From: Microlunatus kandeliicorticis
Lineage (GTDB): Bacteria > Actinomycetota > Actinomycetes > Propionibacteriales > Propionibacteriaceae
DNA: 64,000 nt
Assembly: GCF_014137855.1 (NCBI RefSeq)
Contig: NZ_JACGWT010000007.1
Span: 1 to 64,000 of the forward strand
Direction: 5' to 3'
The translations under genes and the position numbers were made by a program. The notes under the pieces were generated by a model, which worked only from the letters and a program-made list of their open reading frames with translations, searched no databases and had not been told where the DNA came from. Shown here piece after piece: positions 1-64,000 of the stretch (position 1 is its first letter; the number at the start of each line of letters is the position of its first letter).

Positions 1-866
1 AGCACGGCGTTGACCAGCAGGCCGATCAGCCAGATGGTCAGGATCCGCACCGGGCTGAACCGGTCGGCCAGTCGCCCGGTCAGCGTGTTGCCGATCAGGC
101 TGGCCATCCCGTAGCCGAACATGATCACGATCACCGCCCAGCCGCGGGCGAAGCCGAGGATGAGCACGGCGTAGGTGAAGCAGGTGTAGCTCGCGGTGAG
201 GATGCCGGTGCTGACCAGCAGCCCGGCCAGCAGCCGCGGCTGGCGCAGCGGACGCAGCCGGCCGCGCAGCGAGCCCGGCGGCAGCGACAGGTGCGGGAGC
301 TTGATCAGGATCCCGATCAGGGCCACGGTGCCGACCACCGCGACCATGATCAACGGGAACCGCCAGTCCGACTGGCCGAGCAGCAGACCGACCGGGACCC
401 CGAGCGCGGTGGCGGTCATCCAGCCGCCGAGCACGAACGAGAGCGCCTTGCCCCGGTGCTCGACGGGCGCCAGGTGGATGACGTACGCGGTGATCGCCGC
501 GTTCATCACCGCGGCGCCGAGGGCGGCGACGACCCGGCCGGCCAGGGCGACGCCGTAGGCGGGGGCCAGCGCCACCACCAGGTTGCCGAGCACGAAGACG
601 GCGAGCGAGAGCACGATGGTCCGGCGCCGCTCCCAGCCGCTGGTCAGCGCGCCGAGCACCGGCGCGCCGAGCGCGGAGGTGAGGGCGAACACCGAGACCA
701 GCTGGCCGGCGGCGGCGGTGCTGACCTGGAGGCCGGCGGCGATCTGCGGCAGCAGCCCGGCGAGCACGTAGCCGTCGATCCCGTTGGAGAAGGTGGCGAC
801 CGCCAGCCAGATCAAGGCGCGGTAGGGGAGGACGTTCCGGGTGGCACCGGCCGGGGACGTGGACAT
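1..866 (-). CDS. MFS transporter (partial, C-terminus outside window)
   Basis: The reverse strand reads an open frame of 288 residues from an ATG at 866 to the window edge. It starts MSTSPAGATRNVLPYRALI and runs through regularly spaced hydrophobic helices. Loop sequences of the DHA1/AraJ type are visible, such as SNGIDGYVLAGLLPQIA in the first helix pair and LADRFSPVRIL near the visible end. About nine membrane segments are present and the last part is cut off. Major facilitator family drug or sugar exporter is the family assignment; the substrate cannot be told. It is the last gene of a leftward run. Confidence 0.85.
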   Translation of the reverse strand, partial: MSTSPAGATRNVLPYRALIWLAVATFSNGIDGYVLAGLLPQIAAGLQVSTAAAGQLVSVFALTSALGAPVLGALTSGWERRRTIVLSLAVFVLGNLVVALAPAYGVALAGRVVAALGAAVMNAAITAYVIHLAPVEHRGKALSFVLGGWMTATALGVPVGLLLGQSDWRFPLIMVAVVGTVALIGILIKLPHLSLPPGSLRGRLRPLRQPRLLAGLLVSTGILTASYTCFTYAVLILGFARGWAVIVIMFGYGMASLIGNTLTGRLADRFSPVRILTIWLIGLLVNAV

Positions 867-960
867 CGGCGCCCAGCATCGCAGCCGCTCGGCGGGACCG
901 TCGGGCGGGGTCGGCGAGCGGGTCCGGCGAGCGGGCCGGGCCGGCGGATCGCGGGCGAGG

Positions 961-1755
961 TCAGCGCAGCGCGCGGAGCAGCTGGTGCCGGTGGCCCTCG
1001 CCCCAGAGCACGGCGTTCTGCTCGCGCTCGAGCTCGCCGTCCTCGATCTGCCGGGTCTGCCGGAGCCGGCCCCGGCTGGCCATCTCCTTCATCAGGGTGA
1101 CGCCGGCCCGCTGGGCGGCCAGGACGTCCTCGACCAGCGACTCGTCGAGGGCGATGCCGTAGGCCTCGGCGAAGATCCGCAGCCGCTTGTGCCGCCGCGG
1201 ACGCCGGGTCATGCCGAGCAGGTCGTGCCAGTAGCTGCGGTCCCGGAGCGGGATGAGGTAGTGGAGGGCATAGCCGATGTCCTCGCGGCGGGTGCCGACG
1301 GTGGCGTACTCCCAGTCGATCAGCCCGACCAGCTCGCCGTCGCGCCAGACCATGTTCCACGGGCCCGGGTCGCCGTGGCAGACCAGCTCACCCGGGCCTC
1401 CGGTGCCGCGGCGGCCGTCGAACCAGACCGGCTCCTCCTCGGGCTGCCAGCCCTCGACCGCGTCGTGGTAGCGACGCAGCAGCTGGGCCACCTCGGCCAC
1501 CTTGTCGTCGTCGGCCACCACTCGGCAGGCGTCGTCGCCGGAGGTCCCCGCCATGAACGAGACCTCGTCGTCGGTCTCGGTCAGCCGGACCGGGAGCGGC
1601 GCCTGGGTGAACCCGGAGTCGTGCAGGTGCCGGAGCAGCGCGTGCACCGAGGACGACCACGGGTCGCGCGGGTGCCGGACCACGTCGCCGATCCGGACGA
1701 CGGGTCGGTCGTCGCGCTGCTGCAGCACCTCGGGGGCGCTCGGGTCGGTCGGCAC
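961..1755 (-). CDS. aminoglycoside phosphotransferase-family kinase
   Basis: A 264-residue protein with the protein-kinase-like APH fold signature. The catalytic loop HGDPGPWNM lies near residue 148 and the metal-binding motif LIDWEYATVG follows about 20 residues later. The N-terminal nucleotide-binding lobe is short. Members phosphorylate small hydroxylated metabolites or antibiotics, and the substrate here is unknown. The GTG start at 1755 is favoured because a TAGCGT -10 box ends 6 nt before it, giving a leaderless transcript. That box overlaps the stop codon of the gene behind it. Confidence 0.85.
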   Translation of the reverse strand: MPTDPSAPEVLQQRDDRPVVRIGDVVRHPRDPWSSSVHALLRHLHDSGFTQAPLPVRLTETDDEVSFMAGTSGDDACRVVADDDKVAEVAQLLRRYHDAVEGWQPEEEPVWFDGRRGTGGPGELVCHGDPGPWNMVWRDGELVGLIDWEYATVGTRREDIGYALHYLIPLRDRSYWHDLLGMTRRPRRHKRLRIFAEAYGIALDESLVEDVLAAQRAGVTLMKEMASRGRLRQTRQIEDGELEREQNAVLWGEGHRHQLLRALR

Positions 1756-1764
1756 CGGCCGACG

Positions 1765-2444
1765 CTAGCCCACCGGGTGGTCGCGCAGCCAACCGAGATA
1801 GCGCAGGACGCGGTGGGCTCGCACGGCGTCCCGCACCCCATCGACGACGCACCAGACCGAGACGCCCATCATGACGAGGACGTAAGAGGGGTCGCCGAGC
1901 TGCGCGGCATTGACCGTGAGGACGACCGGCCACCCGACGCTCCGCAACACGTGCCCGACCGGCCGACCGCGCTGCTCCGCCACCCCGTCCACCACGCGCA
2001 GCCACGGCGTCGGCAGAGGTTCGTGAGATCGGAGCGCCTGCTCGAGACGGCGGCGCCAGGCCCCGGCGATCGCCACCGTGGCATCCCCCGCAGGTCGGCG
2101 GCTGGCCCACGAGCCCGGATCACGAGTGTTGATGATGAGCCCGGCCAGGTTGAGGCCGAAGCCGACGAGGAACAGAGCAACCGTCACAGGGAACGGCAGA
2201 AAGGACCGGAAGGGGGTGCCGGTGGCGTCCCGCCCCATCCAGTCCCAAACGAGAACCACCAGCACAAACCCAGGGCGATGCCGAGCGCCACCCAGCTCTG
2301 GATGCGGCGCCGGCGGCGACGAGCGCGAGCGGATTCGGTGGGTCGATCGTCCAGAAGAGACCAGGCGTCCTCGCAGGCTTCGACCGCCTCCGGGGTGAAC
2401 CACACCGGATCCGGTCGGCTCGGGGCCGTCGTCTGCACCGCCAC
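1765..2444 (-). pseudogene. membrane protein split by an apparent -1 frameshift
   Basis: Two reverse-strand frames join into one sensible protein of about 226 residues. The first frame starts at GTG 2444 (MAVQTTAPSRPDPVWF) and reaches IQSWVALGIALG. The second continues FVLVVLVWDWMGRDATG and runs to the stop at 1765. The switch falls at the GGG run on the minus strand (CCC at 2269-2271); one extra G would restore a single frame. The product would have a charged N-terminus with an RARRRRRR stretch and about four membrane segments. A TAACCT box 6 nt before the start suggests leaderless expression. It could be a real lesion, a sequencing error or programmed frameshifting. No family was recognised. 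Confidence 0.6.
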
Positions 2445-2510
2445 GGCGTGAGGTTAGCGCTGGAAAAGCGCGCTCGCGTCCTTCTGCAGGTGGGGAAGGG
2501 TGGCTGGCGG

Positions 2511-2825
2511 TCAGCCGGCGGAAGGGCCCGCCGCGCCGTCGGGGTCGAGGGCCAGCCGGACCAGGGCGGCCAGGTCGCCGGTCAGCTGTGTCTCGCCGAC
2601 CGTCGCGGACCGGCCCGGGGCGTCGATCGAGTAGACGAAACGATCCGGGCGTCCGGGCACGCCGCCCGCGAACGCCGTGAGGTCGACCCGCTCGAGCAGC
2701 TCCCGGGCCTGCCGGCCGCGGTCGTCGCCGTCGAGGGCGATCCGACCCGTCCGGCTGACCCCGGCCAGACCACCCGACCGGCGCACCACGAGCTCGTCGG
2801 CCGTCGTCGGTGCATCGTCGGTCAT
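2511..2825 (-). CDS. emfourin-like protease inhibitor family protein
   Basis: A protein of about 104 residues beginning MTDDAPTTADELVVRRSGG. The RSGGLAG segment followed by a compact body resembles emfourin (protealysin inhibitor) domain proteins, which bind thermolysin-like M4 metalloproteases. No M4 protease gene is seen nearby. The ATG at 2825 is chosen over an upstream ATG because AGGAGGACGACG sits directly before it. The family call rests on pattern memory and is moderate. Confidence 0.6.
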   Translation of the reverse strand: MTDDAPTTADELVVRRSGGLAGVSRTGRIALDGDDRGRQARELLERVDLTAFAGGVPGRPDRFVYSIDAPGRSATVGETQLTGDLAALVRLALDPDGAAGPSAG

Positions 2826-3004
2826 CGTCGTCCTCCTGATCCGGAACACCGTCCATCCATGATGCTCCCGGCGCGCGGGTCGGCGCACCGCTGGTCTGTG
2901 GGTCGGCGGAGGCGGAGATGTCCGAACGATGAGACGGACACGCCTCGGGTCGGCGGCTGATTCGGACCCCAGGGAAGAGCGCGAGCGCGGCGGCCCCGGG
3001 CTCT

Positions 3005-3036
3005 TGTCCAGAACCGGACATGTCCAGAAGAGGACC
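3005..3036 (+). promoter_or_regulatory. double operator, site A
   Basis: Two adjacent 16-bp modules of form TGTCC-N6-GGACA occupy 3005-3020 and 3021-3036; the second ends GGACC, one mismatch. The centre reads GGACATGTCC. The arrangement matches site B at 3548. Binding by the TrmB/LuxR-type regulator encoded at 4450-5448 is inferred. Confidence 0.65.
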
Positions 3037-3069
3037 CGGAATCCGGGTCAACGGTGGTCCCGGCACGAC

Positions 3070-3075
3070 TAGGTT
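3070..3075 (+). promoter_or_regulatory. -10 box of promoter A (TAGGTT)
   Basis: TAGGTT fits the actinobacterial TANNNT -10 pattern. It begins 65 nt after the first base of site A, exactly the offset of TAAGTT from site B. The immediate context is also similar (GACTAGGTTG versus GATTAAGTTG). The transcript would start near 3082. Confidence 0.55.
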
Positions 3076-3476
3076 GGTGAACGGCGCCGAGCGATCGGCG
3101 TCCCGCCGGTACACGAACCGGCAGATCGTCGTGGCGAGGTTGTTACGGAGGACGACCGAGCGACACGGGACGACGAGGGGGCATCCTCGTCGTCGGCGTG
3201 ATCGGTCGTCGAACGCTTCTACGCCGGCCCTCGTGACGGATCTGCGGCGAGTTGTGTCGGATGGCCGTCGTCTTCGGGGGAACACCCGCTGAGTTCCCGC
3301 GAGTTCGACGGAGGGGCCACATCGGGACCCGATCCCGAGTAGGATCCCGAACGAAGGCATGCAGCATTGCTGCAGCCGTGAACCTGGCGACTCAGTCGTG
3401 GTCGACGCCGCAGATCGGGCCGTCAGTCGATGAGTGACCATCGAGACGATGGGCACTGATCACATCCCCCCGGGTG

Positions 3477-3510
3477 GCGCCCGCGGTTCTGTTCCCAGGA
3501 CCGCGGGCGC
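3477..3510 (+). terminator. strong hairpin ending the promoter A transcript
   Basis: A 15-bp stem (3477-3491 with 3496-3510, one G-U pair) closes a TTCC loop. No T-tract follows, which is common in this genome type. It lies about 430 nt after promoter A and just before operator B, so it would insulate the two transcription units. Confidence 0.6.
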
Positions 3511-3547
3511 TGCCGGTAGAGGAACAGTAGCACGCCTGGGGCCGGTT

Positions 3548-3579
3548 TGTCCTAAACCGGACATGTCCGGTTTTGGACA
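3548..3579 (+). promoter_or_regulatory. double operator, site B, upstream of the INGV gene
   Basis: A near-perfect 32-bp palindrome made of two adjacent TGTCC-N6-GGACA modules (3548-3563 and 3564-3579), centred on GGACATGTCC. It sits just upstream of where a -35 element would lie for the -10 box at 3613, a position typical of activator sites. The regulator gene converging on this locus is the likely binder (inference). Confidence 0.7.
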
Positions 3580-3612
3580 GTTTGCGGCTGGGTCGCTCGG
3601 GTGCCCGCTGAT

Positions 3613-3618
3613 TAAGTT
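3613..3618 (+). promoter_or_regulatory. -10 box of the INGV gene (TAAGTT)
   Basis: A TANNNT-type box starting 65 nt after the first base of operator site B, with no good -35 element. This suggests activator-dependent transcription starting near 3625, which leaves a leader of about 65 nt before the start codon at 3690. Confidence 0.55.
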
Positions 3619-3689
3619 GTGGCCACGAGCGCCGACTGACCATTTCAACTAGCGGGGTTGAAGGGTCGGCGCCAAGAAGGATGCCCAAA

Positions 3690-4349
3690 ATGTCTCACTT
3701 CGTGAACGCTTCAGCGACCCCTCTGGCCCTCGTCGAGGGGTCTTCCACGCTCGTTTTCCGGAGCGGAAACGATTCCCTCCCCACCGGGTACGCCCTGGAG
3801 GCCATCAACGGTGTCAAGCCGGTGTCGGTGGCCGAGGCGATCAACGGTGTGAAGGCGATCAACGGTGTGAAGCCGGCGCAGATGATCAACGGTGTGAAGG
3901 CGATCAACGGTGTCCGTCCGCAGGTGGCCATCAACGGTGTGAAGGCGATCAACGGGGTGGAGCCCGTCGAGATGATCAACGGCGTCAAGGCGATCAACGG
4001 TGTCCGAGCGCACGTCGCCATCAACGGCGTCAAGTCGATCAACGGTGTGCGGCCGGTCCAGATGATCAACGGGGTCAAGGCGATCAACGGTGTGCGTCCG
4101 CACGTGGCCATCAACGGTGTCAAGGCGATCAACGGTGTGCGTCCGCACGTCGCCATCAACGGTGTGAAGGCGATCAACGGTGTGCGGCCGGTCGAGATGA
4201 TCAACGGTGTCAAGGCGATCAACGGTGTCCGTCCGCACGTGGCCATCAACGGTGTGAAGGCGATCAACGGTGTGCGGCCGGTCCAGATGATCAACGGGGT
4301 CAAGGCGATCAACGGTTTGCGTCCGCTGTCGATGATCAACGGCGTCTGA
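3690..4349 (+). CDS. INGV tandem-repeat protein, unknown function
   Basis: A 219-residue protein unlike any family I recognise. Residues 1-38 (MSHFVNASATPLALVEGSST onward) form a non-repeated head without a signal peptide. From residue 39 the chain is a repeat: INGVKPVSVAEA, then eleven 15-residue units of pattern INGVKAINGVRPxxx, then a final INGV at the C-terminus. That gives 24 tetrapeptides, one of them INGL. The last three residues of each unit mostly alternate between HVA-type and VEM/VQM-type, implying a 30-residue super-unit. There is no Cys, and the repeat body has no Ser apart from one KS unit, one VSV and one LSM. ATG 3690 is preferred to ATG 3681 because AAGAAGG lies 9 nt upstream of it. 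A repetitive RiPP precursor, a beta-solenoid or amyloid-like structural protein, or a multivalent binding protein are all possible. Confidence 0.75.
   Translation: MSHFVNASATPLALVEGSSTLVFRSGNDSLPTGYALEAINGVKPVSVAEAINGVKAINGVKPAQMINGVKAINGVRPQVAINGVKAINGVEPVEMINGVKAINGVRAHVAINGVKSINGVRPVQMINGVKAINGVRPHVAINGVKAINGVRPHVAINGVKAINGVRPVEMINGVKAINGVRPHVAINGVKAINGVRPVQMINGVKAINGLRPLSMINGV
3840..4334 (+). repeat. eleven 45-bp tandem coding repeats
   Basis: Eleven in-frame 45-bp units, each encoding two INGV tetrads. Synonymous variation (GGT/GGC/GGG for Gly, GTG/GTC for Val) shows the units are not freshly copied, yet the amino acids at the INGV positions are almost invariant. This is direct evidence of selection on the peptide sequence. 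Confidence 0.9.
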
Positions 4350-4361
4350 GGTTCGTCGGCG

Positions 4362-4390
4362 AGGCCGCGACCGCCCGCCGGTCGCGGCCT
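4362..4390. terminator. bidirectional terminator hairpin
   Basis: A perfect 12-bp stem (4362-4373 with 4379-4390) and a 5-nt loop between the convergent INGV gene and the regulator gene. It can serve both transcripts. Confidence 0.7.
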
Positions 4391-4449
4391 GTCCCGAGTC
4401 GCTGACGGCGCGAACCACTGACGACGGGTCCGCGCGCCAGGCCCACCCG

Positions 4450-5448
4450 TCAGCGCAGCTCCGGGCCCTCCTGCGGGGCCAGCCGCTGCATGTCCTCGCG
4501 CATCGCCTCGCTCCGGGCCAGCGCAGCCCCCAGCTGCAGCCGGGTCTGCACCTCGAGCTCGTCCATCAGCTCGGCGATCCACCGGCGGACCGAGCGCTCG
4601 GTCACCCCGAGCTGACCGGCGATCGCCACGTCGGTCGCGCCGGTCATCAGCAGGTTGATCAGCGAACCCCGGCGAGGGTCGCGCCGGGGGCCGTCCTGGC
4701 CGGCCACGATCGTCACCGACCGGTCCCAGACCGCCTCGAAGAGCGACTGCAGCGCGTCGACCAGGATCGGGTGCCGGACCAGGGTGGCCCGGATCTCGCG
4801 GTTCACGTAGGAGCTGGGCGCCGGGATCAGCGCGACGGAGTGGTCGACCAGCACCAGTTTCATCGGGACGTCCCCGGTCCGGGCCCGTTCGCCGTGACTG
4901 ATGAACAGGCTCATCTCCTTGAGCCGTTCCGGACCGAACCCCGGGTGGTAGACGCCCCGGAGCTCGACCCCACGGTTGAGCGCCTGGTACTCCGCCGAGT
5001 TCGCCTCGAGCCACTCGCGGGTGGCGGAGCGGGTGGTCACGTAGGGCGGCTTGTCGAAGCCGCAGATCTCCTTCTTCGCCTCTTCGCAGATCCGGTTGAG
5101 CATGCCCTGGACCTCGCTGGGCCCCATCACCGACTGCAGCCCGTCGCCGTTGCCGATCGACCCGAGCAGCCGGGAGTGGAGGGCGTCCGCAGCCTGCAGT
5201 GCCGACTCGAGCTCGGCGTCCCGACGAGCCTTGAGCACCCGGACCGCCTCGGGCAGCGGGATCGCCTGCCACTCGCTGCCCATCCGTGCCGCCAGGCCGA
5301 GCCGCTCCAGCTCCTGGAGGTCGCGCTCCAGCTCCTCGGGGCACCGTCCGGTGCTGCTCAAGGCGTCCAGATCGGCGCCGCGGCGGAAGGCGAACAGGGC
5401 CGTGTAGCAGGCCTCAGCCTCGGGTGACACCCCGAGTGCCTGCAGCAC
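4450..5448 (-). CDS. TrmB/LuxR-type transcriptional regulator
   Basis: A 332-residue regulator with three parts. Residues about 1-80 form a TrmB-like winged helix (LGVSPEAEACYTALFAFRRG). Residues about 100-245 form a phospholipase-D-like effector region (MLNRICEEAKKEICGFDKPP, then MKLVLVDHSVALIPAPSSYV). A C-terminal LuxR/GerE helix-turn-helix follows (LLMTGATDVAIAGQLGVTER). There is no receiver domain, so the signal is probably a ligand or protein. The GTG start at 5448 has a good AGGAGGCGCGAC site. It converges on the INGV gene and is the obvious candidate to bind the two double operators at 3005 and 3548. Confidence 0.8.
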   Translation of the reverse strand: MLQALGVSPEAEACYTALFAFRRGADLDALSSTGRCPEELERDLQELERLGLAARMGSEWQAIPLPEAVRVLKARRDAELESALQAADALHSRLLGSIGNGDGLQSVMGPSEVQGMLNRICEEAKKEICGFDKPPYVTTRSATREWLEANSAEYQALNRGVELRGVYHPGFGPERLKEMSLFISHGERARTGDVPMKLVLVDHSVALIPAPSSYVNREIRATLVRHPILVDALQSLFEAVWDRSVTIVAGQDGPRRDPRRGSLINLLMTGATDVAIAGQLGVTERSVRRWIAELMDELEVQTRLQLGAALARSEAMREDMQRLAPQEGPELR

Positions 5449-5624
5449 GTCGCGCCTCCTGAGCCTCCGCTTGATCCCAGTGTCTCAGATTCCGGCCCGA
5501 ACGGACCCGCGAGCGCGTCGTCGATCTCGCGGGGCGGTCCCCCACGCACCGCCGCGCTGGTGCCGGACGCGATGATGGGCGCCGGGCGGGAGGCCCGACG
5601 AGGACGAGCAGCGAGGAGCGGACG

Positions 5625-7127
5625 ATGGCGGAGCTGGCACAGATCGGGGTCACCGGGCTGGCGGTGATGGGGCGCAACCTGGCCCGCAACTTCGCCCACC
5701 ACGGCTACCGGGTGGCGGTGCACAACCGCACGCAGGCCCGCACCGACTCGCTGCTCGCCGACCACGGCGACGAGGGTGACTTCGTCGGCTCGTCCTCGCT
5801 CGAGGAGTTCGTCCAGTCGCTCGAGCGGCCGCGCCGGATCATCATCATGGTCAAGGCCGGCGCCGGCACCGACGCGGTGATCGAGGAGCTCATCCCGCTG
5901 CTCGAGAGCGGCGACATCGTCATCGACGCGGGCAACGCGCACTTCCCCGACACGGTCCGCCGCGAGAAGCTGCTCGCCGAGCACGATCTGCACTTCGTCG
6001 GCATGGGCGTCTCCGGCGGCGAGGAGGGCGCGCTCAAGGGCCCGTCGATCATGCCCGGCGGCCCGGCCGAGTCCTACGAGTCGCTCGGCCCGATGCTCGA
6101 GGAGATCTCCGCCCACGTCGACGGGGTGCCCTGCTGCACCTACATCGGCCCCGACGGCGCGGGCCACTTCGTCAAGATGGTGCACAACGGCATCGAGTAC
6201 GCCGACATGCAGCTGATCGCCGAGGCCTACGACCTGCTCGGCCGCGGGCTCGGGGCCGACGCCGCCGAGATCGCCGGGATCTTCCGGACCTGGAACGAGG
6301 GCGACCTCGAGTCGTTCCTCATCGAGATCACCGCCGAGGTGCTCGCCCACACCGACGACCGCACCGGCAAGCCCTTCGTCGACATCATCCTCGACCAGGC
6401 CGAGCAGAAGGGCACCGGTCGCTGGACCGTCCAGAACGCGCTCGACCTCGGGGTGCCGATCACCGGGATCGCCGAGGCGACCTTCGCCCGGGCGCTCTCG
6501 GGTTCGGTGCCGCAGCGCGAGGCGGCCCGCGAGGCGCTCCCCGCCGACGCCGAGGAGTGGGTGATCGAGGACCGCGACGCCTTCATCGAAGACGTCCGGC
6601 TCGCCCTCTACGCCTCCAAGGTGGTCGCCTACTCCCAGGGCTTCGACCAGATCGCCGCCGCCAGCCGGGAGAACGACTGGAACATCGACCGCGGCGCGAT
6701 GGCCCGGATCTGGCGCGGCGGCTGCATCATCCGGGCCCGGTTCCTGAACCGGATCACCGAGGCCTACGAGCGCGACCCGGAGCTGCCGCTGCTGCTGGCC
6801 GACCCCTACTTCACCGAGGCGGTGGGCAACGGGCTCGCCGCCTGGCGCCGGATCGTCGCCGGGGCCGCCCGCGCCGGGGTGCCGACCCCGGCGTTCAGCT
6901 CGTCGCTGGCCTACTACGACGGCATCCGGGCCCAGCGGCTGCCCGCGGCGCTGATCCAGGCCCAGCGCGACTTCTTCGGCGCGCACACCTACCGCCGGGT
7001 CGACGACGAGGGTGCCTTCCACGTCGAGTGGAGCCTCGACCGCAGCGAGACCAGCGAGGGTCGGCCGGCCGGGAAGAAGGAGGACACCGGGATGGCGCAG
7101 GCCGAGAAGGCCGGTCCGGCGCAGTGA
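5625..7127 (+). CDS. gnd: 6-phosphogluconate dehydrogenase, decarboxylating
   Basis: A 500-residue enzyme that oxidises 6-phosphogluconate to ribulose 5-phosphate and CO2 with NADP in the pentose phosphate pathway. The Rossmann start IGVTGLAVMGRNLARNFA, the substrate-site GVSGGEEGALKGPSIMPGG and the catalytic FVKMVHNGIEYADMQLI segment are all present. Length matches the long-chain type. The last 30 residues (SEGRPAGKKEDTGMAQAEKA) are a hydrophilic tail. A GGAGCGGACG ribosome site precedes ATG 5625. Gluconokinase follows 10 nt later, so the pair forms a gluconate/pentose phosphate operon. Confidence 0.97.
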   Translation: MAELAQIGVTGLAVMGRNLARNFAHHGYRVAVHNRTQARTDSLLADHGDEGDFVGSSSLEEFVQSLERPRRIIIMVKAGAGTDAVIEELIPLLESGDIVIDAGNAHFPDTVRREKLLAEHDLHFVGMGVSGGEEGALKGPSIMPGGPAESYESLGPMLEEISAHVDGVPCCTYIGPDGAGHFVKMVHNGIEYADMQLIAEAYDLLGRGLGADAAEIAGIFRTWNEGDLESFLIEITAEVLAHTDDRTGKPFVDIILDQAEQKGTGRWTVQNALDLGVPITGIAEATFARALSGSVPQREAAREALPADAEEWVIEDRDAFIEDVRLALYASKVVAYSQGFDQIAAASRENDWNIDRGAMARIWRGGCIIRARFLNRITEAYERDPELPLLLADPYFTEAVGNGLAAWRRIVAGAARAGVPTPAFSSSLAYYDGIRAQRLPAALIQAQRDFFGAHTYRRVDDEGAFHVEWSLDRSETSEGRPAGKKEDTGMAQAEKAGPAQ

Positions 7128-7137
7128 CCGCGTCGCG

Positions 7138-7659
7138 GTGAGTCCGGACGCCGACCCGGCGCGGCCGGTCGCGTTGGTCCTCACCGGCGTCTCCGGCGTC
7201 GGGAAGAGCACGGTGGCCCAGGTGATCGCCGAGCGCACCGGGTGGGCGTTCTGCGAGGCCGACGAGCTGCAGCCGGCCACGAACGTGGCCCGGATGAAGG
7301 CCGGGATCCCGCTGACCGACCTCGACCGGCACCCGTGGCTGATCGCGGTCCGCGGCTGGATCGACGCCCAGCCCGGGCCGGTGGTGGTGAGCTGCTCGGC
7401 GCTGCGGCGCAGCTACCGCGCGCTGCTCGCCGAGGCCCGCCGACCGGTCTGGTTCGTCGAGCTGACGGGGGACTTCGATCAGGTGTGGCCGCGGCTGAGC
7501 TCCCGGGCCGCGCCGTACATGAACGCGACCCAGCTCGAGTCGCAGTACGCGGCGCAGCAGCCGCTGACCGTCGACGAGCCGGGCGCGCGGGTCAGCGTGG
7601 ACGGTGACCCGGACACCGTCGCCGACCGGGTGCTGGCCACCCTCGACCGGACCTCTTGA
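7138..7659 (+). CDS. gntK: gluconokinase
   Basis: A 173-residue P-loop kinase that makes 6-phosphogluconate from gluconate and feeds the dehydrogenase just upstream. The Walker A motif GVSGVGKST is at residues 16-24, followed by the GntK-family segments WAFCEADELQPATNVARMKA and LTDLDRHPWL, then CSALRRSYRALL and LESQYA. The GTG at 7138 is the first start that gives the standard N-terminus and lies 10 nt after the gnd stop. Confidence 0.93.
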   Translation: MSPDADPARPVALVLTGVSGVGKSTVAQVIAERTGWAFCEADELQPATNVARMKAGIPLTDLDRHPWLIAVRGWIDAQPGPVVVSCSALRRSYRALLAEARRPVWFVELTGDFDQVWPRLSSRAAPYMNATQLESQYAAQQPLTVDEPGARVSVDGDPDTVADRVLATLDRTS

Positions 7660-7663
7660 CCGC

Positions 7664-8275
7664 TCACGCCCAGCGGGCGGCGTCCTCCGGGGTGTCGATG
7701 TCGTCGGTCAGGGCCGGCTCCAGCGGCAGCCGCACGGTGGCCGGCAGCAGGGCGAGCAGGTCGCGGGCCCGCCCGCCGCTTCGGTCGCCGGCGTCGGCCA
7801 GCCGGCGCAGCGACTCCCCGCAGACCGCGAGCTGGAGCGGCTGGTCCCGGCCGTCGGCGTCCACCGCCAGGCAGGCGGTCGCCTCGACCGCGTGCAGCCG
7901 CTCGACCAGCGCCACCGCCGATCGACCGCCGGTCGGCAGGTCGCCCGGGACCACCACGACCAGGTCGGCGCCCTCGTCGCGGGCTGCGCGGACCCCGGTG
8001 ACCAGCGCGGCCGCCGGACCGCCGCCCGGAGGCTGCTCGCGGACGAACCGGAACCGACGTCCCGACCCGCTGGTCGCCCCGGTCGCTCCGGTGATCCCGG
8101 AGCCGCTGACCGCGAGGTCGCGCTCGGGCCCGACGATCACCACCAGCCAGTCAGCGGGCAGGTCGTCGAGGCAGCGCTCGAGCAGGGTCCGCCCGGCCCA
8201 CCGGTGCACGAGCTTGTCGGAGCCGAAGCGCCGGGAGGCACCGCCCGCCAGCACCACGCAGGCGACGCCGGTCAT
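7664..8275 (-). CDS. mobA: MobA-like molybdenum cofactor guanylyltransferase / NTP transferase
   Basis: A 203-residue nucleotidyltransferase of the MobA/GlmU fold. The nucleotide-binding signature VVLAGGASRRFGSDKL opens the protein and VVVVPGDLPTGG is the metal-binding aspartate region. MobA links GMP to molybdopterin. A MoaD/ThiS-like gene lies 45 kb away but no other molybdenum genes are close, so substrate specificity is inferred. It converges on gluconokinase with only 4 nt between stops. Confidence 0.8.
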   Translation of the reverse strand: MTGVACVVLAGGASRRFGSDKLVHRWAGRTLLERCLDDLPADWLVVIVGPERDLAVSGSGITGATGATSGSGRRFRFVREQPPGGGPAAALVTGVRAARDEGADLVVVVPGDLPTGGRSAVALVERLHAVEATACLAVDADGRDQPLQLAVCGESLRRLADAGDRSGGRARDLLALLPATVRLPLEPALTDDIDTPEDAARWA

Positions 8276-8302
8276 CGTGCCGGTCCCGCGATCAGGACGC
8301 GC

Positions 8303-8560
8303 TCAGAGGCCGCGGAGGAAGTCCGGGTCGTCGTCGGGGGTGCGCGGACGGCCGACCCGCTCGTTCTCGCGTCGCGACTCGGCGTTCGGGCGCCCGAAGA
8401 CCAGCCAGCAGACCGATCCGGCCAGCGGCAGGCAGATGATGGCGGTGGCCCACAGCCAGCGCGGCATCCGGCGGACGGCGTACGGCTCGGCCTGGGCGAC
8501 CTCCACGATGCAGTAGATCGCCAGCAGCACGATCATGATCACCGGGAGATACCTGCCCAT
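8303..8560 (-). CDS. small PLDc_N-type membrane protein
   Basis: An 85-residue protein with two membrane helices (VIMIVLLAIYCIVEVAQA and LWATAIICLPLAGSVCWLVF) and a charged tail. The RRMPRWLWATAII...GSVCWLVFGRP pattern is the PLDc_N domain common as a stand-alone actinobacterial protein of unknown role. A TAACCT box 6 nt before the ATG indicates leaderless transcription. Confidence 0.8.
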   Translation of the reverse strand: MGRYLPVIMIVLLAIYCIVEVAQAEPYAVRRMPRWLWATAIICLPLAGSVCWLVFGRPNAESRRENERVGRPRTPDDDPDFLRGL

Positions 8561-8701
8561 GAAAACAGGTTAAGCCCGGAGGGCAAGACCGCGCACGGGT
8601 TCGGTCGGACCCGTGGGGGCCGCCGCTCAGCCGTCCGTCAGGGCCGGCTGGGGGCTCGTCGGTCCCGGGCCGGGCCGCCGGCCCGCCCTAGGATGACGCG
8701 C

Positions 8702-9571
8702 ATGTCCGAGCGGCCCGCGTCCCCTGCCGACGCCGGGCCCGGGTCGGCGGTGCGCGACAACCACCCGTCGCTCGCCGAGCTCCGCGCCGTTGCCCAGCCG
8801 CCCAGTGTGGTCGGCCGCCGCAACTCCGAGCACTGGGCCGGCAGCTACCTGCGCCGCGGTTCGATCCACCTGACCCGCCTGCTGCTGCCCACGGGGATCA
8901 GCGCCAACGGCGTCACCTGGATGTTCATCGCCGTCGGGATCCTCGGGGCGCTGGTGCTGGTGCTGCCGGGTTGGTGGCCGTTCCTGGCCTGTGCGGTGCT
9001 GATCCAGCTGCACATCCTGATCGACTGCTCCGACGGTGAGGTCGCCCGCTGGCGCGACCAGCGCTCGGCCAGCGGCGTCTACATCGACCGGGTCGGGCAC
9101 TACCTCGTCGAGTCGCTGCTCCCGGTCTGCCTCGGCGTCCACCTCGACGGCGGGATCGCCGGACTGCACGACGGCCGGCTCGGCTGGACCACCATCGGCG
9201 CGCTGGTCGCGGTGGTGGTGATCCTCAAGAAGTCGTTCGGCGACCTGCTCCACGTGGCCCGCAACGCGCACGGCTGGACGAAGATGAGCGAGGACGCCGA
9301 GATCGCGGCACCCCGGTCGGCCGGACTGCGGTCGCTCCGCGGGATGCTGCGGTTCTTCCCGTTCTTCCGCGCCTTCGGGGCGATCGAGTTCTCGCTGATC
9401 CTGCTCGTGGTGGCGACCCTCGACCTGGTGCTCGGGCTCGCCGGTGCCGAACCGGCCGGCGCGCAGCGGGCGCTGCAGGTCTGGATGGTCGTCTGCATCC
9501 CGCTGGCGTTGCTCACCGCGGGCGGCTACCTGATCTCGATCCTCGCCTCGAGCCGGCTGCGCCAGCCCTGA
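8702..9571 (+). CDS. CDP-alcohol phosphatidyltransferase family protein
   Basis: A 289-residue integral membrane enzyme family that transfers a phosphatidyl or phospho-alcohol group from a CDP-activated donor. The signature begins DCSDGEVAR and, after eight residues, continues GVYIDRVGH. The first three family aspartates are present, but the position of the last aspartate is His. About six hydrophobic helices surround it, and a soluble N-terminus of 60 residues precedes them. ATG 8702 is chosen because TAGGAT lies 7 nt upstream (leaderless). The acceptor alcohol is unknown; a convergent GT2 glycosyltransferase suggests envelope work. Confidence 0.85.
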
Positions 9572-9590
9572 GCGGCCCCGTCGCGGACGC

Positions 9591-10460
9591 TCAGATGATC
9601 GGCGGCTGACCGAGCCGGGTCAGCTCGGCCACCGTCCGCCACTTCATCGGCCGCCGCGGGCCCGGGTCGCCGCGCCAGCCCTCGCGCCAGCCGGCCACCC
9701 AGGTCTTGGTCGACTCCCAGTCGCCGCGGTTGCGCAGCAGCGAGATCGCCGTCCAGACCCCGACGTAGGCGGGCACCAGCGGGGCGGGCAGGTTCCGACG
9801 GGCCACCCAGACCCGGTTCCGGGCGTTGAGCCGCAGGTAGTAGGTGTGCCGCCCCGGCGCCGTCGCCGGGTGGTGGACGATGAGGTCGGCCTGGTACCAG
9901 GCGTCCCAGCCGTGGTCGCGGAGCTTCCAACACAGCTCGACGCCCTCGTGACCGAAGAAGAAGTTCTCCGGGAAGCCGCCGACCTCGTCCCAGGCCGACC
10001 GGCGGTAGAGGGTGACGCCCTCGGGGCAGGTGAATGCCGGCCCCGACCGGGCCGGGTCGCCGACGTGCGCGCGCGGCACCCAGCGACGCAGCGTGGTGCC
10101 GTCGACGTCGGCGATCCGCGGGGCGAGCAGCCCGAGCCGCGGCTGGGCGTCGAAGATCTCCATCGCGCGGCGCAGGAAGCTGCGGTCGCCGAGCCAGCCG
10201 TCGTCGTCGAGGAACATGAAGACCTCGCCGGTGGTCTGCGCGACGGCGAAGTTGCGACCGGCCGGGATGCCGAGGTTCTCGGTCAGCCCCATCGTCCGGA
10301 CGCCCTCGGGGATGCCCGTCGGCTCCCAGGCCTGGCCGAGCAGGAAGACCTCGAACGAGTCGTAGTCCTGGTCGAGGGCGCTGGTCAGACAGCGCCGGAG
10401 CTCACCCGGACGGTTGCCCATCGACATCACGACGACGCTCACCCGTGGTCGACCGGCCAT
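9591..10460 (-). CDS. family 2 glycosyltransferase
   Basis: A 289-residue GT-A glycosyltransferase. [19 protein letters not shown] is the nucleotide-binding start, [11 protein letters not shown] carries the DxD-like metal motif, and [19 protein letters not shown] is the acceptor-side ED-like region of GT2 rhamnosyl/galactosyl-type enzymes. No membrane anchor is obvious. A TACGCT box 6 nt before the ATG suggests leaderless expression. The likely role is cell-wall or exopolysaccharide glycosylation. Confidence 0.88.
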
Positions 10461-10505
10461 CCGGACAGCGTACGAGACCGGCCGTCCCCTGCGAGGATGC
10501 GCGCT

Positions 10506-11588
10506 GTGGAGCCGCTGAACCGAGACGACCCGCGCGGCTGGGTGTCCTGGGCCATCGCCCGGGTCGAGGCCGACGCCAACCGGAGCGCCGACACCCACCT
10601 GCACCCGTTCCCGCTGCCCGCGGCCTGGGGGGTCGACCTCTACCTCAAGGACGAGTCGGTGCACCCGACCGGCAGCCTCAAGCACCGGCTGGCCCGCTCG
10701 CTGGTGCTCTACGGGCTGTGCAACGGCTGGATCGGGCCGCACACCCTGCTGGTGGACGCCTCGTCCGGGTCGACCGCGGTCAGCGAGGCCTATTTCGCCC
10801 GGCTGCTCGGGCTGTCGTTCGTCGCGGTGATGCCGGCCAGCACCGTGCCGGAGAAGTGCGAGCTGATCCGGTTCCAGGGCGGCCGCTGCCACCTGGTCGA
10901 CGACCCGACCACGATCTACGACGTGGCCGCCGGGCTGGCCGACTGCGAGGACGGTTTCTTCCTCGACCAGTTCACCTACGCCGAGCGGGCCACCGACTGG
11001 CGCGGCAACAACAACATCGCCGAGTCGATGTTCGCCCAGCTGAGCCGCGAACCGCACCCGGTGCCGCGCTGGATCGTGGTCGGCGCGGGCACAGGCGGCA
11101 CCAGCGCGACCATCGGCCGCTACCTGCGCTACCGGCGGCTGCACACCAAGCTCTGCGTGGTCGACCCGGAGAACTCGGCCTTCTACGCCTCGTGGACGAC
11201 CGGCGACCCGACCGTCCGCGCGTCCGGGTCGCGGATCGAGGGGATCGGACGGCCGCGGGTCGAGCCGAGCTGGGTGCCGACCCTGGTCGACCGGATGATC
11301 CCGGTGCCCGATGCCGCCTCGATCGCCGCGATGCGCCGCGGCAGCGCGCTGCTCGGACGACGGGTCGGCGGCTCGACCGGGACCAACCTGTGGGGGGCGT
11401 TCACCCTGATCGCCGAGCTGGTCGCCGAGGGAAGGCGGGGGAGCGTGGCCACCCTGATCTGCGACGACGGCCACCGCTACGACCACACCTACTACGACGA
11501 CGGCTGGCTGGCCGAGCGCTCGCTCGACCTCGCGCCGCACGACGCGGTGCTCGACGAGTTCCTGGCCACGGGCCGCTGGACGGGTTGA
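10506..11588 (+). CDS. PLP-dependent cysteine synthase-fold enzyme, Cds1-like
   Basis: A 360-residue fold-type II PLP enzyme. The lysine sits in [10 protein letters not shown] (usually SxKxR), with [13 protein letters not shown] as the substrate loop and [13 protein letters not shown] as the phosphate-binding glycine loop. The whole resembles the mycobacterial L-cysteine desulfhydrase Cds1 group, which releases sulfide from cysteine, rather than biosynthetic CysK. GTG 10506 is preferred because a GAGGAT box lies 7 nt before it; ATG 10497 is an alternative. No sulfur genes adjoin, so the substrate is inferred. Confidence 0.8.
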
Positions 11589-11672
11589 GTCCCGACCGCC
11601 TGGACGGAGTGCGAGGTCGGCCTCAGGCGCCGGCGGGTCAGAGGCGCTGGTCGGGTCAGGGGTGCTGGCGGG

Positions 11673-12194
11673 TCAGGGGCGGGCGAGCTCGGCGCGGACC
11701 CGGTCGGCGACCGCGGCCGGGTCGAGAGCGGTGGTGTCGATCACGGTGGTCTCCCGGGCCAGCCAGCCCAGCGCGGCCTCGTAGTCGGCCCGGCGCTCGC
11801 GCCGCCAGCCGCCGGCGTGCGGTTCGACCTCGTCGGCGGCGATCCGCCGCTCGTGCTCGGCGGCGTCGACGTGCAGGGTGAAGGCCCGCACCCGCTGGCC
11901 CGCCGCGGTCAGCCCGGCGCGCAGCTCGCTCCAGTAGGCCTCGACCACCACGGTCTGCGGGACGACCACCGGCCTCTCCCGCTGGCGGGCCACCGCGGCC
12001 ACGGCGGCCACGCTGACCGCCCGCCAGGCCGGCCAGTCCTGGAAGTCGGGCACCGGGCAGGCCCGCTCGAGCGCGTGCCGGAGCATCAGCCCCACCCTCT
12101 CGGTGTCGAACAGGCCCCAGGTCCCGTCCGCGGTGAGCAGGCCGGCGGTCGTCGTCTTGCCCGCGCCGAACGGTCCGTTGAGCCACACGATCAC
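11673..12194 (-). CDS. TmrB-like AAA-type nucleoside kinase fold ATPase
   Basis: About 173 residues starting VIVWLNGPFGAGKTTTAGLL, a P-loop start typical of tunicamycin-resistance protein TmrB and related small kinases. VVVPQTVVVEAYW follows, and the family's EVEPHAGGWRRER lid region lies near residue 130. TmrB-type proteins bind or modify nucleoside antibiotics, but most homologues are uncharacterised. GTG 12194 is preferred over GTG 12209 because it gives the family's canonical N-terminus and sits 7 nt after a GAGACT box. Confidence 0.75.
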   Translation of the reverse strand: MIVWLNGPFGAGKTTTAGLLTADGTWGLFDTERVGLMLRHALERACPVPDFQDWPAWRAVSVAAVAAVARQRERPVVVPQTVVVEAYWSELRAGLTAAGQRVRAFTLHVDAAEHERRIAADEVEPHAGGWRRERRADYEAALGWLARETTVIDTTALDPAAVADRVRAELARP

Positions 12195-12230
12195 GGTGCT
12201 CAGTCTCACAACAGGTCCGCGCCCGCGTGT

Positions 12231-12248
12231 TTGTTCCGGCGTTCACAA
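12231..12248 (+). promoter_or_regulatory. Rex operator (ROP), one half degenerate
   Basis: TTGTTCCGGCGTTCACAA carries a perfect right half (TTCACAA) and a partly matching left half against the known Rex consensus TTGTGAA-N4-TTCACAA. It lies just upstream of a TACAGT -10 box at 12255-12260 in front of rex, as expected for NADH-responsive autoregulation. Confidence 0.7.
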
Positions 12249-12254
12249 GCTCAC

Positions 12255-12260
12255 TACAGT
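12255..12260 (+). promoter_or_regulatory. -10 box of the rex-hem operon (TACAGT)
   Basis: A TANNNT box directly downstream of the Rex operator. Transcription would start near 12267, about 45 nt before the rex ATG. Confidence 0.55.
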
Positions 12261-12310
12261 GGGGATGTTTGCGTCCCGGGCCAGCCGACCCGGAGGAGGG
12301 AGGCCGCCGG

Positions 12311-13063
12311 ATGTCGTCCGCGCTGGTGGGCCCCCAGACCGCGAAACGGGCCAGCGCGAAGCGGGCCGCCAAGGAGTCGCGTCCGGCCCGGAGCGTCCCG
12401 GAGGCCACCGTCGCCCGGCTGCCCGTCTATCTGCACGCACTGACCGCGCTCGCCGACACCGGCGTCCGCACGGTGAGCAGCGGCGACCTGGCCCGGGCGG
12501 CCGGGGTCAAGCCGGCCCAGCTCCGCAAGGACCTGTCGCACCTCGGCTCCTACGGCACCCGCGGCGTCGGCTACGACGTGGTCAACCTGGCCGCGCAGAT
12601 CGGGCTCCGGGTCGGGGACAGCCAGCCGTGGCCGGTGATCATCGTCGGGCTCGGCAACCTGGGCCGGGCGCTGGCCAACTACGCGGGCTTCCGGTCCCGC
12701 GGCTTCCCGGTGGTCGCCCTGGTCGACGCCGCGCCCGAGGTGGTGGGCGGCCGGATCGAGGGTCTGCCGATCACCTCGATCGACGACCTCGACGCCACCG
12801 TGGCCGCCACCGGCGCCACCATCGCGGTGATCGCGACCCCCGCCGAGGCGGCGCAGCGGGTCTGCGACCAGCTGGTCGCGGCCGGGATCACCAGCATCCT
12901 CAACTTCGCCGCCACCGTGCTGACCGTGCCCTCCTGGGTGCGGGTGCGGAAGGTCGACGTCGGCCAGGAGATGCAGATCCTGGCCTACCACGAGCAGCGG
13001 AAGGGGCCGGCCGGGCTGCCCGGCGCACCCGCCGTCGCCCACTTCGCCGAAGGAGAGTCGTGA
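12311..13063 (+). CDS. rex: redox-sensing transcriptional repressor Rex
   Basis: A 250-residue repressor that reads the NADH/NAD+ ratio. The N-terminal winged helix contains TVSSGDLARAAGVKPAQLRK and KDLSHLGSYGTRGVGY. The Rossmann domain follows with VIIVGLGNLGRALANY and the dinucleotide acidic residue in VALVDA. The N-terminus is about 40 residues longer than that of minimal Rex. ATG 12311 follows a GGAGG site. It overlaps hemA by 4 nt (GTGA), the rex-hemA-hemC order known from streptomycetes, so haem synthesis should respond to redox state. Confidence 0.95.
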   Translation: MSSALVGPQTAKRASAKRAAKESRPARSVPEATVARLPVYLHALTALADTGVRTVSSGDLARAAGVKPAQLRKDLSHLGSYGTRGVGYDVVNLAAQIGLRVGDSQPWPVIIVGLGNLGRALANYAGFRSRGFPVVALVDAAPEVVGGRIEGLPITSIDDLDATVAATGATIAVIATPAEAAQRVCDQLVAAGITSILNFAATVLTVPSWVRVRKVDVGQEMQILAYHEQRKGPAGLPGAPAVAHFAEGES

Positions 13064-14343
13064 GCATTCTGGCGGTCAGCGTCTCGCACCGGACGACCGG
13101 TATGGACGTCCTGTCGCAGGTCGCGATGGACGCCGACGTCGCCGGCAAGCTGGCGCTCGAGCTGACCGGGTCCGAACACGTCGACGAGGCGGTCGTCCTC
13201 TCCACCTGCAACCGGACCGAGCTCTACACCGCGGTCAGCCGGTTCCACGGCGGGCTCGACGACGTCACCCGTGCGCTCGCCGAGGTCAGCGGGCTCGACC
13301 CCGCCACCGTCACCCGCAGCTGCGCCGTCTACTTCGACGAGGGTGCGGTCGCGCACGCCTTCGACGTCGCCGCCGGGCTCGACTCGCTGGTGGTCGGGGA
13401 GAGCCAGATCCTCGGCCAGGTGCGGACCGCGCTGATCCAGGCGCAGCAGGCCGGCACCGTCGGGCCGGTGCTCAACGCGCTCTTCCAGCAGGGGATCCGG
13501 GTCGGCAAGCGGGTGCAGACCGAGACCCGGATCGGGACCGCCGGACGTTCGCTGGTCACCGCCGCCCTGGCCGAGCTGGTCGCCGAGATCGGCCCGCTCG
13601 ACGGGCTCCGGGTGACCGTGGTCGGCGCCGGCGCGATGGCCGGGCTGGCCGCCCGGACCGTGCACCGCGACGGCGCCGTGCTGACCTGTCTCAACCGCAC
13701 CACCGATAAGGCCGAGCGGCTCGCCCAGGCGGTCGGCGGACGCGGGCTCCCGCTCGGCGCGCTGCCCGAGGTGCTCGCCGACACCGACGTGGTGATCACC
13801 TGCACCGGCGCCCGCCACCAACTGCTCTCGGCCGCCGACCTCGACGGCACCCCGGTCCGCGGGGTGATCGACCTCGCGCTGCCCGCCGACGTGGACGGCG
13901 GCGTCGGGGCCCGGCTGCCGCTGGTCAATCTGGCCCGGCTGCTGACCGCCGGCACCGCCGGCAGCGACGCCACCGCGCCGGCCGCCGAGGTCGAGGCGGC
14001 CCGCACCCTGGTCGAGGGCGAGGTCCGCGACTTCCTCGGGATGCGTCGCGCGGCCCAGGTCGCGCCCACCGTGGTCGCCCTCCGGACGATGGCCTCCGAG
14101 GTGGTGGCGGCCGAGATGGCCCGGCTCGACGCCCGGTTGCCGCAGCTCGGCGGCCGGGAGCGCGAGGAGGTCGGCCGCACCGTCCGCCGGGTGGTGGAGA
14201 AGCTGCTGCACCAGCCGACGGTGCGGATCCAGGAGCACGCCGCGGACCCCGGCGCGATGGACTACGCGGCGGCGCTGCGCGAGCTGTTCGCGCTCGACCC
14301 GCAGACGGTGGCCGCGGTGCTGTCGCCCGACGTGCACCGGTGA
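13060..14343 (+). CDS. hemA: glutamyl-tRNA reductase
   Basis: A 427-residue enzyme for the first committed step of C5 haem synthesis, reducing glutamyl-tRNA to glutamate-1-semialdehyde. VVLSTCNRTELY carries the catalytic Cys, SLVVGESQILGQVR is the substrate-recognition stretch, VTVVGAGAMAGLAA is the NADPH Rossmann loop, and a C-terminal dimerisation helix region follows. The GTG start overlaps the rex stop, and the stop overlaps the hemC start (GTGA), so translation is coupled. Confidence 0.97.
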   Translation: MSILAVSVSHRTTGMDVLSQVAMDADVAGKLALELTGSEHVDEAVVLSTCNRTELYTAVSRFHGGLDDVTRALAEVSGLDPATVTRSCAVYFDEGAVAHAFDVAAGLDSLVVGESQILGQVRTALIQAQQAGTVGPVLNALFQQGIRVGKRVQTETRIGTAGRSLVTAALAELVAEIGPLDGLRVTVVGAGAMAGLAARTVHRDGAVLTCLNRTTDKAERLAQAVGGRGLPLGALPEVLADTDVVITCTGARHQLLSAADLDGTPVRGVIDLALPADVDGGVGARLPLVNLARLLTAGTAGSDATAPAAEVEAARTLVEGEVRDFLGMRRAAQVAPTVVALRTMASEVVAAEMARLDARLPQLGGREREEVGRTVRRVVEKLLHQPTVRIQEHAADPGAMDYAAALRELFALDPQTVAAVLSPDVHR

Positions 14344-15437
14344 CCGGCGCCCCCCGGACGATCCGGATCGGCGCCCGGCGCTCGCCGCTGGCCCGGGCCC
14401 AGGCCGAGCTGGTCGCCGCCCGGTTGGAGGCCCTCGGCCACCCGACCCGCTACGTCCCGATCGTCACCCACGGCGACACCGACCGGCGCGAGCTGACCCA
14501 GATCGGCGGCACCGGGGTGTTCACCAGCGCGGTCCGCGACGCGCTGCTGGCCGGCGAGGTCGACGTCGGCGTCCACTCGCTCAAGGACCTGCCCACCGCG
14601 CCCGCCGACGGCCTCCGGCTGGCCGCCGTGCTCGAGCGTGAGGACACCCGCGACGTGCTGGTCGGGCTGCGGCTCGACGACCTGCGCGACGGGACGACGC
14701 TCGGCACCGGTGCGCCGCGCCGGGCCGTCCAGCTGCACGACCTGGCCGGCCGCCGCGACGCCGCCGTCCGGGTGCTCCCGGTCCGCGGCAACGTGGACAC
14801 CCGGATCGGGCTGATCCTGCAGGGCCGGGTGGACGCCGTGGTGCTGGCCGCCGCCGGGCTGCGGCGGCTGGGCCGGCTGCCGTCCGGGGAGCTGCCGGCG
14901 GACGGCGTGGTCGAGGTCGCCGGACTGCCCGCGCAGCTGCTCGGGCACGACGTGATGCTGCCGGCGCCGGGGCAGGGGGCGATCGGCTGCGAGATCGCCG
15001 AGCGGCTCGACCCCGCGCTGGCCCAGGCGATCGGACGGCTCGACCACCCGTTGACCAGGATCGAGACCACGGCCGAGCGGGCCTTCCTGCGCGAGCTCGA
15101 GGCCGGCTGCACCGCGCCGGTCGGCGTCAGGGCGACGGTCACCGGGCCGACGACGTACCCCAGAGGTGACGAACCAACGGACGGGGGCGGTGACCTTGTC
15201 AAATCTGTCCGTGATACAACCGCCGATTTGACTCTGCGTGCCGTTGTTGGCAAAACCATAGGAGACACATTCGACGAACCGACCGAGGGCAGTCCTTCGA
15301 CTCAACGGGACCCGGCTTGGCCTTCCACCACGCCGGAGCTGATCAACACCGAGGTGATCAGGATCGAAGGGCACGGATCATCGTCCGCTGCCGCCGACGT
15401 GGGGAGACGTCTGGCTCGGCTGGCACTGTCGCAGTGA
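14340..15437 (+). CDS. hemC: hydroxymethylbilane synthase with enlarged C-terminal domain
   Basis: A 365-residue porphobilinogen deaminase, about 50 residues longer than usual. The N-terminal and central domains are standard: IGARRSPLARAQAELVAARL, GVHSLKDLPT, and the dipyrromethane-carrying Cys in ELEAGCTAPVG. After residue 270 the C-terminal domain is interrupted by two extra segments, one around TYPRGDEPTDGGGDLVKSV and one around GDTFDEPTEGSPSTQRDPAW. The DNA there (about 15170-15400) is clearly richer in A/T than its neighbours. The final RRLARLALSQ helix is intact. Function is probably kept. Confidence 0.95.
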   Translation: MTGAPRTIRIGARRSPLARAQAELVAARLEALGHPTRYVPIVTHGDTDRRELTQIGGTGVFTSAVRDALLAGEVDVGVHSLKDLPTAPADGLRLAAVLEREDTRDVLVGLRLDDLRDGTTLGTGAPRRAVQLHDLAGRRDAAVRVLPVRGNVDTRIGLILQGRVDAVVLAAAGLRRLGRLPSGELPADGVVEVAGLPAQLLGHDVMLPAPGQGAIGCEIAERLDPALAQAIGRLDHPLTRIETTAERAFLRELEAGCTAPVGVRATVTGPTTYPRGDEPTDGGGDLVKSVRDTTADLTLRAVVGKTIGDTFDEPTEGSPSTQRDPAWPSTTPELINTEVIRIEGHGSSSAAADVGRRLARLALSQ

Positions 15438-15552
15438 GTCGACCGGAAAGCATGCACGTCTGCGAGCCCGACCGGAGACCCTGGCCGGGATCGCGTTCCA
15501 CGGGTCACAGACACTGACCCGGCCGCTCAGAACAGAACGTGAGATCTCACCC

Positions 15553-17223
15553 GTGAGCACTACTGCTGCCCGCAAGTCCCGATCCTCCTCAACCTCAGCC
15601 CGGACCTCCACTCCCGTCACTCCGGCCGGCCGCGGCCGGGTCATCTTCGTCGGTACCGGACCCGGCGATCCCGATCTCCTCACCCTCGGCGCGATCGCGG
15701 CGCTGGCCGAGGCGAACGCGGTCATCCTCGACAGCGACGGCCAGAACGAGATCCTCGGCCATCCGGCGATCACCCTCGCCGAGGGGGCCGAGGTGGCCTG
15801 CCTCGGTCTGTCCGAGGCCGGCAAGCCGCTGACCCCGTCGGCGCGCGCCAAGGTCGTCATCAAGCACGCCCAGGCCGGCGCGCGGGTGGTCCGGCTGGTC
15901 ACCGGCGACCCGTTCCTCGACAGCGCGGTCTCCGACGAGGCGGCCGCCTGCGTCCGGGGCGGCATCGACTTCGAGGTGGTGCCGGGTGTCTCCAGCCTCA
16001 CCGCGGTCCCGGAGTACGCCGGCATCGCGCTCAACAACGCGGGCGGCGTGCACTTCGTCTCGGTGACCGAGGGCCGCTTCGCCCGGAGCAGCTCGGCCGA
16101 GTGGGCCTCGGCGGCGACGCTGGTGGTCAGCACCCGGGTCGGGATGGTGGCCGACTTCGTCGACGTCGCGCTGGCCGTCGGCCGGTCCGGTGACGACCCG
16201 GTGCTGGTCACCTTCCACGGCGGCAGCACCGAGCAGACCTCGGTGGCCACCCGTCTCGACGACCTGGTCGGCACGGTCAAGGCCGTCAAGGCCCCGGCCG
16301 TCGACCTCGTCCACATCACCGTCGGTGCCGCGGTCGAGCACCGCGAGGAGCTCAGCTGGTACGAGACCAAGCCGCTCTTCGGCTGGCGGGTGCTGGTGCC
16401 GCGGACCAAGGACCAGGCGGCCTCGCTGGCCGCCCGGCTGCGGACCTACGGCGCGCACAGCGACGAGGTGCCGACCATCTCGGTCGAGCCGCCGCGGAGC
16501 CCGATGCAGATGGACAAGGCCGTCCGCGGCCTGGTCGAGGGCCGCTTCGAGTGGGTGGCCTTCACCTCGGTGAACGCGATCAAGGCCGTCCGGGAGAAGT
16601 TCGAGGAGTACGGGCTCGACGCCCGGGCCTTCTCGGGGCTCAAGGTGGCCGCGGTCGGCGAGCAGACCGCGCACGCGCTCCAGGCCTGGGGGATCGAGCC
16701 CGACCTGGTGCCCTCGGGTGAGCAGTCGGCGGCCGGGCTGGCCGCCGAGTGGCCGCCCTACGACGAGGTGCTGGACCCGATCAACCGGGTCTTCCTGCCC
16801 CGCGCGGACATCGCCACCGAGACGCTGGCCGCCGGGCTGATCGAGCTCGGCTGGGAGGTCGAGGACGTCACGGCCTACCGGACCGTCCGGGCCGCCCCGC
16901 CGCCCGCGCCGGTCCGCGAGGCGATCAAGACCGGCAAGTTCGACGCGGTCGTGTTCACCTCGTCCTCGACCGTGCGCAACCTGGTCGGGATCGCCGGCAA
17001 GCCGCACACCTCGACGGTGATCGCGGCCATCGGGCCGGCCACCGCCAAGACCTGCGAGGAGCACGGGCTCCGGGTCGACGTCATCGCGGCCAAGCCGTCG
17101 GTGCTGGCCCTGGCCGACGGCCTGGCCGGGTTCGCCGCCGAGCGCCGGGACGCGATGCTCGCGGCCGGTGAGCCGGTGTCCAAGCCGTCGCAGCGCAAGA
17201 CCCCGGTCCGCCGGCGGAGCTGA
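15553..17223 (+). CDS. hemD: fused uroporphyrinogen-III C-methyltransferase / uroporphyrinogen-III synthase
   Basis: A 556-residue bifunctional protein. The first half is a tetrapyrrole methylase fold: RVIFVGTGPGDPDLLTLGAI, then VVRLVTGDPFLDS and VVPGVSSLTAVPEYAGI. The second half, from about residue 275 (GWRVLVPRTKDQAASLAARL), is uroporphyrinogen-III synthase, ending with FDAVVFTSSSTVRNL. This fusion is common in actinobacteria. A Ser/Thr-rich head and a basic tail (KTPVRRRS) flank the domains. It follows hemC after 115 nt, with GTG 15553 as start. Confidence 0.93.
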   Translation: MSTTAARKSRSSSTSARTSTPVTPAGRGRVIFVGTGPGDPDLLTLGAIAALAEANAVILDSDGQNEILGHPAITLAEGAEVACLGLSEAGKPLTPSARAKVVIKHAQAGARVVRLVTGDPFLDSAVSDEAAACVRGGIDFEVVPGVSSLTAVPEYAGIALNNAGGVHFVSVTEGRFARSSSAEWASAATLVVSTRVGMVADFVDVALAVGRSGDDPVLVTFHGGSTEQTSVATRLDDLVGTVKAVKAPAVDLVHITVGAAVEHREELSWYETKPLFGWRVLVPRTKDQAASLAARLRTYGAHSDEVPTISVEPPRSPMQMDKAVRGLVEGRFEWVAFTSVNAIKAVREKFEEYGLDARAFSGLKVAAVGEQTAHALQAWGIEPDLVPSGEQSAAGLAAEWPPYDEVLDPINRVFLPRADIATETLAAGLIELGWEVEDVTAYRTVRAAPPPAPVREAIKTGKFDAVVFTSSSTVRNLVGIAGKPHTSTVIAAIGPATAKTCEEHGLRVDVIAAKPSVLALADGLAGFAAERRDAMLAAGEPVSKPSQRKTPVRRRS

Positions 17224-17256
17224 CCGGGACGAGCTGACCGGACGACGCACGACCCT

Positions 17257-17330
17257 TCGACGGGCTCAGGGCACCGTGGCCGCGGTGCCCTGGGCCCGTC
17301 GTCGTCCCGGGGCCCGTCGAAGGGCGCAAC
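17257..17330. repeat. TTCGACRGGCTCAG-type inverted pair
   Basis: The arms CCCTTCGACGGGC and GCCCGTCGAAGGG face each other around an inner GGGCACCGTGGCC/GCGGTGCCC hairpin, between the cobA/hemD fusion and hemB. It is a member of the dispersed family described at 59955-60755 and may attenuate transcription within the haem operon. Confidence 0.65.
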
Positions 17331-17340
17331 GAAGAGAGAA

Positions 17341-18366
17341 GTGATTGTGGAGCTGACCCACCGACCCCGCCGGCTGCGGACCACCCCGGTGCTGCGGGCG
17401 ATGGTCGCCGAGACCTCGGTCGAACCCCGGCAGCTGGTGCTGCCGGTGTTCGTCGCCGACGGCATCGACGAGCCGCGACCGATCGGATCGATGCCCGGGG
17501 TCGTCCAGCACACCCTCGACAGCCTGCGGGCCACCGCCGCCGCGGCGGCCGAGGCCGGGCTGGCCGGGGTGATGCTGTTCGGCGTACCGAAGCCCGAGGA
17601 CAAGGACCCGACCGGCAGCCAGGCGCTGGCCGAGGACGGGATCCTCAACCGGGCGATCGCCGCGGTCCGCGCCGAGGTCGGCGACACCACCCTGGTGATG
17701 AGCGACGTCTGCCTCGACGAGTTCACCGACCACGGGCACTGCGGGGTGCTGACCACCATGGCGACGGGTGCGGTGGTGGTCGACAACGACGCCACCGTCG
17801 AGCTGTACGCCGAGATGGCCCGGGCGCACGCGGCCGCCGGCGTCCACCTGGTAGCCCCCAGCGGGATGATGGACGGCCAGGTCGGGGCGATCCGCGCCGC
17901 GCTCGACGCCGACGGCGCCCAGGACGTGGCGATCCTGGCCTACGCGGCGAAGTTCGCCTCGTCGTTCTACGGGCCGTTCCGCGAGGCGGTCGCCTCCTCG
18001 CTGCAGGGTGACCGGCGGGCCTACCAGCAGGACGGCGGCAACGTCCGCGAGGCGCTCCGCGAGGTCGCGCTCGACGTCGAGCAGGGCGCCGACCTGGTGA
18101 TGGTCAAGCCGGCGCTGCCCTACCTCGACGTGATCGCCCGGGTCCGCGACCTGGTCGACGTGCCGGTCGCGGCCTACAACATCTCCGGGGAGTACGCGAT
18201 GGTCGAGGCGGCCGCCGCGCACGGCTGGATCGACCGCGAGGCGGCGATCAGCGAGACGCTGACCTCGATCCGCCGGGCCGGCGCGGACGTCGTACTGACC
18301 TACTGGGCGCTCGAGTGGGCGCTCGGTCGGGAGCAGGGCCGGGGTCGCCGGGCCGGTGGCCGCTGA
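17341..18366 (+). CDS. hemB: delta-aminolevulinic acid dehydratase (porphobilinogen synthase)
   Basis: A 341-residue enzyme condensing two 5-aminolevulinates. The metal-binding stretch SDVCLDEFTDHGHCGVL, AKFASSFYGPFREA with the first Schiff-base lysine, and LVMVKPALPYLDV with the second are all present. Two in-frame GTG starts occur at 17341 and 17347. An AGAGAG element is better spaced for the second, which would remove two residues. It sits between the cobA/hemD fusion and hemL. Confidence 0.96.
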   Translation: MIVELTHRPRRLRTTPVLRAMVAETSVEPRQLVLPVFVADGIDEPRPIGSMPGVVQHTLDSLRATAAAAAEAGLAGVMLFGVPKPEDKDPTGSQALAEDGILNRAIAAVRAEVGDTTLVMSDVCLDEFTDHGHCGVLTTMATGAVVVDNDATVELYAEMARAHAAAGVHLVAPSGMMDGQVGAIRAALDADGAQDVAILAYAAKFASSFYGPFREAVASSLQGDRRAYQQDGGNVREALREVALDVEQGADLVMVKPALPYLDVIARVRDLVDVPVAAYNISGEYAMVEAAAAHGWIDREAAISETLTSIRRAGADVVLTYWALEWALGREQGRGRRAGGR

Positions 18367-18423
18367 CCGTCGGCTGAGTCGGGCACCCGGGCGCCGGGGC
18401 CACGGCCAGTAGTCTCGAGGACG

Positions 18424-19791
18424 ATGACCACCACCTCGAGCACGTCCTCGGCCCGCGCCCTGCCCGACACCGCGAAGGACGCCCGGTCGGCCGAGCTGTT
18501 CGCGCGCGCCCAGCAGGTCACCCCGGGCGGGGTGAACTCGCCGGTCCGCGCGTTCAACGCGGTCGGCGGCACCCCGCGGTTCATCGCGCACGCCCACGGG
18601 CCCTACCTGGTCGACGTGGACGGCAACGAGCTGGTCGACCTGATCTGCTCCTGGGGGCCGCTGCTGCTCGGCCACGCCCATCCGGAGGTGCTGGCCGCGG
18701 TGGCCGCCGCGTCCGGCCACGGCACCTCCTACGGCGCCCCGACCCAGGCCGAGGTCGAGCTCGCGGCCGCGATCGTCGACCGCACCCCGGTCGACCAGGT
18801 CCGGCTGGTCAACAGCGGCACCGAGGCCACCATGACCGTGCTCCGGCTGGCCCGCGGCGTCACCGGCCGGGACAAGATCGTCAAGTTCGCCGGGTGCTAC
18901 CACGGGCACGTCGACGCGCTGCTCGCCTCGGCCGGCAGCGGGGTGGCCACGCTCGCGGTGCCCGGCACCCCCGGGGTCACCGCGGCCACCACCGACGACA
19001 CCATCGTGCTGCCCTACAACGACCGTGCTGCGGTGCGGGCCGCCTTCGAGCGGTACGGCGACCAGATCGCCTGCGTCATCACCGAGGCGGCCTGCGGCAA
19101 CATGGGCGTGATCCCGCCCGGGGTCGAGGACGGCGTCGGGTTCAACACCTTCCTCGCCGAGATCTGCACCTCCCACGGCGCGCTGTTCGTCTCCGACGAG
19201 GTGATGACCGGGTTCCGGATCACCCCGTCCGGCCAGTACGGCATCGACGGCGTGGTGCCCGACCTGATGACCTTCGGCAAGGTGATGGGCGGCGGGTTCC
19301 CGGCGGCGGCGTTCGGCGGCCGGGCCGAGCTGATGAACCACCTGTCGCCGGTCGGCGGGGTCTACCAGGCGGGCACGCTGTCGGGGAACCCGGTGGCCAC
19401 CTCGGCCGGGCTGGCCACGCTCCGGCTGGCCACCGCCGAGGTCTACGCGGCCGTCGACGCCGCTTCGGCCCGGCTGCAGGCCGAGGTCGGTGCGGCCCTC
19501 GACGCGGCCGGCGTCCCGCACGTCATCCAGCACGCCGGCAACCTGTTCAGCGTGTTCCTGGTGCCCGAGGGGACGACGTCGGTGCCCGACTACGCCACCG
19601 CGCAGACCCAGTCGACCCGGGCCTACGCCGCGTTCTTCCACAGCATGCTCGACCACGGCGTCTACCTGCCGCCGAGCGCGTTCGAGGGCTGGTTCCTCTC
19701 CGCTGCGCACGACGACCGCGCGCTCGACCGGGTGGTCGACGCCCTCCCGGCCGCGGCCCGGGCGGCGGCCGAGGCGGCCGAGGCGGCCTGA
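18424..19791 (+). CDS. hemL: glutamate-1-semialdehyde 2,1-aminomutase
   Basis: A 455-residue PLP enzyme making 5-aminolevulinate. It contains [36 protein letters not shown] and [12 protein letters not shown], and the PLP lysine is in [18 protein letters not shown]. The N-terminus carries a Ser/Thr-rich extension. A TAGTCT box 8 nt before ATG 18424 suggests its own leaderless promoter. Confidence 0.97.
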
Positions 19792-19937
19792 GGCGCAAAC
19801 CAGTTCGGACGACGGCGCGGGCGTGGGGCAGGACACACAGGCCGACCGTGTAAGACAGCACCCGGCCCGGCGCCCCGGGCGGAACAAGGAGACAGGCCGG
19901 CACGCACCGGCCCGAGGACGAAGGAGACGGCGAGCCG

Positions 19938-20594
19938 ATGAGCGGTGAGCGCACCGTGGTCCACCTGATGCGGCACGGCCAGGTGGAGAACCCGCACGGC
20001 GTGCTCTACGGCCGCCTGCCCGGCTACCACCTGTCCGAGCTCGGCCGCCGGATGGCGCTCCAGGCAGCGGAGTCGTTCCGCGGGCTGGATCTGGTCCACC
20101 TGCGCTGCTCGCCGCTCGAACGCGCCCAGGAAACCATCGCGCCGGTGGTCGAGATCGTCGACCTCCCGGTGATCACCGACGGCCGGGTGATCGAGGCCGA
20201 CAACTACCTCGAGGGCCGCACCTTCAGCGCCAAGAACTCCGCGCTCAAGGACCCGCGCACCTGGCGCTACCTGCGCAACCCGCTCAAGCCGTCCTGGGGG
20301 GAGCCCTACCGGCAGATCGTGGCCCGGATGCGGGCCGCGATCGCCGACGCGCGCGAAGCCGCCGCCGGGCACGAGGCCCTGATCGTCAGCCACCAGCTGC
20401 CGATCTGGATGGCCCGCTGCGACGCCGAGGGCCGCCGGCTCGCGCACGACCCGCGTCGCCGCGAGTGCACGCTGGCCAGCGTCACCAGCCTCACCTTCCA
20501 GGGCAGCCGGCTGACCGCCGTGAGCTACCGGGAACCCGTCGCCGACCTGCTCCCGGGCAAGGAGCGGTCCACGAAGTTCGTCGCCGGAGCCTGA
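19938..20594 (+). CDS. histidine phosphatase family protein
   Basis: A 218-residue branch-1 histidine phosphatase. The catalytic motif is LMRHGQVENP near residue 10, the second conserved Arg is in LRCSPLERAQETI, and the second His is in ALIVSHQLPIWMARC. It was once annotated as phosphoglycerate mutase in such genomes. Its constant position in front of the cytochrome c maturation genes suggests a linked but unknown role. The stop overlaps the next start by one base (TGATG). Confidence 0.88.
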   Translation: MSGERTVVHLMRHGQVENPHGVLYGRLPGYHLSELGRRMALQAAESFRGLDLVHLRCSPLERAQETIAPVVEIVDLPVITDGRVIEADNYLEGRTFSAKNSALKDPRTWRYLRNPLKPSWGEPYRQIVARMRAAIADAREAAAGHEALIVSHQLPIWMARCDAEGRRLAHDPRRRECTLASVTSLTFQGSRLTAVSYREPVADLLPGKERSTKFVAGA

Positions 20595-21211
20595 TGGCGC
20601 ACCCCGTCCAGACCGCCCGTCCCACCCGTCGGTCCCGGCGCACCGGTCTCGCGCTGCTCCTCGCCGGGCTGCTCGCGCTCACCGGCTGCGCGGCCAACAG
20701 CGGCGCGGAGCAGACCCGGACCGGCTCGCAGACCGGCTACGTCGGCACCCGCCAGCTCACCCGGGTGCCGGTCGGCGACCGCGAGAAGGCACCGGTGGTG
20801 AGCGGGCCGCGGCTCGGCGGCAGCGGGACGATCTCCAGCGCCGACTACGCCGGCACGGTGCTCGTGATCAACGTCTGGGGCTCGTGGTGCCCGCCGTGCC
20901 GGGAGGAGGCGCCGGGGCTGCAGAAGGCCGCCGAGGAGACCCGCGGCAAGGCGCAGTTCCTCGGCATCAACAACCGCGACTTCGGTGAGGCCGCGCCGGC
21001 CGCGTTCGTCCGGGCCAACAAGATCAGCTACCCGAGCATCTTCGACCCGTCCGGCACCCAGCTGGTGAAGTTCGCCGGCAACCTGCCGCCGAGCGCGATC
21101 CCGTCCACCCTGGTGATCGACGCCCAGGGCCGGATCGCGGTGCGCATCCTCGGCCCGATCAGCGCCGACACTCTGGTCGACATCGTCGACGACGTGGCCG
21201 CGGGCCGGTGA
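20594..21211 (+). CDS. TlpA/ResA-like thiol-disulfide lipoprotein
   Basis: A 205-residue exported thioredoxin-fold protein. A basic start and hydrophobic stretch end in the lipobox LLALTGCAAN, so it should be anchored outside the membrane. The active site is GSWCPPCREEAPG, and LPPSAIPSTLVID holds the cis-proline. It probably keeps apocytochrome c haem-binding cysteines reduced, receiving electrons from CcdA encoded next. Confidence 0.92.
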   Translation: MAHPVQTARPTRRSRRTGLALLLAGLLALTGCAANSGAEQTRTGSQTGYVGTRQLTRVPVGDREKAPVVSGPRLGGSGTISSADYAGTVLVINVWGSWCPPCREEAPGLQKAAEETRGKAQFLGINNRDFGEAAPAAFVRANKISYPSIFDPSGTQLVKFAGNLPPSAIPSTLVIDAQGRIAVRILGPISADTLVDIVDDVAAGR

Positions 21212-21981
21212 CGGGGCTGGTCGCGATGGACGTCGGCAGCTGGGCGCAGAGCGCGGTGGGCGGCACGATGCTGCTCGCCCTGCCGGTGGCGCTGCTGGCC
21301 GGCCTGGTCTCGTTCTTCTCGCCGTGCGTGCTCCCGCTGCTGCCGGGCTACCTCTCGTACGCGACCGGTCTCGGTGCCGCCGAGGTGGTCGAGGGCAGCC
21401 GACGCCGCGGCCGAATGCTGGCCGGCTCGCTGCTCTTCGTGGTCGGATTCGCCTTCGTGTTCGTCTCCGGCGGGCTGGTCTTCGGTGCGGTCGGCCAGCT
21501 GCTGTACGCCCACCGCCGGGCGATCTCGGTGGTGATCGGTGCGGTGACGATCGTCCTCGGGCTCGTGTTCAGCGGGCTGCTGCCGCTCGGGCGCCGCGAG
21601 CTCCGGTTGCGCTGGACGCCCAAGGTGGGGGTGGCGGCCGCCCCGCTGCTCGGGGTGGTCTTCGGGATCGGCTGGACCCCGTGCCTGGGTCCGACGGTCG
21701 GCACCGTGCTCACCCTGGCGCTCAACGAGGCCAGCGCGTTCCGGGGCGCACTGCTGGCCTTCGTCTACGCGCTCGGGCTCGGCATCCCGTTCGTCGCGGC
21801 GGCGCTGGCCTACGGCCGGATGGCCCGGACGGTCGGGGTGGTGCGGCGTCACCAGCGGGCGCTGATGCGCGCGGGCGGTCTGATGATGGTGCTGGTCGGG
21901 GTGCTCCTGGTCAGCGGACTGTGGGACAAGGCGATGATCTGGCTGGTCAGCTGGGCCGGCCGGTTCACGCCGGTGATCTGA
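21208..21981 (+). CDS. ccdA: CcdA-type cytochrome c biogenesis membrane protein
   Basis: About 257 residues with six membrane helices. The paired redox cysteines are in FFSPCVLPLLPGYLSY (helix 1) and GIGWTPCLGPTVGTVL (helix 4), the DsbD/CcdA signature. It carries reducing power across the membrane to the TlpA-like protein. The GTG start overlaps the previous stop; ATG 21226 is an alternative start. Confidence 0.95.
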   Translation: MTGLVAMDVGSWAQSAVGGTMLLALPVALLAGLVSFFSPCVLPLLPGYLSYATGLGAAEVVEGSRRRGRMLAGSLLFVVGFAFVFVSGGLVFGAVGQLLYAHRRAISVVIGAVTIVLGLVFSGLLPLGRRELRLRWTPKVGVAAAPLLGVVFGIGWTPCLGPTVGTVLTLALNEASAFRGALLAFVYALGLGIPFVAAALAYGRMARTVGVVRRHQRALMRAGGLMMVLVGVLLVSGLWDKAMIWLVSWAGRFTPVI

Positions 21982-21991
21982 GGACGAGGCG

Positions 21992-23761
21992 ATGAGCAGC
22001 GATCTGCAGACCGATGCGACCCGGACGGTCGAGGAGACCGAGCCGGGGCGTCCGGACGGCACCGGCGGGTCGGACGGGGCCGGCGGCGGGGACGGCAACG
22101 GCCGCGACCCTGGCCCGTCGAAGGGCGCGCCCGCGCTCGGGCTGGTCGGCGGGCTGCGGTTCCTCTGGACCCAGCTCACCTCGATGCGCACCGCGTTGGT
22201 GCTGCTGTTCGCGCTCGCCGTGGCCGCGATCCCCGGGTCGGTCATCCCGCAGCGCAAGATCTCGCCGATCGCCGTCGACGACTTCATCAGCCAGCACCGC
22301 ACGCTCGGCCCGCTCTACGACAAGGTCGGACTGTTCGCGGTCTACAGCTCGCCCTGGTTCTCCGCGGTCTACCTGCTACTGTTCGTCTCCCTGATCGGCT
22401 GCATCGTCCCTCGGGTGCTGACCTACGCCAGGGCCGTCCGCGCCAAGCCGGTGCGGACGCCGCGGAACCTCGGCCGGCTGCCGGTCGCGGAGAGCTGGGA
22501 GAGCGCCGACGAGGCCTCGGTGGTGCTGGACCGGGCCGAGGCCGAGCTGCGGCGACGCCGCTACCGGGTCGCGCGCCGCACCGACGCCGGCGGCGAGTCG
22601 GTCTCGGCCGAGCGCGGCTACCTGCGCGAGGCGGGCAACCTGGTCTTCCACCTCAGCCTGCTGTTCGTGCTGCTCGGAGTGGCCATCAACGGGCTGACCC
22701 AGTTCCGCGGCAGCAGCGTGGTGGTGGTCGGGCAGGGCTTCTCCAACAGCCTGAGCCAGTACGACGACTTCAGCGCCGGCGGTCTGTTCAGCGAGCGGCA
22801 GCTGGTGCCGTTCAGCCTGCAGCTGACCGACTTCCAGGTGCGGTTCGAGACCGGGCCGGTGCAGACCGGGGCGGCGCGACTGTTCAAGGCCACCCTCAAG
22901 GTCACCGACGCCCCCGGCGAGCCGGCCCGGACCGAGACCCTCGAGGTCAACCACCCGCTCAACATCGACGGCACCGACGTCCACCTGATCGGCCACGGGT
23001 ACGCGCCGGTGGTGACGGTCAAGGACGCCCAGGGCAATGTCGCCTTCTCCGGGCCGGTGGTGTTCCTGCCCCAGGACGGCAACTTCACCTCCTCCGGCGT
23101 GATCAAGGTCCCGGACGCCCGGCCCGAGCGGCTGGCGTTCCAGGGGCTGTTCCTGCCGACCGGCGCGATGACCCCGGCGGGACCGCAGTCGGTGTTCCCC
23201 GACCTGCTCCAGCCGCAGCTGCTGCTCAACGCCTGGGAGGGCAAGCCGCAGGCCGACACCGGCGTCCCGGAGAGCGTCTACACCCTCGACACCAGCGGGC
23301 TGACCCAGGTGCGGGACCCGAAGAACCCGAACCAGCCGTTCCGGTTCCTGCTCCGGCCGGGCTACGAGCAGAAGCTGCCGAACGGGCTGGGCACCATCCA
23401 GCTGACCGGCGTCCAGCGCTGGGTCAAGCTGCAGGTCGGCGACAGCCCCGGGGTCGGGGTCGCGCTGGTCGCGATCGGGACCGGCGTGCTCGGGCTGTGC
23501 TTCTCGCTGTTCGTCCGGCCGCGCCGGGTGTGGATCCGGGTGCGCCCGGCCGCCTCCGTCGGCGGCCCGGACCCGAATCATCCTGAGGACGGGGACGCGA
23601 CCGGTGCGGCCGCCGACCCAGCCGCGACTAGGGAAGGGCGTCGTACTGTGGTCGACGTCGGAGCCCTCGACCGGGCCGATGCCCGGACCGGTCTGGCCGA
23701 GGACGTGGCCGAGCTGGCCACCACCCTCGGCCGGCCCGCCACGACGCAGAAGGACGTGTGA
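21992..23761 (+). CDS. resB: cytochrome c biogenesis protein ResB
   Basis: A 589-residue System II haem-ligation subunit. A hydrophilic Gly/Asp-rich head of about 50 residues leads into LTSMRTALVLLFALAVAAIP, further helices, a large extracytoplasmic domain with VNHPLNIDGTDVHLIGHGY, and a last helix (VALVAIGTGVLGLCFSLFVR). A charged cytoplasmic tail follows. It partners with CcsB/CcsA, encoded next with a TGATG overlap. Confidence 0.94.
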   Translation: MSSDLQTDATRTVEETEPGRPDGTGGSDGAGGGDGNGRDPGPSKGAPALGLVGGLRFLWTQLTSMRTALVLLFALAVAAIPGSVIPQRKISPIAVDDFISQHRTLGPLYDKVGLFAVYSSPWFSAVYLLLFVSLIGCIVPRVLTYARAVRAKPVRTPRNLGRLPVAESWESADEASVVLDRAEAELRRRRYRVARRTDAGGESVSAERGYLREAGNLVFHLSLLFVLLGVAINGLTQFRGSSVVVVGQGFSNSLSQYDDFSAGGLFSERQLVPFSLQLTDFQVRFETGPVQTGAARLFKATLKVTDAPGEPARTETLEVNHPLNIDGTDVHLIGHGYAPVVTVKDAQGNVAFSGPVVFLPQDGNFTSSGVIKVPDARPERLAFQGLFLPTGAMTPAGPQSVFPDLLQPQLLLNAWEGKPQADTGVPESVYTLDTSGLTQVRDPKNPNQPFRFLLRPGYEQKLPNGLGTIQLTGVQRWVKLQVGDSPGVGVALVAIGTGVLGLCFSLFVRPRRVWIRVRPAASVGGPDPNHPEDGDATGAAADPAATREGRRTVVDVGALDRADARTGLAEDVAELATTLGRPATTQKDV

Positions 23762-24804
23762 TGAACGAGCAGGTGCTGTCGAACCTCAGCATGGTCACCT
23801 CGGTGGTGGTCTATCTGCTGGCGATGTTCGCGCACGCCGCCGAGTGGGCCTCCGCCCGGCGGCTGGACCCGGCCGCCGAGACGGTCGAGGGGTCCGTTAC
23901 CGAGACCGCCAGCCAGCGGGTCGCCGAGCGCGAGCTGGTGGCTGCGGGTGCCGGTGGCGGCAGCGTGGTCGAGGCGCCGGCCGCCGAGACGCTGGACAGC
24001 CACCCGGACGGGACCGGCGGCGCGGACGCGCCCGCCGAGGCCGGTGCGGTCCGGCAGCGGGTCGAGTCGTTCGGACGGATCGGGTTCGCGCTCACCGTGA
24101 TCGGGTTCGCGCTCAGCGTGCTCGGGGTGGTGCTCCGCGGGGTCGCCGCCGGGCGGGCGCCCTGGGGCAACATGTACGAGTTCACCACCGCCGCGATGGT
24201 GTTCATCGTCGCGGTCTACCTGGTGCTCGCCGGCCGGTTCCGGATGCGCTGGCTGGGGCTGCCGGTGACCCTGCTGGCCGCGATCGGCAACGGGCTCGCG
24301 GTGACGGTGTTCTACGTCGCCGTGGCGCCGCTGGTGCCGGCGCTGCACTCGGTCTGGTTCCTGATCCACATCGTCGCCGCGGCGATCTCCGGTGCCGCGT
24401 TCAACGTCGGCGGGGTCGCCTCGATCCTCTACCTGATCAAGCGGCGGGCCGAGAACAAGGGCGCGGTGCGGGGCTATCTGACCCGGCTGCCCGAGGCCCG
24501 CAAGATCGACGTCATCGCCTACCGGTTCAACGCCTTCGCCTTCCCGCTCTGGACGTTCACCGTGGCCGCCGGGTCGATCTGGGCCGAGTACGCCTGGGGT
24601 CGCTACTGGGGCTGGGACCCCAAGGAGACCTGGGCCCTGGTGACCTGGGTGATCTACGCCTGCTACCTGCACGCCCGCGCGACCGCGGGCTGGCGGGGTC
24701 GGAACGCCGCGATCATCGGGATCATCGGGATGGCGTCGTTCTGGTTCAACTTCATCGGGGTCAACCTGCTGTTCGCCGGCCTGCACTCCTACGCCGGGGT
24801 CTGA
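23761..24804 (+). CDS. ccsB: cytochrome c biogenesis protein CcsB (haem handling, WWD domain)
   Basis: A 347-residue System II partner of ResB. The haem-presenting tryptophan-rich motif is WGRYWGWDPKETWALVTW, followed by paired His residues in membrane helices. Residues about 35-100 are an Ala/Glu-rich, low-complexity cytoplasmic insert between the first helix and the rest. ATG 23761 overlaps the resB stop; the GTG just before it is an alternative. Confidence 0.94.
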   Translation: MNEQVLSNLSMVTSVVVYLLAMFAHAAEWASARRLDPAAETVEGSVTETASQRVAERELVAAGAGGGSVVEAPAAETLDSHPDGTGGADAPAEAGAVRQRVESFGRIGFALTVIGFALSVLGVVLRGVAAGRAPWGNMYEFTTAAMVFIVAVYLVLAGRFRMRWLGLPVTLLAAIGNGLAVTVFYVAVAPLVPALHSVWFLIHIVAAAISGAAFNVGGVASILYLIKRRAENKGAVRGYLTRLPEARKIDVIAYRFNAFAFPLWTFTVAAGSIWAEYAWGRYWGWDPKETWALVTWVIYACYLHARATAGWRGRNAAIIGIIGMASFWFNFIGVNLLFAGLHSYAGV

Positions 24805-24820
24805 TCCCCGCAGCCTCCGA

Positions 24821-24876
24821 CCGGGGCGGATCGACCGCGACTGCGCGGTCCGATCCGCCCCGTTCGCGCGTTCAGG
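24821..24876. repeat. 56-bp direct repeat, left copy (terminator hairpin)
   Basis: It contains a long stem (GGGGCGGATCG against CGATCCGCCCC, with inner CCGCG/CGCGG) and lies between the convergent ccsB and AbiEi/DUF559 genes. It matches 53 of 56 bases with the copy at 25878-25933. Both copies include the TGA stop of a leftward gene at the same position. Confidence 0.85.
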
Positions 24877-25819
24877 CGGCTCGGCGGCAGCGCGAGCAGC
24901 GGGTCGGTACCCCCGACCAACCCCGCAAGCGTAGGTTCTCGGCGACCTGTGCGGCCACGGCGCAGGGCGACCCGTGCACGTCGGCCCAGCCGAAACGGAG
25001 GGTGGTGAGGCCTGCGGTGGCCGCGGCGTTGTCGCGTCGCATGTCGCGGAAGCGCCCGGCGCCGGTGTGGCCGAGCCGGCCGTCGAGCTCGACCAGCACC
25101 CCGAAGGCGCGGTAGAAGACGTCGGCAACGGTCGCTCCGCGCCGGACCTGGCGCTCGGCGACCGGGAGCCCGTGGGCTCGTTCCACCTCGCGCAGGTAGG
25201 CGAGCTCGAGTGCGTTGTGCGCTCCGTCGGCCAGATCCTTCAGCAGGGCGGTGATGCGCGCCCGGTACCGGAGGCGGCTCCGCCGACGCACAGCGGCGAG
25301 CAGCCGTCGTGGATCGGTCCGGTGGGTCTGGACCGCGGCCGTCAGCCAGTCGACCACCTCGTGCTCCGGTCCGGACGACGCCAGGTCGACGGCGACGTCC
25401 TCCAGGAGTGCGCGCGGTGGGTCGCCCGGGCTGCGCGGGTCGCGCACCCCCGGGCGTTCGCGGACGAACCGCCAGGGCCCGTCGACCGTCGGTGGTGCGG
25501 TCGCGGACGGCACGAGGACGTCGATCTCGCCCGGTGCCCGGTCGAGCAGGCCCCAGCAGAAACCGGCGGCCCGACCGCCGAGCCGCGCGCGGTCGCCGCC
25601 GGTCAGCACCCCGGCCCAGGCCCAGGACGGCCAGGGCACCGGCCCCGGGAGCGTCCGGGCCACGCCGGGAGCGAGCCGGGTCCACAGCCCGTCCCGGGTC
25701 AGCCGGGTCCAGGTGTGCCGACCCAGACCGCACCCGAGCGCCTGCTCGCGGCTGACCACGTCCGCCTGCGCGCGGGCGAGCCGCAGCAGGATCGCGGGGA
25801 CGGGTTCGCGCCGGTGCAC
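24872..25819 (-). CDS. AbiEi antitoxin-like / DUF559 domain protein
   Basis: About 315 residues. The N-terminus (AILLRLARAQADVVSREQAL, then a WTRLTRDGLWTRLAPGVA winged-helix stretch) resembles AbiEi-type antitoxin domains. The C-terminal part (FGVLVELDGRLGHTG, then RDNAAATAGLTTLRFGWADV) is DUF559, a Vsr-like PD-(D/E)XK nuclease fold with its E-D and R/T-rich elements. Such fusions are common in actinobacteria and of unknown function. GTG 25819 is the likely start. No AbiEii toxin lies beside it. The gene sits exactly between two copies of a 56-bp repeat. Confidence 0.75.
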   Translation of the reverse strand: MHRREPVPAILLRLARAQADVVSREQALGCGLGRHTWTRLTRDGLWTRLAPGVARTLPGPVPWPSWAWAGVLTGGDRARLGGRAAGFCWGLLDRAPGEIDVLVPSATAPPTVDGPWRFVRERPGVRDPRSPGDPPRALLEDVAVDLASSGPEHEVVDWLTAAVQTHRTDPRRLLAAVRRRSRLRYRARITALLKDLADGAHNALELAYLREVERAHGLPVAERQVRRGATVADVFYRAFGVLVELDGRLGHTGAGRFRDMRRDNAAATAGLTTLRFGWADVHGSPCAVAAQVAENLRLRGWSGVPTRCSRCRRAA

Positions 25820-25877
25820 GCCCCGAGGCTGCTCGATCCGGGGGTGTCCGCACCAGACCCCCTGTGGACAACCGTGA

Positions 25878-25933
25878 CCGGGGCGGATCGGCCGCGACTG
25901 CGCGGTCCGATCCGCCCCGTTCACACGTTCAGG
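25878..25933. repeat. 56-bp direct repeat, right copy (terminator hairpin)
   Basis: The second copy of the hairpin at 24821-24876, with three base differences. It covers the end of the leftward MFS gene and lies upstream of the AbiEi/DUF559 gene. Confidence 0.85.
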
Positions 25934-27356
25934 AGCGGTCGCGCGGGACGACCCGGGCCAGTGACCGGTCGACCACGGTGATCACCACGAAGAGCCCGGC
26001 GGCGACCAGCATGAACCAGGCGAGGTCGTGCAGCCCGGCGCTGTCGGCCCCGCCGGCGAAGAACCGGCCCGAGGCCACCGAGGCGCTGATCGCGCCGAGG
26101 TAGAAGAACGTCCGCAGCAACCCGGCCGAGCTGCCGATCCGCTCGGGGTCGGCCTGGAAGTAGACGGCGTTCTGGTTGGCCAGGTTGACGAGTCCCTGCG
26201 GGATCCCGGCGAAGAGGGCGAGCGCCAGCAGCGCCCAGACCGCGGTGTGCGGTCCGAGCAGCAGCAGCGCGGCGGCGACCAGCGCCTGGGTGACCGACCC
26301 GACCAGCAGCTTGTTCCTGATCCGCGGGTTCCGCCCGGTCAGTGTCGACACCGCGATCGCCCCGGCGAAGATCGGCAGCAGCACCAGCCCGGCGGTCGAG
26401 GCCGACAGCCCGCGTCCCTCCTCGAGCCACTGGGTGTAGCCGTAGAGCAGCGCGTACGAGACGCAGGCGCCGAGCAGCGACCGCGCGTAGGTCAGCAGCA
26501 GCGGCACGTTCCCGGTGAGCACCGCCAGGTCGACGAAGGGGGTGGCGGCGCGGCGCTCGCGCAGGACGAACCCGACGGCCGCGGCGGCGGTGATCACCAG
26601 CAGCCACCAGTCGGAGGCCTGCGGGCGGAGCAGGAACAGCAGCAGCGAGACCAGGGTGGCCACGAACAGCGCGATCCCGGCCAGGTCGATCGACGAGACC
26701 AGCCGTGCCCGTGGGGCGTCGCTGGGGTCCTCGGGGCGGTGCTTCGGCAACCGGATCGCCCCGAGGGTCAGGCAGACCGCGGCCAGGGGGACGTTCACCG
26801 CGAAGATCGCCCGCCAGCCGGCCAGCCCGATCAGGAACCCGCCGACGGTCGGCCCGATCACCGAGACGGTCTGGGCCGAGACGGCGAGCACGGTGAGGAT
26901 CCCCGCCGGGCTCTGCCGGCCGGTGCGCTCGGCCTCGCTGCGGATCAGGTACATCGCCGACGGGTAGCCGGCGCAGGTTCCCAGCCCGATCAGCACCCGG
27001 GCCACCACCAGCACACCGACCGACGGTGCCAGCAGCCCCAGCACGCCGCCGAGCCCCACCAGCGCGGAGCCGATCAGGAACAGCCGCCGCGGCCCGTACA
27101 GGTCGATCAACCGACCGACCACCGGCTGCCCGACCGCGGTGGCCAGGTAGAGCGCGCTGACCAGCCAGGCGGTCTCCGACGGCGGCGCACCGAGCGCGAT
27201 GCCGATCGGGATCAGGCCGACCGCGATCATCGAGGAGTTGACCGGGTTGAGGATCGAGCCGAGGACCATCGGCACGATCAGCCGCCGGTCGAAACCGTCC
27301 GGATGATCGGATCGGCGGTCGGCCCGGTGCCGGGTGACGGTGTCGCGCAGGCTCAC
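25929..27356 (-). CDS. MFS drug exporter (DHA2-like)
   Basis: A 475-residue transporter with about 14 predicted helices. GRLIDLYGPRRLFLIG is the loop 2-3 motif A, and GILTVLAVSAQTVSVIGPTVGGFL is the antiporter motif C region. The 14-helix size fits the DHA2 drug:H+ antiporter group. It overlaps the MarR regulator by 4 nt, so the pair is translationally coupled and the regulator probably senses an exported compound. Confidence 0.88.
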   Translation of the reverse strand: MSLRDTVTRHRADRRSDHPDGFDRRLIVPMVLGSILNPVNSSMIAVGLIPIGIALGAPPSETAWLVSALYLATAVGQPVVGRLIDLYGPRRLFLIGSALVGLGGVLGLLAPSVGVLVVARVLIGLGTCAGYPSAMYLIRSEAERTGRQSPAGILTVLAVSAQTVSVIGPTVGGFLIGLAGWRAIFAVNVPLAAVCLTLGAIRLPKHRPEDPSDAPRARLVSSIDLAGIALFVATLVSLLLFLLRPQASDWWLLVITAAAAVGFVLRERRAATPFVDLAVLTGNVPLLLTYARSLLGACVSYALLYGYTQWLEEGRGLSASTAGLVLLPIFAGAIAVSTLTGRNPRIRNKLLVGSVTQALVAAALLLLGPHTAVWALLALALFAGIPQGLVNLANQNAVYFQADPERIGSSAGLLRTFFYLGAISASVASGRFFAGGADSAGLHDLAWFMLVAAGLFVVITVVDRSLARVVPRDRS

Positions 27357-27793
27357 CGGTCGGCGACCCGCTGGAGCAGCCGCATCGCCTCGGCGATCAG
27401 CGCGATCTGGTCGGGGTCACAGGTCTCGGCGATCCCGTCGGCCAGCCAGTGCTCGCCCTGGCTCCGCGCGCCGGTGACGAAGGCGCGTCCCTCGGCGGTC
27501 AGGGACACCAGCTGGCGGCGTCCGTCGTCGGGGTCGGGACGGCGTTCGACCAGACCGCGCTCGAGCAGGATGCCGAGCGTGGTGGCCACGGACTGCGGCC
27601 GGACCCTCTCGGCGGTGGCCAGGTCGCTCGCCGAGCTGGGGCCGCCCTGCTCCAGCCGGCTGAGCAGCGAGATCTGCGAGGGCGTCAGCTGCTGCCGGTC
27701 GTAGGTCTCGCGGAGCCGTCGTCGGACCCGGCTCACGGTGATCCGCACCTGCTCGGCGCACTCGGTGGCAGTCAGCTGCGTGGTCTGGGGCAC
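27353..27793 (-). CDS. MarR-family repressor
   Basis: A 146-residue winged-helix protein: LTPSQISLLSRLEQGGPSSASDLA, then the recognition helix region ERVRPQSVATTLGILLERGL and the wing RRPDPDDGRRQLVSLT. It probably represses itself and the MFS gene behind it. The GTG start at 27793 follows a TAGGCT box by 6 nt (leaderless). Confidence 0.92.
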   Translation of the reverse strand: MPQTTQLTATECAEQVRITVSRVRRRLRETYDRQQLTPSQISLLSRLEQGGPSSASDLATAERVRPQSVATTLGILLERGLVERRPDPDDGRRQLVSLTAEGRAFVTGARSQGEHWLADGIAETCDPDQIALIAEAMRLLQRVADR

Positions 27794-27810
27794 GGCACCA
27801 GCCTAGATCG

Positions 27811-27824
27811 ACAGTCTGGACTGT
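27811..27824. promoter_or_regulatory. candidate MarR operator
   Basis: ACAGTCTGGACTGT is a 14-bp palindrome just upstream of the -10 box of the marR gene, placed to block the -35 region. TCTGGACTG occurs again 11 nt further on. Autorepression is inferred from position. Confidence 0.6.
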
Positions 27825-27847
27825 TCAATCTGGACTGATGGTTTGCC

Positions 27848-27941
27848 CTTCGACAGGCTCAGGGCACGTTCGCGGAACGCGCGCTGAGCCTGTCGAAGCG
27901 GCCACTCCGGGCGGCCGGAACGCACGCTGAGCCTGTCGAAG
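27848..27941 (-). terminator. inverted TTCGACAGGCTCAG repeats
   Basis: CTTCGACAGGCTCAG (27848-27862) faces two copies of CTGAGCCTGTCGAAG (27884-27898 and 27927-27941). They can form a 15-bp stem just after the rhodanese gene, fitting a terminator for the cysteine dioxygenase operon. Confidence 0.65.
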
Positions 27942-27949
27942 CGCGGGTG

Positions 27950-28375
27950 CTAGAGCGAGCGGAGGGCCTCCCAGCCGCCGATGACGTCGGTGGCGCGCCA
28001 GACGCCGAGCTGCTGGAGCGCGGCGGCGGCCAGGCTCGAGGTGTAGCCCTGCTGGCACAGCACCACCACCCGGAGGTCGTAGTCGGCGATCGGCAGCCGG
28101 GCGTCCGAGGCCGGGTCGAACCGCCACTCGAGCACGTTGCGTTCGACGACCAGTGCCTGCGACCAGGACCCCTCGGCGGCGCGCTGGGCGGCCGGTCGGA
28201 TGTCGACCACCACCGCACCCTGGTCGACCGCGGCGAGCGTCTCGGCCGCGGTCAGCCGGTCGAGGCCGGCGCGGGCGTCGGCCAGCAGCTGGTCGATGCT
28301 CCGGCGCGGGGCCAGGTGCGGTCGGTCGGCGCTCACGGCCTCCAGCCTGCCGGGCGCGACGGCGAGCGCGCTCAC
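27950..28375 (-). CDS. rhodanese-like sulfurtransferase domain protein
   Basis: A 141-residue single rhodanese domain. AVVVDIRPAAQRAAEGSW is the first strand and CH2A-like region. The active-site loop reads VVLCQQGYTSSLAA, with the nucleophilic Cys kept but Gln-Gln in place of the usual basic loop. VIGGWEALRSL closes the fold. It overlaps cysteine dioxygenase by 4 nt and probably handles the sulfur released from cysteine sulfinate. Confidence 0.88.
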   Translation of the reverse strand: MSALAVAPGRLEAVSADRPHLAPRRSIDQLLADARAGLDRLTAAETLAAVDQGAVVVDIRPAAQRAAEGSWSQALVVERNVLEWRFDPASDARLPIADYDLRVVVLCQQGYTSSLAAAALQQLGVWRATDVIGGWEALRSL

Positions 28376-28932
28376 CAGTTCGCCCCGGCCAGCTGCGAGG
28401 TGGTCAGCTGCAGCCGGCTGCCCACCGGGGTGTACTCGTTCATCTCGACCAGCGCGGGCGCGTAGACGTGCAGGCTGACCGCAGGGCGGAGGTGGTCGTT
28501 GGTCACCCGGTGCAGGTGCCGGGTGCCGAACGCCCGCACCTCGCCGGCGTCGAGATCGCGGAACCCGGCGTCGATCCGTGGGGCCAGATCACTGCGGGGG
28601 TCGATCGAGGCGGTCCGCTCGGTGAGTCGGCCCTCGAGCACGGTGAACGCTCCGGCGCTGCCCCCGTGGTCGTGCCATGCGGTGCCCTGGCCGGGGAGCC
28701 AGGTGAGCACCCAGGCCTCGAAGTCGGGCTCCGCGGCGAGCCGTTCGTAGTGGCGGTGGGCCGGGTCGAAGGCGACCAGCGGCTGCCAGAGCCGCTGCTG
28801 ACCGGCGAGCCGGGTGGCCAGCTCGACCAGGTTGATCCGGGGCCGCGTGCTGCGGGAGCCGCGGGTCGGGGCGGTGAAGCGGTCGGTGTGCCTGCTGGCG
28901 GGCGTGCGGGCAGGGTCGGAGGCGTAGGGCAT
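28372..28932 (-). CDS. cysteine dioxygenase family protein
   Basis: About 186 residues of cupin fold. The iron ligands are visible as HDHGGSAGAFTVLEG (two His) and a third His in FGTRHLHRVTN. The enzyme converts cysteine to cysteine sulfinate. ATG 28932 is chosen because GAGGAAC precedes it; the longer frame upstream has no family similarity. It is the first structural gene after the SAM-IV riboswitch, leader peptide and hairpin, so it is probably controlled by sulfur amino acid supply. Confidence 0.88.
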   Translation of the reverse strand: MPYASDPARTPASRHTDRFTAPTRGSRSTRPRINLVELATRLAGQQRLWQPLVAFDPAHRHYERLAAEPDFEAWVLTWLPGQGTAWHDHGGSAGAFTVLEGRLTERTASIDPRSDLAPRIDAGFRDLDAGEVRAFGTRHLHRVTNDHLRPAVSLHVYAPALVEMNEYTPVGSRLQLTTSQLAGANW

Positions 28933-29000
28933 GGGAGTTCCTCGAGGGTGGCGCGCGAGAGCGCGCGGGCTGACGGTGGGACGAGCGGCGAGGTGGAGCA

Positions 29001-29026
29001 CCGGACGCGGCGGGAGCCGCGTCCGG
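29001..29026 (-). terminator. attenuator hairpin after the leader peptide
   Basis: A perfect 11-bp stem (CCGGACGCGGC with GCCGCGTCCGG) and a GGGA loop start immediately after the leader stop codon and lie 69 nt before cysteine dioxygenase. A ribosome at the Cys/stop codons would cover the 5' arm. No U-tract follows, so the hairpin may act by Rho or by blocking. Confidence 0.65.
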
Positions 29027-29125
29027 TCAACACATCGAGCTGGCCGTCAGCAGCAGATCGACGTGCCGGCGCGCGTGGAGCAGCAGCCGGCGGGCCCGGG
29101 TGGGCTCCTCGGTGATCGCGTTCAT
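29027..29125 (-). CDS. Cys-terminated sulfur leader peptide
   Basis: A 32-residue peptide, MNAITEEPTRARR..., ending ARRHVDLLLTASSMC before the stop. The R-x-HVDL-x6-C ending is the pattern of short actinobacterial leader peptides found before sulfur genes. Its last codon is Cys (TGT). The start follows an AGACGAGGACGACC element just after the riboswitch. It probably works as a cysteine-sensing attenuator rather than as a product. Confidence 0.75.
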   Translation of the reverse strand: MNAITEEPTRARRLLLHARRHVDLLLTASSMC

Positions 29126-29138
29126 GGTCGTCCTCGTC

Positions 29139-29275
29139 TCGGCGCTTGCCGGCCCTCGCGGACCGGCCGGGTCGTCACCCGGAGCACCCCGCCGCCGTGA
29201 CCACCCGGATCCGTCCGGGGGTCAGGAGAGGGTTGCCGTCGAGCCAGCCGGGGCTTCGCGCTCGATCTCGTGACC
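29139..29275 (-). ncRNA. SAM-IV riboswitch
   Basis: Read on the minus strand, the region has the conserved SAM-IV blocks in order: GGTCA-GAG, AAGCCCCGGCT-GCT, CGGCAACCCTC, GGGGTGCTCCGGGTGACGACC and CGGCAAGCGC. These match the streptomycete example that I know from the literature. It ends 14 nt before the leader peptide ATG, so ligand binding could hide the ribosome site or affect termination. Confidence 0.85.
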
Positions 29276-29283
29276 TGGCCAGA

Positions 29284-29313
29284 ACGGTAGGGCGGTGGCC
29301 ACGCCGGACGCAA
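29284..29313 (-). promoter_or_regulatory. promoter of the riboswitch transcript
   Basis: On the minus strand TTGCGT (29313-29308) and TACCGT (29289-29284) are 18 nt apart. The start would fall near 29278, just before the riboswitch. An A/T-rich CTATTTCCTATCG element lies upstream. Confidence 0.55.
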
Positions 29314-29397
29314 TCCCCTGTCTCACGATAGGAAATAGCGGCATTGCTCTGGTTCGCTGTGGTGCCTGTCGAAGGCTCAGAGCACGGGTTGGGGCGG

Positions 29398-30279
29398 TCA
29401 GGAGGCGTGGGCCGGCTGACCCGCGGTCGTCCCGACCAGGCCGCGGATGTCGGCGGCCATGATCCCGCGGCAGCCGAGCCGGAGCGCCCGGTCGCGGTCG
29501 GCGGTGTCGGTCGCCGGCCAGGCCACGGTGGGCTTGCCGTGCGCGTGGGCGGCGGCGACCACCGCGGCGATGAACGCGTCGCTCTCGGCCAGCGGCGCCC
29601 CGAGCGCGTCGAGGTCGTCCGAGGCGGCGAAGCGCGACAGGTTCGCGCCGAGGTGCGAGGGCTGGTCGAGCACGTAGCCCCAGGTGCGGAAACCGGCCCG
29701 GCGCGCGGCGGCGAACGCGGTCGAGTCGACCGGCTGCTTCCACACCACCTGCCCGGGCCGGCCGGCGCGTGCGAGCACCCGCATCAGCGGCTCCCGGGCC
29801 GGGCCGACCTTGGGCTCGGCGAAGACCACGAAACGGTCGAGGTGCGGGAGGACGTCCTCGATCCGGCTCAGCGGCCGACGTGGCTGCTCGGGGTCGAGGG
29901 TGCCGGCGGCGCTGACGGTCAGGGTGCGCAGCTCGGCCCAGTCGGTCTCGGCGATCACCCGGCGCACCCCGGTGGCGGCTAGCGTGTCCGCGTCGTGGCA
30001 GCAGACCAGCACGCCGTCCCGGCTCAGGCACACCGACACCTCGAGCGCGCGGAGTCCCGGGAGCCGGACCGCCTGGTCGTAGGCGTACGCGGTCATCTGG
30101 GGCCAGTCGCGGTCCCCACCCCGGTGCGCGACGTAGAACGGGTCCCCGGCCAGCAACCGCTGCGCCGACGGCGGGCCGGACGACGCGCACCCACCGAGCC
30201 CGGCGGTGGCCAGTCCGACTCCGAGCCCACCGGAGAGCCCGCCGATCACCAGCGAGCGGCGGGAGATCCGGGCGGGCAC
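29398..30279 (-). CDS. glycerophosphodiester phosphodiesterase, Tat-exported lipoprotein
   Basis: A 293-residue protein with a twin-arginine signal (ISRRSLVIGG) and a lipobox ending in LGGCASS near residue 31. The TIM-barrel GDPD motifs follow: FYVAHRGGDRDWPQMT, LEVSVCLSRDGVLVCCHD (metal-binding E and H), and EPKVGP. It hydrolyses glycerophosphodiesters outside the cell, releasing glycerol 3-phosphate. It stands alone, divergent from mycothione reductase. Confidence 0.88.
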   Translation of the reverse strand: MPARISRRSLVIGGLSGGLGVGLATAGLGGCASSGPPSAQRLLAGDPFYVAHRGGDRDWPQMTAYAYDQAVRLPGLRALEVSVCLSRDGVLVCCHDADTLAATGVRRVIAETDWAELRTLTVSAAGTLDPEQPRRPLSRIEDVLPHLDRFVVFAEPKVGPAREPLMRVLARAGRPGQVVWKQPVDSTAFAAARRAGFRTWGYVLDQPSHLGANLSRFAASDDLDALGAPLAESDAFIAAVVAAAHAHGKPTVAWPATDTADRDRALRLGCRGIMAADIRGLVGTTAGQPAHAS

Positions 30280-30409
30280 GATCGGCGTCCTGTCTGGTCG
30301 GAGGTCGGTCGTCTGTGGTCAGGACAGACGGCGAGGAGTCCAGGGTGCGCACGGCCGCTGTGAACCGGCTGCGAGATCGGCGTTTCGGGCCCGTGACACG
30401 ATGATCGGC

Positions 30410-31783
30410 ATGCGTCGGTACGACCTCTGCATCATCGGCTCCGGCTCCGGCAACACCATCGTCGACGACCGGTTCGCCGACTGGGACGTGGCCATGGTCG
30501 ACAAGGGGATCCCCGGCACCGGGGCGTTCGGCGGCACCTGCCTGAACGTCGGCTGCATCCCGACCAAGATGTTCGTGCTGCCCGCCGACCACGCCCGCGC
30601 ACCGGAGGAGGCGCGCCGGCTGAACGTCGACCTCGACTTCCGGCAGGCGCACTGGGAGGCCATGCGCGACCGGATCTTCGGGCGGATCGACCCGATCGCC
30701 GCCGGTGGCGAGAAGTATCGCGCCGAGGCCGACAACGTCACGCTCTACCGTTCGGAGGCCCGGTTCGTCGGCGAGAAGGAGCTCGCGATCGGTGACGAGG
30801 TGATCACCGCGGAGACCTTCGTGCTGGCGGCGGGGAGCCGGGCGACCATCCCTCCGATCGAGGGCCTCGACGACGTCACCGTGCACACCTCGGACACCGT
30901 GATGCGGCTCGACCGGCTGCCCGGCTCGATCGTCATCGTCGGTGCCGGCTACATCGCGGCCGAGTTCGCGCACATCTTCTCCGCCTTCGGCACCCGGGTG
31001 ACGGTGGTCTCCCGCGGCGAGCGGATGCTCCGCGCCGAGGACGACGACGTCTCGGCCCGGTTCACCGAGCTGCTCGGCGCCCGGATCGACCTGCGCGCCG
31101 GCCAGACCGCCAAGCGGGTCGAGCCGCGCGCCGCGGGCGGTGTGGTGCTGACCACCAGCGCGGGCGACCGGATCGAGGCCGACGTGCTGCTGGTGGCCAC
31201 CGGGCGCAAGCCGAACGGTGACCTGCTCGACCTCGGGAAGACCGGGATCACCCTCGACGAGGACGGGCGCGTCCCGGTCGACGACCAGCAGCGGGTCCGG
31301 CCGGGCTTCTACGCGCTCGGCGACGTGTCGTCGCCCGACCAGCTCAAGCACGTGGCCAACCACGAGGCCCGGGTCGTCCAGCACAACCTGTTGCACCCGG
31401 ACGCGCCGGTCACGGCCGACCACCGCTACGTCCCGCACGCCGTCTTCTCCGACCCGCAGGTCGCCTCGGTCGGGCTGACCGAGCGCCAGGCCCGCGAGCA
31501 GGGGCTCGACTACGCCGCCGTGGTGCAGGACTACGCGACCGTCGCCTACGGCTGGGCGCTCGAGGACGAGGGTCACTTCGTCAAGCTGCTCGCCGACCGC
31601 TCGACCCGCCGGCTGCTCGGCGGGCACATCATCGGCCCGCAGGCCTCGACCCTGCTCCAGGTGATCATCCAGGCGATGAGCTTCGGCCAGACCGTGCCCG
31701 AGCTGGCCCGCGGGCAGTACTGGATCCACCCGGCGCTGCCCGAGGTGATCGAGAACGCGCTGCTGGCGCTCGACCTGTCCTGA
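30410..31783 (+). CDS. mtr: mycothione reductase
   Basis: A 457-residue flavoprotein disulfide reductase that regenerates mycothiol from its disulfide with NADPH. The N-terminus is MRRYDLCIIGSGSGNTIVDD (FAD loop), the redox-active pair is in GGTCLNVGCIPTKMFV, the NADPH loop is VIVGAGYIAAEFAHIFSAFG, and the catalytic His is in YWIHPALPEVIENALLAL. ATG 30410 matches the family start and lies 7 nt after a CACGAT box. It fits with mshD at 44-45 kb. Confidence 0.95.
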   Translation: MRRYDLCIIGSGSGNTIVDDRFADWDVAMVDKGIPGTGAFGGTCLNVGCIPTKMFVLPADHARAPEEARRLNVDLDFRQAHWEAMRDRIFGRIDPIAAGGEKYRAEADNVTLYRSEARFVGEKELAIGDEVITAETFVLAAGSRATIPPIEGLDDVTVHTSDTVMRLDRLPGSIVIVGAGYIAAEFAHIFSAFGTRVTVVSRGERMLRAEDDDVSARFTELLGARIDLRAGQTAKRVEPRAAGGVVLTTSAGDRIEADVLLVATGRKPNGDLLDLGKTGITLDEDGRVPVDDQQRVRPGFYALGDVSSPDQLKHVANHEARVVQHNLLHPDAPVTADHRYVPHAVFSDPQVASVGLTERQAREQGLDYAAVVQDYATVAYGWALEDEGHFVKLLADRSTRRLLGGHIIGPQASTLLQVIIQAMSFGQTVPELARGQYWIHPALPEVIENALLALDLS

Positions 31784-31890
31784 CGGGACGCCCGGTGGGC
31801 CGGTGACGGCCGGGGGAGTGTCGGACCCAGCCGCCACCCAGCGGGGCTGCTTACCCTGAACCGGCCCGCCCGTCCTTCCCCAGGAGCGCC

Positions 31891-33198
31891 ATGCCCGCAC
31901 GTCCGCGCCGTCGACCGATGCCGCGCCCCGGCCGAACCCGGACGGCCGCCACCCTCGGCAGCCTGGTCGTCGCCGCGCTGCTGGCGGGCTGCGGGACACC
32001 GCCGCCGAGCACCGGTCCGGCCGGTCCGACCGGTGCCGCCTCGGCCAGCAGCGGGACCCCGTCGACGGCGACGAGCGCGAGCCCCAGCGGGTCGGCCACC
32101 TCGGCGGCCAGCCCGTCGGCGAGCCGCAGCGCGTCGGCGTCAGCGAGCGCGACGTCCGGCGGGAGCTGCCAGGCGCTGGCCGGCCGGCTCAGCCGGCCCG
32201 AGCAGGTGGGGCAGCTGTTCATGGTGGCCGCCAACTCGGTCCGGGTGACCCAGGCCGACCTCGACCGGCTGGCCGGGCTGCACATCGGCTCGGTGCTGCT
32301 GCTCGGCAACACCGACGGCGGCGCCGCGGCCGTGCAGAAGCACATCGGCGTGGTCAAGGACGGGGTCGGCTCGGTCGACGGGATCGAGCCGATGCTGGCC
32401 GTCGACCAGGAGGGCGGCCTCGTCCAGCGGCTCTCCGGACCGGGCTTCTCGACCATCCCGTCGGCCACCGTCCAGGGCACCTGGTCGAGCAGCACGCTCG
32501 AGTCGCGGGCCGCCGGCTGGGGACGTCAGCTGCGCGCGGTCGGTGTCGATGTCGACCTGGCACCGGTCGCCGACGTCGTCCCGGCCTCGTTGACCTCGGT
32601 CAACCAGCCGATCGGCGTGCTCAAGCGCGAGTACGGCACCACGCCGGGCGCGGTCGCCCCCAAGGTGGCCGCCTTCGTCCAGGGGATGCGGTCGGCGCGG
32701 ATCGGCACCTCGGTCAAGCACTTCCCGGGACTCGGCCAGGTCCGCGGCAACACCGACTTCGACACGAACGTGGTCGACTCGGTCACCACCCGGCACGACG
32801 CCGACCTGGCCGGGTTCGCGGCAGGCGTCAAGGCGGGCGCCGACATGGTGATGATCAGCTCGGCGACCTACGCGAGGATCGACGCCGACCGTCCGGCCGC
32901 CTTCTCACCGACGGTGATCCAGGGCATGGTGCGCGGCGACCTCGGCTTCGACGGTGTGGTGATCTCCGACGACCTGGCCGGCAAGGCGCTCGGCGGCTCC
33001 TACGGCAGCCGGGCCACCCGGTTCTTCGCCGCCGGCGGCGACCTGGCGATCATGGGCCAGCCCGCCTCGGCCTCGGCGATGACGCAGGCGACCCTGGCCA
33101 AGGCGAACTCGGACCGGCAGTTCGCGGCCACTGTCGAGGCCGCCGCGGCCCGGGTGCTGGCGCTCAAGGCGCGCTACGGGCTCGCCGACTGCTCCTGA
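31891..33198 (+). CDS. GH3-family beta-N-acetylhexosaminidase-like lipoprotein
   Basis: A 435-residue secreted glycoside hydrolase. A signal peptide ends at VVAALLAGCGTPP (lipobox). A Ser/Ala/Thr-rich linker of about 50 residues follows, then the GH3 N-terminal barrel: MLAVDQEGGLVQRL, the substrate-binding TSVKHFPGLGQVRGNTDFD, and the catalytic Asp in GVVISDDL. NagZ-type enzymes trim N-acetylglucosamine from muropeptides. RBS AGGAGCGCC precedes the ATG. Confidence 0.9.
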   Translation: MPARPRRRPMPRPGRTRTAATLGSLVVAALLAGCGTPPPSTGPAGPTGAASASSGTPSTATSASPSGSATSAASPSASRSASASASATSGGSCQALAGRLSRPEQVGQLFMVAANSVRVTQADLDRLAGLHIGSVLLLGNTDGGAAAVQKHIGVVKDGVGSVDGIEPMLAVDQEGGLVQRLSGPGFSTIPSATVQGTWSSSTLESRAAGWGRQLRAVGVDVDLAPVADVVPASLTSVNQPIGVLKREYGTTPGAVAPKVAAFVQGMRSARIGTSVKHFPGLGQVRGNTDFDTNVVDSVTTRHDADLAGFAAGVKAGADMVMISSATYARIDADRPAAFSPTVIQGMVRGDLGFDGVVISDDLAGKALGGSYGSRATRFFAAGGDLAIMGQPASASAMTQATLAKANSDRQFAATVEAAAARVLALKARYGLADCS

Positions 33199-33258
33199 CC
33201 TCCGCCCCCTGAGCCTGGCGCAGGGCCGCACGACCCCTCAGCCTGTCGAGGGGCCCGC

Positions 33259-33380
33259 TTCGACAGGCTCAGCGTGCGTGACCGCTGGGCGCTTCGAGAG
33301 GCTCAGCGTGCGTGACCGTTCGGCGCTTCGAGAGGCTCAGCGGGCGTCACCGCTCGGCGCTTCGACAGGCTCAGCGCGCG
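33259..33380. repeat. four tandem 34-bp copies of the TTCGACAGGCTCAG family
   Basis: Core copies begin at 33259, 33293, 33327 and 33361, a strict 34-bp period, with two cores changed to TTCGAGAGG. An inverted CAGCCTGTCGAGG copy lies at about 33239-33251. The array fills the space between the convergent GH3 and DUF2510 genes. Confidence 0.85.
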
Positions 33381-33387
33381 GATGAGG

Positions 33388-34404
33388 TCAGTCGACCTGG
33401 AGGCCCTTCAGGGCCTCCTCGGCGGGCTCGAGGTACTGCTTGCTGGTGTCCGGGATCGAGGCGTAGAAGATGCCCGAGGTGACCCCCGCGTTGACGATGA
33501 CCACGATCATCGTCTCGCCCTTGGTTCTCAGGTTCGGGATGTCGAAGCTCAGGTGGCTGCGGACGATCCAGGCGTCGTGCCCGTCGACCTTGGTCGCCTT
33601 GTTCTCGGTGTCGTCACGGGTGACCACGGCGTTGCCGTAGAAGGCGCCGATGATGCACCGGACGACGATCTTCGAACCCTCCTCGGGCGAGTAGAAGCCG
33701 TCACCGGCGATCAGCTGGCCGATCAGCACCGAGGCGACCCAGTTGGCGCCCGGCTGGTAGTTGGCCTCGACCGTGATGGTCTGGCTGAGCACGTCGCTAC
33801 CGAACGGGATCCGGTCGTCCGGCGTCGGAGCGCTCCACGGCGAGCCGAGCAGCGGGTAGGACACCGGGCCGCCGTGCACCCGGCCGTCGTTCGGCTCGTT
33901 GCTCTCGGTCGGGGTCTTGGAGACCGTGGGGCAGACGTCGCTGCTGCCCTGGCCGGACGGCGACCCGAACAGCCCGCCGCCGGTCACCCCGCGGACCACC
34001 AGCACCACGACCACGGCGACGATCGCCACCACCGCGCCGATGCCGATCCACCACGGCCAGCGCCGGGGCTTGCTGCCCGCCTGCTGGTAGGCCTGGTAGG
34101 CACCGGCCGGCTGGCTCTGTCCGTACGCCGGGCCGGTGCCGCCGGGCCGGTAGCCGGTCTGCTGGCCGTACGCGCCGCCGTAGGCACCGCCGGGCCCGCC
34201 GCTGGACTGGCCGCCGTAGGGCCCGCTCGACCCGGCGCCGTACGGGCTGCCGGTCGCGCCGGGCTGGGGCGTGCCGCCGAGCGCCTGACTCGGCGGCGGG
34301 GAGGCCGGGTTGGTCGACGTCCCCGCCGACCAGGCCTTGCCGTCCCAGTACCGGTAGAGACCCGGCTGACCGCCCGGATCCGGATACCACCCCGCTCTCG
34401 CCAC
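33388..34404 (-). CDS. DUF2510 domain membrane protein
   Basis: A 338-residue protein. Residues 3-32 (AGWYPDPGGQPGLYRYWDGK) are the DUF2510 module. A Gly/Pro/Tyr/Gln-rich disordered stretch to about residue 112 follows, then one membrane helix (WWIGIGAVVAIVAVVVVLVV) and an extracellular domain of about 200 residues with no recognised fold. The orientation puts the DUF2510 module inside the cell. A TAGGAT box 6 nt before the GTG start indicates leaderless expression. Function is unknown. Confidence 0.85.
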   Translation of the reverse strand: MARAGWYPDPGGQPGLYRYWDGKAWSAGTSTNPASPPPSQALGGTPQPGATGSPYGAGSSGPYGGQSSGGPGGAYGGAYGQQTGYRPGGTGPAYGQSQPAGAYQAYQQAGSKPRRWPWWIGIGAVVAIVAVVVVLVVRGVTGGGLFGSPSGQGSSDVCPTVSKTPTESNEPNDGRVHGGPVSYPLLGSPWSAPTPDDRIPFGSDVLSQTITVEANYQPGANWVASVLIGQLIAGDGFYSPEEGSKIVVRCIIGAFYGNAVVTRDDTENKATKVDGHDAWIVRSHLSFDIPNLRTKGETMIVVIVNAGVTSGIFYASIPDTSKQYLEPAEEALKGLQVD

Positions 34405-34496
34405 GCCGCGATCCTACGTGGGGCCGGGGGCGGCGCCCCGGCTCGACAGCGGGCGCACAGACGGCGCACAAGCGCCGGGGGTGGGCCCGGCGGGCC

Positions 34497-35276
34497 TCAG
34501 CCGAAGCGCCCGGTGATGTAGTCCTCGGTCGCCTTCTTGGTCGGGTTGGAGAAGATCGTCTCGGTCGCGCCGACCTCGATCAGCCGGCCCGGCTTGCCCT
34601 GGGCGGCGAGGTTGAAGAAGGCGGTCTGGTCGCTCACCCGGGAGGCCTGCTGCATGTTGTGGGTCACGATCACCACCGTGTAGACCTCCTTGAGCTCACC
34701 GATCAGGTCCTCGATGGCCAGCGTGGAGATCGGGTCGAGCGCCGAGCACGGCTCGTCCATCAGGATCACCTCCGGACGGACCGCGATGGCCCGGGCGATG
34801 CAGAGCCGCTGCTGCTGGCCGCCCGACAGCCCCGAGCCGGGGGAGTTGAGCCGGTCCTTGACCTCGTTCCAGAGGTTGGCCTGGCGCAGCGACCGCTCGG
34901 CGATCTCGTTGGCCTGCGCGGCGGAGATCCGTCGGCTGTTGAGCCGGACGCCGGCCAGCACGTTCTCCTTGATCGACATGGTCGGGAACGGGTTCGGCCG
35001 CTGGAACACCATCCCGACCTCGCGGCGCACCATCACCGGGTCGACCTCGGGGGCGTAGAGGTTGTCGCCGTCGAGCTCGACGCGGCCCTCGACGTAGGCG
35101 CCCGGGATCACCTCGTGCATCCGGTTGAGCGTGCGCAGGAAGGTCGACTTGCCGCAGCCGGATGGCCCGATGAACGCGGTCACCGTCCGCGGCTGGATGG
35201 AGAGGTTGACCCCCTCGACCGCCTTGAACTTCCCGTAGTAGACGTTCAGGTCGGTGACGTCGATGCGCTTGCTCAT
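34497..35276 (-). CDS. pstB: phosphate ABC transporter ATP-binding protein PstB
   Basis: A 259-residue ATPase for high-affinity phosphate uptake. Walker A is [17 protein letters not shown], the signature [17 protein letters not shown], and Walker [14 protein letters not shown]. The family-specific [19 protein letters not shown] is present. It is unusual in being divergent from pstS-pstC-pstA instead of following pstA. AGAGAGAG precedes the ATG. Confidence 0.97.
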
Positions 35277-35625
35277 GGTCTCTCTCTCGGGACGGATGCT
35301 CGCGACGGGCGATGGGCGACCGCGGTCGGGACGACGCGCGGGATTCGTCGAGCAGGGCGGCGCTGCGGTCCGGCGACGCCACGATGGTAGTGGAGGATCC
35401 GGCTGTTCCGCCCCGTCGCGGACGGCCTCGACCCGGGCCGGGATCCGTTGTGGGCAACGGGTACGCGGATGCGGGGCCGAGCGGCCACCTGCTGTTCACC
35501 GTTCGTTCACCGGGCGCGGCCCGAGTGGACATGAGGCGTCCCTAACTTCGCGCTCAGCAGGGTGCCGGTCCGGGGGCGTCTCGGGTATCCGCGCTGCACC
35601 CTGCGCACGGAAGGTGTTCAGACAC
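35277..35625. promoter_or_regulatory. divergent pstB / pstS control region
   Basis: This 349-bp gap has no gene. It holds a PHO box at 35494-35515, a TAACTT box for pstS at 35543-35548, and a possible TACCAT box (minus strand, about 35385-35390) for pstB with a leader of roughly 100 nt. Confidence 0.6.
35494..35515 (+). promoter_or_regulatory. PHO box (PhoP site)
   Basis: Two GTTCACC heptamers start exactly 11 bp apart (35494 and 35505), the known direct-repeat unit of streptomycete PhoP. They lie just upstream of the pstS -35 region, so phosphate-starvation activation is expected. Confidence 0.8.
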
Positions 35626-36738
35626 GTGAACCGAAAGACCCTCGGCCGGATCGTGCTTCCCGCCACGCTGGCCCTGTCCCTCGGCCTCACAGCCTGTGGC
35701 GGCGCTGCCAACGAGGCGAGCAGCGGCGGCGGCAGCAGCAGCGGCGGGTCCTCCGCCCTCTCCGGCAGCATCAACGGCGCCGGGTCCAGCGCGCAGAGCG
35801 CGGCCATGACCGCCTGGATCGCCGGTTTCCAGCAGGCCAACAGCGGGGCGCAGGTGAACTACGACGCGGTCGGCTCCGGCGCCGGCGTCGAGCAGTTCAC
35901 CAACAAGGGCGTCGCCTTCGCGGGCAGCGACAAGTACCTCACCTCCGACCAGCTGACCGCGGCCAACGCGGCCTGCGCCGGCGGTGCGGCCCTCGACATC
36001 CCCACCTACGTCTCGCCGATCGCGGTCGCCTACAACCTCAAGGGCGTGGACGACCTGCAGCTCAGCCCGACCACCCTGGCCGGCATCTTTGCGGGCACCA
36101 TCACCAGCTGGGACGACGCGGCGATCAAGGCCGACAACCCGAAGGCCGACCTGCCCTCGACGAAGATCACCCCGGTGCACCGCAGCGACAAGTCGGGCAC
36201 CACCAACAACTTCACCGACTACCTCAACAAGACCGCGCCGGAGACCTGGACCAGCGCGGCCACCGAGACCTGGCCGATCAACGGCGGCGAGTCCGCCAAG
36301 GGCACCTCGGGCGTCGTGGCCGTGCTCAAGGGCGGCGACGGCACCATCGGGTACGCCGACGAGAGCCAGGTCAGCGGTCTGCAGACCGCCAAGGTCAAGG
36401 TCGGCAGCAGCTGGAACGGCCCGACCGCCGACGGTGCGGCCAAGGCGCTGACCGACTCCAAGGCGGTCAGCGGGCGTCCGGACGGCGACCTGGTCTTCGA
36501 CGTCAACCGCACCACCACCGCCGACGGTGCCTACCCGGTGCTGCTGGTCTCCTACGAGATCTTCTGCACCAAGTACGCCAACGCCGACCAGGCCAAGCTG
36601 GTCAAGGGGCTGCTGACCTACATCGTCAGCTCCGAGGGCCAGCAGGCCGCGGCCAAGGCCGCCGGCTCGGCGCCGCTGCCGAGCGAGATCGCCAGCAAGG
36701 CCAAGGAGTCCGTCGACAAGATCAGCACCGACAGCTGA
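35626..36738 (+). CDS. pstS: phosphate-binding lipoprotein PstS
   Basis: A 370-residue periplasmic-type binding protein. The lipobox is LGLTACGG, followed by a Gly/Ser linker and INGAGSSAQSAAMTAWIAGF. Phosphate-binding segments such as VGSGAGVEQF and HRSDKSGTTNNFTDYL are present. GTG 35626 gives a normal signal peptide, and GGAAGG lies upstream. It is followed by pstC after 154 nt containing a GC-rich hairpin that may set the excess of PstS over the permease. Confidence 0.96.
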   Translation: MNRKTLGRIVLPATLALSLGLTACGGAANEASSGGGSSSGGSSALSGSINGAGSSAQSAAMTAWIAGFQQANSGAQVNYDAVGSGAGVEQFTNKGVAFAGSDKYLTSDQLTAANAACAGGAALDIPTYVSPIAVAYNLKGVDDLQLSPTTLAGIFAGTITSWDDAAIKADNPKADLPSTKITPVHRSDKSGTTNNFTDYLNKTAPETWTSAATETWPINGGESAKGTSGVVAVLKGGDGTIGYADESQVSGLQTAKVKVGSSWNGPTADGAAKALTDSKAVSGRPDGDLVFDVNRTTTADGAYPVLLVSYEIFCTKYANADQAKLVKGLLTYIVSSEGQQAAAKAAGSAPLPSEIASKAKESVDKISTDS

Positions 36739-36892
36739 TCCCGCCGGTCCCCGACCGACAGCCCCGGGGCGGGTGTGGTCCGGTCCGCGCCCGGCGCAGA
36801 CTTGGATCCGCCCGCCCCGGTCTGTCAGCATCGTCGGGACGTCGCCCACGGCCGTCCGCGCGTGACCGCTGGGCCCTGAACTGGGAGTGCCC

Positions 36893-37834
36893 GTGACCAC
36901 CATCAGCAGCCCGTCGGCCCGCCGGGGCCGGCGCGCCCGGCAGAGCGGTGGCGACGCCGTCTTCGCCGGCGTCTCGCTCGCCGCCGGCATCGCCATCCTG
37001 GTCGTGCTGGCCGGGGTGGCGGTCTTCCTGATCGTCCAGTCGGTGCCGGCGTTCTCGGCCGCGAAGAGCGACATCCCGGGCGCCGGCTCGCTGCTCGGGT
37101 ACCTCGCTCCGCTCGCCTTCGGCACCGTGCTGTCCGCGGTGCTGGCGCTGCTCTTCGCGGTGCCGCTGGCGGTGGCGATCGCCCTGTTCATCACCCACTA
37201 CGCACCGCGCCGGCTGGCCCAGGCGCTGGGCTACCTGGTCGACCTGCTGGCCGCGGTCCCGAGCGTGGTCTTCGGTCTGTGGGGCATCTTCTGGCTGGCC
37301 CCCAAGCTGGTGCCGCTCTATCTCTGGCTGAACGACAACCTCGGCTTCCTGCCGATCTTCGGCTCGCCGTCGGTGACCGGCCGGACCATCCTCACCGCCA
37401 GCCTGGTCCTCGCGGTGATGATCCTGCCGATCGTCACCGCGATCTGCCGCGAGGTGTTCCTCCAGGCCCCCAAGCTGCAGGAGGAGGCCGCGCTCGCGCT
37501 CGGCGCCACCCGCTGGGAGATGATCCGGATGGCGGTGCTGCCGTTCGGCCGCGCCGGCATCGTCAGCGGCGCCATGCTCGGGCTCGGCCGCGCGCTCGGT
37601 GAGACGCTGGCCGTCGCGCTGGTGCTCTCGGTCGACCCGACCCTGATCACCGCGAACCTGATCGGCACCACGAACCCGTCGACCATCGCGGCGAACATCG
37701 CCCTGCAGTTCCCCGAGTCCTTCGGGGTGTCGGTGAACATCCTGATCCTGTCCGGTCTGCTGTTGTTCGTGATCACCTTCGTGGTCAACCTGGCCGCCCG
37801 GACGATCGTGGCCAAGAGTGCGGTGAAAGTGTGA
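36893..37834 (+). CDS. pstC: phosphate ABC transporter permease PstC
   Basis: About 313 residues with six membrane helices. The permease signature around EEAALALGATRWEMIRMAVL is the EAA loop that docks to PstB, and AVPSVVFGLWGIFWLAP is typical of PstC. GTG 36893 is preferred to GTG 36887 because GGAG is 5 nt upstream. It overlaps pstA by 4 nt. Confidence 0.95.
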   Translation: MTTISSPSARRGRRARQSGGDAVFAGVSLAAGIAILVVLAGVAVFLIVQSVPAFSAAKSDIPGAGSLLGYLAPLAFGTVLSAVLALLFAVPLAVAIALFITHYAPRRLAQALGYLVDLLAAVPSVVFGLWGIFWLAPKLVPLYLWLNDNLGFLPIFGSPSVTGRTILTASLVLAVMILPIVTAICREVFLQAPKLQEEAALALGATRWEMIRMAVLPFGRAGIVSGAMLGLGRALGETLAVALVLSVDPTLITANLIGTTNPSTIAANIALQFPESFGVSVNILILSGLLLFVITFVVNLAARTIVAKSAVKV

Positions 37835-38916
37835 CGTACAGCTCGACGGCAGAGAGGACGACCTTGTCACCCCGGGGCCCGCGGTACGGCAGTCGCACCC
37901 AGCGGCAGCTGCCGAACTGGTTCCTCGGCGTCACCGGCGTCGGGTCGGTGGTCGTCGGCACGGCCGGGGCGCTCGGCCTCGGCGGCGGGCCGGTGGCCTG
38001 CGTGGTGCTGGCGCTGGTGATCTTCGTGATCGGCAGCAGCGGCATCGCCATCGCGGTGGAGGGACGCCGGCGCGGCATCAACCGGCTGGCCACCATCCTG
38101 GTCTGCACCGCCTTCGGGATCGCCATGGTGCCGCTGGTCTCCGTGGTCTACGTGGTGATCAAGAACGGCCTGGCGCGCTTCGACGTCCAGTTCTTCACCT
38201 ACTCGCTGAGCGGGGTCATCGGCGCCGGCGGCGGCGCCTACCACGCCATCGTCGGCACCGTCTACATCACCCTGCTCACCGCGGTGATCAGCGTGCCGAT
38301 CGGCATCCTGTGCAGCATCTACCTGGTCGAGTACGGCCGCGGCCCGCTGGCCCGGGCGATCACCTTCTTCGTCGACGTGATGACCGGCATCCCGTCGATC
38401 GTGGCCGGTCTGTTCGCGTTCGCGCTGTTCGAGCTGGTCACCCAGGACCCCGGCTACCGCAGCGGCCTGGCCGGTGCGGTCGCGCTGAGCGTGCTGATGA
38501 TCCCGGTCGTCGTGCGGTCGACCGAGGAGGTCCTCCGGTTGGTGCCCGCCGAGCTCCGCGAGGCGTCCTACGCGCTGGGCACCCGCAAGTGGAAGACGAT
38601 CGTCCGGATCGTGCTGCCCACCGCGATCGGCGGCATCGTCACCGGCGTGACGATCTCGATCGCCCGGGTCACCGGCGAGACCGCTCCGCTGCTGCTCACC
38701 GCGGGCTTCAGCAACGCGACCAACACCAACCTGTTCGACGGCCGGATGGCCAACCTGCCCGAGTACATCTACTTCCAGTTCACCAACCCGGGCGTGCCCG
38801 TGCAGGCCGGTGTCGACCGTGCCTGGACCGCCGCCCTGGTGCTGATCATGATCGTGATGCTGCTCAACCTGCTGGCCCGGCTGGTGGCCCGGATCTTCCG
38901 GCCCAAGATCAGCTGA
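37831..38916 (+). CDS. pstA: phosphate ABC transporter permease PstA
   Basis: A 361-residue permease with an extended N-terminal region of extra helices before the conserved core. The core holds GIPSIVAGLFAFALFE and the EAA loop LREASYALGTRKWKTIVRIV, with GETAPLLLTAG after it. The gene ends 34 nt before a convergent ABC exporter and is not followed by pstB. Confidence 0.95.
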   Translation: MTYSSTAERTTLSPRGPRYGSRTQRQLPNWFLGVTGVGSVVVGTAGALGLGGGPVACVVLALVIFVIGSSGIAIAVEGRRRGINRLATILVCTAFGIAMVPLVSVVYVVIKNGLARFDVQFFTYSLSGVIGAGGGAYHAIVGTVYITLLTAVISVPIGILCSIYLVEYGRGPLARAITFFVDVMTGIPSIVAGLFAFALFELVTQDPGYRSGLAGAVALSVLMIPVVVRSTEEVLRLVPAELREASYALGTRKWKTIVRIVLPTAIGGIVTGVTISIARVTGETAPLLLTAGFSNATNTNLFDGRMANLPEYIYFQFTNPGVPVQAGVDRAWTAALVLIMIVMLLNLLARLVARIFRPKIS

Positions 38917-38950
38917 CCGCGCCCGGCGGCACCGTCCGTGCGGTGTCCGC

Positions 38951-40705
38951 TCAGGCCTGCTCGGCGAAGATCTCCGCGAACCGGCCGCCGGCCACCAGCA
39001 GTTCGTCGTAGCGTCCCTGCTCGACGAGCCGGCCGTGGTCGAGGACGTAGATCCGGTCCATCGACCGCAGCGTCCAGGCCCGGTGCGAGACCACCACGGT
39101 GATCCGTCCGGACCGGGTGCGTCCGAGCTCGGCGAAGATCTGCTGCTCGGCTTCGGCGTCGATGGCCGAGGTCGGCTCGTCGAGCACCCACACCGCGGCG
39201 TCCCGGAGGTAGGTGCGGGCCAGCGCGAGCCGCTGCCACTGCCCGCCCGACAGCCCGACACCGCCGAACTGCGTGCCGAGCTGGGTGTCCAGCCCGTCCG
39301 GCAGCGCCCGCACCAGGTCTCCGGCGTGTGCCGAGTCGAGCGCCGCCCAGATCCGCTCGTCGTCGACGTCGGGATCGGGGCTGCCCAGCCGGACGCTCTC
39401 GCGGACGGTGAGCTCGTAGCGCCCGAACTCCTGGGTCAGCAGGCCGAAGCGGGCCAGCCGCTCGGCGGGCGGCAGCCGCGCGGCGTCCTCGCCGTCGAGC
39501 CGCACCGTGCCACGCTCGACCTCGACGATCCCCAGCAGCGCGTTGACCAGGGTGGTCTTGCCGGCCCCGTTGACCCCGACCAGCGCCACCATCCGGCCGC
39601 GCTCGACGGACAGGCTCACGCCGTTCACCGCCGGGCCGGCGGCACCGGGGTAGCGGACGACGAGGTCGTCGACCTCGATCCGGTCGACCCGCGCCACGAT
39701 CCGCTGCGGTGATCCCGGCGCGACCCCGGCCAGGAAGCGGCGGTAGGCGGCGACCTTGGGAGCGGCCGAGACGACGTCGCCGAAGGCGAAGCCGGCCGAC
39801 CGGGTGGCGGCGATCCCGGCCAGCACCCCGACCACGCCGGCGGCGATCCCGGCGCCCGAGGAGCCGCCCACCACGACACCGAGCAGCGCGCTGCCGAGCA
39901 GCACCGCCGAGGCGGCCCCGCCGAGGGCGTCGGCGCGGATCAGCAGCACCAGGATCCGGTCCATCACCCGGTTCGCGGCGTGCTGGTGACGGTCGAGCAG
40001 GTCGGCCACCCGGCCGCCCGAGCCCAGGGTGGCCAGCTCGGTGCCGGTCCGCAGCTGGACCAGCTGCTCGGCGTGGTAGCCGACCTGGCGCTCGTGCCTC
40101 CCGAGCTCGACGAACGCGCGGTCCTGCAGCTGAGCCTCCCACCCGAACACGACCAGGAACGGCACCAGCGCGGCCACCGCGAGGACCCCGGCGACCGGGT
40201 TGATCACCGAGACCGAGACGCAGAGCGCCGCGGCGGTGACCAGCGCGCCGACCGCGGCCAGGGTGGCGCTGATCAGCCGGGCCATGCCGAACAGCTCGTC
40301 CCGGCAGGCCTGGATGGTGGCGTTGGTCTCGGGCCGGGCGAGCTGCTGCGGCGCCAGCCGGGCGACCGCGTGCATCAGCTCGGACTGGAAGCGGAGCTTG
40401 AGGCGGAACGCCGTCCGCTGGCCGGTCAGGTCGCTGGTCTGCCCGAGCGTCTGGCCCAGACCCACGAGCAGCACCAGCGCGAGCAGCGGGAGGGCGGTGG
40501 CACCCAGGCCGCGCGGCGCGGCGAGCACCAACCGGCCGACCGCGACCACCTGGAGCGCCGGGGTCACCGCCAGCACCACCGCCGCGGCGACCAGCCGGAC
40601 CAGCCCCGGGCGGTCCCACCGCCACCCGCGGTGCAGCACGAAGGCCGCGGAGGAGACGGCGGCCCGCAGCGCGCCGATCCGGGTCGGCGGGGGCTCGGAG
40701 GACAT
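38951..40705 (-). CDS. ABC exporter, fused permease and ATPase
   Basis: A 584-residue type IV ABC half-transporter. Membrane helices occupy about residues 25-320. The ATPase follows with Walker A VALVGVNGAGKTTLVNAL, Q-loop FGLLTQEFGRYELTV, signature VGLSGGQWQRLALARTYL and Walker B VWVLDEPTSAIDAEAE, then the H-loop VVVSHRAW. ATG 40705 is likely. The cargo is unknown; no peptide precursor or partner gene adjoins. Confidence 0.9.
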   Translation of the reverse strand: MSSEPPPTRIGALRAAVSSAAFVLHRGWRWDRPGLVRLVAAAVVLAVTPALQVVAVGRLVLAAPRGLGATALPLLALVLLVGLGQTLGQTSDLTGQRTAFRLKLRFQSELMHAVARLAPQQLARPETNATIQACRDELFGMARLISATLAAVGALVTAAALCVSVSVINPVAGVLAVAALVPFLVVFGWEAQLQDRAFVELGRHERQVGYHAEQLVQLRTGTELATLGSGGRVADLLDRHQHAANRVMDRILVLLIRADALGGAASAVLLGSALLGVVVGGSSGAGIAAGVVGVLAGIAATRSAGFAFGDVVSAAPKVAAYRRFLAGVAPGSPQRIVARVDRIEVDDLVVRYPGAAGPAVNGVSLSVERGRMVALVGVNGAGKTTLVNALLGIVEVERGTVRLDGEDAARLPPAERLARFGLLTQEFGRYELTVRESVRLGSPDPDVDDERIWAALDSAHAGDLVRALPDGLDTQLGTQFGGVGLSGGQWQRLALARTYLRDAAVWVLDEPTSAIDAEAEQQIFAELGRTRSGRITVVVSHRAWTLRSMDRIYVLDHGRLVEQGRYDELLVAGGRFAEIFAEQA

Positions 40706-40761
40706 CCGCACCACCCTCGCACGCGAGCGCCGTGGAGGCAGCGCCATTTTCGCGTGCGCGC

Positions 40762-40950
40762 TTCGACAGGCTCAGCGTGCGTGGGGCGCTTCGACAGGCT
40801 CAGCGAGCGTGGGGCGCTTCGACAGGCTCAGCGTGCGTGGGGCGCTTCGACAGGCTCAGCGTGCGTGGGGCGCTTCGACAGGCTCAGCGAGCGTGGGGCG
40901 CTTCGACGGGCTCAGCGAGCGTGGGGCGCTTCGACGGGCTCAGCGAGCGT
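40762..40950. repeat. seven tandem 28-bp copies of the TTCGACAGGCTCAG family
   Basis: Cores begin at 40762, 40790, 40818, 40846, 40874, 40902 and 40930, an exact 28-bp period. The joining sequence is CG(T/A)GCGTGGGGCGC, and the last two cores read TTCGACGGG. All copies point the same way. The array lies between the leftward ABC exporter start and the mutT1-like stop. Confidence 0.9.
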
Positions 40951-40974
40951 GAAGGGCGTGTGGCGAGGCGGACG

Positions 40975-41859
40975 TCAGGTCGGCGGGCGGTGTCGCTCGA
41001 GCGCGTGCACCTCGCCGGTGCTGGTCAGGTGCGCGACCAGGCACTCGGCGGTGGCCATCGGGCGGTCGGGGATGTCGAGCGCGGCCAGCATGTGCGGGAG
41101 CACCGGACGGTGGCCGCAGACGGCCGCCGGGCGTCCGCTCAGCACCACCCGCTCGCGGACCCGCTCGAGCACGGCGGCGACCGCCTCGGCGTCGCCGGTG
41201 CCCTCCTCCTCGGTCAGCCGCTGCTCGCGCTCGGGCTCGATCGCGTAGCGCTGGGCGTAGGGGAGCACCGTGCTCAGGCACCGGCTGGAGGACGAGCTGA
41301 CCAGGTCGACCACGCCGTAGGCGGCGAGCAGCGGCACCAGCCGGCGCGCCTGCACCCGCCCGGCCGCGCGGAGCGGACGTCCCTGGTCGGGGTGCGTCCA
41401 GTCCTTGCGGTCCATCGCCTTGGCGTGCCGGACGATGATCAACGGGGTCGTGGGCGGCTGGTCGAGGGCCTGCTCGACCAGTGCGCGGTCCTCCTTGTAG
41501 CTGAGCCGTTTCAGGGCGAGCTTGATCGGCAGCCAGGACACCATGTCGATCTCGCGGTCGGGTGCCCGCTTGTGCACCTCGTGGGCGATCCCCACCCACC
41601 AGGCCACGTGCTTGCGGGTGTCCTTGTCGAGCGCGTAGACGGTGCGGTCGAGCGGCGTCCCGAGCCGCACCCGGGCCGCCGCCTCCTCCCACAGCTCGCG
41701 CACGGCGGCCACCGGGACGGTCTCGCCGTTCTCGGTCTTGCCCTTGGGCAGCGACCAGTCGTTGTACTTCCGCCGGTGCACGATCGCCACCTCGCGGCGA
41801 CCGTCGTGCTCGCGGAGGACGACCGCACCACCGGCGTGGACGATCTTGGTCCGGGCCAT
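40975..41859 (-). CDS. NUDIX hydrolase fused to histidine phosphatase, MutT1-like
   Basis: A 294-residue two-domain protein. The NUDIX box spans GKTENGETVPVAAVRELWEE near residues 40-60. The C-terminal histidine phosphatase has IIVRHAKAMDRKDW and a second His in AAVCGHRPVLPHML. Mycobacterial MutT1 of this build hydrolyses 8-oxo-GTP, 8-oxo-GDP and diadenosine polyphosphates. Its place directly downstream of ppk on the same strand matches mycobacteria. Confidence 0.9.
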   Translation of the reverse strand: MARTKIVHAGGAVVLREHDGRREVAIVHRRKYNDWSLPKGKTENGETVPVAAVRELWEEAAARVRLGTPLDRTVYALDKDTRKHVAWWVGIAHEVHKRAPDREIDMVSWLPIKLALKRLSYKEDRALVEQALDQPPTTPLIIVRHAKAMDRKDWTHPDQGRPLRAAGRVQARRLVPLLAAYGVVDLVSSSSSRCLSTVLPYAQRYAIEPEREQRLTEEEGTGDAEAVAAVLERVRERVVLSGRPAAVCGHRPVLPHMLAALDIPDRPMATAECLVAHLTSTGEVHALERHRPPT

Positions 41860-41899
41860 CGCTGCGCTCAGCCTCGCCGGGGACCGCGGGTCGGACCGG

Positions 41900-44086
41900 T
41901 CACTTCGACCGACGCCGGTTGGCGTGCGCGATCAGGAACTCCTGGAGGTCGACCAGGGGCTCGCCGTCCACCTCGGTGCGCTGGGTCCACGTCCCGTCGG
42001 GGTTGAGCAACCACGACGCCGTCCGGTCGTCGAAGGCCAGGTCGAACAGCTGCTCGATCTCCTGGACGTGCGACGGGTTGGTGATCGAGGCCAGCACCTC
42101 GACCCGGCGGTCTAGGTTGCGGTGCATCAGGTCGGCCGAGCCGATCCCCACCGACGGGTGCCCGCCGTTCGCGAACCAGAACAGCCGGCTGTGCTCGAGG
42201 TAGCGGCCGAGGATGCTGCGGACCCGGATGTTCTCACTCAGCCCGGCGATCTGCGGCCGGATCGTGCAGATCCCGCGGACCCACAGGTCCACCGGGACGC
42301 CGGCCTGCGAGGCCCGGTAGAGCCCGTCGGTGACCGCCTCGTCGACCAGCGAGTTGACCTTGATCCGGATCCCGGCCGGCCGCCCGGCGCGGTGGTGCTC
42401 GATCTCGTTCTCGATCCGGGCCAGCAGCCCGGTGCGGATGCCGTGTGGGGCGACCAGCAGCCGCCGGTACGACGTCTCCTGGCTCATCCCGGAGAGGTGG
42501 TTGAACAGCCGGCCGATGTCCTCGGTGATCACCGGGTTGGCGGTCAACAGCCCCATGTCCTCGTACATCCGGGCGGTCTTCGGGTTGTAGTTGCCGGTGC
42601 CGACGTGGGCGTAGCGGCGCAGCCCGTCGGGCTCGTCGCGGACGACCATCGACAGCTTGCAGTGCGTCTTGAGCCCCACCACGCCGTAGACCACGTGGCA
42701 GCCGTGCCGTTCGAGCCGGCGGGCCCAGGCGATGTTGGCCTGCTCGTCGAACCGGGCCTTGATCTCCACCAGCGCCAGCACCTGCTTGCCGGCCTCGGCG
42801 GCGTCGATCAGGGCGTCGACGATCGGGCTGTCGCCGGACGTCCGGTAGAGCGTCTGCCAGATGCCGAGCACCTGCGGGTCGTCGGCCGCCTGCTCGATGA
42901 AGCGCTGGACGCTGGTGGCGAAGCTGTCGTAGGGGTGGTGCAGCAGCACGTCGCGCTGCTTGAGCGCGGCGAACAGGTCGGCCGGCTGCGCGGTCTCCAC
43001 CTCGCTCAGGTGCGGATGGGTCTTGGGCAGGAAGGTCGGGTACTTCAGCTCGGCCCGGTCCAGGTCGGCGAGGGCGAACAGCGCGCCGAGGTCGAGCGGC
43101 GCCGGCAGCTTGAACACCTCGCGCTCGCTGACGTCGAGCTCGCTGACGAGCAGCTCGAGCATCTTGGGGTCGATGTCGTCCTCGACCTCGAGCCGCACCG
43201 GCGGCCGGCCGATCTTGCGCCGCAGCAGCTCCTTCTCCAGCGCGACCAGCAGGTTCTCGGCGTCGTCCTCCTCGACCTCGAGGTCCTCGTTCCGGGTGAC
43301 CCGGAAGACGTGGTGCTGGACGATCTCCATCCCGCTGAACAGCTGGTCGAGGTGCCGGGCGATGACGTCCTCGAGCGGGACGAACCGGCCCTCGTCGAGC
43401 TTGATGAACCGGCTCAGCACCGTCGGCACCTTGACCCGGGCGAACTGCCGGACGCCGGTCTCGGGGTTCTTCACCAGCACCGCGAGGTTGAGCGACAGCC
43501 CGGAGATGTAGGGGAACGGGTGCGAGGGGTCGACGGCCAGCGGGGTCAGCACCGGGAAGATCCGCTCCGCGAACAGCTCGCGCATCCGGTCCTTCTCACC
43601 CGGCTCGAGCTGGTCCCAGCGCAGGATCTCGATGCCCTGGGCGTCCAGCTCGGGGCGGACCACCTCGGTGAACACCCGGGCCTGCTCGGCGACCAGCTCG
43701 CGGGCCCGGTTGAGGATCGCCTCGTGGGTGTCGCGCGGCATGGTGCCGGTCACGCTCGGCACGGCCACGCCGGCGGCGATCCGGCGCTTCAGGCCGGCCA
43801 CCCGCACCATGAAGAACTCGTCGAGGTTCTGGCTGAAGATCGCCAGGAACTTGGCCCGCTCGAGCAGCGGGATCCGGGTGGTGTCCTTGGCCAGGTCGAG
43901 CACGCGGTTGTTGAACGCCAGCCAGCTGATCTCGCGGTCGAGATAGCGGTCCTCGGGCAGCTCGGGGTCGGCCCCCGGCCCGTCCTTGTCGGCGTCGATC
44001 AGGTCGGCGGCCAGGTCGAAGTCGACCGCGGCCAGCGACTGGCCCGACTCCTGGGTGGTGTCGACACCCGAATCCAACGACTCCAT
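41900..44086 (-). CDS. ppk: polyphosphate kinase 1
   Basis: A 728-residue enzyme that reversibly polymerises ATP gamma-phosphate into polyphosphate. [18 protein letters not shown] is the N-terminal signature, HHPYDSF and [13 protein letters not shown] form the first PLD-like half, and [13 protein letters not shown] contains the catalytic His. [16 protein letters not shown] belongs to the C-terminal half. ATG 44086 has GGGAGGGAGAG upstream; the longer frame lacks family similarity for its first 33 residues. A single GTTCACC heptamer upstream hints at PhoP control. Confidence 0.96.
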
Positions 44087-44130
44087 CCGACTCTCCCTCC
44101 CGGTCACCCGATCAGCTGGCCCCGGGCTGA

Positions 44131-44151
44131 CGCTAGCGGTTCGAGGTGAAC
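44131..44151 (-). promoter_or_regulatory. ppk promoter with a single PHO heptamer
   Basis: On the minus strand GTTCACC (44151-44145) is followed by a TAGCGT -10 box (44136-44131), giving a leader of about 38 nt to ppk. Only one heptamer is clear, so PhoP control is tentative. Confidence 0.4.
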
Positions 44152-44227
44152 GCCCCTGAGCGCGGTCCAGCGACGGGACGTCCACGGCACGCCCGATCCG
44201 GCGGTCGCGCCGGCCGCGGGCCGACGG

Positions 44228-45352
44228 TCAGACCTGCGGGGCCCGTCCCGGCTCGTCGGCGGCGGGCAGCACCAGGTGCTGGGCGTAGAGCACGTCCCGC
44301 TTGACGGTCCGGAAGCCGTACTTCTCGTACAGGCCGATCGCCTTGTCGTGGTCGCCCTCGACGTAGAGGATCGCCCGCCGGCAGCCGTGCTCGCGGAGCC
44401 GGGCCAGCCCGCGGACCAGCAGCGCCTTGGCCAGCCCGCGCCCCTCGGTGTCCGGGTCGACGCCGAGCACGTAGACCTCGCCGACCCGCTCGCCGCCGTC
44501 CTCGTCGACGTGCTCCTTGGTCCAGTGGAACCCGACGATCCGGCCGTCCTTGGTCAGCCCCGGGACCACGGTCGCCCCGTCCTCGTCGTCCCCGTCGTCG
44601 TCCCCGGTGACGTACTCGCTGGCCGGTGCGCCGGTCGCGAACGAGGGGGCGACCGACGGGTCGACGGCCAGCAGGAACCCCGAGCGGTCGAACCACGGCT
44701 CCCTGATCTTGGTCCGCAGCCCGGCCGCACCCAGCCGACCCTGCTCGGGATGGTCGGCGAAGGCGCGCGCGTTGACCTCGAGGAAGCCGGGCTGGTCGCG
44801 GCTGATCACGAAGTTCCTGATCTTGAGCCCGGCCGGGACCGGGGCGCGCGGCAGCGGCTCCTCCAGGGAACGACCCATCACCAGCAGCTCGCGGACCGGC
44901 ACCATGTGCGCGGCCCGGGCCAGCCGCTGGGCGGCCGCGGAGTCGTTCGGCGCCCACAGGTGGACGTTGCCGGCGGTCGCCTCGTGCATCCGGGCGACCA
45001 GCGCCCGACCCAGACCCTGCCGGCGGTGGTCGGGGTGGACGAACAGCGTCCCGGTCGGGCGGTCCCGGTCGGCCGGGCTCAGCCCCTGCTCGATCAGCTG
45101 GCCGTACCCGACCAGGTCGCCGGTGGCGTCGTCCCGGTCGACGGCTTGGCGCATCGGGAAGTGGGTGACCTCGGCGTCGGCGGGGAGCCCGCCGGGGTGC
45201 TGCAGCGCCATCAGCTGCTCGTCGTTGAGCGGTGGCGCCGCGTCGGTGGACTCGGCCGCCTGGGCCGCCGCCAGCACCCCCGCGGTGAGCTCGGCGCTCA
45301 GCCGCGGAGCGGGGTCCACCGACAGCCGACGCAGTTTCCGGCCCGCATCCAT
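44228..45352 (-). CDS. mshD: mycothiol synthase (tandem GNAT)
   Basis: A 374-residue protein with two GNAT domains that acetylates Cys-GlcN-Ins in the last step of mycothiol synthesis. The first acetyl-CoA loop is HPDHRRQGLGRALV and the second is VYVLGVDPDTEGRGLAKAL, followed by AILYVEGDHDKAIGLYEKYG. An acidic loop (GDDDGDDEDG) interrupts the second domain. A TAGGTT box 6 nt before the ATG indicates leaderless expression. Confidence 0.93.
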   Translation of the reverse strand: MDAGRKLRRLSVDPAPRLSAELTAGVLAAAQAAESTDAAPPLNDEQLMALQHPGGLPADAEVTHFPMRQAVDRDDATGDLVGYGQLIEQGLSPADRDRPTGTLFVHPDHRRQGLGRALVARMHEATAGNVHLWAPNDSAAAQRLARAAHMVPVRELLVMGRSLEEPLPRAPVPAGLKIRNFVISRDQPGFLEVNARAFADHPEQGRLGAAGLRTKIREPWFDRSGFLLAVDPSVAPSFATGAPASEYVTGDDDGDDEDGATVVPGLTKDGRIVGFHWTKEHVDEDGGERVGEVYVLGVDPDTEGRGLAKALLVRGLARLREHGCRRAILYVEGDHDKAIGLYEKYGFRTVKRDVLYAQHLVLPAADEPGRAPQV

Positions 45353-45430
45353 GAACAGAACCTAGGCGATGCCGACCGTGGTTCGGCGGAACAGGGGCCT
45401 CGCTGGGGCCGCCGCGTACAGTGGCCGGTC

Positions 45431-45940
45431 GTGGTGAGCGCGACGGCCGAGCGGATGCGACCCCAGCTGCAGCTGACCCGTCTGGGCGCGGTCGCCGGAG
45501 TGCTGGCTGCCGGGCTGTGCGGTGCGGCGGTCGCCAGCTACCCGCCGGACGCCGGTCCCGACCTCGTCTTCCCGCTGCTCGCGCTGGCCGCGGCGGTGGT
45601 GCTGCTGGCGGTCTGCGTCCTCCAGCTGGCGCTCTGGTCGCGGGTCTTCGACGTCTGGAACCACGACCGCGACTACACCGACACCCGCACCGTCCGGGTC
45701 TCCTGGTGGACGCACTGGCTGTCCTACCCGGTGCTGCTTGCCGGTCTCTACCTGTGCATCGAGGCCAGCGCGCTCGGCGGGTTCAGCGAGCTGCCCGGCT
45801 TCTGTCTCGGCCTCGCCGCGCTGGCCATGCTGGTCGCCCAGACCACCTCGGCCGTCCAGTACCTGCGGGAGGACGGCCCGCCCGGGACGGTGCCCACCCA
45901 CGTCCGGCGGCTGCTCGCCTGGGTGCGCAGCCAGCGCTGA
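45431..45940 (+). CDS. four-helix membrane protein, unknown
   Basis: About 169 residues. Hydrophobic segments are LGAVAGVLAAGLCGAAVA, LVFPLLALAAAVVLLAVCVL, LSYPVLLAGLYLCIEASAL and LPGFCLGLAALAMLVAQT. The loop WNHDRDYTDTRTVRVSWWTH is distinctive, but I do not recognise a family. GTG 45431 lies 8 nt after TACAGT (leaderless); GTG 45434 is an alternative. It is divergent from mshD, 78 nt away. Confidence 0.75.
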   Translation: MVSATAERMRPQLQLTRLGAVAGVLAAGLCGAAVASYPPDAGPDLVFPLLALAAAVVLLAVCVLQLALWSRVFDVWNHDRDYTDTRTVRVSWWTHWLSYPVLLAGLYLCIEASALGGFSELPGFCLGLAALAMLVAQTTSAVQYLREDGPPGTVPTHVRRLLAWVRSQR

Positions 45941-46042
45941 GCCGGTTGTGTGACAAACGTCAGGTCGCACCGGTGAAGCGGTCCCGCGGCCTGGTGAGGC
46001 CGGGCACTGCCGGTCGGCCGGGCGCGGCCCGAGGCTGGATCC

Positions 46043-47005
46043 ATGACCGCGAACACCTACGACCCGACTCCCACCGTCGTCCCTGCTGCCGAACCCGCCC
46101 GCCCCGACCAGGGCCACCGTGACCGGCCCTACCCGATCGGGCTGGGCCGTCCGGGACTGCGTCGCTGGCGCGGCCTGGTCGCCGTGCTCGGCGTCCTCGC
46201 CGGCTACCTCCTCGTCAGCATCGGGCTGAGCATCGGGGCCGTCGCCCTTGACGCCGCCCAGAGCCGCCCGTCGGGCACCGTCACCCCGTGGCTGTTCCTG
46301 GCCAACAACCTGTCGCTGGCCGCGCTCTGGCCGATCGCCATGCTGCTGCAGTGGGCGCTCTTCGGCGTCCGGCCGGGCCGGCTGAGCTCGGTGGCCGGCC
46401 GGTTCCGCTGGGGCTGGTTCGGCCGGGCGGCGCTGCTGGTGGTGCCGTTCTGGCTGCTCTACGGCGGGCTGTTCACCTGGCTCGGTCGCGACCGGCTGAC
46501 CGGGCTCAGCCCCGACGCGCTGCTCTGGGCTCTGATCATCCTGCTCACCACCCCGCTCCAGGCGACCGGTGAGGAGTACGGCTTCCGCGGCCTGATCACC
46601 CGGGCGGTCGGCTCGTGGGCGGTCCGACCGGCCATCGCGCTGGTCCTCGGCCTGAGCGTCGGCAACCTGCTGTTCATGGCCGCGCACCTGGCCACCGATC
46701 CGTGGCTGATCGCCTACTACCTGGTCTTCGGGCTGAGCCTGGGGCTGCTGAGCTGGCGCACCGGCGGGCTCGAGGCCGGCGTCCTCATCCACGTCGTCAA
46801 CAACGTCGTCATGCTGGTGCCGGCCGCGGTCTTCGGTGACATGAGCGGTGCGTTCGAGCGCGGCCCCGGGGCCGGCGGGCCGGTCATGCTGGTCCCGATC
46901 GCGATCCTGGCCCTGTCGGTGCCCGTGCTCGGCTGGTGGGCCCGTCGGCACGGCGTGGCGCAGCCTTGGTCGACCGGTGTGGAGGCTGACAGGATCACCC
47001 GGTGA
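46043..47005 (+). CDS. CPBP family intramembrane metalloprotease
   Basis: A 320-residue membrane protein with about eight helices. The catalytic motifs of the CAAX-processing/bacteriocin-protection group are present: GEEYGFRGLI (EExxxR), NLLFMAAHLAT (FxxxH) and LIHVVNNVVML (HxxxN). Family members act on prenylated proteins or in bacteriocin immunity. It overlaps the histidine kinase start by 4 nt, so it is part of that two-component operon. Confidence 0.9.
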   Translation: MTANTYDPTPTVVPAAEPARPDQGHRDRPYPIGLGRPGLRRWRGLVAVLGVLAGYLLVSIGLSIGAVALDAAQSRPSGTVTPWLFLANNLSLAALWPIAMLLQWALFGVRPGRLSSVAGRFRWGWFGRAALLVVPFWLLYGGLFTWLGRDRLTGLSPDALLWALIILLTTPLQATGEEYGFRGLITRAVGSWAVRPAIALVLGLSVGNLLFMAAHLATDPWLIAYYLVFGLSLGLLSWRTGGLEAGVLIHVVNNVVMLVPAAVFGDMSGAFERGPGAGGPVMLVPIAILALSVPVLGWWARRHGVAQPWSTGVEADRITR

Positions 47006-48339
47006 GCACCGCTGCAGGACCGCCGGCGGGCGGTCTGCCGGGCGTCCCGCTGGGCACCAGCGCCCGCCGGTTCGAGACCTACACCCGGTTGTCGCTGTAC
47101 GTCCTGCTCGGCTTCGAGCTGTTCTTCTCGGTCGGGCTGCTGGCCGGGGCGGTCCGGGACGACGCCTCGCTCTGGCTGCTGTTCGTGCTGACCGTCGCGC
47201 AGACCGGGCTGGGCATCGCCGTCTGCCGGTGGGCGCTCGGTGCGATGCGGGCCGCGCGACGTCGGCCCGAGGGAAGGACCCGGTGGCTGTTCCTGGCCTG
47301 GGGGCTGGTCACCCTGGCCAGCTGGGCGGCCGCGGTGCTGCTCCCGGTCGACGACCGGGCCGCGGACCTGGTGGTCCGGCTGGTGGCGGTCGCGCCGTTC
47401 TGTGCGGTCGCCCCGGTGCTCGGACGCCGCGGGATGCTGCTGGCCGGGGCCGGCTGCGTCCTGGTCACCGCCGCCCTGCTGGTGCCGGTGCTCGTCGACG
47501 TCCGCGGCTGGGGCTACCTGGTCGGGATCATGGTCGGCTGGAGCTTCGGGATCTTCGCCATCGGCTTCTCGTTCTGGGCCTCGGGCTGGATGCTCCGGGT
47601 GGTGTGGGCGCTCGACGCGGCCCGCGGGCAGGCGGCCTCGCTGGCCATCGCCGAGGAGCGGCTGCGGATCTCCCGCGACCTGCACGACGTCTTCGGACGC
47701 ACCCTCACCGCGGTGGCGGTCAAGAGCGAGCTGTCCGCCGAGCTGGCGCGCCGCGGGCGGCCCGAGCAGGCGGCGGACGAGATGGCCGCGGTCCGGCGGA
47801 TCGCCGACGAGGCCGCCCGCGAGGTGCGTCAGGTGGTCAGCGGCGTCCGGCACGCCGACCTCACCACCGAGCTGGCCGGCGCCCGGTCGCTGCTCGACTC
47901 CGCCGGCGTCCGCTGCCGGGTGACGGGCGGGCCGCCCGACGGGCTGCACCCGGCTGCCGCGGCCGCGCTGGCCTGGACGCTGCGCGAGGCGGTGACCAAC
48001 GTGATCCGGCACAGCCGCGCCACCTGGTGCGACGTCGAGTTGGGCGGCACCGACCCGGTGCTGCTGCGGATCCGCAACGACGGCGCCGCCCCGGACCCGG
48101 CGGCTCCGGTCGACGCCGGCGGTCGTGGCGGTCACGGGCTGGTCGGGATCGCCGAGCGGCTGGCCGCCGTCGGCGGTCGGGTGCGGCACGGGTGGACCGA
48201 CGGGGGCGTGGTGTTCGCGCTCGAGGCGGCGGTGCCGCTCGGGCCGACCGGTTGGGTGCCGGTGGGTCCGGACAGGCTGGGTGGGGTCCGACCGGGGGAG
48301 CCGGTCGGCGCCGGACGGAACGAGGAGCGTGCACGGTGA
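47002..48339 (+). CDS. NarL-type sensor histidine kinase
   Basis: A 445-residue kinase with about six N-terminal membrane helices and no large extracellular sensor, like DesK/LiaS types. The HisKA_3 phosphoacceptor is LRISRDLHDVFGRTLTAVAV near residue 230. The ATPase N-box is LREAVTNVIRHSRA and the G-box GGRGGHGLVGIAERLAAVGG. A membrane-intrinsic signal is likely. It overlaps its response regulator by 4 nt. Confidence 0.93.
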   Translation: MSTAAGPPAGGLPGVPLGTSARRFETYTRLSLYVLLGFELFFSVGLLAGAVRDDASLWLLFVLTVAQTGLGIAVCRWALGAMRAARRRPEGRTRWLFLAWGLVTLASWAAAVLLPVDDRAADLVVRLVAVAPFCAVAPVLGRRGMLLAGAGCVLVTAALLVPVLVDVRGWGYLVGIMVGWSFGIFAIGFSFWASGWMLRVVWALDAARGQAASLAIAEERLRISRDLHDVFGRTLTAVAVKSELSAELARRGRPEQAADEMAAVRRIADEAAREVRQVVSGVRHADLTTELAGARSLLDSAGVRCRVTGGPPDGLHPAAAAALAWTLREAVTNVIRHSRATWCDVELGGTDPVLLRIRNDGAAPDPAAPVDAGGRGGHGLVGIAERLAAVGGRVRHGWTDGGVVFALEAAVPLGPTGWVPVGPDRLGGVRPGEPVGAGRNEERAR

Positions 48340-48941
48340 TCCGGGTGCTGGTGGCCGACGACGAGACGCTGATCCGGGACGCGTTCGTCACCCTGCTCGG
48401 GCTGGAGGACGGGCTCGAGGTGGTCGCCCAGGCGGCCAGCGGGCCGGAGGCGGTCGCCGCGGCCCGGCACCAGCGTCCGGACGTGGCGCTGCTTGACCTG
48501 CAGATGCCGGGGCTGGACGGGATCGCGGTCGCCGAGCGGCTGGCCGCCGAGGTGCCCGAGTGCCGGTGCCTGATCGTCACCTCGCACGGGCGTCCGGGCT
48601 ATCTCAAGACGGCCCTCGCGGCCGGGGTGCGTGGCTTCCTGCCCAAGACGGCGTCGTCGGCGCAGCTGGCCGAGGCGATCAGCGTGGTGGCCGGCGGCGG
48701 GCGGTTCGTCGACCCGCAGCTCGCCGCCGAGGCGATCGGCGCCGGCGACTCGCCGCTCTCGCCGCGCGAGGCGGACGTGCTGGCGCTGGCCGCCGAGGGC
48801 AGCCCGGTCGAGGAGATCGCCGACCGGGCCTCGCTGTCGGCGGGGACCGTCCGCAACTACCTGTCCGCGGCGGTCACCAAGCTCGGGGTGGCCAACCGGC
48901 ACGAAGCGGCCCGGCTGGCCCGCGACCGCGGCTGGATCTGA
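48336..48941 (+). CDS. NarL/LuxR-family response regulator
   Basis: A 201-residue regulator starting VIRVLVADDETLIRDAFVTL. The phospho-Asp is in ALLDLQMPGLDGIAVAERL, the conserved Thr in CLIVTSHG and the Lys in GFLPKTAS. The C-terminal LuxR HTH is LSPREADVLALAAEG with SAGTVRNYLSAAVTKLGVAN. It is the partner of the kinase upstream; the CPBP protease gene is its likely target or coupled output. Confidence 0.94.
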   Translation: MIRVLVADDETLIRDAFVTLLGLEDGLEVVAQAASGPEAVAAARHQRPDVALLDLQMPGLDGIAVAERLAAEVPECRCLIVTSHGRPGYLKTALAAGVRGFLPKTASSAQLAEAISVVAGGGRFVDPQLAAEAIGAGDSPLSPREADVLALAAEGSPVEEIADRASLSAGTVRNYLSAAVTKLGVANRHEAARLARDRGWI

Positions 48942-48959
48942 GCCGGTCCGCCCGCCGGC

Positions 48960-49682
48960 TCAGCGGACGGGGTGGGCGGGCCGCACCAGGAAACGGCCGA
49001 CCAGCCAGACCAGCAGATAGCTGCCGAGCAGCAGCGTGCTGGTCAGCAGCCCGAACTTGAGCAGGAACGGGTTGCCCAGCGGGTCGGTGAGCCGGTGCAG
49101 CACGGTGGCGAGCAGCCCGTGCGGGTTGGTGATCACGTCCCAGGAGTTGAACCGCGGGTAGCGACCGAGGTAGATCCCGACCGCGCTGAGCACCAGCGAG
49201 CCGACCGCGACGCACCAACCCCACAACCGGCCGAGCCGGGCCTCGACCACCCGGTGGACGATCAGCAGCGAGGCGAGTCCGAGCGCCAGCCCCGTGCCGG
49301 CGAACAGCGCGATCAGGCCGGCGTCGAACCACAGCGGCGCGCCCCACGCGGTCCCCAGGTGGATCACGTCGGTGACCAGGTACGGCGCGTTCGGCAGGAA
49401 CAGCAGCCAGGCCAGTCCGAGCGCGACGAGCAGCGGGCGCGGACCACGGCTGCGGTGGACGGCGGCGATCAGCAGCGCCAGCAGATAGGGGATCCAGGCC
49501 AGGAACAGGTTCCAGGGCATGAAGTCGAAGGCTGACACCCCGACGTGGTGGGCGCGGAACGCGCGGAGCCCGAGCGCGGCCACCGAGAGCCCGGCCACCA
49601 GCACGGTAAGCAGCACCAGACCACCGACCGGCCCCAGTCCCCACACCGGCCGTCTCGCCTCGTTCGCACCCCCGCTGGCCAT
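48960..49682 (-). CDS. DUF1361 membrane protein
   Basis: A 240-residue protein with about seven helices. Conserved DUF1361 pieces are MPWNLFLAWIPYLLAL, WLLFLPNAPYLVTDVIHL and GIYLGRYPRFNSWDVI. Function is unknown; members are small integral membrane proteins. A TAGGCT box 7 nt before the ATG marks a leaderless start. Confidence 0.88.
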   Translation of the reverse strand: MASGGANEARRPVWGLGPVGGLVLLTVLVAGLSVAALGLRAFRAHHVGVSAFDFMPWNLFLAWIPYLLALLIAAVHRSRGPRPLLVALGLAWLLFLPNAPYLVTDVIHLGTAWGAPLWFDAGLIALFAGTGLALGLASLLIVHRVVEARLGRLWGWCVAVGSLVLSAVGIYLGRYPRFNSWDVITNPHGLLATVLHRLTDPLGNPFLLKFGLLTSTLLLGSYLLVWLVGRFLVRPAHPVR

Positions 49683-49761
49683 GCCTCTCAGCCTAGGGCC
49701 GCTCGGATCGGTTCACGCTGAGTTCGGCCGACCCACCCCGACTTCGCGCGCTGAGCGCTCG

Positions 49762-49806
49762 GTGTCGGGGATCTGGCCGGGTCGTCGCGGTCGAATCCCC
49801 GACGCG
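49762..49806. repeat. 45-bp hairpin repeat, left copy
   Basis: GTCGGGGAT pairs with ATCCCCGAC around a GC-rich centre. It matches 42 of 45 bases with the copy at 50840-50884. It lies between two divergent genes, where a terminator would be out of place. Confidence 0.85.
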
Positions 49807-49828
49807 GCCGTCAGGACGGCAGACTCGC

Positions 49829-50830
49829 GTGGTGCGACCAGCGACGAGCGCGGCGGTGACGGAGACGGTCCGGAGGGCCTACGGCTGGTCTCCTGCCGCG
49901 ATCGAGCAGATCCACGCGGGCACCGCCACCGACAACTTCGCGCTGACCGACGGTGCCGGCCGCCGGTGGTTCGCCAAGGTCTACCGCGAGGCGGACCGTC
50001 TCCCGCTCGAGGAGGCGGCGATCGGCCTGGCCGGCTGTGCCCGCGACGGTGGCGTCCCCGTCCCGGCGCAGCACCCTGACCTGCAGGGCCGGACCTTCGG
50101 ACGCAGCGGGCCACTGGTGCTGTCACTCTGGGACTTCGTCGAGGGCGCCGAAACCGCCGAGGGCGGGCTGCGCGGACCACGGTGGGCGGCCGTGGGGTCC
50201 GTGCTCGGCCGGCTGCACCGGCGCCTGGCCGGTCATCCGGCCGGTCCCCCGGTGCTGCGTCCGGCCGTCGAGCTCCGCGACGGCAGCGGCGCCCGCCGAC
50301 GGTACGACCGGCTGATCGACGCCTACCGCACACGCCGGAAGCTCTCCGACTTCGAGGCGTGGGCCCTCGAGGCCGCCGTCCAGCGGCGGGCGATGCTGCC
50401 ACGGGTAGAGGCGATCCTCCGCGGTCTGCCGGCGCTGACCACGCAGATCGTCCACGGCGACCTCGCCTCGCCCAACCTGCTGCTCCGGGGTGACGAGATC
50501 GCTGCGGTGATCGACTTCCAGCCGCCGGCTGCGCGTTTCGCAGCGTGGGAGATCGCCAGGATCGGGTGCGATCCGCGCACGGTCCTGGGCACACCCACCT
50601 GGGACGCTGAGCTCGGTCGGCTGATCGACGCCTATCGCGAGGAGAACCCGCGGCTCCCCGAGGCGGATCTCGCCGCCGTGGTCGCCGTCGGCTGCGCTTT
50701 CACGCTGTCTTCGATCTATCCGCTGGCCGTGCCCCTCGAGCACCCCCAGGAGCTGGACGAGAGTCTGACCACCTACGCGAGGGCCCGGCACGAGGCCGCC
50801 CTGCAGATGCTGGACGCGATCGGCGGCTGA
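49829..50830 (+). CDS. APH/HSK-type phosphotransferase
   Basis: A 333-residue kinase-like protein. The start has a SPAAIEQIHAGTATDNFAL nucleotide loop and WFAKVYREADRL with the ATP lysine. The catalytic loop is IVHGDLASPNLLLRG and the metal Asp is in AAVIDFQPPA. The substrate is unknown (homoserine, choline or antibiotic-type). GTG 49829 or 49832 is the start, with neither an RBS nor a TANNNT box. The gene lies exactly between two 45-bp hairpin repeats. Confidence 0.82.
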   Translation: MVRPATSAAVTETVRRAYGWSPAAIEQIHAGTATDNFALTDGAGRRWFAKVYREADRLPLEEAAIGLAGCARDGGVPVPAQHPDLQGRTFGRSGPLVLSLWDFVEGAETAEGGLRGPRWAAVGSVLGRLHRRLAGHPAGPPVLRPAVELRDGSGARRRYDRLIDAYRTRRKLSDFEAWALEAAVQRRAMLPRVEAILRGLPALTTQIVHGDLASPNLLLRGDEIAAVIDFQPPAARFAAWEIARIGCDPRTVLGTPTWDAELGRLIDAYREENPRLPEADLAAVVAVGCAFTLSSIYPLAVPLEHPQELDESLTTYARARHEAALQMLDAIGG

Positions 50831-50839
50831 GCGGTCGTC

Positions 50840-50884
50840 GTGTCGGGGATCTGGCCGCCTCGTCGCGGTCGGATCCCCGACGCG
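50840..50884. repeat. 45-bp hairpin repeat, right copy (terminator)
   Basis: A perfect 10-bp stem (GTCGGGGATC with GATCCCCGAC) between the convergent phosphotransferase and Imm5-like genes, so probably a bidirectional terminator. It duplicates 49762-49806. Confidence 0.85.
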
Positions 50885-50893
50885 ACGGGTTCC

Positions 50894-51424
50894 TCAGGCG
50901 TCGAAGACGTTCCAGCACAGCGGGTTGCGGATCCGCTGGTCGTCGAGCACCAGGTCGCGGACGGCGTCCGGCAGCCGGTCGCGTTGCCAGCGGCACTCGG
51001 CGCGGCCCGCCTCGACCGCCTGGTCCGCGGTGGCGCCGTCGGCCTCGGCGGCGGCCCGGACGGCCTTGATCGCGTACGCCGCGGCCCCGAGGTCGTGTGC
51101 GGCGACGTGGGGGACGACGCCCGCCTGCCCGGCGGCGTAGGCGGCGAACCGGGCGGCGCCGCGCAGGTCGCGGGCCGCACCCATGGCGTGCCCACCGGAG
51201 GCGCGGGCGACCATCATCCGCACCTCCCCGCGGGTCCAGGCCCGGTTGTGCGCGATCGCCTCGCGCGGACGCGGGTCGTCGGGCCGGGCGGCCTCGAACA
51301 GACCGAGCACGTGCTCGGCGCACGACGCCGCCCAGAGCGCGAGCCGGTGGTGGTCGGGGTCGGTCAGCGAGCCGCCGCGGCGAACCGTGATCAGCCGCGG
51401 GTCGCGGTCGGGGGAGAGGATCAC
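50894..51424 (-). CDS. Imm5-like putative immunity protein
   Basis: A 176-residue, mostly alpha-helical protein. ALWAASCAEHVLGLFEAARP, DDPRPREAIAHNRAWTRGEV and HDLGAAAYAIKAVRAAAE match the actinobacterial "putative immunity protein" (Imm5-like) pattern as I recall it. No toxin gene is visible nearby, so it is an orphan, or the name is only historical. The GTG start at 51424 overlaps the DUF805 stop by 4 nt. Confidence 0.7.
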   Translation of the reverse strand: MILSPDRDPRLITVRRGGSLTDPDHHRLALWAASCAEHVLGLFEAARPDDPRPREAIAHNRAWTRGEVRMMVARASGGHAMGAARDLRGAARFAAYAAGQAGVVPHVAAHDLGAAAYAIKAVRAAAEADGATADQAVEAGRAECRWQRDRLPDAVRDLVLDDQRIRNPLCWNVFDA

Positions 51425-51969
51425 CGCCGGTCGAAGCGAGCGCCGGCGGGGCTGGGACCTTCGATGCAGAGGACCAGGACGATGAGGCCGCCGACACCGA
51501 CGATCAAGCCGACGACTCCTTGCAGGACGAGTGTCGGGCTCAGACCACCGCTCAAACCTGCCGGTACGAACGCATCCGGCCGGACGATCGAAAACAGGCT
51601 CACCGCGTCGCCGGGGACGCACAGAACGTAGAACCATCCGCTGCGGCCGGCATCGTGCAACCGTCGGATCGTCACCGCGATCGAGGGGCACAGCGTCACC
51701 ACGGTCCACAGGTCGGCCGGCACGTCCTCCATCCGCGGGCCGGTGGCCGTGGCCATCCATCCCCCGGGAGAGAGCGCTGCCCCTGCCAAGCCGAGCGCCA
51801 CGCTCACGATCAGCGAGATGAGCGTCCACCACCAGAACTCGCTGCGGCTGGCGCGACCGGTGAACGTCGCGTACTTGAGCCAGAAGCGCTTGGTCGCCTG
51901 CCACGGACTGGCGCCGTAGAGCGGCAGGAGCAGAGCTCCACCGTCAGGCGGGTCGGGCTGGGACACCAC
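51421..51969 (-). CDS. DUF805 membrane protein
   Basis: About 182 residues. RFWLKYATFTGRASRSEFWWW is the hallmark of DUF805, followed by helices and IAVTIRRLHDAGRSGWFYVL. Further hydrophobic segments end at IVLVLCIEGPSPAG. Function is unknown. GTG 51969 or 51966 is the start, with GGGAGCGGAG upstream. It is translationally coupled to the Imm5-like gene. Confidence 0.85.
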   Translation of the reverse strand: MVSQPDPPDGGALLLPLYGASPWQATKRFWLKYATFTGRASRSEFWWWTLISLIVSVALGLAGAALSPGGWMATATGPRMEDVPADLWTVVTLCPSIAVTIRRLHDAGRSGWFYVLCVPGDAVSLFSIVRPDAFVPAGLSGGLSPTLVLQGVVGLIVGVGGLIVLVLCIEGPSPAGARFDRR

Positions 51970-52049
51970 AGGCTCCGCTCCCGGGCACGCGGCGTGCCCG
52001 ACGAGACATCTTGACCCGACGGAGGCTCCCTCGCAGCGTCCCGAAGAGC

Positions 52050-52751
52050 TCAGGACCGCGAGGCGGAGCTGCTCTGCTCGTCCGAGGGTGCCGGGGTGAC
52101 GAACCGGTAGCCGACGTTGCGGACCGTGCCGATCACCGACTCGTACTCGGCCCCGAGCTTGGCGCGGAGCCGCCGGACGTGGACGTCGACGGTCCGGGTG
52201 CCGCCGTAGTAGTCGTAGCCCCAGACGTCGCTGAGCAGCTGCTGGCGGCTGAACACCCGGCCGGGGTGCTGGGCCAGGTACTTGAGCAGCTCGAACTCGG
52301 TGTAGGTCAGGTCGAGCTGCTGGCCGTTGAGCTTGGCCGAGTAGCCGGCCTCGTCGATCACGATGCTGCCGGTGTGGATCAGCTGCTCGGACTCGGTCTG
52401 CTGGGCCGGGCTGGTCACCAGCCGCAGCCGGACGTCCACCTCGGCCGGGCCGGCCGAGGTCAGCAGCAGGTCGTCGAAGCCCCAGTCCGAGCTCAGCGCG
52501 GCCAGCCCGCCCTCGTTGACGATCACCACCAGCGGGGCCTCCTTGCCGGTGGTCTGGATCAGCCGGCACAGCGACCGGGCGCCGACGAGGTCGCGACGGG
52601 CGTCGAGCAGGATGACGTCGGCGGTGGGCGCGTCGAGCAGCGCGGTCGGCTCGGCGGAGAGCACCCGGACGTGGTGCGGGAGCAGCTCCAGGGCGGGCAG
52701 CACCTCGGTGGAGGCCTGCATGTCGTTGGTCAACAGCAGCAGGGTGGCCAT
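52050..52751 (-). CDS. glnR: nitrogen regulator GlnR (orphan OmpR-type)
   Basis: A 233-residue regulator. The atypical receiver begins [20 protein letters not shown] and contains [20 protein letters not shown] with the conserved Asp. The C-terminal winged helix has [20 protein letters not shown] and [19 protein letters not shown]. This start and the receiver sequence closely follow actinobacterial GlnR, the global nitrogen regulator that works without a dedicated kinase. A long leader (about 100 nt from a TAGTTT box) precedes it. Confidence 0.9.
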
Positions 52752-52873
52752 GGCGATCCTGCCCTTCGAACGTGGGGCGCCCCGAGGGTCCGGCGCGGAC
52801 GGACAAGTGGCAATCAGCTGGCAGTCAGCGGCAGCATGCGGTGAACCGAGGTCAAACTAACAGGAAACGATGC

Positions 52874-52900
52874 GAGGCCCGGAGCTGTCGCTCGGGCCTC
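52874..52900. terminator. hairpin in the glnR/moaD divergent region
   Basis: GAGGCCCG pairs with CGGGCCTC around an 11-nt loop. It lies upstream of the MoaD-like start, so its role (attenuation or remnant) is unclear. Confidence 0.4.
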
Positions 52901-52925
52901 GGTGCTTGGGGGTGACGATAGCAAG

Positions 52926-53195
52926 ATGACGCGGGTGGTGGTGACGTTCTGGGGTGGCGCCCGTGCCGCCGCGGGCTGCGCGAGCGAGCAGCTCGAGGCC
53001 GACACCGTGGCCGACGCGCTCGCCGTGCTCCGCGACCGGCACCCCGATCCGGGCTTCGCCCGGGTGCTCACCGCCTCGTCGGTGCTCGTGGACGGGCACG
53101 CGGTCCGGCCGGACCGCCGACGGGACGCGCTCACCCCGGATGCGGACGGTTGCGTCCGGCTCGAGGTGCTGCCACCGTTCGCCGGCGGTGCCTGA
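52926..53195 (+). CDS. MoaD/ThiS-like sulfur carrier
   Basis: An 89-residue ubiquitin-like protein: VVVTFWGGARAAAGCASEQL, a Val-Leu-rich middle (SSVLVDGHAV) and the end RLEVLPPFAGGA. The diglycine tail needed for thiocarboxylation is present but followed by one Ala, so it would need trimming. Sulfur is activated by a MoeB/ThiF partner not seen here. The neighbours are a thiosulfate sulfurtransferase and SseC-like DUF1416, the same grouping as glnR-thiX-cysA2-sseC in mycobacteria. Confidence 0.82.
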   Translation: MTRVVVTFWGGARAAAGCASEQLEADTVADALAVLRDRHPDPGFARVLTASSVLVDGHAVRPDRRRDALTPDADGCVRLEVLPPFAGGA

Positions 53196-53286
53196 GACCT
53201 CGATCACCGGTCCAGCATCCGGACCATCGTCTCGGATGCTGGCAGTACCGCTGGGCGGCGCGCACGGCGATCCGTACAGTGGAAAC

Positions 53287-53379
53287 GTGACCGTGACGAA
53301 CCCGGGTGCCTCAGGGCTGACCCGGCGCCTGGCCGTGGACTACGGCCTGATGCGTTCGTCGCTGTGTCGAATGATCTAG
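53287..53379 (+). CDS. leaderless Cys-containing sulfur leader peptide
   Basis: A 30-residue peptide ending RRLAVDYGLMRSSLCRMI. The VD-x8-C spacing equals that of the leader peptide at 29027-29125. A TACAGT box ends 6 nt before GTG 53287, so the transcript should begin at the start codon. It stands 204 nt before the thiosulfate sulfurtransferase gene and probably acts in cis, sensing cysteine. Confidence 0.68.
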   Translation: MTVTNPGASGLTRRLAVDYGLMRSSLCRMI

Positions 53380-53583
53380 AGACGCGCCGTACCCGGCCGT
53401 CCCGCCGCGCCCGACCGGGTCGGTGTGGAACGCCCAGGCAGCGTCTCGCCTCCGCCGGCCCGTGACCCGGGCCCGATCGCGCGGACGGCTCCGGAGTCTC
53501 GACCCGTCCGCGCCGCCACCGATCACCGCAGCCGACCGGCCCGCGCACCCGTGCGGACCCACGATCACCAGGAGACACCGGAT

Positions 53584-54432
53584 ATGAGCAGGCAGGAAGT
53601 CCTCGTCGACGCCGACTGGGTGGCCGCCCACCTCGACGACGACAAGGTGGTGCTCGTCGAGGTCGACGAGGACACCACCGCCTACGACGGCGGCCACATC
53701 AAGGGCGCGATCAAGCTGGACTGGAAGGAGGACCTCCAGGACCCGGTGCGGCGCGACTTCGTCAACAAGGAGCAGTTCGAGAAGCTGCTCAGCGAGCGCG
53801 GGATCGCCAACGACGACACCGTCGTGCTCTACGGCGGCAACAACAACTGGTTCGCCGCGTACGCCTACTGGTACTTCAAGCTGTACGGCCACTCCGACGC
53901 CCGGCTGCTCGACGGCGGCCGCAAGAAGTGGGAGCTCGACGCCCGCGAGCTGAGCAGCGAGACCGTCACCCGCCCGGCCACCGAGTACAAGGCCTCCGAG
54001 CCCGACACCTCGATCCGCGCGTTCCGCGACGAGACCGTGGCCGCGATCGGCACCAAGAACCTGGTCGACGTCCGCAGCCCCGACGAGTACGCCGGCCGGC
54101 TGCTCGCCCCGGCCCACCTGCCGCAGGAGCAGGCCCAGCGCGGCGGCCACGTGCCGACGGCGGTCAACGTGCCGTGGAGCAAGGCGGCCAACGACGACGG
54201 CACCTTCCGCTCCGACGACGAGCTGACCAAGCTCTACGGCGACGCCGGGCTCGACTTCGAGCAGGACACCATCGCCTACTGCCGGATCGGCGAGCGCAGC
54301 GCGCACACCTGGTTCGTGCTGCACGAGCTGCTCGGCCAGCAGAACGTCAAGAACTACGACGGCTCGTGGACCGAGTACGGCTCGCTGGTCGGCGTCCCGG
54401 TCGCGGTCGGCGACGAGCCCGGCCAGGCCTGA
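53584..54432 (+). CDS. cysA2: thiosulfate sulfurtransferase (two rhodanese domains)
   Basis: A 282-residue protein. The N-terminal domain starts DADWVAAHLDDDKVVLVEVD and is inactive-type. The C-terminal domain carries the active loop IAYCRIGERSAHTWFVL. It transfers sulfane sulfur from thiosulfate to a thiol acceptor. RBS AGGAGACACCGG precedes the ATG. It is followed by DUF1416 (SseC-like), as in mycobacteria, and preceded by a Cys leader peptide. Confidence 0.93.
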   Translation: MSRQEVLVDADWVAAHLDDDKVVLVEVDEDTTAYDGGHIKGAIKLDWKEDLQDPVRRDFVNKEQFEKLLSERGIANDDTVVLYGGNNNWFAAYAYWYFKLYGHSDARLLDGGRKKWELDARELSSETVTRPATEYKASEPDTSIRAFRDETVAAIGTKNLVDVRSPDEYAGRLLAPAHLPQEQAQRGGHVPTAVNVPWSKAANDDGTFRSDDELTKLYGDAGLDFEQDTIAYCRIGERSAHTWFVLHELLGQQNVKNYDGSWTEYGSLVGVPVAVGDEPGQA

Positions 54433-54454
54433 GCCCCGGAGACAGGAGAACACC

Positions 54455-54763
54455 ATGTGCGGAGCCACTCAGGGCGGTCTGAGCGTCGAGGGCCTCAACC
54501 TGACCAAGGAGGCCGTGATCCAGGGCCGGGTGCTGCGGGAGGGTGAGCCGGTCGCAGGCGCCTACGTCCGGCTGCTCGACTCCACCGGCGAGTTCACCGC
54601 CGAGGTGCCCACCTCGGCCACCGGCCACTTCCGGTTCTTCGCCGGCGACGGCTCCTGGACCCTGCGCACCCTCGCGCCGGGCGCCCAGACCGACCGCAAG
54701 GTCGTGGCCAGGCGGGGCAACGTCGCCGAGGTCGAGGTCGAGCTGGCCACCAGCGCCGCCTGA
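54455..54763 (+). CDS. sseC: DUF1416 (SseC-like) protein
   Basis: A 102-residue protein starting MCGATQGGLSVEGLNLTKEA. The beta-sandwich-like core has GEPVAGAYVRLLDSTGEFTA and FRFFAGDGSWTLRTLAPGA. It is always paired with the thiosulfate sulfurtransferase in actinobacteria; the conserved N-terminal MCGA may be a sulfur relay site. The exact function is unknown. It starts 22 nt after cysA2 with CAGGAG upstream. Confidence 0.93.
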   Translation: MCGATQGGLSVEGLNLTKEAVIQGRVLREGEPVAGAYVRLLDSTGEFTAEVPTSATGHFRFFAGDGSWTLRTLAPGAQTDRKVVARRGNVAEVEVELATSAA

Positions 54764-54880
54764 CCGTCGGACCGAGCCGCACGAGCCCGTCGGGACCTCC
54801 CGGTCCCGGCGGGCTCGCGGCGTTCCGGGCCCGGACGACGGCTCGGTGCACGCCGTCGGTCCCGATAGCCTGACCCACCG

Positions 54881-57718
54881 ATGTCCGAGCCCACCCAGTC
54901 CCCGCCGACCCCGTCCGAGCCCGCGTCCGAGCCCGCGTCCGAGCCCGCAGTCGAGCCCGGCACCGAACCCGCGCCCGCTGCCGGCACCGACGCGCCGGAG
55001 GCGCTCCCGGAGGCCCCGGTCGAGCCGCGCCGTGCCCCGCGTCCGAGCAGCGCCCAGTGGCACGCCGGACTGCTCTACGACCTGCGCTCGGTGATCGAGG
55101 CGCACCCGCAGGACGCCCAGCCCGGGTCGGCCTGGACCACGCACGGCACGGTCACGCCGGTCGCGGGCGACGAGCCCGGCTGGTTCCGCACCGGCCGGCT
55201 CACCGAGGCCCAGGTCGACCGACTGGACCGCGCGGTCCTCGCGCCCGCCGGCCAGCCGGACCGCCGCCGCTACGGCGTCCTCGGCTTCCGCCGGGGCGAG
55301 TCCGGCTGCCTGGTCCGGGTCCAGCCCGGAGCGCCGGAGGACGGGCTGGTGCTCTGCCTGCCGCGGCGCGAACCCACCGCGGTCTACCGGACGCTGCTCC
55401 GCGGCCTGAGCACCGCGGAGGCGGTCAAGCCGTTGCAGCCGTTCGCCCGCGGCGACCTCGACCGGCTGCCCCGGCAGCCCGAGGACGCCGCCCCGCACAC
55501 CCGGGCCCTGGCGGCCGCGTTCGCCGCCGGGCTGAACGCCGTCTGGGCGCCCCCGGCCACCGGTGCGACCACGGTCATCGCCGACGCGCTGGGCCGCGCC
55601 CTCGACACCGGTCAGCGGTGCCTGCTGGTCTCCGCCGACCCGTTCGCCGTCGACGAGGCCGTGCTCCGGCTGCTCGCCGCCCGGCACCCGCGCGCCGGGG
55701 CGGTGGTGCGGGTCGGTCCGGCGCACCTGGCCGGTCTGGCCGAACGGTCCGACGTGCTGGCCGACGCGCTGGTCGAGGCCGCCCAGCCCGAGGCGCTCGC
55801 CGCCCGGGACGCCGCCACCGCCCGGGTGGTCGGGCTCCGCGAGGCGGCCGCGCTGGTCGAGCTGCGCGAGGCCCGCACCCGGCTGGCCGCCTTCCGGCCG
55901 TCCGGCTCCGAGGACACGTCGGCGCAGGGGTTCGACCTCGAGGAGTACCGCGCCGCCCGGCGTCGGCTGGACGACCGGGCCGAGCGCGAGCGGACCGCCG
56001 AGCAACTGGTGCTCGCGGAGGCCGAGACGGCCCGGCGCCGGACCGCCGAGACCGATGCGCACACCGAGCTGCTGGCTGCCGCGCGCCAGCTCCAGGACGC
56101 CCGGACCCGGACCGCGGAGGAACGGCTCGAGCGGACCCGGGCCGAGCTCGCCGGGCTGCCGCGCGGCCCGCGGCACTGGCGGCTGCGCCGCGAGCTGACC
56201 ACCGACGCCACCCAGGCGGAGAGCGCCGCCGCCGAACAGCGGCGTCGGAGCGAGGGCCTGAGCGCCGAGCGCCCGGCCGCCGACCTGCTCGACCGCGTCC
56301 TGGACGCCGGTGACCTCGCCGGGCCCGGCGACCGCGGGGCCGCCGGCCCGAGCGGGACCGGCGCCGGCGAGCGGGCGCTGCCCCGCGCCGCCGCCTGGAC
56401 CCGCGCCGCCGACCGGGCCCGACCGGCCCAGGAGCGGGCCCGCGCGGCCCGGTCCGCGCTGGCCGCCGCGGAGGACGCCGAGTCGGCGCTCCGCACCCGC
56501 GCCGCCGAGCTCGACGCCCGCCCGCGGGTCACCGACGGTGACGAGGAGCTGTGCGCCCGCGCCGAGGCGGCAGGGCTGCCCGCGCTGGCCGAGCAGCTGC
56601 CGGCGCTGGTCGAGGCGGGCCGGCAGGCCGAGGCCGATCTGGCCGAGGCCGCCGAGGCGCTCGAGCGGGCCCACCAGGCGCTCCGCGACGCCGCCTCCCA
56701 GCACGAGCCGCTGCTGCTCGAACGGGCGGTGGTCACCGCGACCACCGTCGACCGGCTGTTCGACGATCCGGTGCTGGCCGGCGGCCGCTGGGAGCTGGTG
56801 ATCGTCGACCGCGCGGCCGCGGTGCCGCTGCCGCAGGTCGCCTACCTGGCCACCCGGGCCACCCGCGGCTGCCTGCTGGTCGGCGACCACCTGCAGCCCG
56901 GCCCGCCGCGACACCCGGTCTACGAGCGCGGGCACTACTGGGACCACGACGTGTTCGAGCACGTCGGGCTGCTCTCGCCGCGCGCCGCGCAGCACCACCC
57001 GGGCTGTGTGCTGCTCGACGTCCAGCGCCGCTACGGCGAGGAGGCGACCGAGCTGGTCAACCGGATCGGTTACCAGGGCGTCCTGACCGGACGTCCGCAG
57101 CCCGAGGCCGGACTGGTCTGGGTGGACACCGACGGGCTGCCCGACGGCCGGGTCGCCGAGGACGGTCCGGGCGGACGCAGCTGGGCCGCGGGAGCGCGGA
57201 TCAGCCGCGCGCTGGCCGAACGGCACCTCGCCGAAGGCCGCACCGTGGCGATCGTGACGCCCTATCCGGCGCAGGTCCGGCTGACCCGGCAGCTGCTCGA
57301 CGCGGGAGGCCCGGCGCTGGCCGAGGTACCGGTGGGGACCGCGGCCGAGCTGGCCGGACGCAGTGTCGACGTCGCCGTCCTCGACACCGTCGAGGACGGC
57401 CGTGGCTGGGTCGCCCGGGCCCGCCGGGACGCGGTCGGCCCGGACGCCGACCACCGCCGGGACGCGTTGCGCGAGGTGGTGGTCGGGCTCACCCGGGCCC
57501 GCCGGACCGGCTACGTGATCGCCGCCGGCCGGGCGCTGCGCGGGGACCGCGGGACGCCGCTCGGCGAGCTCGCCCAGCTGTGCGCCGAGGGCCGGGTGCC
57601 CCGGACCGGGGCGCGCCGCGCGCTCGACGACGCCGGCCGCGGGCCGACCGGGGCAGGGTCAGCGGGCCAGGTCGGCGGAGTCGATGACCAGGGTGACCGG
57701 ACCGTCGTTGACGCCTGA
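54881..57718 (+). CDS. SF1 helicase-like protein with degenerate ATPase motifs
   Basis: A 945-residue protein. A Pro/Glu/Ala-rich head (1-58) leads to a first domain. The position of Walker A reads [20 protein letters not shown], with the P-loop Lys replaced by Ala. A long Arg/Glu/Ala coiled-coil insert follows (about 300-620). Then [13 protein letters not shown] stands where DEA(S/A)Q is expected, GDHLQPGP matches motif [21 protein letters not shown] the next, and [17 protein letters not shown] motif VI. The UPF1/DNA2-type layout is clear, but key ATP residues are lost. The last 60 nt overlap dtd on the other strand. Confidence 0.8.
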
Positions 57719-58099
57719 CACCTGCATGTCGGCGCCGAAGACGCCGGTGGACACCTCGGCGCCGAGCCCGCGGAGCGCCTCGACGAAGGCCGCGACCAGC
57801 GGTTCGCTGACCGGGCGCGGGGCGGCCGCGTTCCAGGACGGCCGGCGGCCCTTGCGGACGTCGGCGTACAGGGTGAACTGACTCACCACGAGCACCGGGG
57901 CACCGAGGTCGGCCGCCGACCGCTCGTCGGCCAGGATCCGCAGCGTCCAGAGCTTCTCGGCCAACCGGGACGCCACCCGGGCGTCGTCGTCGTGGGTGAC
58001 GCCGACCAGCACCAGCAACCCGGGTCGGTCCAGCGCCCCGACCACCTGACCGTCGACCTCCACCGACGCGGAACTGACCCGCTGCACCACCAGACGCAC
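57659..58099 (-). CDS. dtd: D-aminoacyl-tRNA deacylase
   Basis: A 146-residue editing enzyme removing D-amino acids from t[20 protein letters not shown] starts the fold, [19 protein letters not shown] is the SQFTL motif, and [14 protein letters not shown] the NxGPxT motif variant. Length is normal. Its 3' end overlaps the convergent helicase-like gene by 60 nt. Confidence 0.95.
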
Positions 58100-58110
58100 C
58101 GGCGGGCTCC

Positions 58111-58464
58111 TCAGCGCACCAGGCAGAACGGGTGGCCGTCGGGATCGGCCAGGACCCGGAAGCGTTCGCCCCCGCCGGGCAGCCGCCGGGCGCCGAGCGC
58201 GAGCGCCGCCTGCTCGGCCGCGTCGAGGTCGTCGACGGCCACGTCGAAGTGTCGGTACTGCGGGCGTTCCGGCTCGGGCCAGGTGCTCGGCGGCTGACCG
58301 GTCGCGCGCTGGAAGGCCAGCCCGGGCCGGTCGGGCGCGTCGCCGATCACCGCCCAGTCGGGCTCGTCCTGCACCCGCTGCATCCCGAGCACCTCGGCCC
58401 AGAACCGGGCTGCGGCGTCGGGGTCCGGGCTGTCGATCACGATGCCGTGCAGACGTCCGATCAT
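58111..58464 (-). CDS. VOC family (glyoxalase-fold) protein
   Basis: A 117-residue single-chain VOC protein with paired beta-alpha-beta modules: [20 protein letters not shown], then [19 protein letters not shown] and [15 protein letters not shown]. Metal ligands expected in such folds are plausible in GIVID and DPDGHPF. Substrate is unknown. It lies 11 nt upstream of dtd on the same strand. Confidence 0.85.
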
Positions 58465-58563
58465 CGACCCAGTGTGGCAGCCGGTCCGGTCCGGGCGGAT
58501 CGCGCCGGCCGGACCCCGGCGGCTACTGTGCCGCCACACGATCGACGGCGACGGGGGAGTCCG

Positions 58564-59946
58564 ATGGCGGGAGCAGGCAAGCAGCACAAGATCACGCTGG
58601 ACGAGTCGGAGATGCCGACCCGCTGGTACAACGTCGTGCACGACCTGCCGACGCCGCCCCCGCCGCCGCTGCACCCCGGCACCGGCCAGCCGGTCGGGCC
58701 CGACGACCTGGCGCCGCTCTTCCCGACCGAGTTGATCATGCAGGAGGTCACCGGCGAGCAGTACGTCGACATCCCCGAGGAGGTGCTCGACGTCTACCGG
58801 CTGTGGCGGCCCAGCCCGCTCTTCCGGGCCCACCGGCTCGAGGCGGCGCTCGGCACCCCGGCCCGGATCTACTACAAGTACGAGGGTGTCAGCCCGGCCG
58901 GGTCGCACAAGCCGAACACCGCCGTCCCGCAGGCCTACTACAACGCCCGGGCGGGCATCACCAAGCTCACCACCGAGACCGGCGCCGGCCAGTGGGGGAC
59001 CGCGCTGGCCTTCGCCTGCGCGCAGTACGGGATCGACTGCGAGGTGTGGCAGGTCCGCGCCTCCTACGATCAGAAGCCCTACCGCCGCCTGATGATCGAG
59101 ACCTTCGGCGGCACCGTGCACCCGAGCCCGTCGGAGCTGACCGCGGCGGGCCGCGCCATCCTGGCCGAACACCCCGACTCGACCGGGTCGCTGGGGATCG
59201 CGATCAGCGAGGCGGTGGAGATCGCCGCCCAGGACCCGTCGACCAACTACGCGCTGGGCAGCGTGCTCAACCACGTGCTGATGCACCAGACGATCATCGG
59301 CGAGGAGGCGCTGCTCCAGCTGGCCAAGATCGGCGAGACCCCGGACCTGCTGGTCGGCTGCACCGGCGGCGGCTCCAACTTCGGCGGGCTGATGTTCCCG
59401 TTCCTGCGGGAGAAGTGGGCGGGCTGGATGAACCCCGAGGTGCGGGCGGTCGAGCCGAGCGCCTGCCCGAGCCTGACCCAGGGCACCTACGCCTACGACT
59501 TCGGCGACACCGCGGGGATGACGCCGCTGCTCAAGATGCACACCCTCGGGCACGACTTCGTCCCCGACCCGATCCACTCCGGCGGGTTGCGCTACCACGG
59601 GATGAGCCCGTTGATCAGCCACCTCTACGAGACCGGCGAGATCGGCGCGGTGGCCAAGCCGCAGAGCGAGTGCTTCGCCGCCGGCGTGCTGTTCGCGCGG
59701 ACCGAGGGCATCGTCCCGGCGCCCGAGCCGACGCACGCGCTGGCCGCCGCGGTCGAGGAGGCGCTGGCCTGCAAGGAGTCGGGTGAGGAGAAGGTGATCG
59801 TCACCGCGCTCTGCGGGCACGGTCACCTCGACCTGCCGGCCTACGGGGCCTACCTCGAGGGCAAGGTCACCGACACGGGCTGGGACGACGCCGAGCTGCA
59901 GGCCGCGGTGGCCGAGGCGCTGACCCGGCTGCCTGCACTGGCCTGA
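58564..59946 (+). CDS. TrpB-like PLP enzyme (TrpB2 type)
   Basis: A 460-residue tryptophan synthase beta-like protein. The PLP lysine is in [18 protein letters not shown], the catalytic region [19 protein letters not shown] follows, and the phosphate loop is [11 protein letters not shown]. The extended N-terminus ([17 protein letters not shown]) and the distinctive SHKPNTA context mark the TrpB2 group, which acts without TrpA and makes tryptophan from free indole. No trp genes adjoin. GGGGGAG precedes the ATG. Confidence 0.92.
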
Positions 59947-59954
59947 CCCGCGCG

Positions 59955-60755
59955 CTAAGCCTGTCGAAGCGCAGGCGTATGCCGTTCGACAGGCTCAGCG
60001 CACCGGCGGGAACCGGTCGGCCTCATCCGTGCGCTGAGCTTGTCGAAGCGCGTGGGTGCGCCCTTCGACGGGCTCAGGGCACGGTGGTGGGTGGGTGTTC
60101 GGGGCGTTGAGTCGGCTGCCCCGTTGGCCTCATCCGTGCGCTGAGCTTGTCGAAGCGCGTGCGTGTGCCCTTCGACGGGCTCAGGGCACGGTGGTGGGTG
60201 TGTGTTCGGGGCGCTCAGTCGGCTGCCCCGTTGGCCTCATCCGTGCGCTGAGCTTGTCGATGCGCGTGCGTGTGCCCTTCGACGGGCTCAGGGCACGGTG
60301 GTGGGTGGGTGTTCGGGGCGCTCAGTCGGCTGCCCCGTTGGCCTCATCCGTGCGCTGAGCTTGTCGAAGCGCAGGCGTGTGCCCTTCGACGGGCTCAGGG
60401 CACGGTGGTGGGTGGGCTCTGGGCGTTGAGTCGGCTGCCCCCGTTGGCCTCATCCGTGCGCTGAGCTTGTCGAAGCGCAGGCGTGTGCCCTTCGACGGGC
60501 TCAGGGCACGGTGGTGGGTGGGCTCTGGGCGTTGAGTCGGCTGCCCCCGTTGGCCTCATCCGTGCGCTGAGCTTGTCGATGCGCGTGCGTGTGCCCTTCG
60601 ACGGGCTCAGGGCGCCGTGGTGGGTGGGTGCTCAGGGCACCGTGGTGGGTGTTCAGGGCGTTGAGTCGGTTGCCCGTTCTGGCCTCATCCGTGCGCTGAG
60701 CCTGTCGAGGCGCGTGCGTGCCCCTTCGACAGGCTCAGGGCGCCGCGGTGGGTGG
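59955..60755. repeat. seven ~107-bp tandem units of the TTCGACRGGCTCAG family
   Basis: Unit landmarks (CCTCATCCGTGCGCTGAG) begin at 60021, 60128, 60235, 60342, 60448, 60553 and 60682. Each unit carries CTGAGCTTGTCGAAG facing CTTCGACGGGCTCAG, a stem that can form a terminator-like hairpin, plus a GGTGGTGGGTG spacer. There is no real coding sequence. It fills 800 bp between the convergent trpB2 and PhyH genes. Confidence 0.9.
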
Positions 60756-60759
60756 CTGC

Positions 60760-61518
60760 TCAGGGCACCGGCGGGAAGCGGTCGTCCGGGAAGGGACCGC
60801 CGACGGCCAGCCCGAGCCCGTCGGTGCAGACGTGCGGGCGGCCGTCGTAGCGGGTCTCCCGGTCGACGTAGATGTTGACGTGCGCGAACCGGAACTCGTC
60901 GGTCTCGTTGGCGTTCGCGGTGTGCGGCGTGTAGCCGTTGTGGAAGGTGACGTCGCCGGCGCGCAGCGGGATGGTGATGCGCCGGGTCCAGACCAGGTCC
61001 GGCGCGGCCTCGAACAGGTCGGTGGCGTCGGCGAGGTCGATGGCGCGGATGTCGTGCCGGTCCTGCTGACCGGGGATGAAGGTCATGCAGCCGCGCTCGA
61101 CCGGGACGTCGACCAGCGCCACCCAGGCCGACAGCGCGTGCCGGCAGCCCGCGTGCGGCCAGTACGGCGCGTCCTGGTGGTACTCGGTCGGCGTGGCGTT
61201 GTGTGGCCGCTTCATCAGCAGCTGGTCGTGCCAGATCCGCAGCGGCATCCCGGCCAGCTCGGTGGCCAGCGTGGCCAGCCGCGGGTGCAGGGTCAGGTCG
61301 CGCAGCACCGGGTCCGTGCGCCACACGTTCACCACCTGCTTGAACATCGCGCTGTCCGGGTCGAGGGCCTGGCCGTGCTCGTAGGCCTCCGCGGCCGCGG
61401 TGCGGTAGCGCTCGACCTCGGCGGCGTCGAGCACCCCGGGCAGGTGGACGAAGCCGTCGGTGCGGTACTGCTCGACGACGGCGAGGTCGAGCAGCGGGCT
61501 GGTGAGGGTCTCGGTCAT
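60760..61518 (-). CDS. phytanoyl-CoA dioxygenase family protein
   Basis: A 252-residue Fe(II)/2-oxoglutarate oxygenase. The HxD pair is in TEYHQDAPYWPHAG, the distal His in GYTPHTANANETDEFRF, with a 2-oxoglutarate Arg after it. VEQYRTDGFVHLPGVLD is the usual PhyH start. The substrate is unknown; a small natural product or hydroxyectoine-like compound is possible. It is divergent from an AraC regulator, 115 nt away, which probably controls it. Confidence 0.9.
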   Translation of the reverse strand: MTETLTSPLLDLAVVEQYRTDGFVHLPGVLDAAEVERYRTAAAEAYEHGQALDPDSAMFKQVVNVWRTDPVLRDLTLHPRLATLATELAGMPLRIWHDQLLMKRPHNATPTEYHQDAPYWPHAGCRHALSAWVALVDVPVERGCMTFIPGQQDRHDIRAIDLADATDLFEAAPDLVWTRRITIPLRAGDVTFHNGYTPHTANANETDEFRFAHVNIYVDRETRYDGRPHVCTDGLGLAVGGPFPDDRFPPVP

Positions 61519-61633
61519 GGCTCGATCCTGCGGCGCCGGGCCCGGGGGCCGCTAGCACCGGACTCGCCGAAACCAGCACGATCCTGCTCTGTCCCTACGG
61601 ACGTCCGCGCGTCGCCGTGCTAAGCCTGGTTCC

Positions 61634-62485
61634 GTGATCCCCGAACGCCGCACCAGAGCCGACGTGTTCGCCCCCGGCGCCTACCCGGTGTCCGCGGCCC
61701 GGCTGACGCTCGAGCAGGACGTTCCTGCCCACGGGCACGACTTCTGCGAGCTGGCCGTGGTGGTGGACGGGGCGGTCGGGCACCGGACCCGGCACGGTGC
61801 CCGCGAGCTGGTGGCCGGCGACGTGGTGGCCGTCCGGCCCGGGGCCTGGCACGAGTACCGGGTCAGCACCCGGGTCGAGGTGGTCAACGTCTACGTCGGT
61901 CCCGAGCTGCTCGCCGCCGACCTCGACTGGGTGCTCGACTACCGCGCGCTGACCGAGCTGCTGCTCGGCACCGGCGAGGCCGAGCTCCGGCTCGATCCGG
62001 ACGGCCTGGGCCGGGTGGTCGGCTGGCTCGACCAGCTCGCCGAGCGGGCGCGGCGGACCGGTGCCCTCGGACCGGTCCAGCTCCGCGGGCTGCTCGGCTG
62101 CGTGCTCGCCGAGTGCGCGGCCGCCCGGCACCCCGGCGAGGACGAGGGGGTGCTGGCCCGCGACGTCCGGGCGGTGGTGCGGGCGATGGCCGCCGACCCG
62201 GCGCGGGCCTGGACGGTCGGCGAGCTGGCCGGGATCGCCGCGGTGTCGGTCTCGCACCTGCACCACCGGTTCGCCGACCAGCTCGGGATGAGCCCGCTGC
62301 GCTGGCTGACCCGGCACCGTGCCGAGCAGATGGCGCTCCGGCTGGTGGGCACCGACGACCCGGTCTCGCGGGTCGGTGCCGCCGTCGGCTGGCCGGACCC
62401 CAACTACGCCGCGCGGCGCTTCCGCGCCGAGTTCGCGCTGTCGCCCACCTCCTACCGCGCCCGGTTCACGGTGACCGCGCGCTGA
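61634..62485 (+). CDS. AraC-family regulator with cupin sensor
   Basis: A 283-residue regulator. The N-terminal cupin contains AHGHDFCELAVVVDGAVGH and VAVRPGAWHEYR. The C-terminal double HTH begins TVGELAGIAAVSVSHLHHRF and ends with WPDPNYAARRFRAEFALSPT. It is the likely ligand-responsive controller of the divergent dioxygenase. TAAGCC lies 7 nt before GTG 61634. Confidence 0.92.
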   Translation: MIPERRTRADVFAPGAYPVSAARLTLEQDVPAHGHDFCELAVVVDGAVGHRTRHGARELVAGDVVAVRPGAWHEYRVSTRVEVVNVYVGPELLAADLDWVLDYRALTELLLGTGEAELRLDPDGLGRVVGWLDQLAERARRTGALGPVQLRGLLGCVLAECAAARHPGEDEGVLARDVRAVVRAMAADPARAWTVGELAGIAAVSVSHLHHRFADQLGMSPLRWLTRHRAEQMALRLVGTDDPVSRVGAAVGWPDPNYAARRFRAEFALSPTSYRARFTVTAR

Positions 62486-62489
62486 GACC

Positions 62490-63524
62490 TCAGAGGCCGA
62501 GCCGGGCGGCGAGCTCCTCGGCGCTCAGCGAACCGGGGCCGGTGCCCTGCTTCGCCGCGGTCCGGGCCAGCGCGGCCAGCCGCTCGTTGACCGGGGCGGC
62601 CAGCCCGTGCTCACGGGCGAGCCGGGCGATCTCGCCGTTGAGGTAGTCGGTCTCGATGGTCCCCGTGCCACGGGCCAGCGACTGCCACGAGGAGCCGCCG
62701 AGCCGGTCGGGCTCCCCGGCCACCGGCGCGACGCTGAACGAGTCGTCGCGCGCCGCCTGCTCGGTGGCGTCGTCGGTGTAGGCGATCCCGCAGCCCTCGA
62801 GCACGGCGCGCGCCTCGCGGTCAGCGGCCGCCAGCACCGGGGCCGGATCGCCCTCGCCGACCAGCGCCTGGACGCTGTTGCCGAGGTTGCTGAGCAGCTT
62901 GCGGTACTTCCAGGCCATCACCTCGTCGGTGACGACGACCTCGCAGTCGGCGGCCCGCCAGTCGTCGCGCAGCGTGTCGAGCAGGGTGGCGTCCGCCTGC
63001 CGGGCTGTCTCGTCACCCGATCGGTGGTAGGCGCCGACGTGGAAGATCCCGCGGCGCGGGGTGGCCCGGACGATGACCTCGCCGGGTTCGAGGTAGACCG
63101 CGGGCATCCAGACGCAGACGGCGAACACCCGGGTGAAGTAGCGCAGCGCCATGCTCTCGCTGGTCACCCCGTTGAGTGCGGTGCAGACCGGCAGCCGCTC
63201 CCAGGCGGCCCCGACGCGTTCCCCGCTGTCCGGGTCGACGACGTCGGCGTCGGCCCACTCGGCCAGCGCGGTCACCGCCTGGTGGGTCTTGGTGCTCAGC
63301 ACCAGCACGTCGTCGGTGGTGAGCCGCAGCTCGTCGGGACCGGTGACCGCCTCGACCGGCACCCGGCGGTCGGACTCCGGGGTGCGGACCCGCAGCCCCT
63401 GGCTGCGGACGGCGTCGACGTGCGCCTGGCGTCCGACCAGCACGGCCGACCGGCCGGCCGCGGCCAGGCAGCCGCCGACCGCGCTCCCGATCGCCCCGGC
63501 CCCGATGATCACGTAGCGAGTCAC
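62490..63524 (-). CDS. ketopantoate reductase-like (ApbA/PanE family) protein
   Basis: A 344-residue NADP-dependent reductase fold. The start RYVIIGAGAIGSAVGGCLAA is the Rossmann loop, VLVLSTKTHQAV the next strand, and MAWKYRKLLSNLGNSVQAL carries the catalytic Lys and Asn. The C-terminal helical domain is present. It is about 40 residues longer than PanE, so another 2-oxoacid may be the substrate. A TAGGGT box 6 nt before the GTG shows a leaderless start. Confidence 0.88.
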   Translation of the reverse strand: MTRYVIIGAGAIGSAVGGCLAAAGRSAVLVGRQAHVDAVRSQGLRVRTPESDRRVPVEAVTGPDELRLTTDDVLVLSTKTHQAVTALAEWADADVVDPDSGERVGAAWERLPVCTALNGVTSESMALRYFTRVFAVCVWMPAVYLEPGEVIVRATPRRGIFHVGAYHRSGDETARQADATLLDTLRDDWRAADCEVVVTDEVMAWKYRKLLSNLGNSVQALVGEGDPAPVLAAADREARAVLEGCGIAYTDDATEQAARDDSFSVAPVAGEPDRLGGSSWQSLARGTGTIETDYLNGEIARLAREHGLAAPVNERLAALARTAAKQGTGPGSLSAEELAARLGL

Positions 63525-63570
63525 CGGATCACCCTAGGCTGACCTCTCCACCGACCGTCCGGGAGGACTG

Positions 63571-64000
63571 ATGGAGCTGCGGGTCCCGCTGGCCGTCCGC
63601 GACCTCGAGTTCGACGACCTGAGCGAGCTCGAGTGGAGCGGCGGGCCGAAGCACGTCGAGGCGCTGGCCGAGGCGATCGGGCTGCGGCTCGAGGGGCGCG
63701 CCGAGCTGCTGCTGGTGACCGCCGGCCGCCGCGCCCAGACGGTCGGCTGCGGGGCGGTCGACTACCGCAAGGCCGAGGACGCCGGCGAGCTCTGGATGCT
63801 CTCGGTGCACCCGGCCTGGCAGTCGCTGGGAGTGGGCACGGTGCTGATCGGCGCGCTCGAGGACCGGATCCGCGAGCGCGGGCTGCCGCGCGCCCGGCTC
63901 GGCGTCGAGCACGACAACCCGCGGGCCCACGCGCTCTACCGCCGGCTCGGCTACGTCGACGACGGCACCGAGCTCGACGGCTGGGGCGAGGGCGGCGGCC
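63571..64000 (+). CDS. GNAT acetyltransferase (partial, runs off window)
   Basis: The 143 visible residues start MELRVPLAVRDLEFDDLSEL. The acetyl-CoA loop is LSVHPAWQSLGVGTVLIGAL, followed by the ARLGVEHDNPRAHALYRRLG strand-helix typical of GNATs. The substrate is unknown. GGGAGGACTG precedes ATG 63571. The C-terminus lies outside the window. Confidence 0.88.
   Translation, partial: MELRVPLAVRDLEFDDLSELEWSGGPKHVEALAEAIGLRLEGRAELLLVTAGRRAQTVGCGAVDYRKAEDAGELWMLSVHPAWQSLGVGTVLIGALEDRIRERGLPRARLGVEHDNPRAHALYRRLGYVDDGTELDGWGEGGG

Follow-up and report, generated by a model that had tools for sequence, protein, structure and literature searches.

What do two double operators of the same build, standing close together on a contig, control, and which protein reads them? 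The question is raised by a 64,000-nucleotide stretch of DNA from Microlunatus kandeliicorticis, which we call the window. Site A (3005..3036, + strand) is a double operator of the form TGTCC-N6-GGACA followed by TGTCC-N6-GGACC; its letters are TGTCCAGAACCGGACA-TGTCCAGAAGAGGACC, with 1 mismatch in 20. Site B (3548..3579, + strand) reads TGTCCTAAACCGGACA-TGTCCGGTTTTGGACA, and both of its modules are perfect. It is a near-palindrome of 32 bp, differing from its own reverse complement at 2 letters over that length, and site A differs at 12. Each operator is followed by a -10 box that begins 65 nt past the first operator base: TAGGTT at 3070..3075 for promoter A and TAAGTT at 3613..3618 for promoter B (both + strand), in the contexts GACTAGGTTG and GATTAAGTTG, respectively. 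On re-reading of the sequence, the coordinates and letters reported for the two sites in a first-pass annotation are correct, as is the 65-nt distance that it gives from the start of each operator to TANNNT; the boxes begin at 3070 and 3613. It had also called the two architectures identical; the pair of modules and their spacing are indeed common to both sites, and the word is a little too strong only because of the GGACC that closes module 2 of site A. Separately, TGTCC-N12-GGACA is found at 2919-2940, 64 bp 5' of site A, and is possibly an extra pair of half-sites.

The rarity of these elements can be judged at several scales. Single modules with 1 mismatch number 4 in the window, and 2.75 are expected; this is not above chance, and so the claim rests on the doublets and on the genome-wide count. 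In the 4,302,690-base genome, exact TGTCCN6GGACA is present at only 3 places, all of them at A and B (the reversed-pattern control gives 1), and the 32-bp doublet with up to 3 mismatches is present at A and B only. A search of this kind had been proposed as a check in the first-pass annotation, which inferred a small private regulon from two promoters of equal architecture; no unrelated doublets were returned from elsewhere in the genome at up to 3 mismatches, in agreement with that inference. Across the genus (Microlunatus, Propionibacteriaceae, as the database defines the name) there are 63 doublet sites, with at least one in each of the 20 genomes; the reversed control gives 3, which implies that about 3 of the 63 may be due to chance. 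Among 117 genomes drawn from the family, a doublet at up to 2 mismatches is found in 9 of 9 genus members and in 1 of the 108 others.

The spacing was examined in 61 distinct doublets from the fetched loci, each with flanks of 120 bp, giving 122 oriented flanks. The first base of TANNNT is at offset 65 in 25 of them and at offset 66 in 11 (36/122 together), and offsets outside 63-67 have a mean of 0.32; 42 of the 61 sites have the box at offset 62-68 on at least one side. TANNNT is rare on the + strand (about 0.00044 per position over the first 9 kb), and thus equal spacing at A and B is very unlikely to arise by chance, as had been argued from the two sites alone; the genus-wide recurrence of the 65-nt spacing agrees. 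The genes for tandem-repeat precursors, of which the gene behind site B (below) is one, were also tested singly. In the 17 cases tested, the best doublet (0-5 mismatches) begins 139-161 nt upstream of the start codon, and all but the promoter in genome G001 have TANNNT at offset 65-67 (16/17). In genome G015 a doublet with 4 mismatches precedes the precursor ATG by 142 nt, and for G004 the upstream part lies beyond the contig edge. This one-by-one test, together with a protein-family check, strengthens the link between promoter and precursor. One criterion for class I activation is a constant distance from the operator to a -10 box downstream, and the peak of TANNNT at 65-66 over the 61 sites satisfies it, the transcription starts themselves being inferred. 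With a start placed some 12 nt downstream of the box's first base, the inferred operator centre is near -61.5, where class I activators classically bind; hence, the regulator of the doublets is most likely an activator, activation itself being inferred.

What, then, is transcribed from promoter A? An ORF scan found no convincing ORF between A and B. A protein gene was considered for site A and rejected: no ORF has a convincing start, and counterparts were not seen in a nucleotide comparison with relatives. For these reasons an RNA is preferred, and we think it probable that site A makes one. The predicted site-A transcript (3082..3515, + strand) is a structured RNA with ends inferred from the -10 box and a terminator-like hairpin, and positions 3082-3520 fold better than 100 of 100 shuffles (z -5.9). 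It contains UCGGGGGA at 3274 and, further along, a conserved 3' module GAGTGACC...GATCACATCCCCCCGGG (3430..3511, + strand) with the terminator-like hairpin at 3476-3511. This module, including CCCCCC at 3466 as well as the hairpin, is shared with G005, G006 and G011, and an 85% identity to G011 over 174 nt covers both the module and site B.

In G005, G006, G011 and G012, the corresponding doublet is followed by a conserved RNA-like sequence of ~320 nt, here called RNA-A; a further copy in G011 lies at a distance of 1.8 Mb and follows a 3-mismatch doublet of its own. The five sequences have a 102-pair structure in which 92% of cells are paired and 27 pairs are changed on both sides (shuffled controls have a mean of 10.9, and slid controls reach at most 6); the structure was predicted on the same alignment that was used for the covariation count. 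A single-sequence fold of the G006 RNA-A gives z -6.6, and the loops of RNA-A are C-rich, UUCCCCCGGG and GAUGACCCCC. The 5' part of the window's site-A RNA has no detectable homology to the RNA-A of relatives and could not be aligned with it. Rfam has no match in window positions 2850-5600 (E <= 1) or in nine relatives' loci (gathering threshold), and in 18 further loci (E <= 1) the matches were limited to two tRNAs, apart from a single weak one put down to chance.

The other doublets of the genus suggest a wider family of outputs. There are 43 flanks with a -10 box, and they were read as 13 precursor genes, 6 RNAs of the RNA-A type (including that of site A), 18 CCCCCGA RNAs and 1 G-loop RNA; the remaining 5 were left out of these classes. 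The CCCCCGA motif was counted near the start in 19 box-bearing flanks, one of which is a precursor leader. AACCCCCGAG is present within 70 nt in 15/43 flanks with a box versus 4/79 without. On their other side, several doublets carry GACGATCGGGGGATC, which the genus has 10 times (control 0); all but one of these places (G013:C144) are no more than 200 bp from a doublet, five of the nine being confirmed by script. By comparison, TCGGGGGA is present in 1/43 flanks with a box versus 12/79 without; since the G-rich flanks mostly lack a box at the 65-nt offset, two-sided promoters are unproven. The cores of the C-loops and G-loops are complementary (CCCCCGA/UCGGGGG).

The loop consensus GAACCCCCGAGC is found at 104 places in the genus, versus 6 for the control, some of them inside genes. 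It also occurs away from doublets, and so the C-loop family is wider than the regulon. By eye, several GAACCCCCGAGC hairpins lie behind palindromes that we take to be CRP-like. One such hairpin is in the window's own genome (G000:C8:31758, locus L184), with similar ones in G005, G012, G009 and G016, and the arrangement is a candidate for a conserved genus RNA outside the doublet regulon. In five genomes (loci L164, L169, L171, L172 and L173), doublets stand by the 3' end of what appears by eye to be an SNF2-type helicase gene, with a possible RNA opposite; this looks by eye like a conserved member of the regulon. Complementarity is also seen within precursor loci: in G016, G013, G003, G008 and G018, the precursor leader AACGTCAGG and the loop of a downstream RNA share 9-11 nt of perfect complementarity near the leader start (0-12 of 200 shuffles are as long), and in G010 the match is 7 nt. 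The remaining 7 of the 13 genomes tested have no match at this position, and the putative pairing of the leader with an RNA-like segment downstream of the precursor gene is only a lead.

Behind promoter B lies the gene for a tandem-repeat peptide precursor (3690..4349, + strand). The product has 219 aa from the ATG at 3690, or 222 aa from that at 3681, and ends ...MINGV*; a Shine-Dalgarno-like AAGAAGG is present at 3674-3680. The array itself (3804..4346, + strand) contains 24 INGV/INGL units, mainly alternating INGVKA and INGVRPxxA/M, and the protein matches no Pfam or NCBIfam family at the family's cut-off. When the first 30 nt of the 11 array units at a fixed 45-nt period are compared, 96 of the 116 pairwise differences are at the third position of a codon, 20 at the first and 0 at the second. 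Because of this concentration on third positions, the repeat frame is very likely translated and under selection. Codon-position counts on units selected by motif are partly circular, and the fixed-period test of the window array is the fair one.

A precursor gene is found at the same place and in the same orientation, convergent with the regulator gene, in 19 of the 20 genus genomes. The exception is G009, in which no such precursor was found and the doublet precedes a secreted TAP-like alpha/beta hydrolase. Similarly, in two Auraticoccus-like genomes (loci L066 and L067) a 4-mismatch doublet stands before a nearby secreted alpha/beta hydrolase gene, with TANNNT at offset 66 in one of the two. 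This hydrolase, TAP-like by Pfam in L066, carries DGQIS-type tandem repeats inside the protein. By eye, 15 of the 19 precursors have a Sec-like signal at the N-terminus; none is recognisable in those of the window, G001 and G015, and the start of the G004 precursor is off the contig. The repeated motif differs among genomes: INGV, LNGA, INGS, VNGL, VNGF, VNGV (two genomes), ANGL, VNSL, VNSI, GNSL, GHTL, GHSL, AHNL, GRGI, GRGV and GRGY (three genomes). In 13 of the 19 precursors the C-terminus is exactly a tetrapeptide that is also present upstream; three are single-copy forms of 48 aa ending in GRGY, and three (G005, G006 and G011) do not end on the motif. Repeat periods are 4, 5, 6, 8 and 15 residues, the number of copies reaches 27 (G005), and several precursors are longer than 100 aa. 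Motif classes are grouped on the regulator tree (6 changes versus a shuffled mean of 11.7; 0/200 shuffles as low), a clustering predicted by co-evolution and by plain descent alike. In the INGS array of G011 (L050) the reading frame shifts midway; phase variation, decay and sequencing error cannot be distinguished.

We infer from this anatomy that the repeat protein could be the precursor of a pheromone sensed by the regulator, a reading for which belief and doubt are about evenly balanced. The main counter-evidence is a predicted fold. AlphaFold2 single-sequence models of the window array form a beta-solenoid over residues 55-216, with pLDDT ~90 in much of the best model (the five models scored 75.6, 75.4, 75.4, 53.5 and 39.0). 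Secreted tandem repeats are typical of matrix proteins, and with the Sec-like signals the model would fit a secreted structural protein (a beta-solenoid, an adhesin or a functional-amyloid-like fibre) to which the RNAs are accessory and in which no peptide is sensed. We regard such a protein as unlikely, though it cannot be set aside. The force of the solenoid model is weakened by the changing periods, which differ by genome, by the single-GRGY proteins of three genomes, whose 48 aa are too short for a solenoid, and by a bias of the method: AlphaFold2 wrongly predicts solenoids for near-perfect repeats, according to PMC11795689. Moreover, a structural role is not favoured by the C-termini that stop exactly on the repeated motif, or by the absence of any PDB match to the array model at E <= 0.001.

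Alternatively, the repeats might be the cores of an antimicrobial peptide or of a natural product made on the ribosome, and the regulator would then be the switch of that pathway. A leader followed by repeated short cores, a variable core and a dedicated regulator would all suit such a pathway, yet no modification or immunity gene was recognised beside the array in a non-systematic look through the ORF lists, and the flanks at other doublets mostly read as RNAs. The neighbours of the window array are instead 6-phosphogluconate dehydrogenase and an ORF with an emfourin domain, and in G016 and G002 the neighbourhood includes a thermolysin-type (M4) protease that has an emfourin domain at its C-terminus (G015 is similar by eye). 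We therefore give the natural-product explanation little weight. The emfourin ORF of the window (2511-2888, - strand; Pfam 4.5e-9) stands alone, as if this domain were all that had been retained of such a protease in the window. The M4/emfourin protease is a candidate for processing the precursor; no importer or processing protease has been shown to belong to the system.

For the protein that reads the doublets, the best candidate is the product of the gene at 4450..5448 (- strand), a putative activator of 332 aa with a TrmB-like winged helix, a PLD-like alpha/beta sensor domain and a probable LuxR/GerE-like HTH at the C-terminus. An AlphaFold2 model (mean pLDDT 82, pTM 0.57) was searched with Foldseek, in which the best matches were TrmBL2 (E 6e-13) and TrmB (4e-8), with the entries 5bpd, 5bqt and 3qph, followed by PLD folds. 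The TrmB family criterion, an N-terminal winged HTH with a PLD-like effector domain, is thus met by the fold search; TM-scores to TrmBL2 are only 0.33-0.45, the domains probably being shifted, and the sequence match to TrmBL2 is weak (E 0.008). At the C-terminus, Pfam GerE scores 17.7 bits (below its cut-off of 23.5) and HTH_23 scores 24.7 (cut-off 24.6); profile comparison matches GerE 1fse at E 1.1e-5, and the DevR/DosR HTH was also matched. A Pfam search with a limit of E 0.1 gave no TPR repeats. Each of the 20 genus genomes has an orthologue (only a partial match, at a contig end, in G015); identity to the window regulator is 49-58% in the 18 other genus sequences aligned and 42% in the two Auraticoccus-like genomes. 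At the loci scanned for distant regulator paralogues (eight in one 7-10 Mb genus of another family and one in G011), no convincing small secreted ORF was found, and our claim for the layout is therefore restricted to the genus.

The choice of this gene is based on sequence evidence alone, namely the orthologues throughout the genus and the near-absence of doublets from the rest of the family. Could the doublets serve a regulator encoded elsewhere, with 4450-5448 a bystander? There are no binding data, and no doublet precedes the regulator gene (window 5401-5640, up to 7 mismatches). Against this, the gene is convergent with the precursor in 19/20 genomes and present even in the one without it, doublets are nearly confined to the genus within the family, and in the Auraticoccus-like pair a regulator of 42% identity accompanies a diverged doublet before a hydrolase gene. 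A regulator encoded elsewhere is therefore improbable. We are largely confident that the doublets form the dedicated activator system of the 4450-5448 regulator, with binding and activation inferred. Chance as the origin of the doublets is rejected on the strength of the genome-wide and genus-wide counts relative to the reversed-pattern controls, and by the spacing test.

Taken together, the parts can be arranged into a circuit in which a TrmB-fold/LuxR-HTH activator would respond to a peptide pheromone and RNAs would be the output. Its regulatory side has good support and the pheromone is inferred; for the circuit as a whole, we lean slightly towards acceptance. Operators, spacing, conservation, co-occurrence, precursor anatomy and the covariation in relatives' RNAs can be read directly in the genomes. 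In the proposed mechanism, the 4450-5448 regulator would occupy both double operators near -61.5 and recruit RNA polymerase to promoters A and B. Promoter B would yield a precursor with one short peptide motif in tandem, which would be exported and then cleaved by extracellular proteases; both the export in the window's strain and the processing are inferred. The freed peptide, in the window most likely one ending INGV, would return into cells, where the TrmB/PLD-like domain of the regulator is presumed to sense it, closing a positive loop. TrmB-type domains sense small ligands. Site A and the extra doublets of relatives would produce the output, structured RNAs with C-rich loops that may pair with mRNA leaders and G-rich RNA loops. 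These RNA targets, like binding, activation and peptide sensing, are inferences made without binding, transcript or peptide data.

How does this compare with known systems? The TrmB/TrmBL2 sugar-responsive regulators are the best structural matches of the Microlunatus regulator, which differs from them in a probable additional LuxR/GerE-like HTH at the C-terminus and in its targets. The 6C RNAs of Actinobacteria (Rfam) are small hairpin RNAs with C-rich loops, a description that also suits the doublet-driven RNAs; however, these have the loop consensus GAACCCCCGAGC and are under different promoter control, and at E <= 1 the 6C covariance model matches neither the window stretch nor the loci of 18 relatives. 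In the agr system of Staphylococcus aureus, a peptide signal gene and a structured regulatory RNA, RNAIII, are under one activator, and the signal is a cyclic thiolactone. The Microlunatus locus is similar in having what appear to be a peptide gene and a nearby structured RNA under one activator, and differs in its one-component regulator and linear tandem motif; no AgrB/AgrC-like gene was noticed near the regulator in the ORF listings of 10 relatives, viewed without profiles. RNAIII has C-rich loops (PMC2837412), and so do the Microlunatus RNAs.

A parallel in logic may be drawn with the RRNPP(A) systems of Bacillota (Rap-Phr, PlcR-PapR and AimR-AimP), in which a propeptide gene likewise stands beside the regulator gene and the peptide is C-terminal. 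PMC10075063 describes signalling by propeptide and cytosolic receptor for Bacillota and gives as criteria a small secreted propeptide gene adjoining that of a cytosolic regulator of 250-500 aa. An adjacent precursor is found in 19 of 20 genus genomes, a Sec-like signal not being evident in the window, G001 and G015. According to PMC11343458, the canonical mature peptide is at the propeptide C-terminus, and multi-copy propeptides have up to 8 copies, with precedent for tandem pheromone copies in the Phr propeptides of Bacillota. By contrast, the Microlunatus arrays have up to 27 motif copies and the regulon is RNA-rich; the regulator, from Actinomycetota, has no TPR found by Pfam and instead a TrmB/PLD-like sensor with a probable LuxR-like HTH. 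Because the receptor fails the TPR criterion, we do not file the system as an RRNPP member; by analogy it may work like one, the binding of peptide by receptor being inferred.

For Actinobacteria, the signals named in PMC4748050 are typically small molecules, with cyclic or modified peptides also mentioned. Our literature search, which did not extend to bioRxiv or most subscription journals, found no report that describes a system of this kind, either in Microlunatus or for this regulator. The locus has the look of a circuit for peptide signalling between cells that has not been described before, and relatives keep its layout with different peptides. More broadly, and tentatively enough that we stop just short of favouring it, this would be peptide quorum sensing in Actinomycetota with an unrelated receptor fold, pheromone genes in which a hypervariable tetrapeptide is repeated at least two dozen times, and an output consisting largely of complementary C-loop and G-loop RNAs. 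If true, the series from one to more than 20 motif copies lets the growth of a pheromone gene and the changes in its motif be followed directly, the regulon is compact and testable, with one activator over the signal and a family of pairing RNAs, and an actinobacterial genus has evolved Bacillota-type logic with an unrelated receptor.
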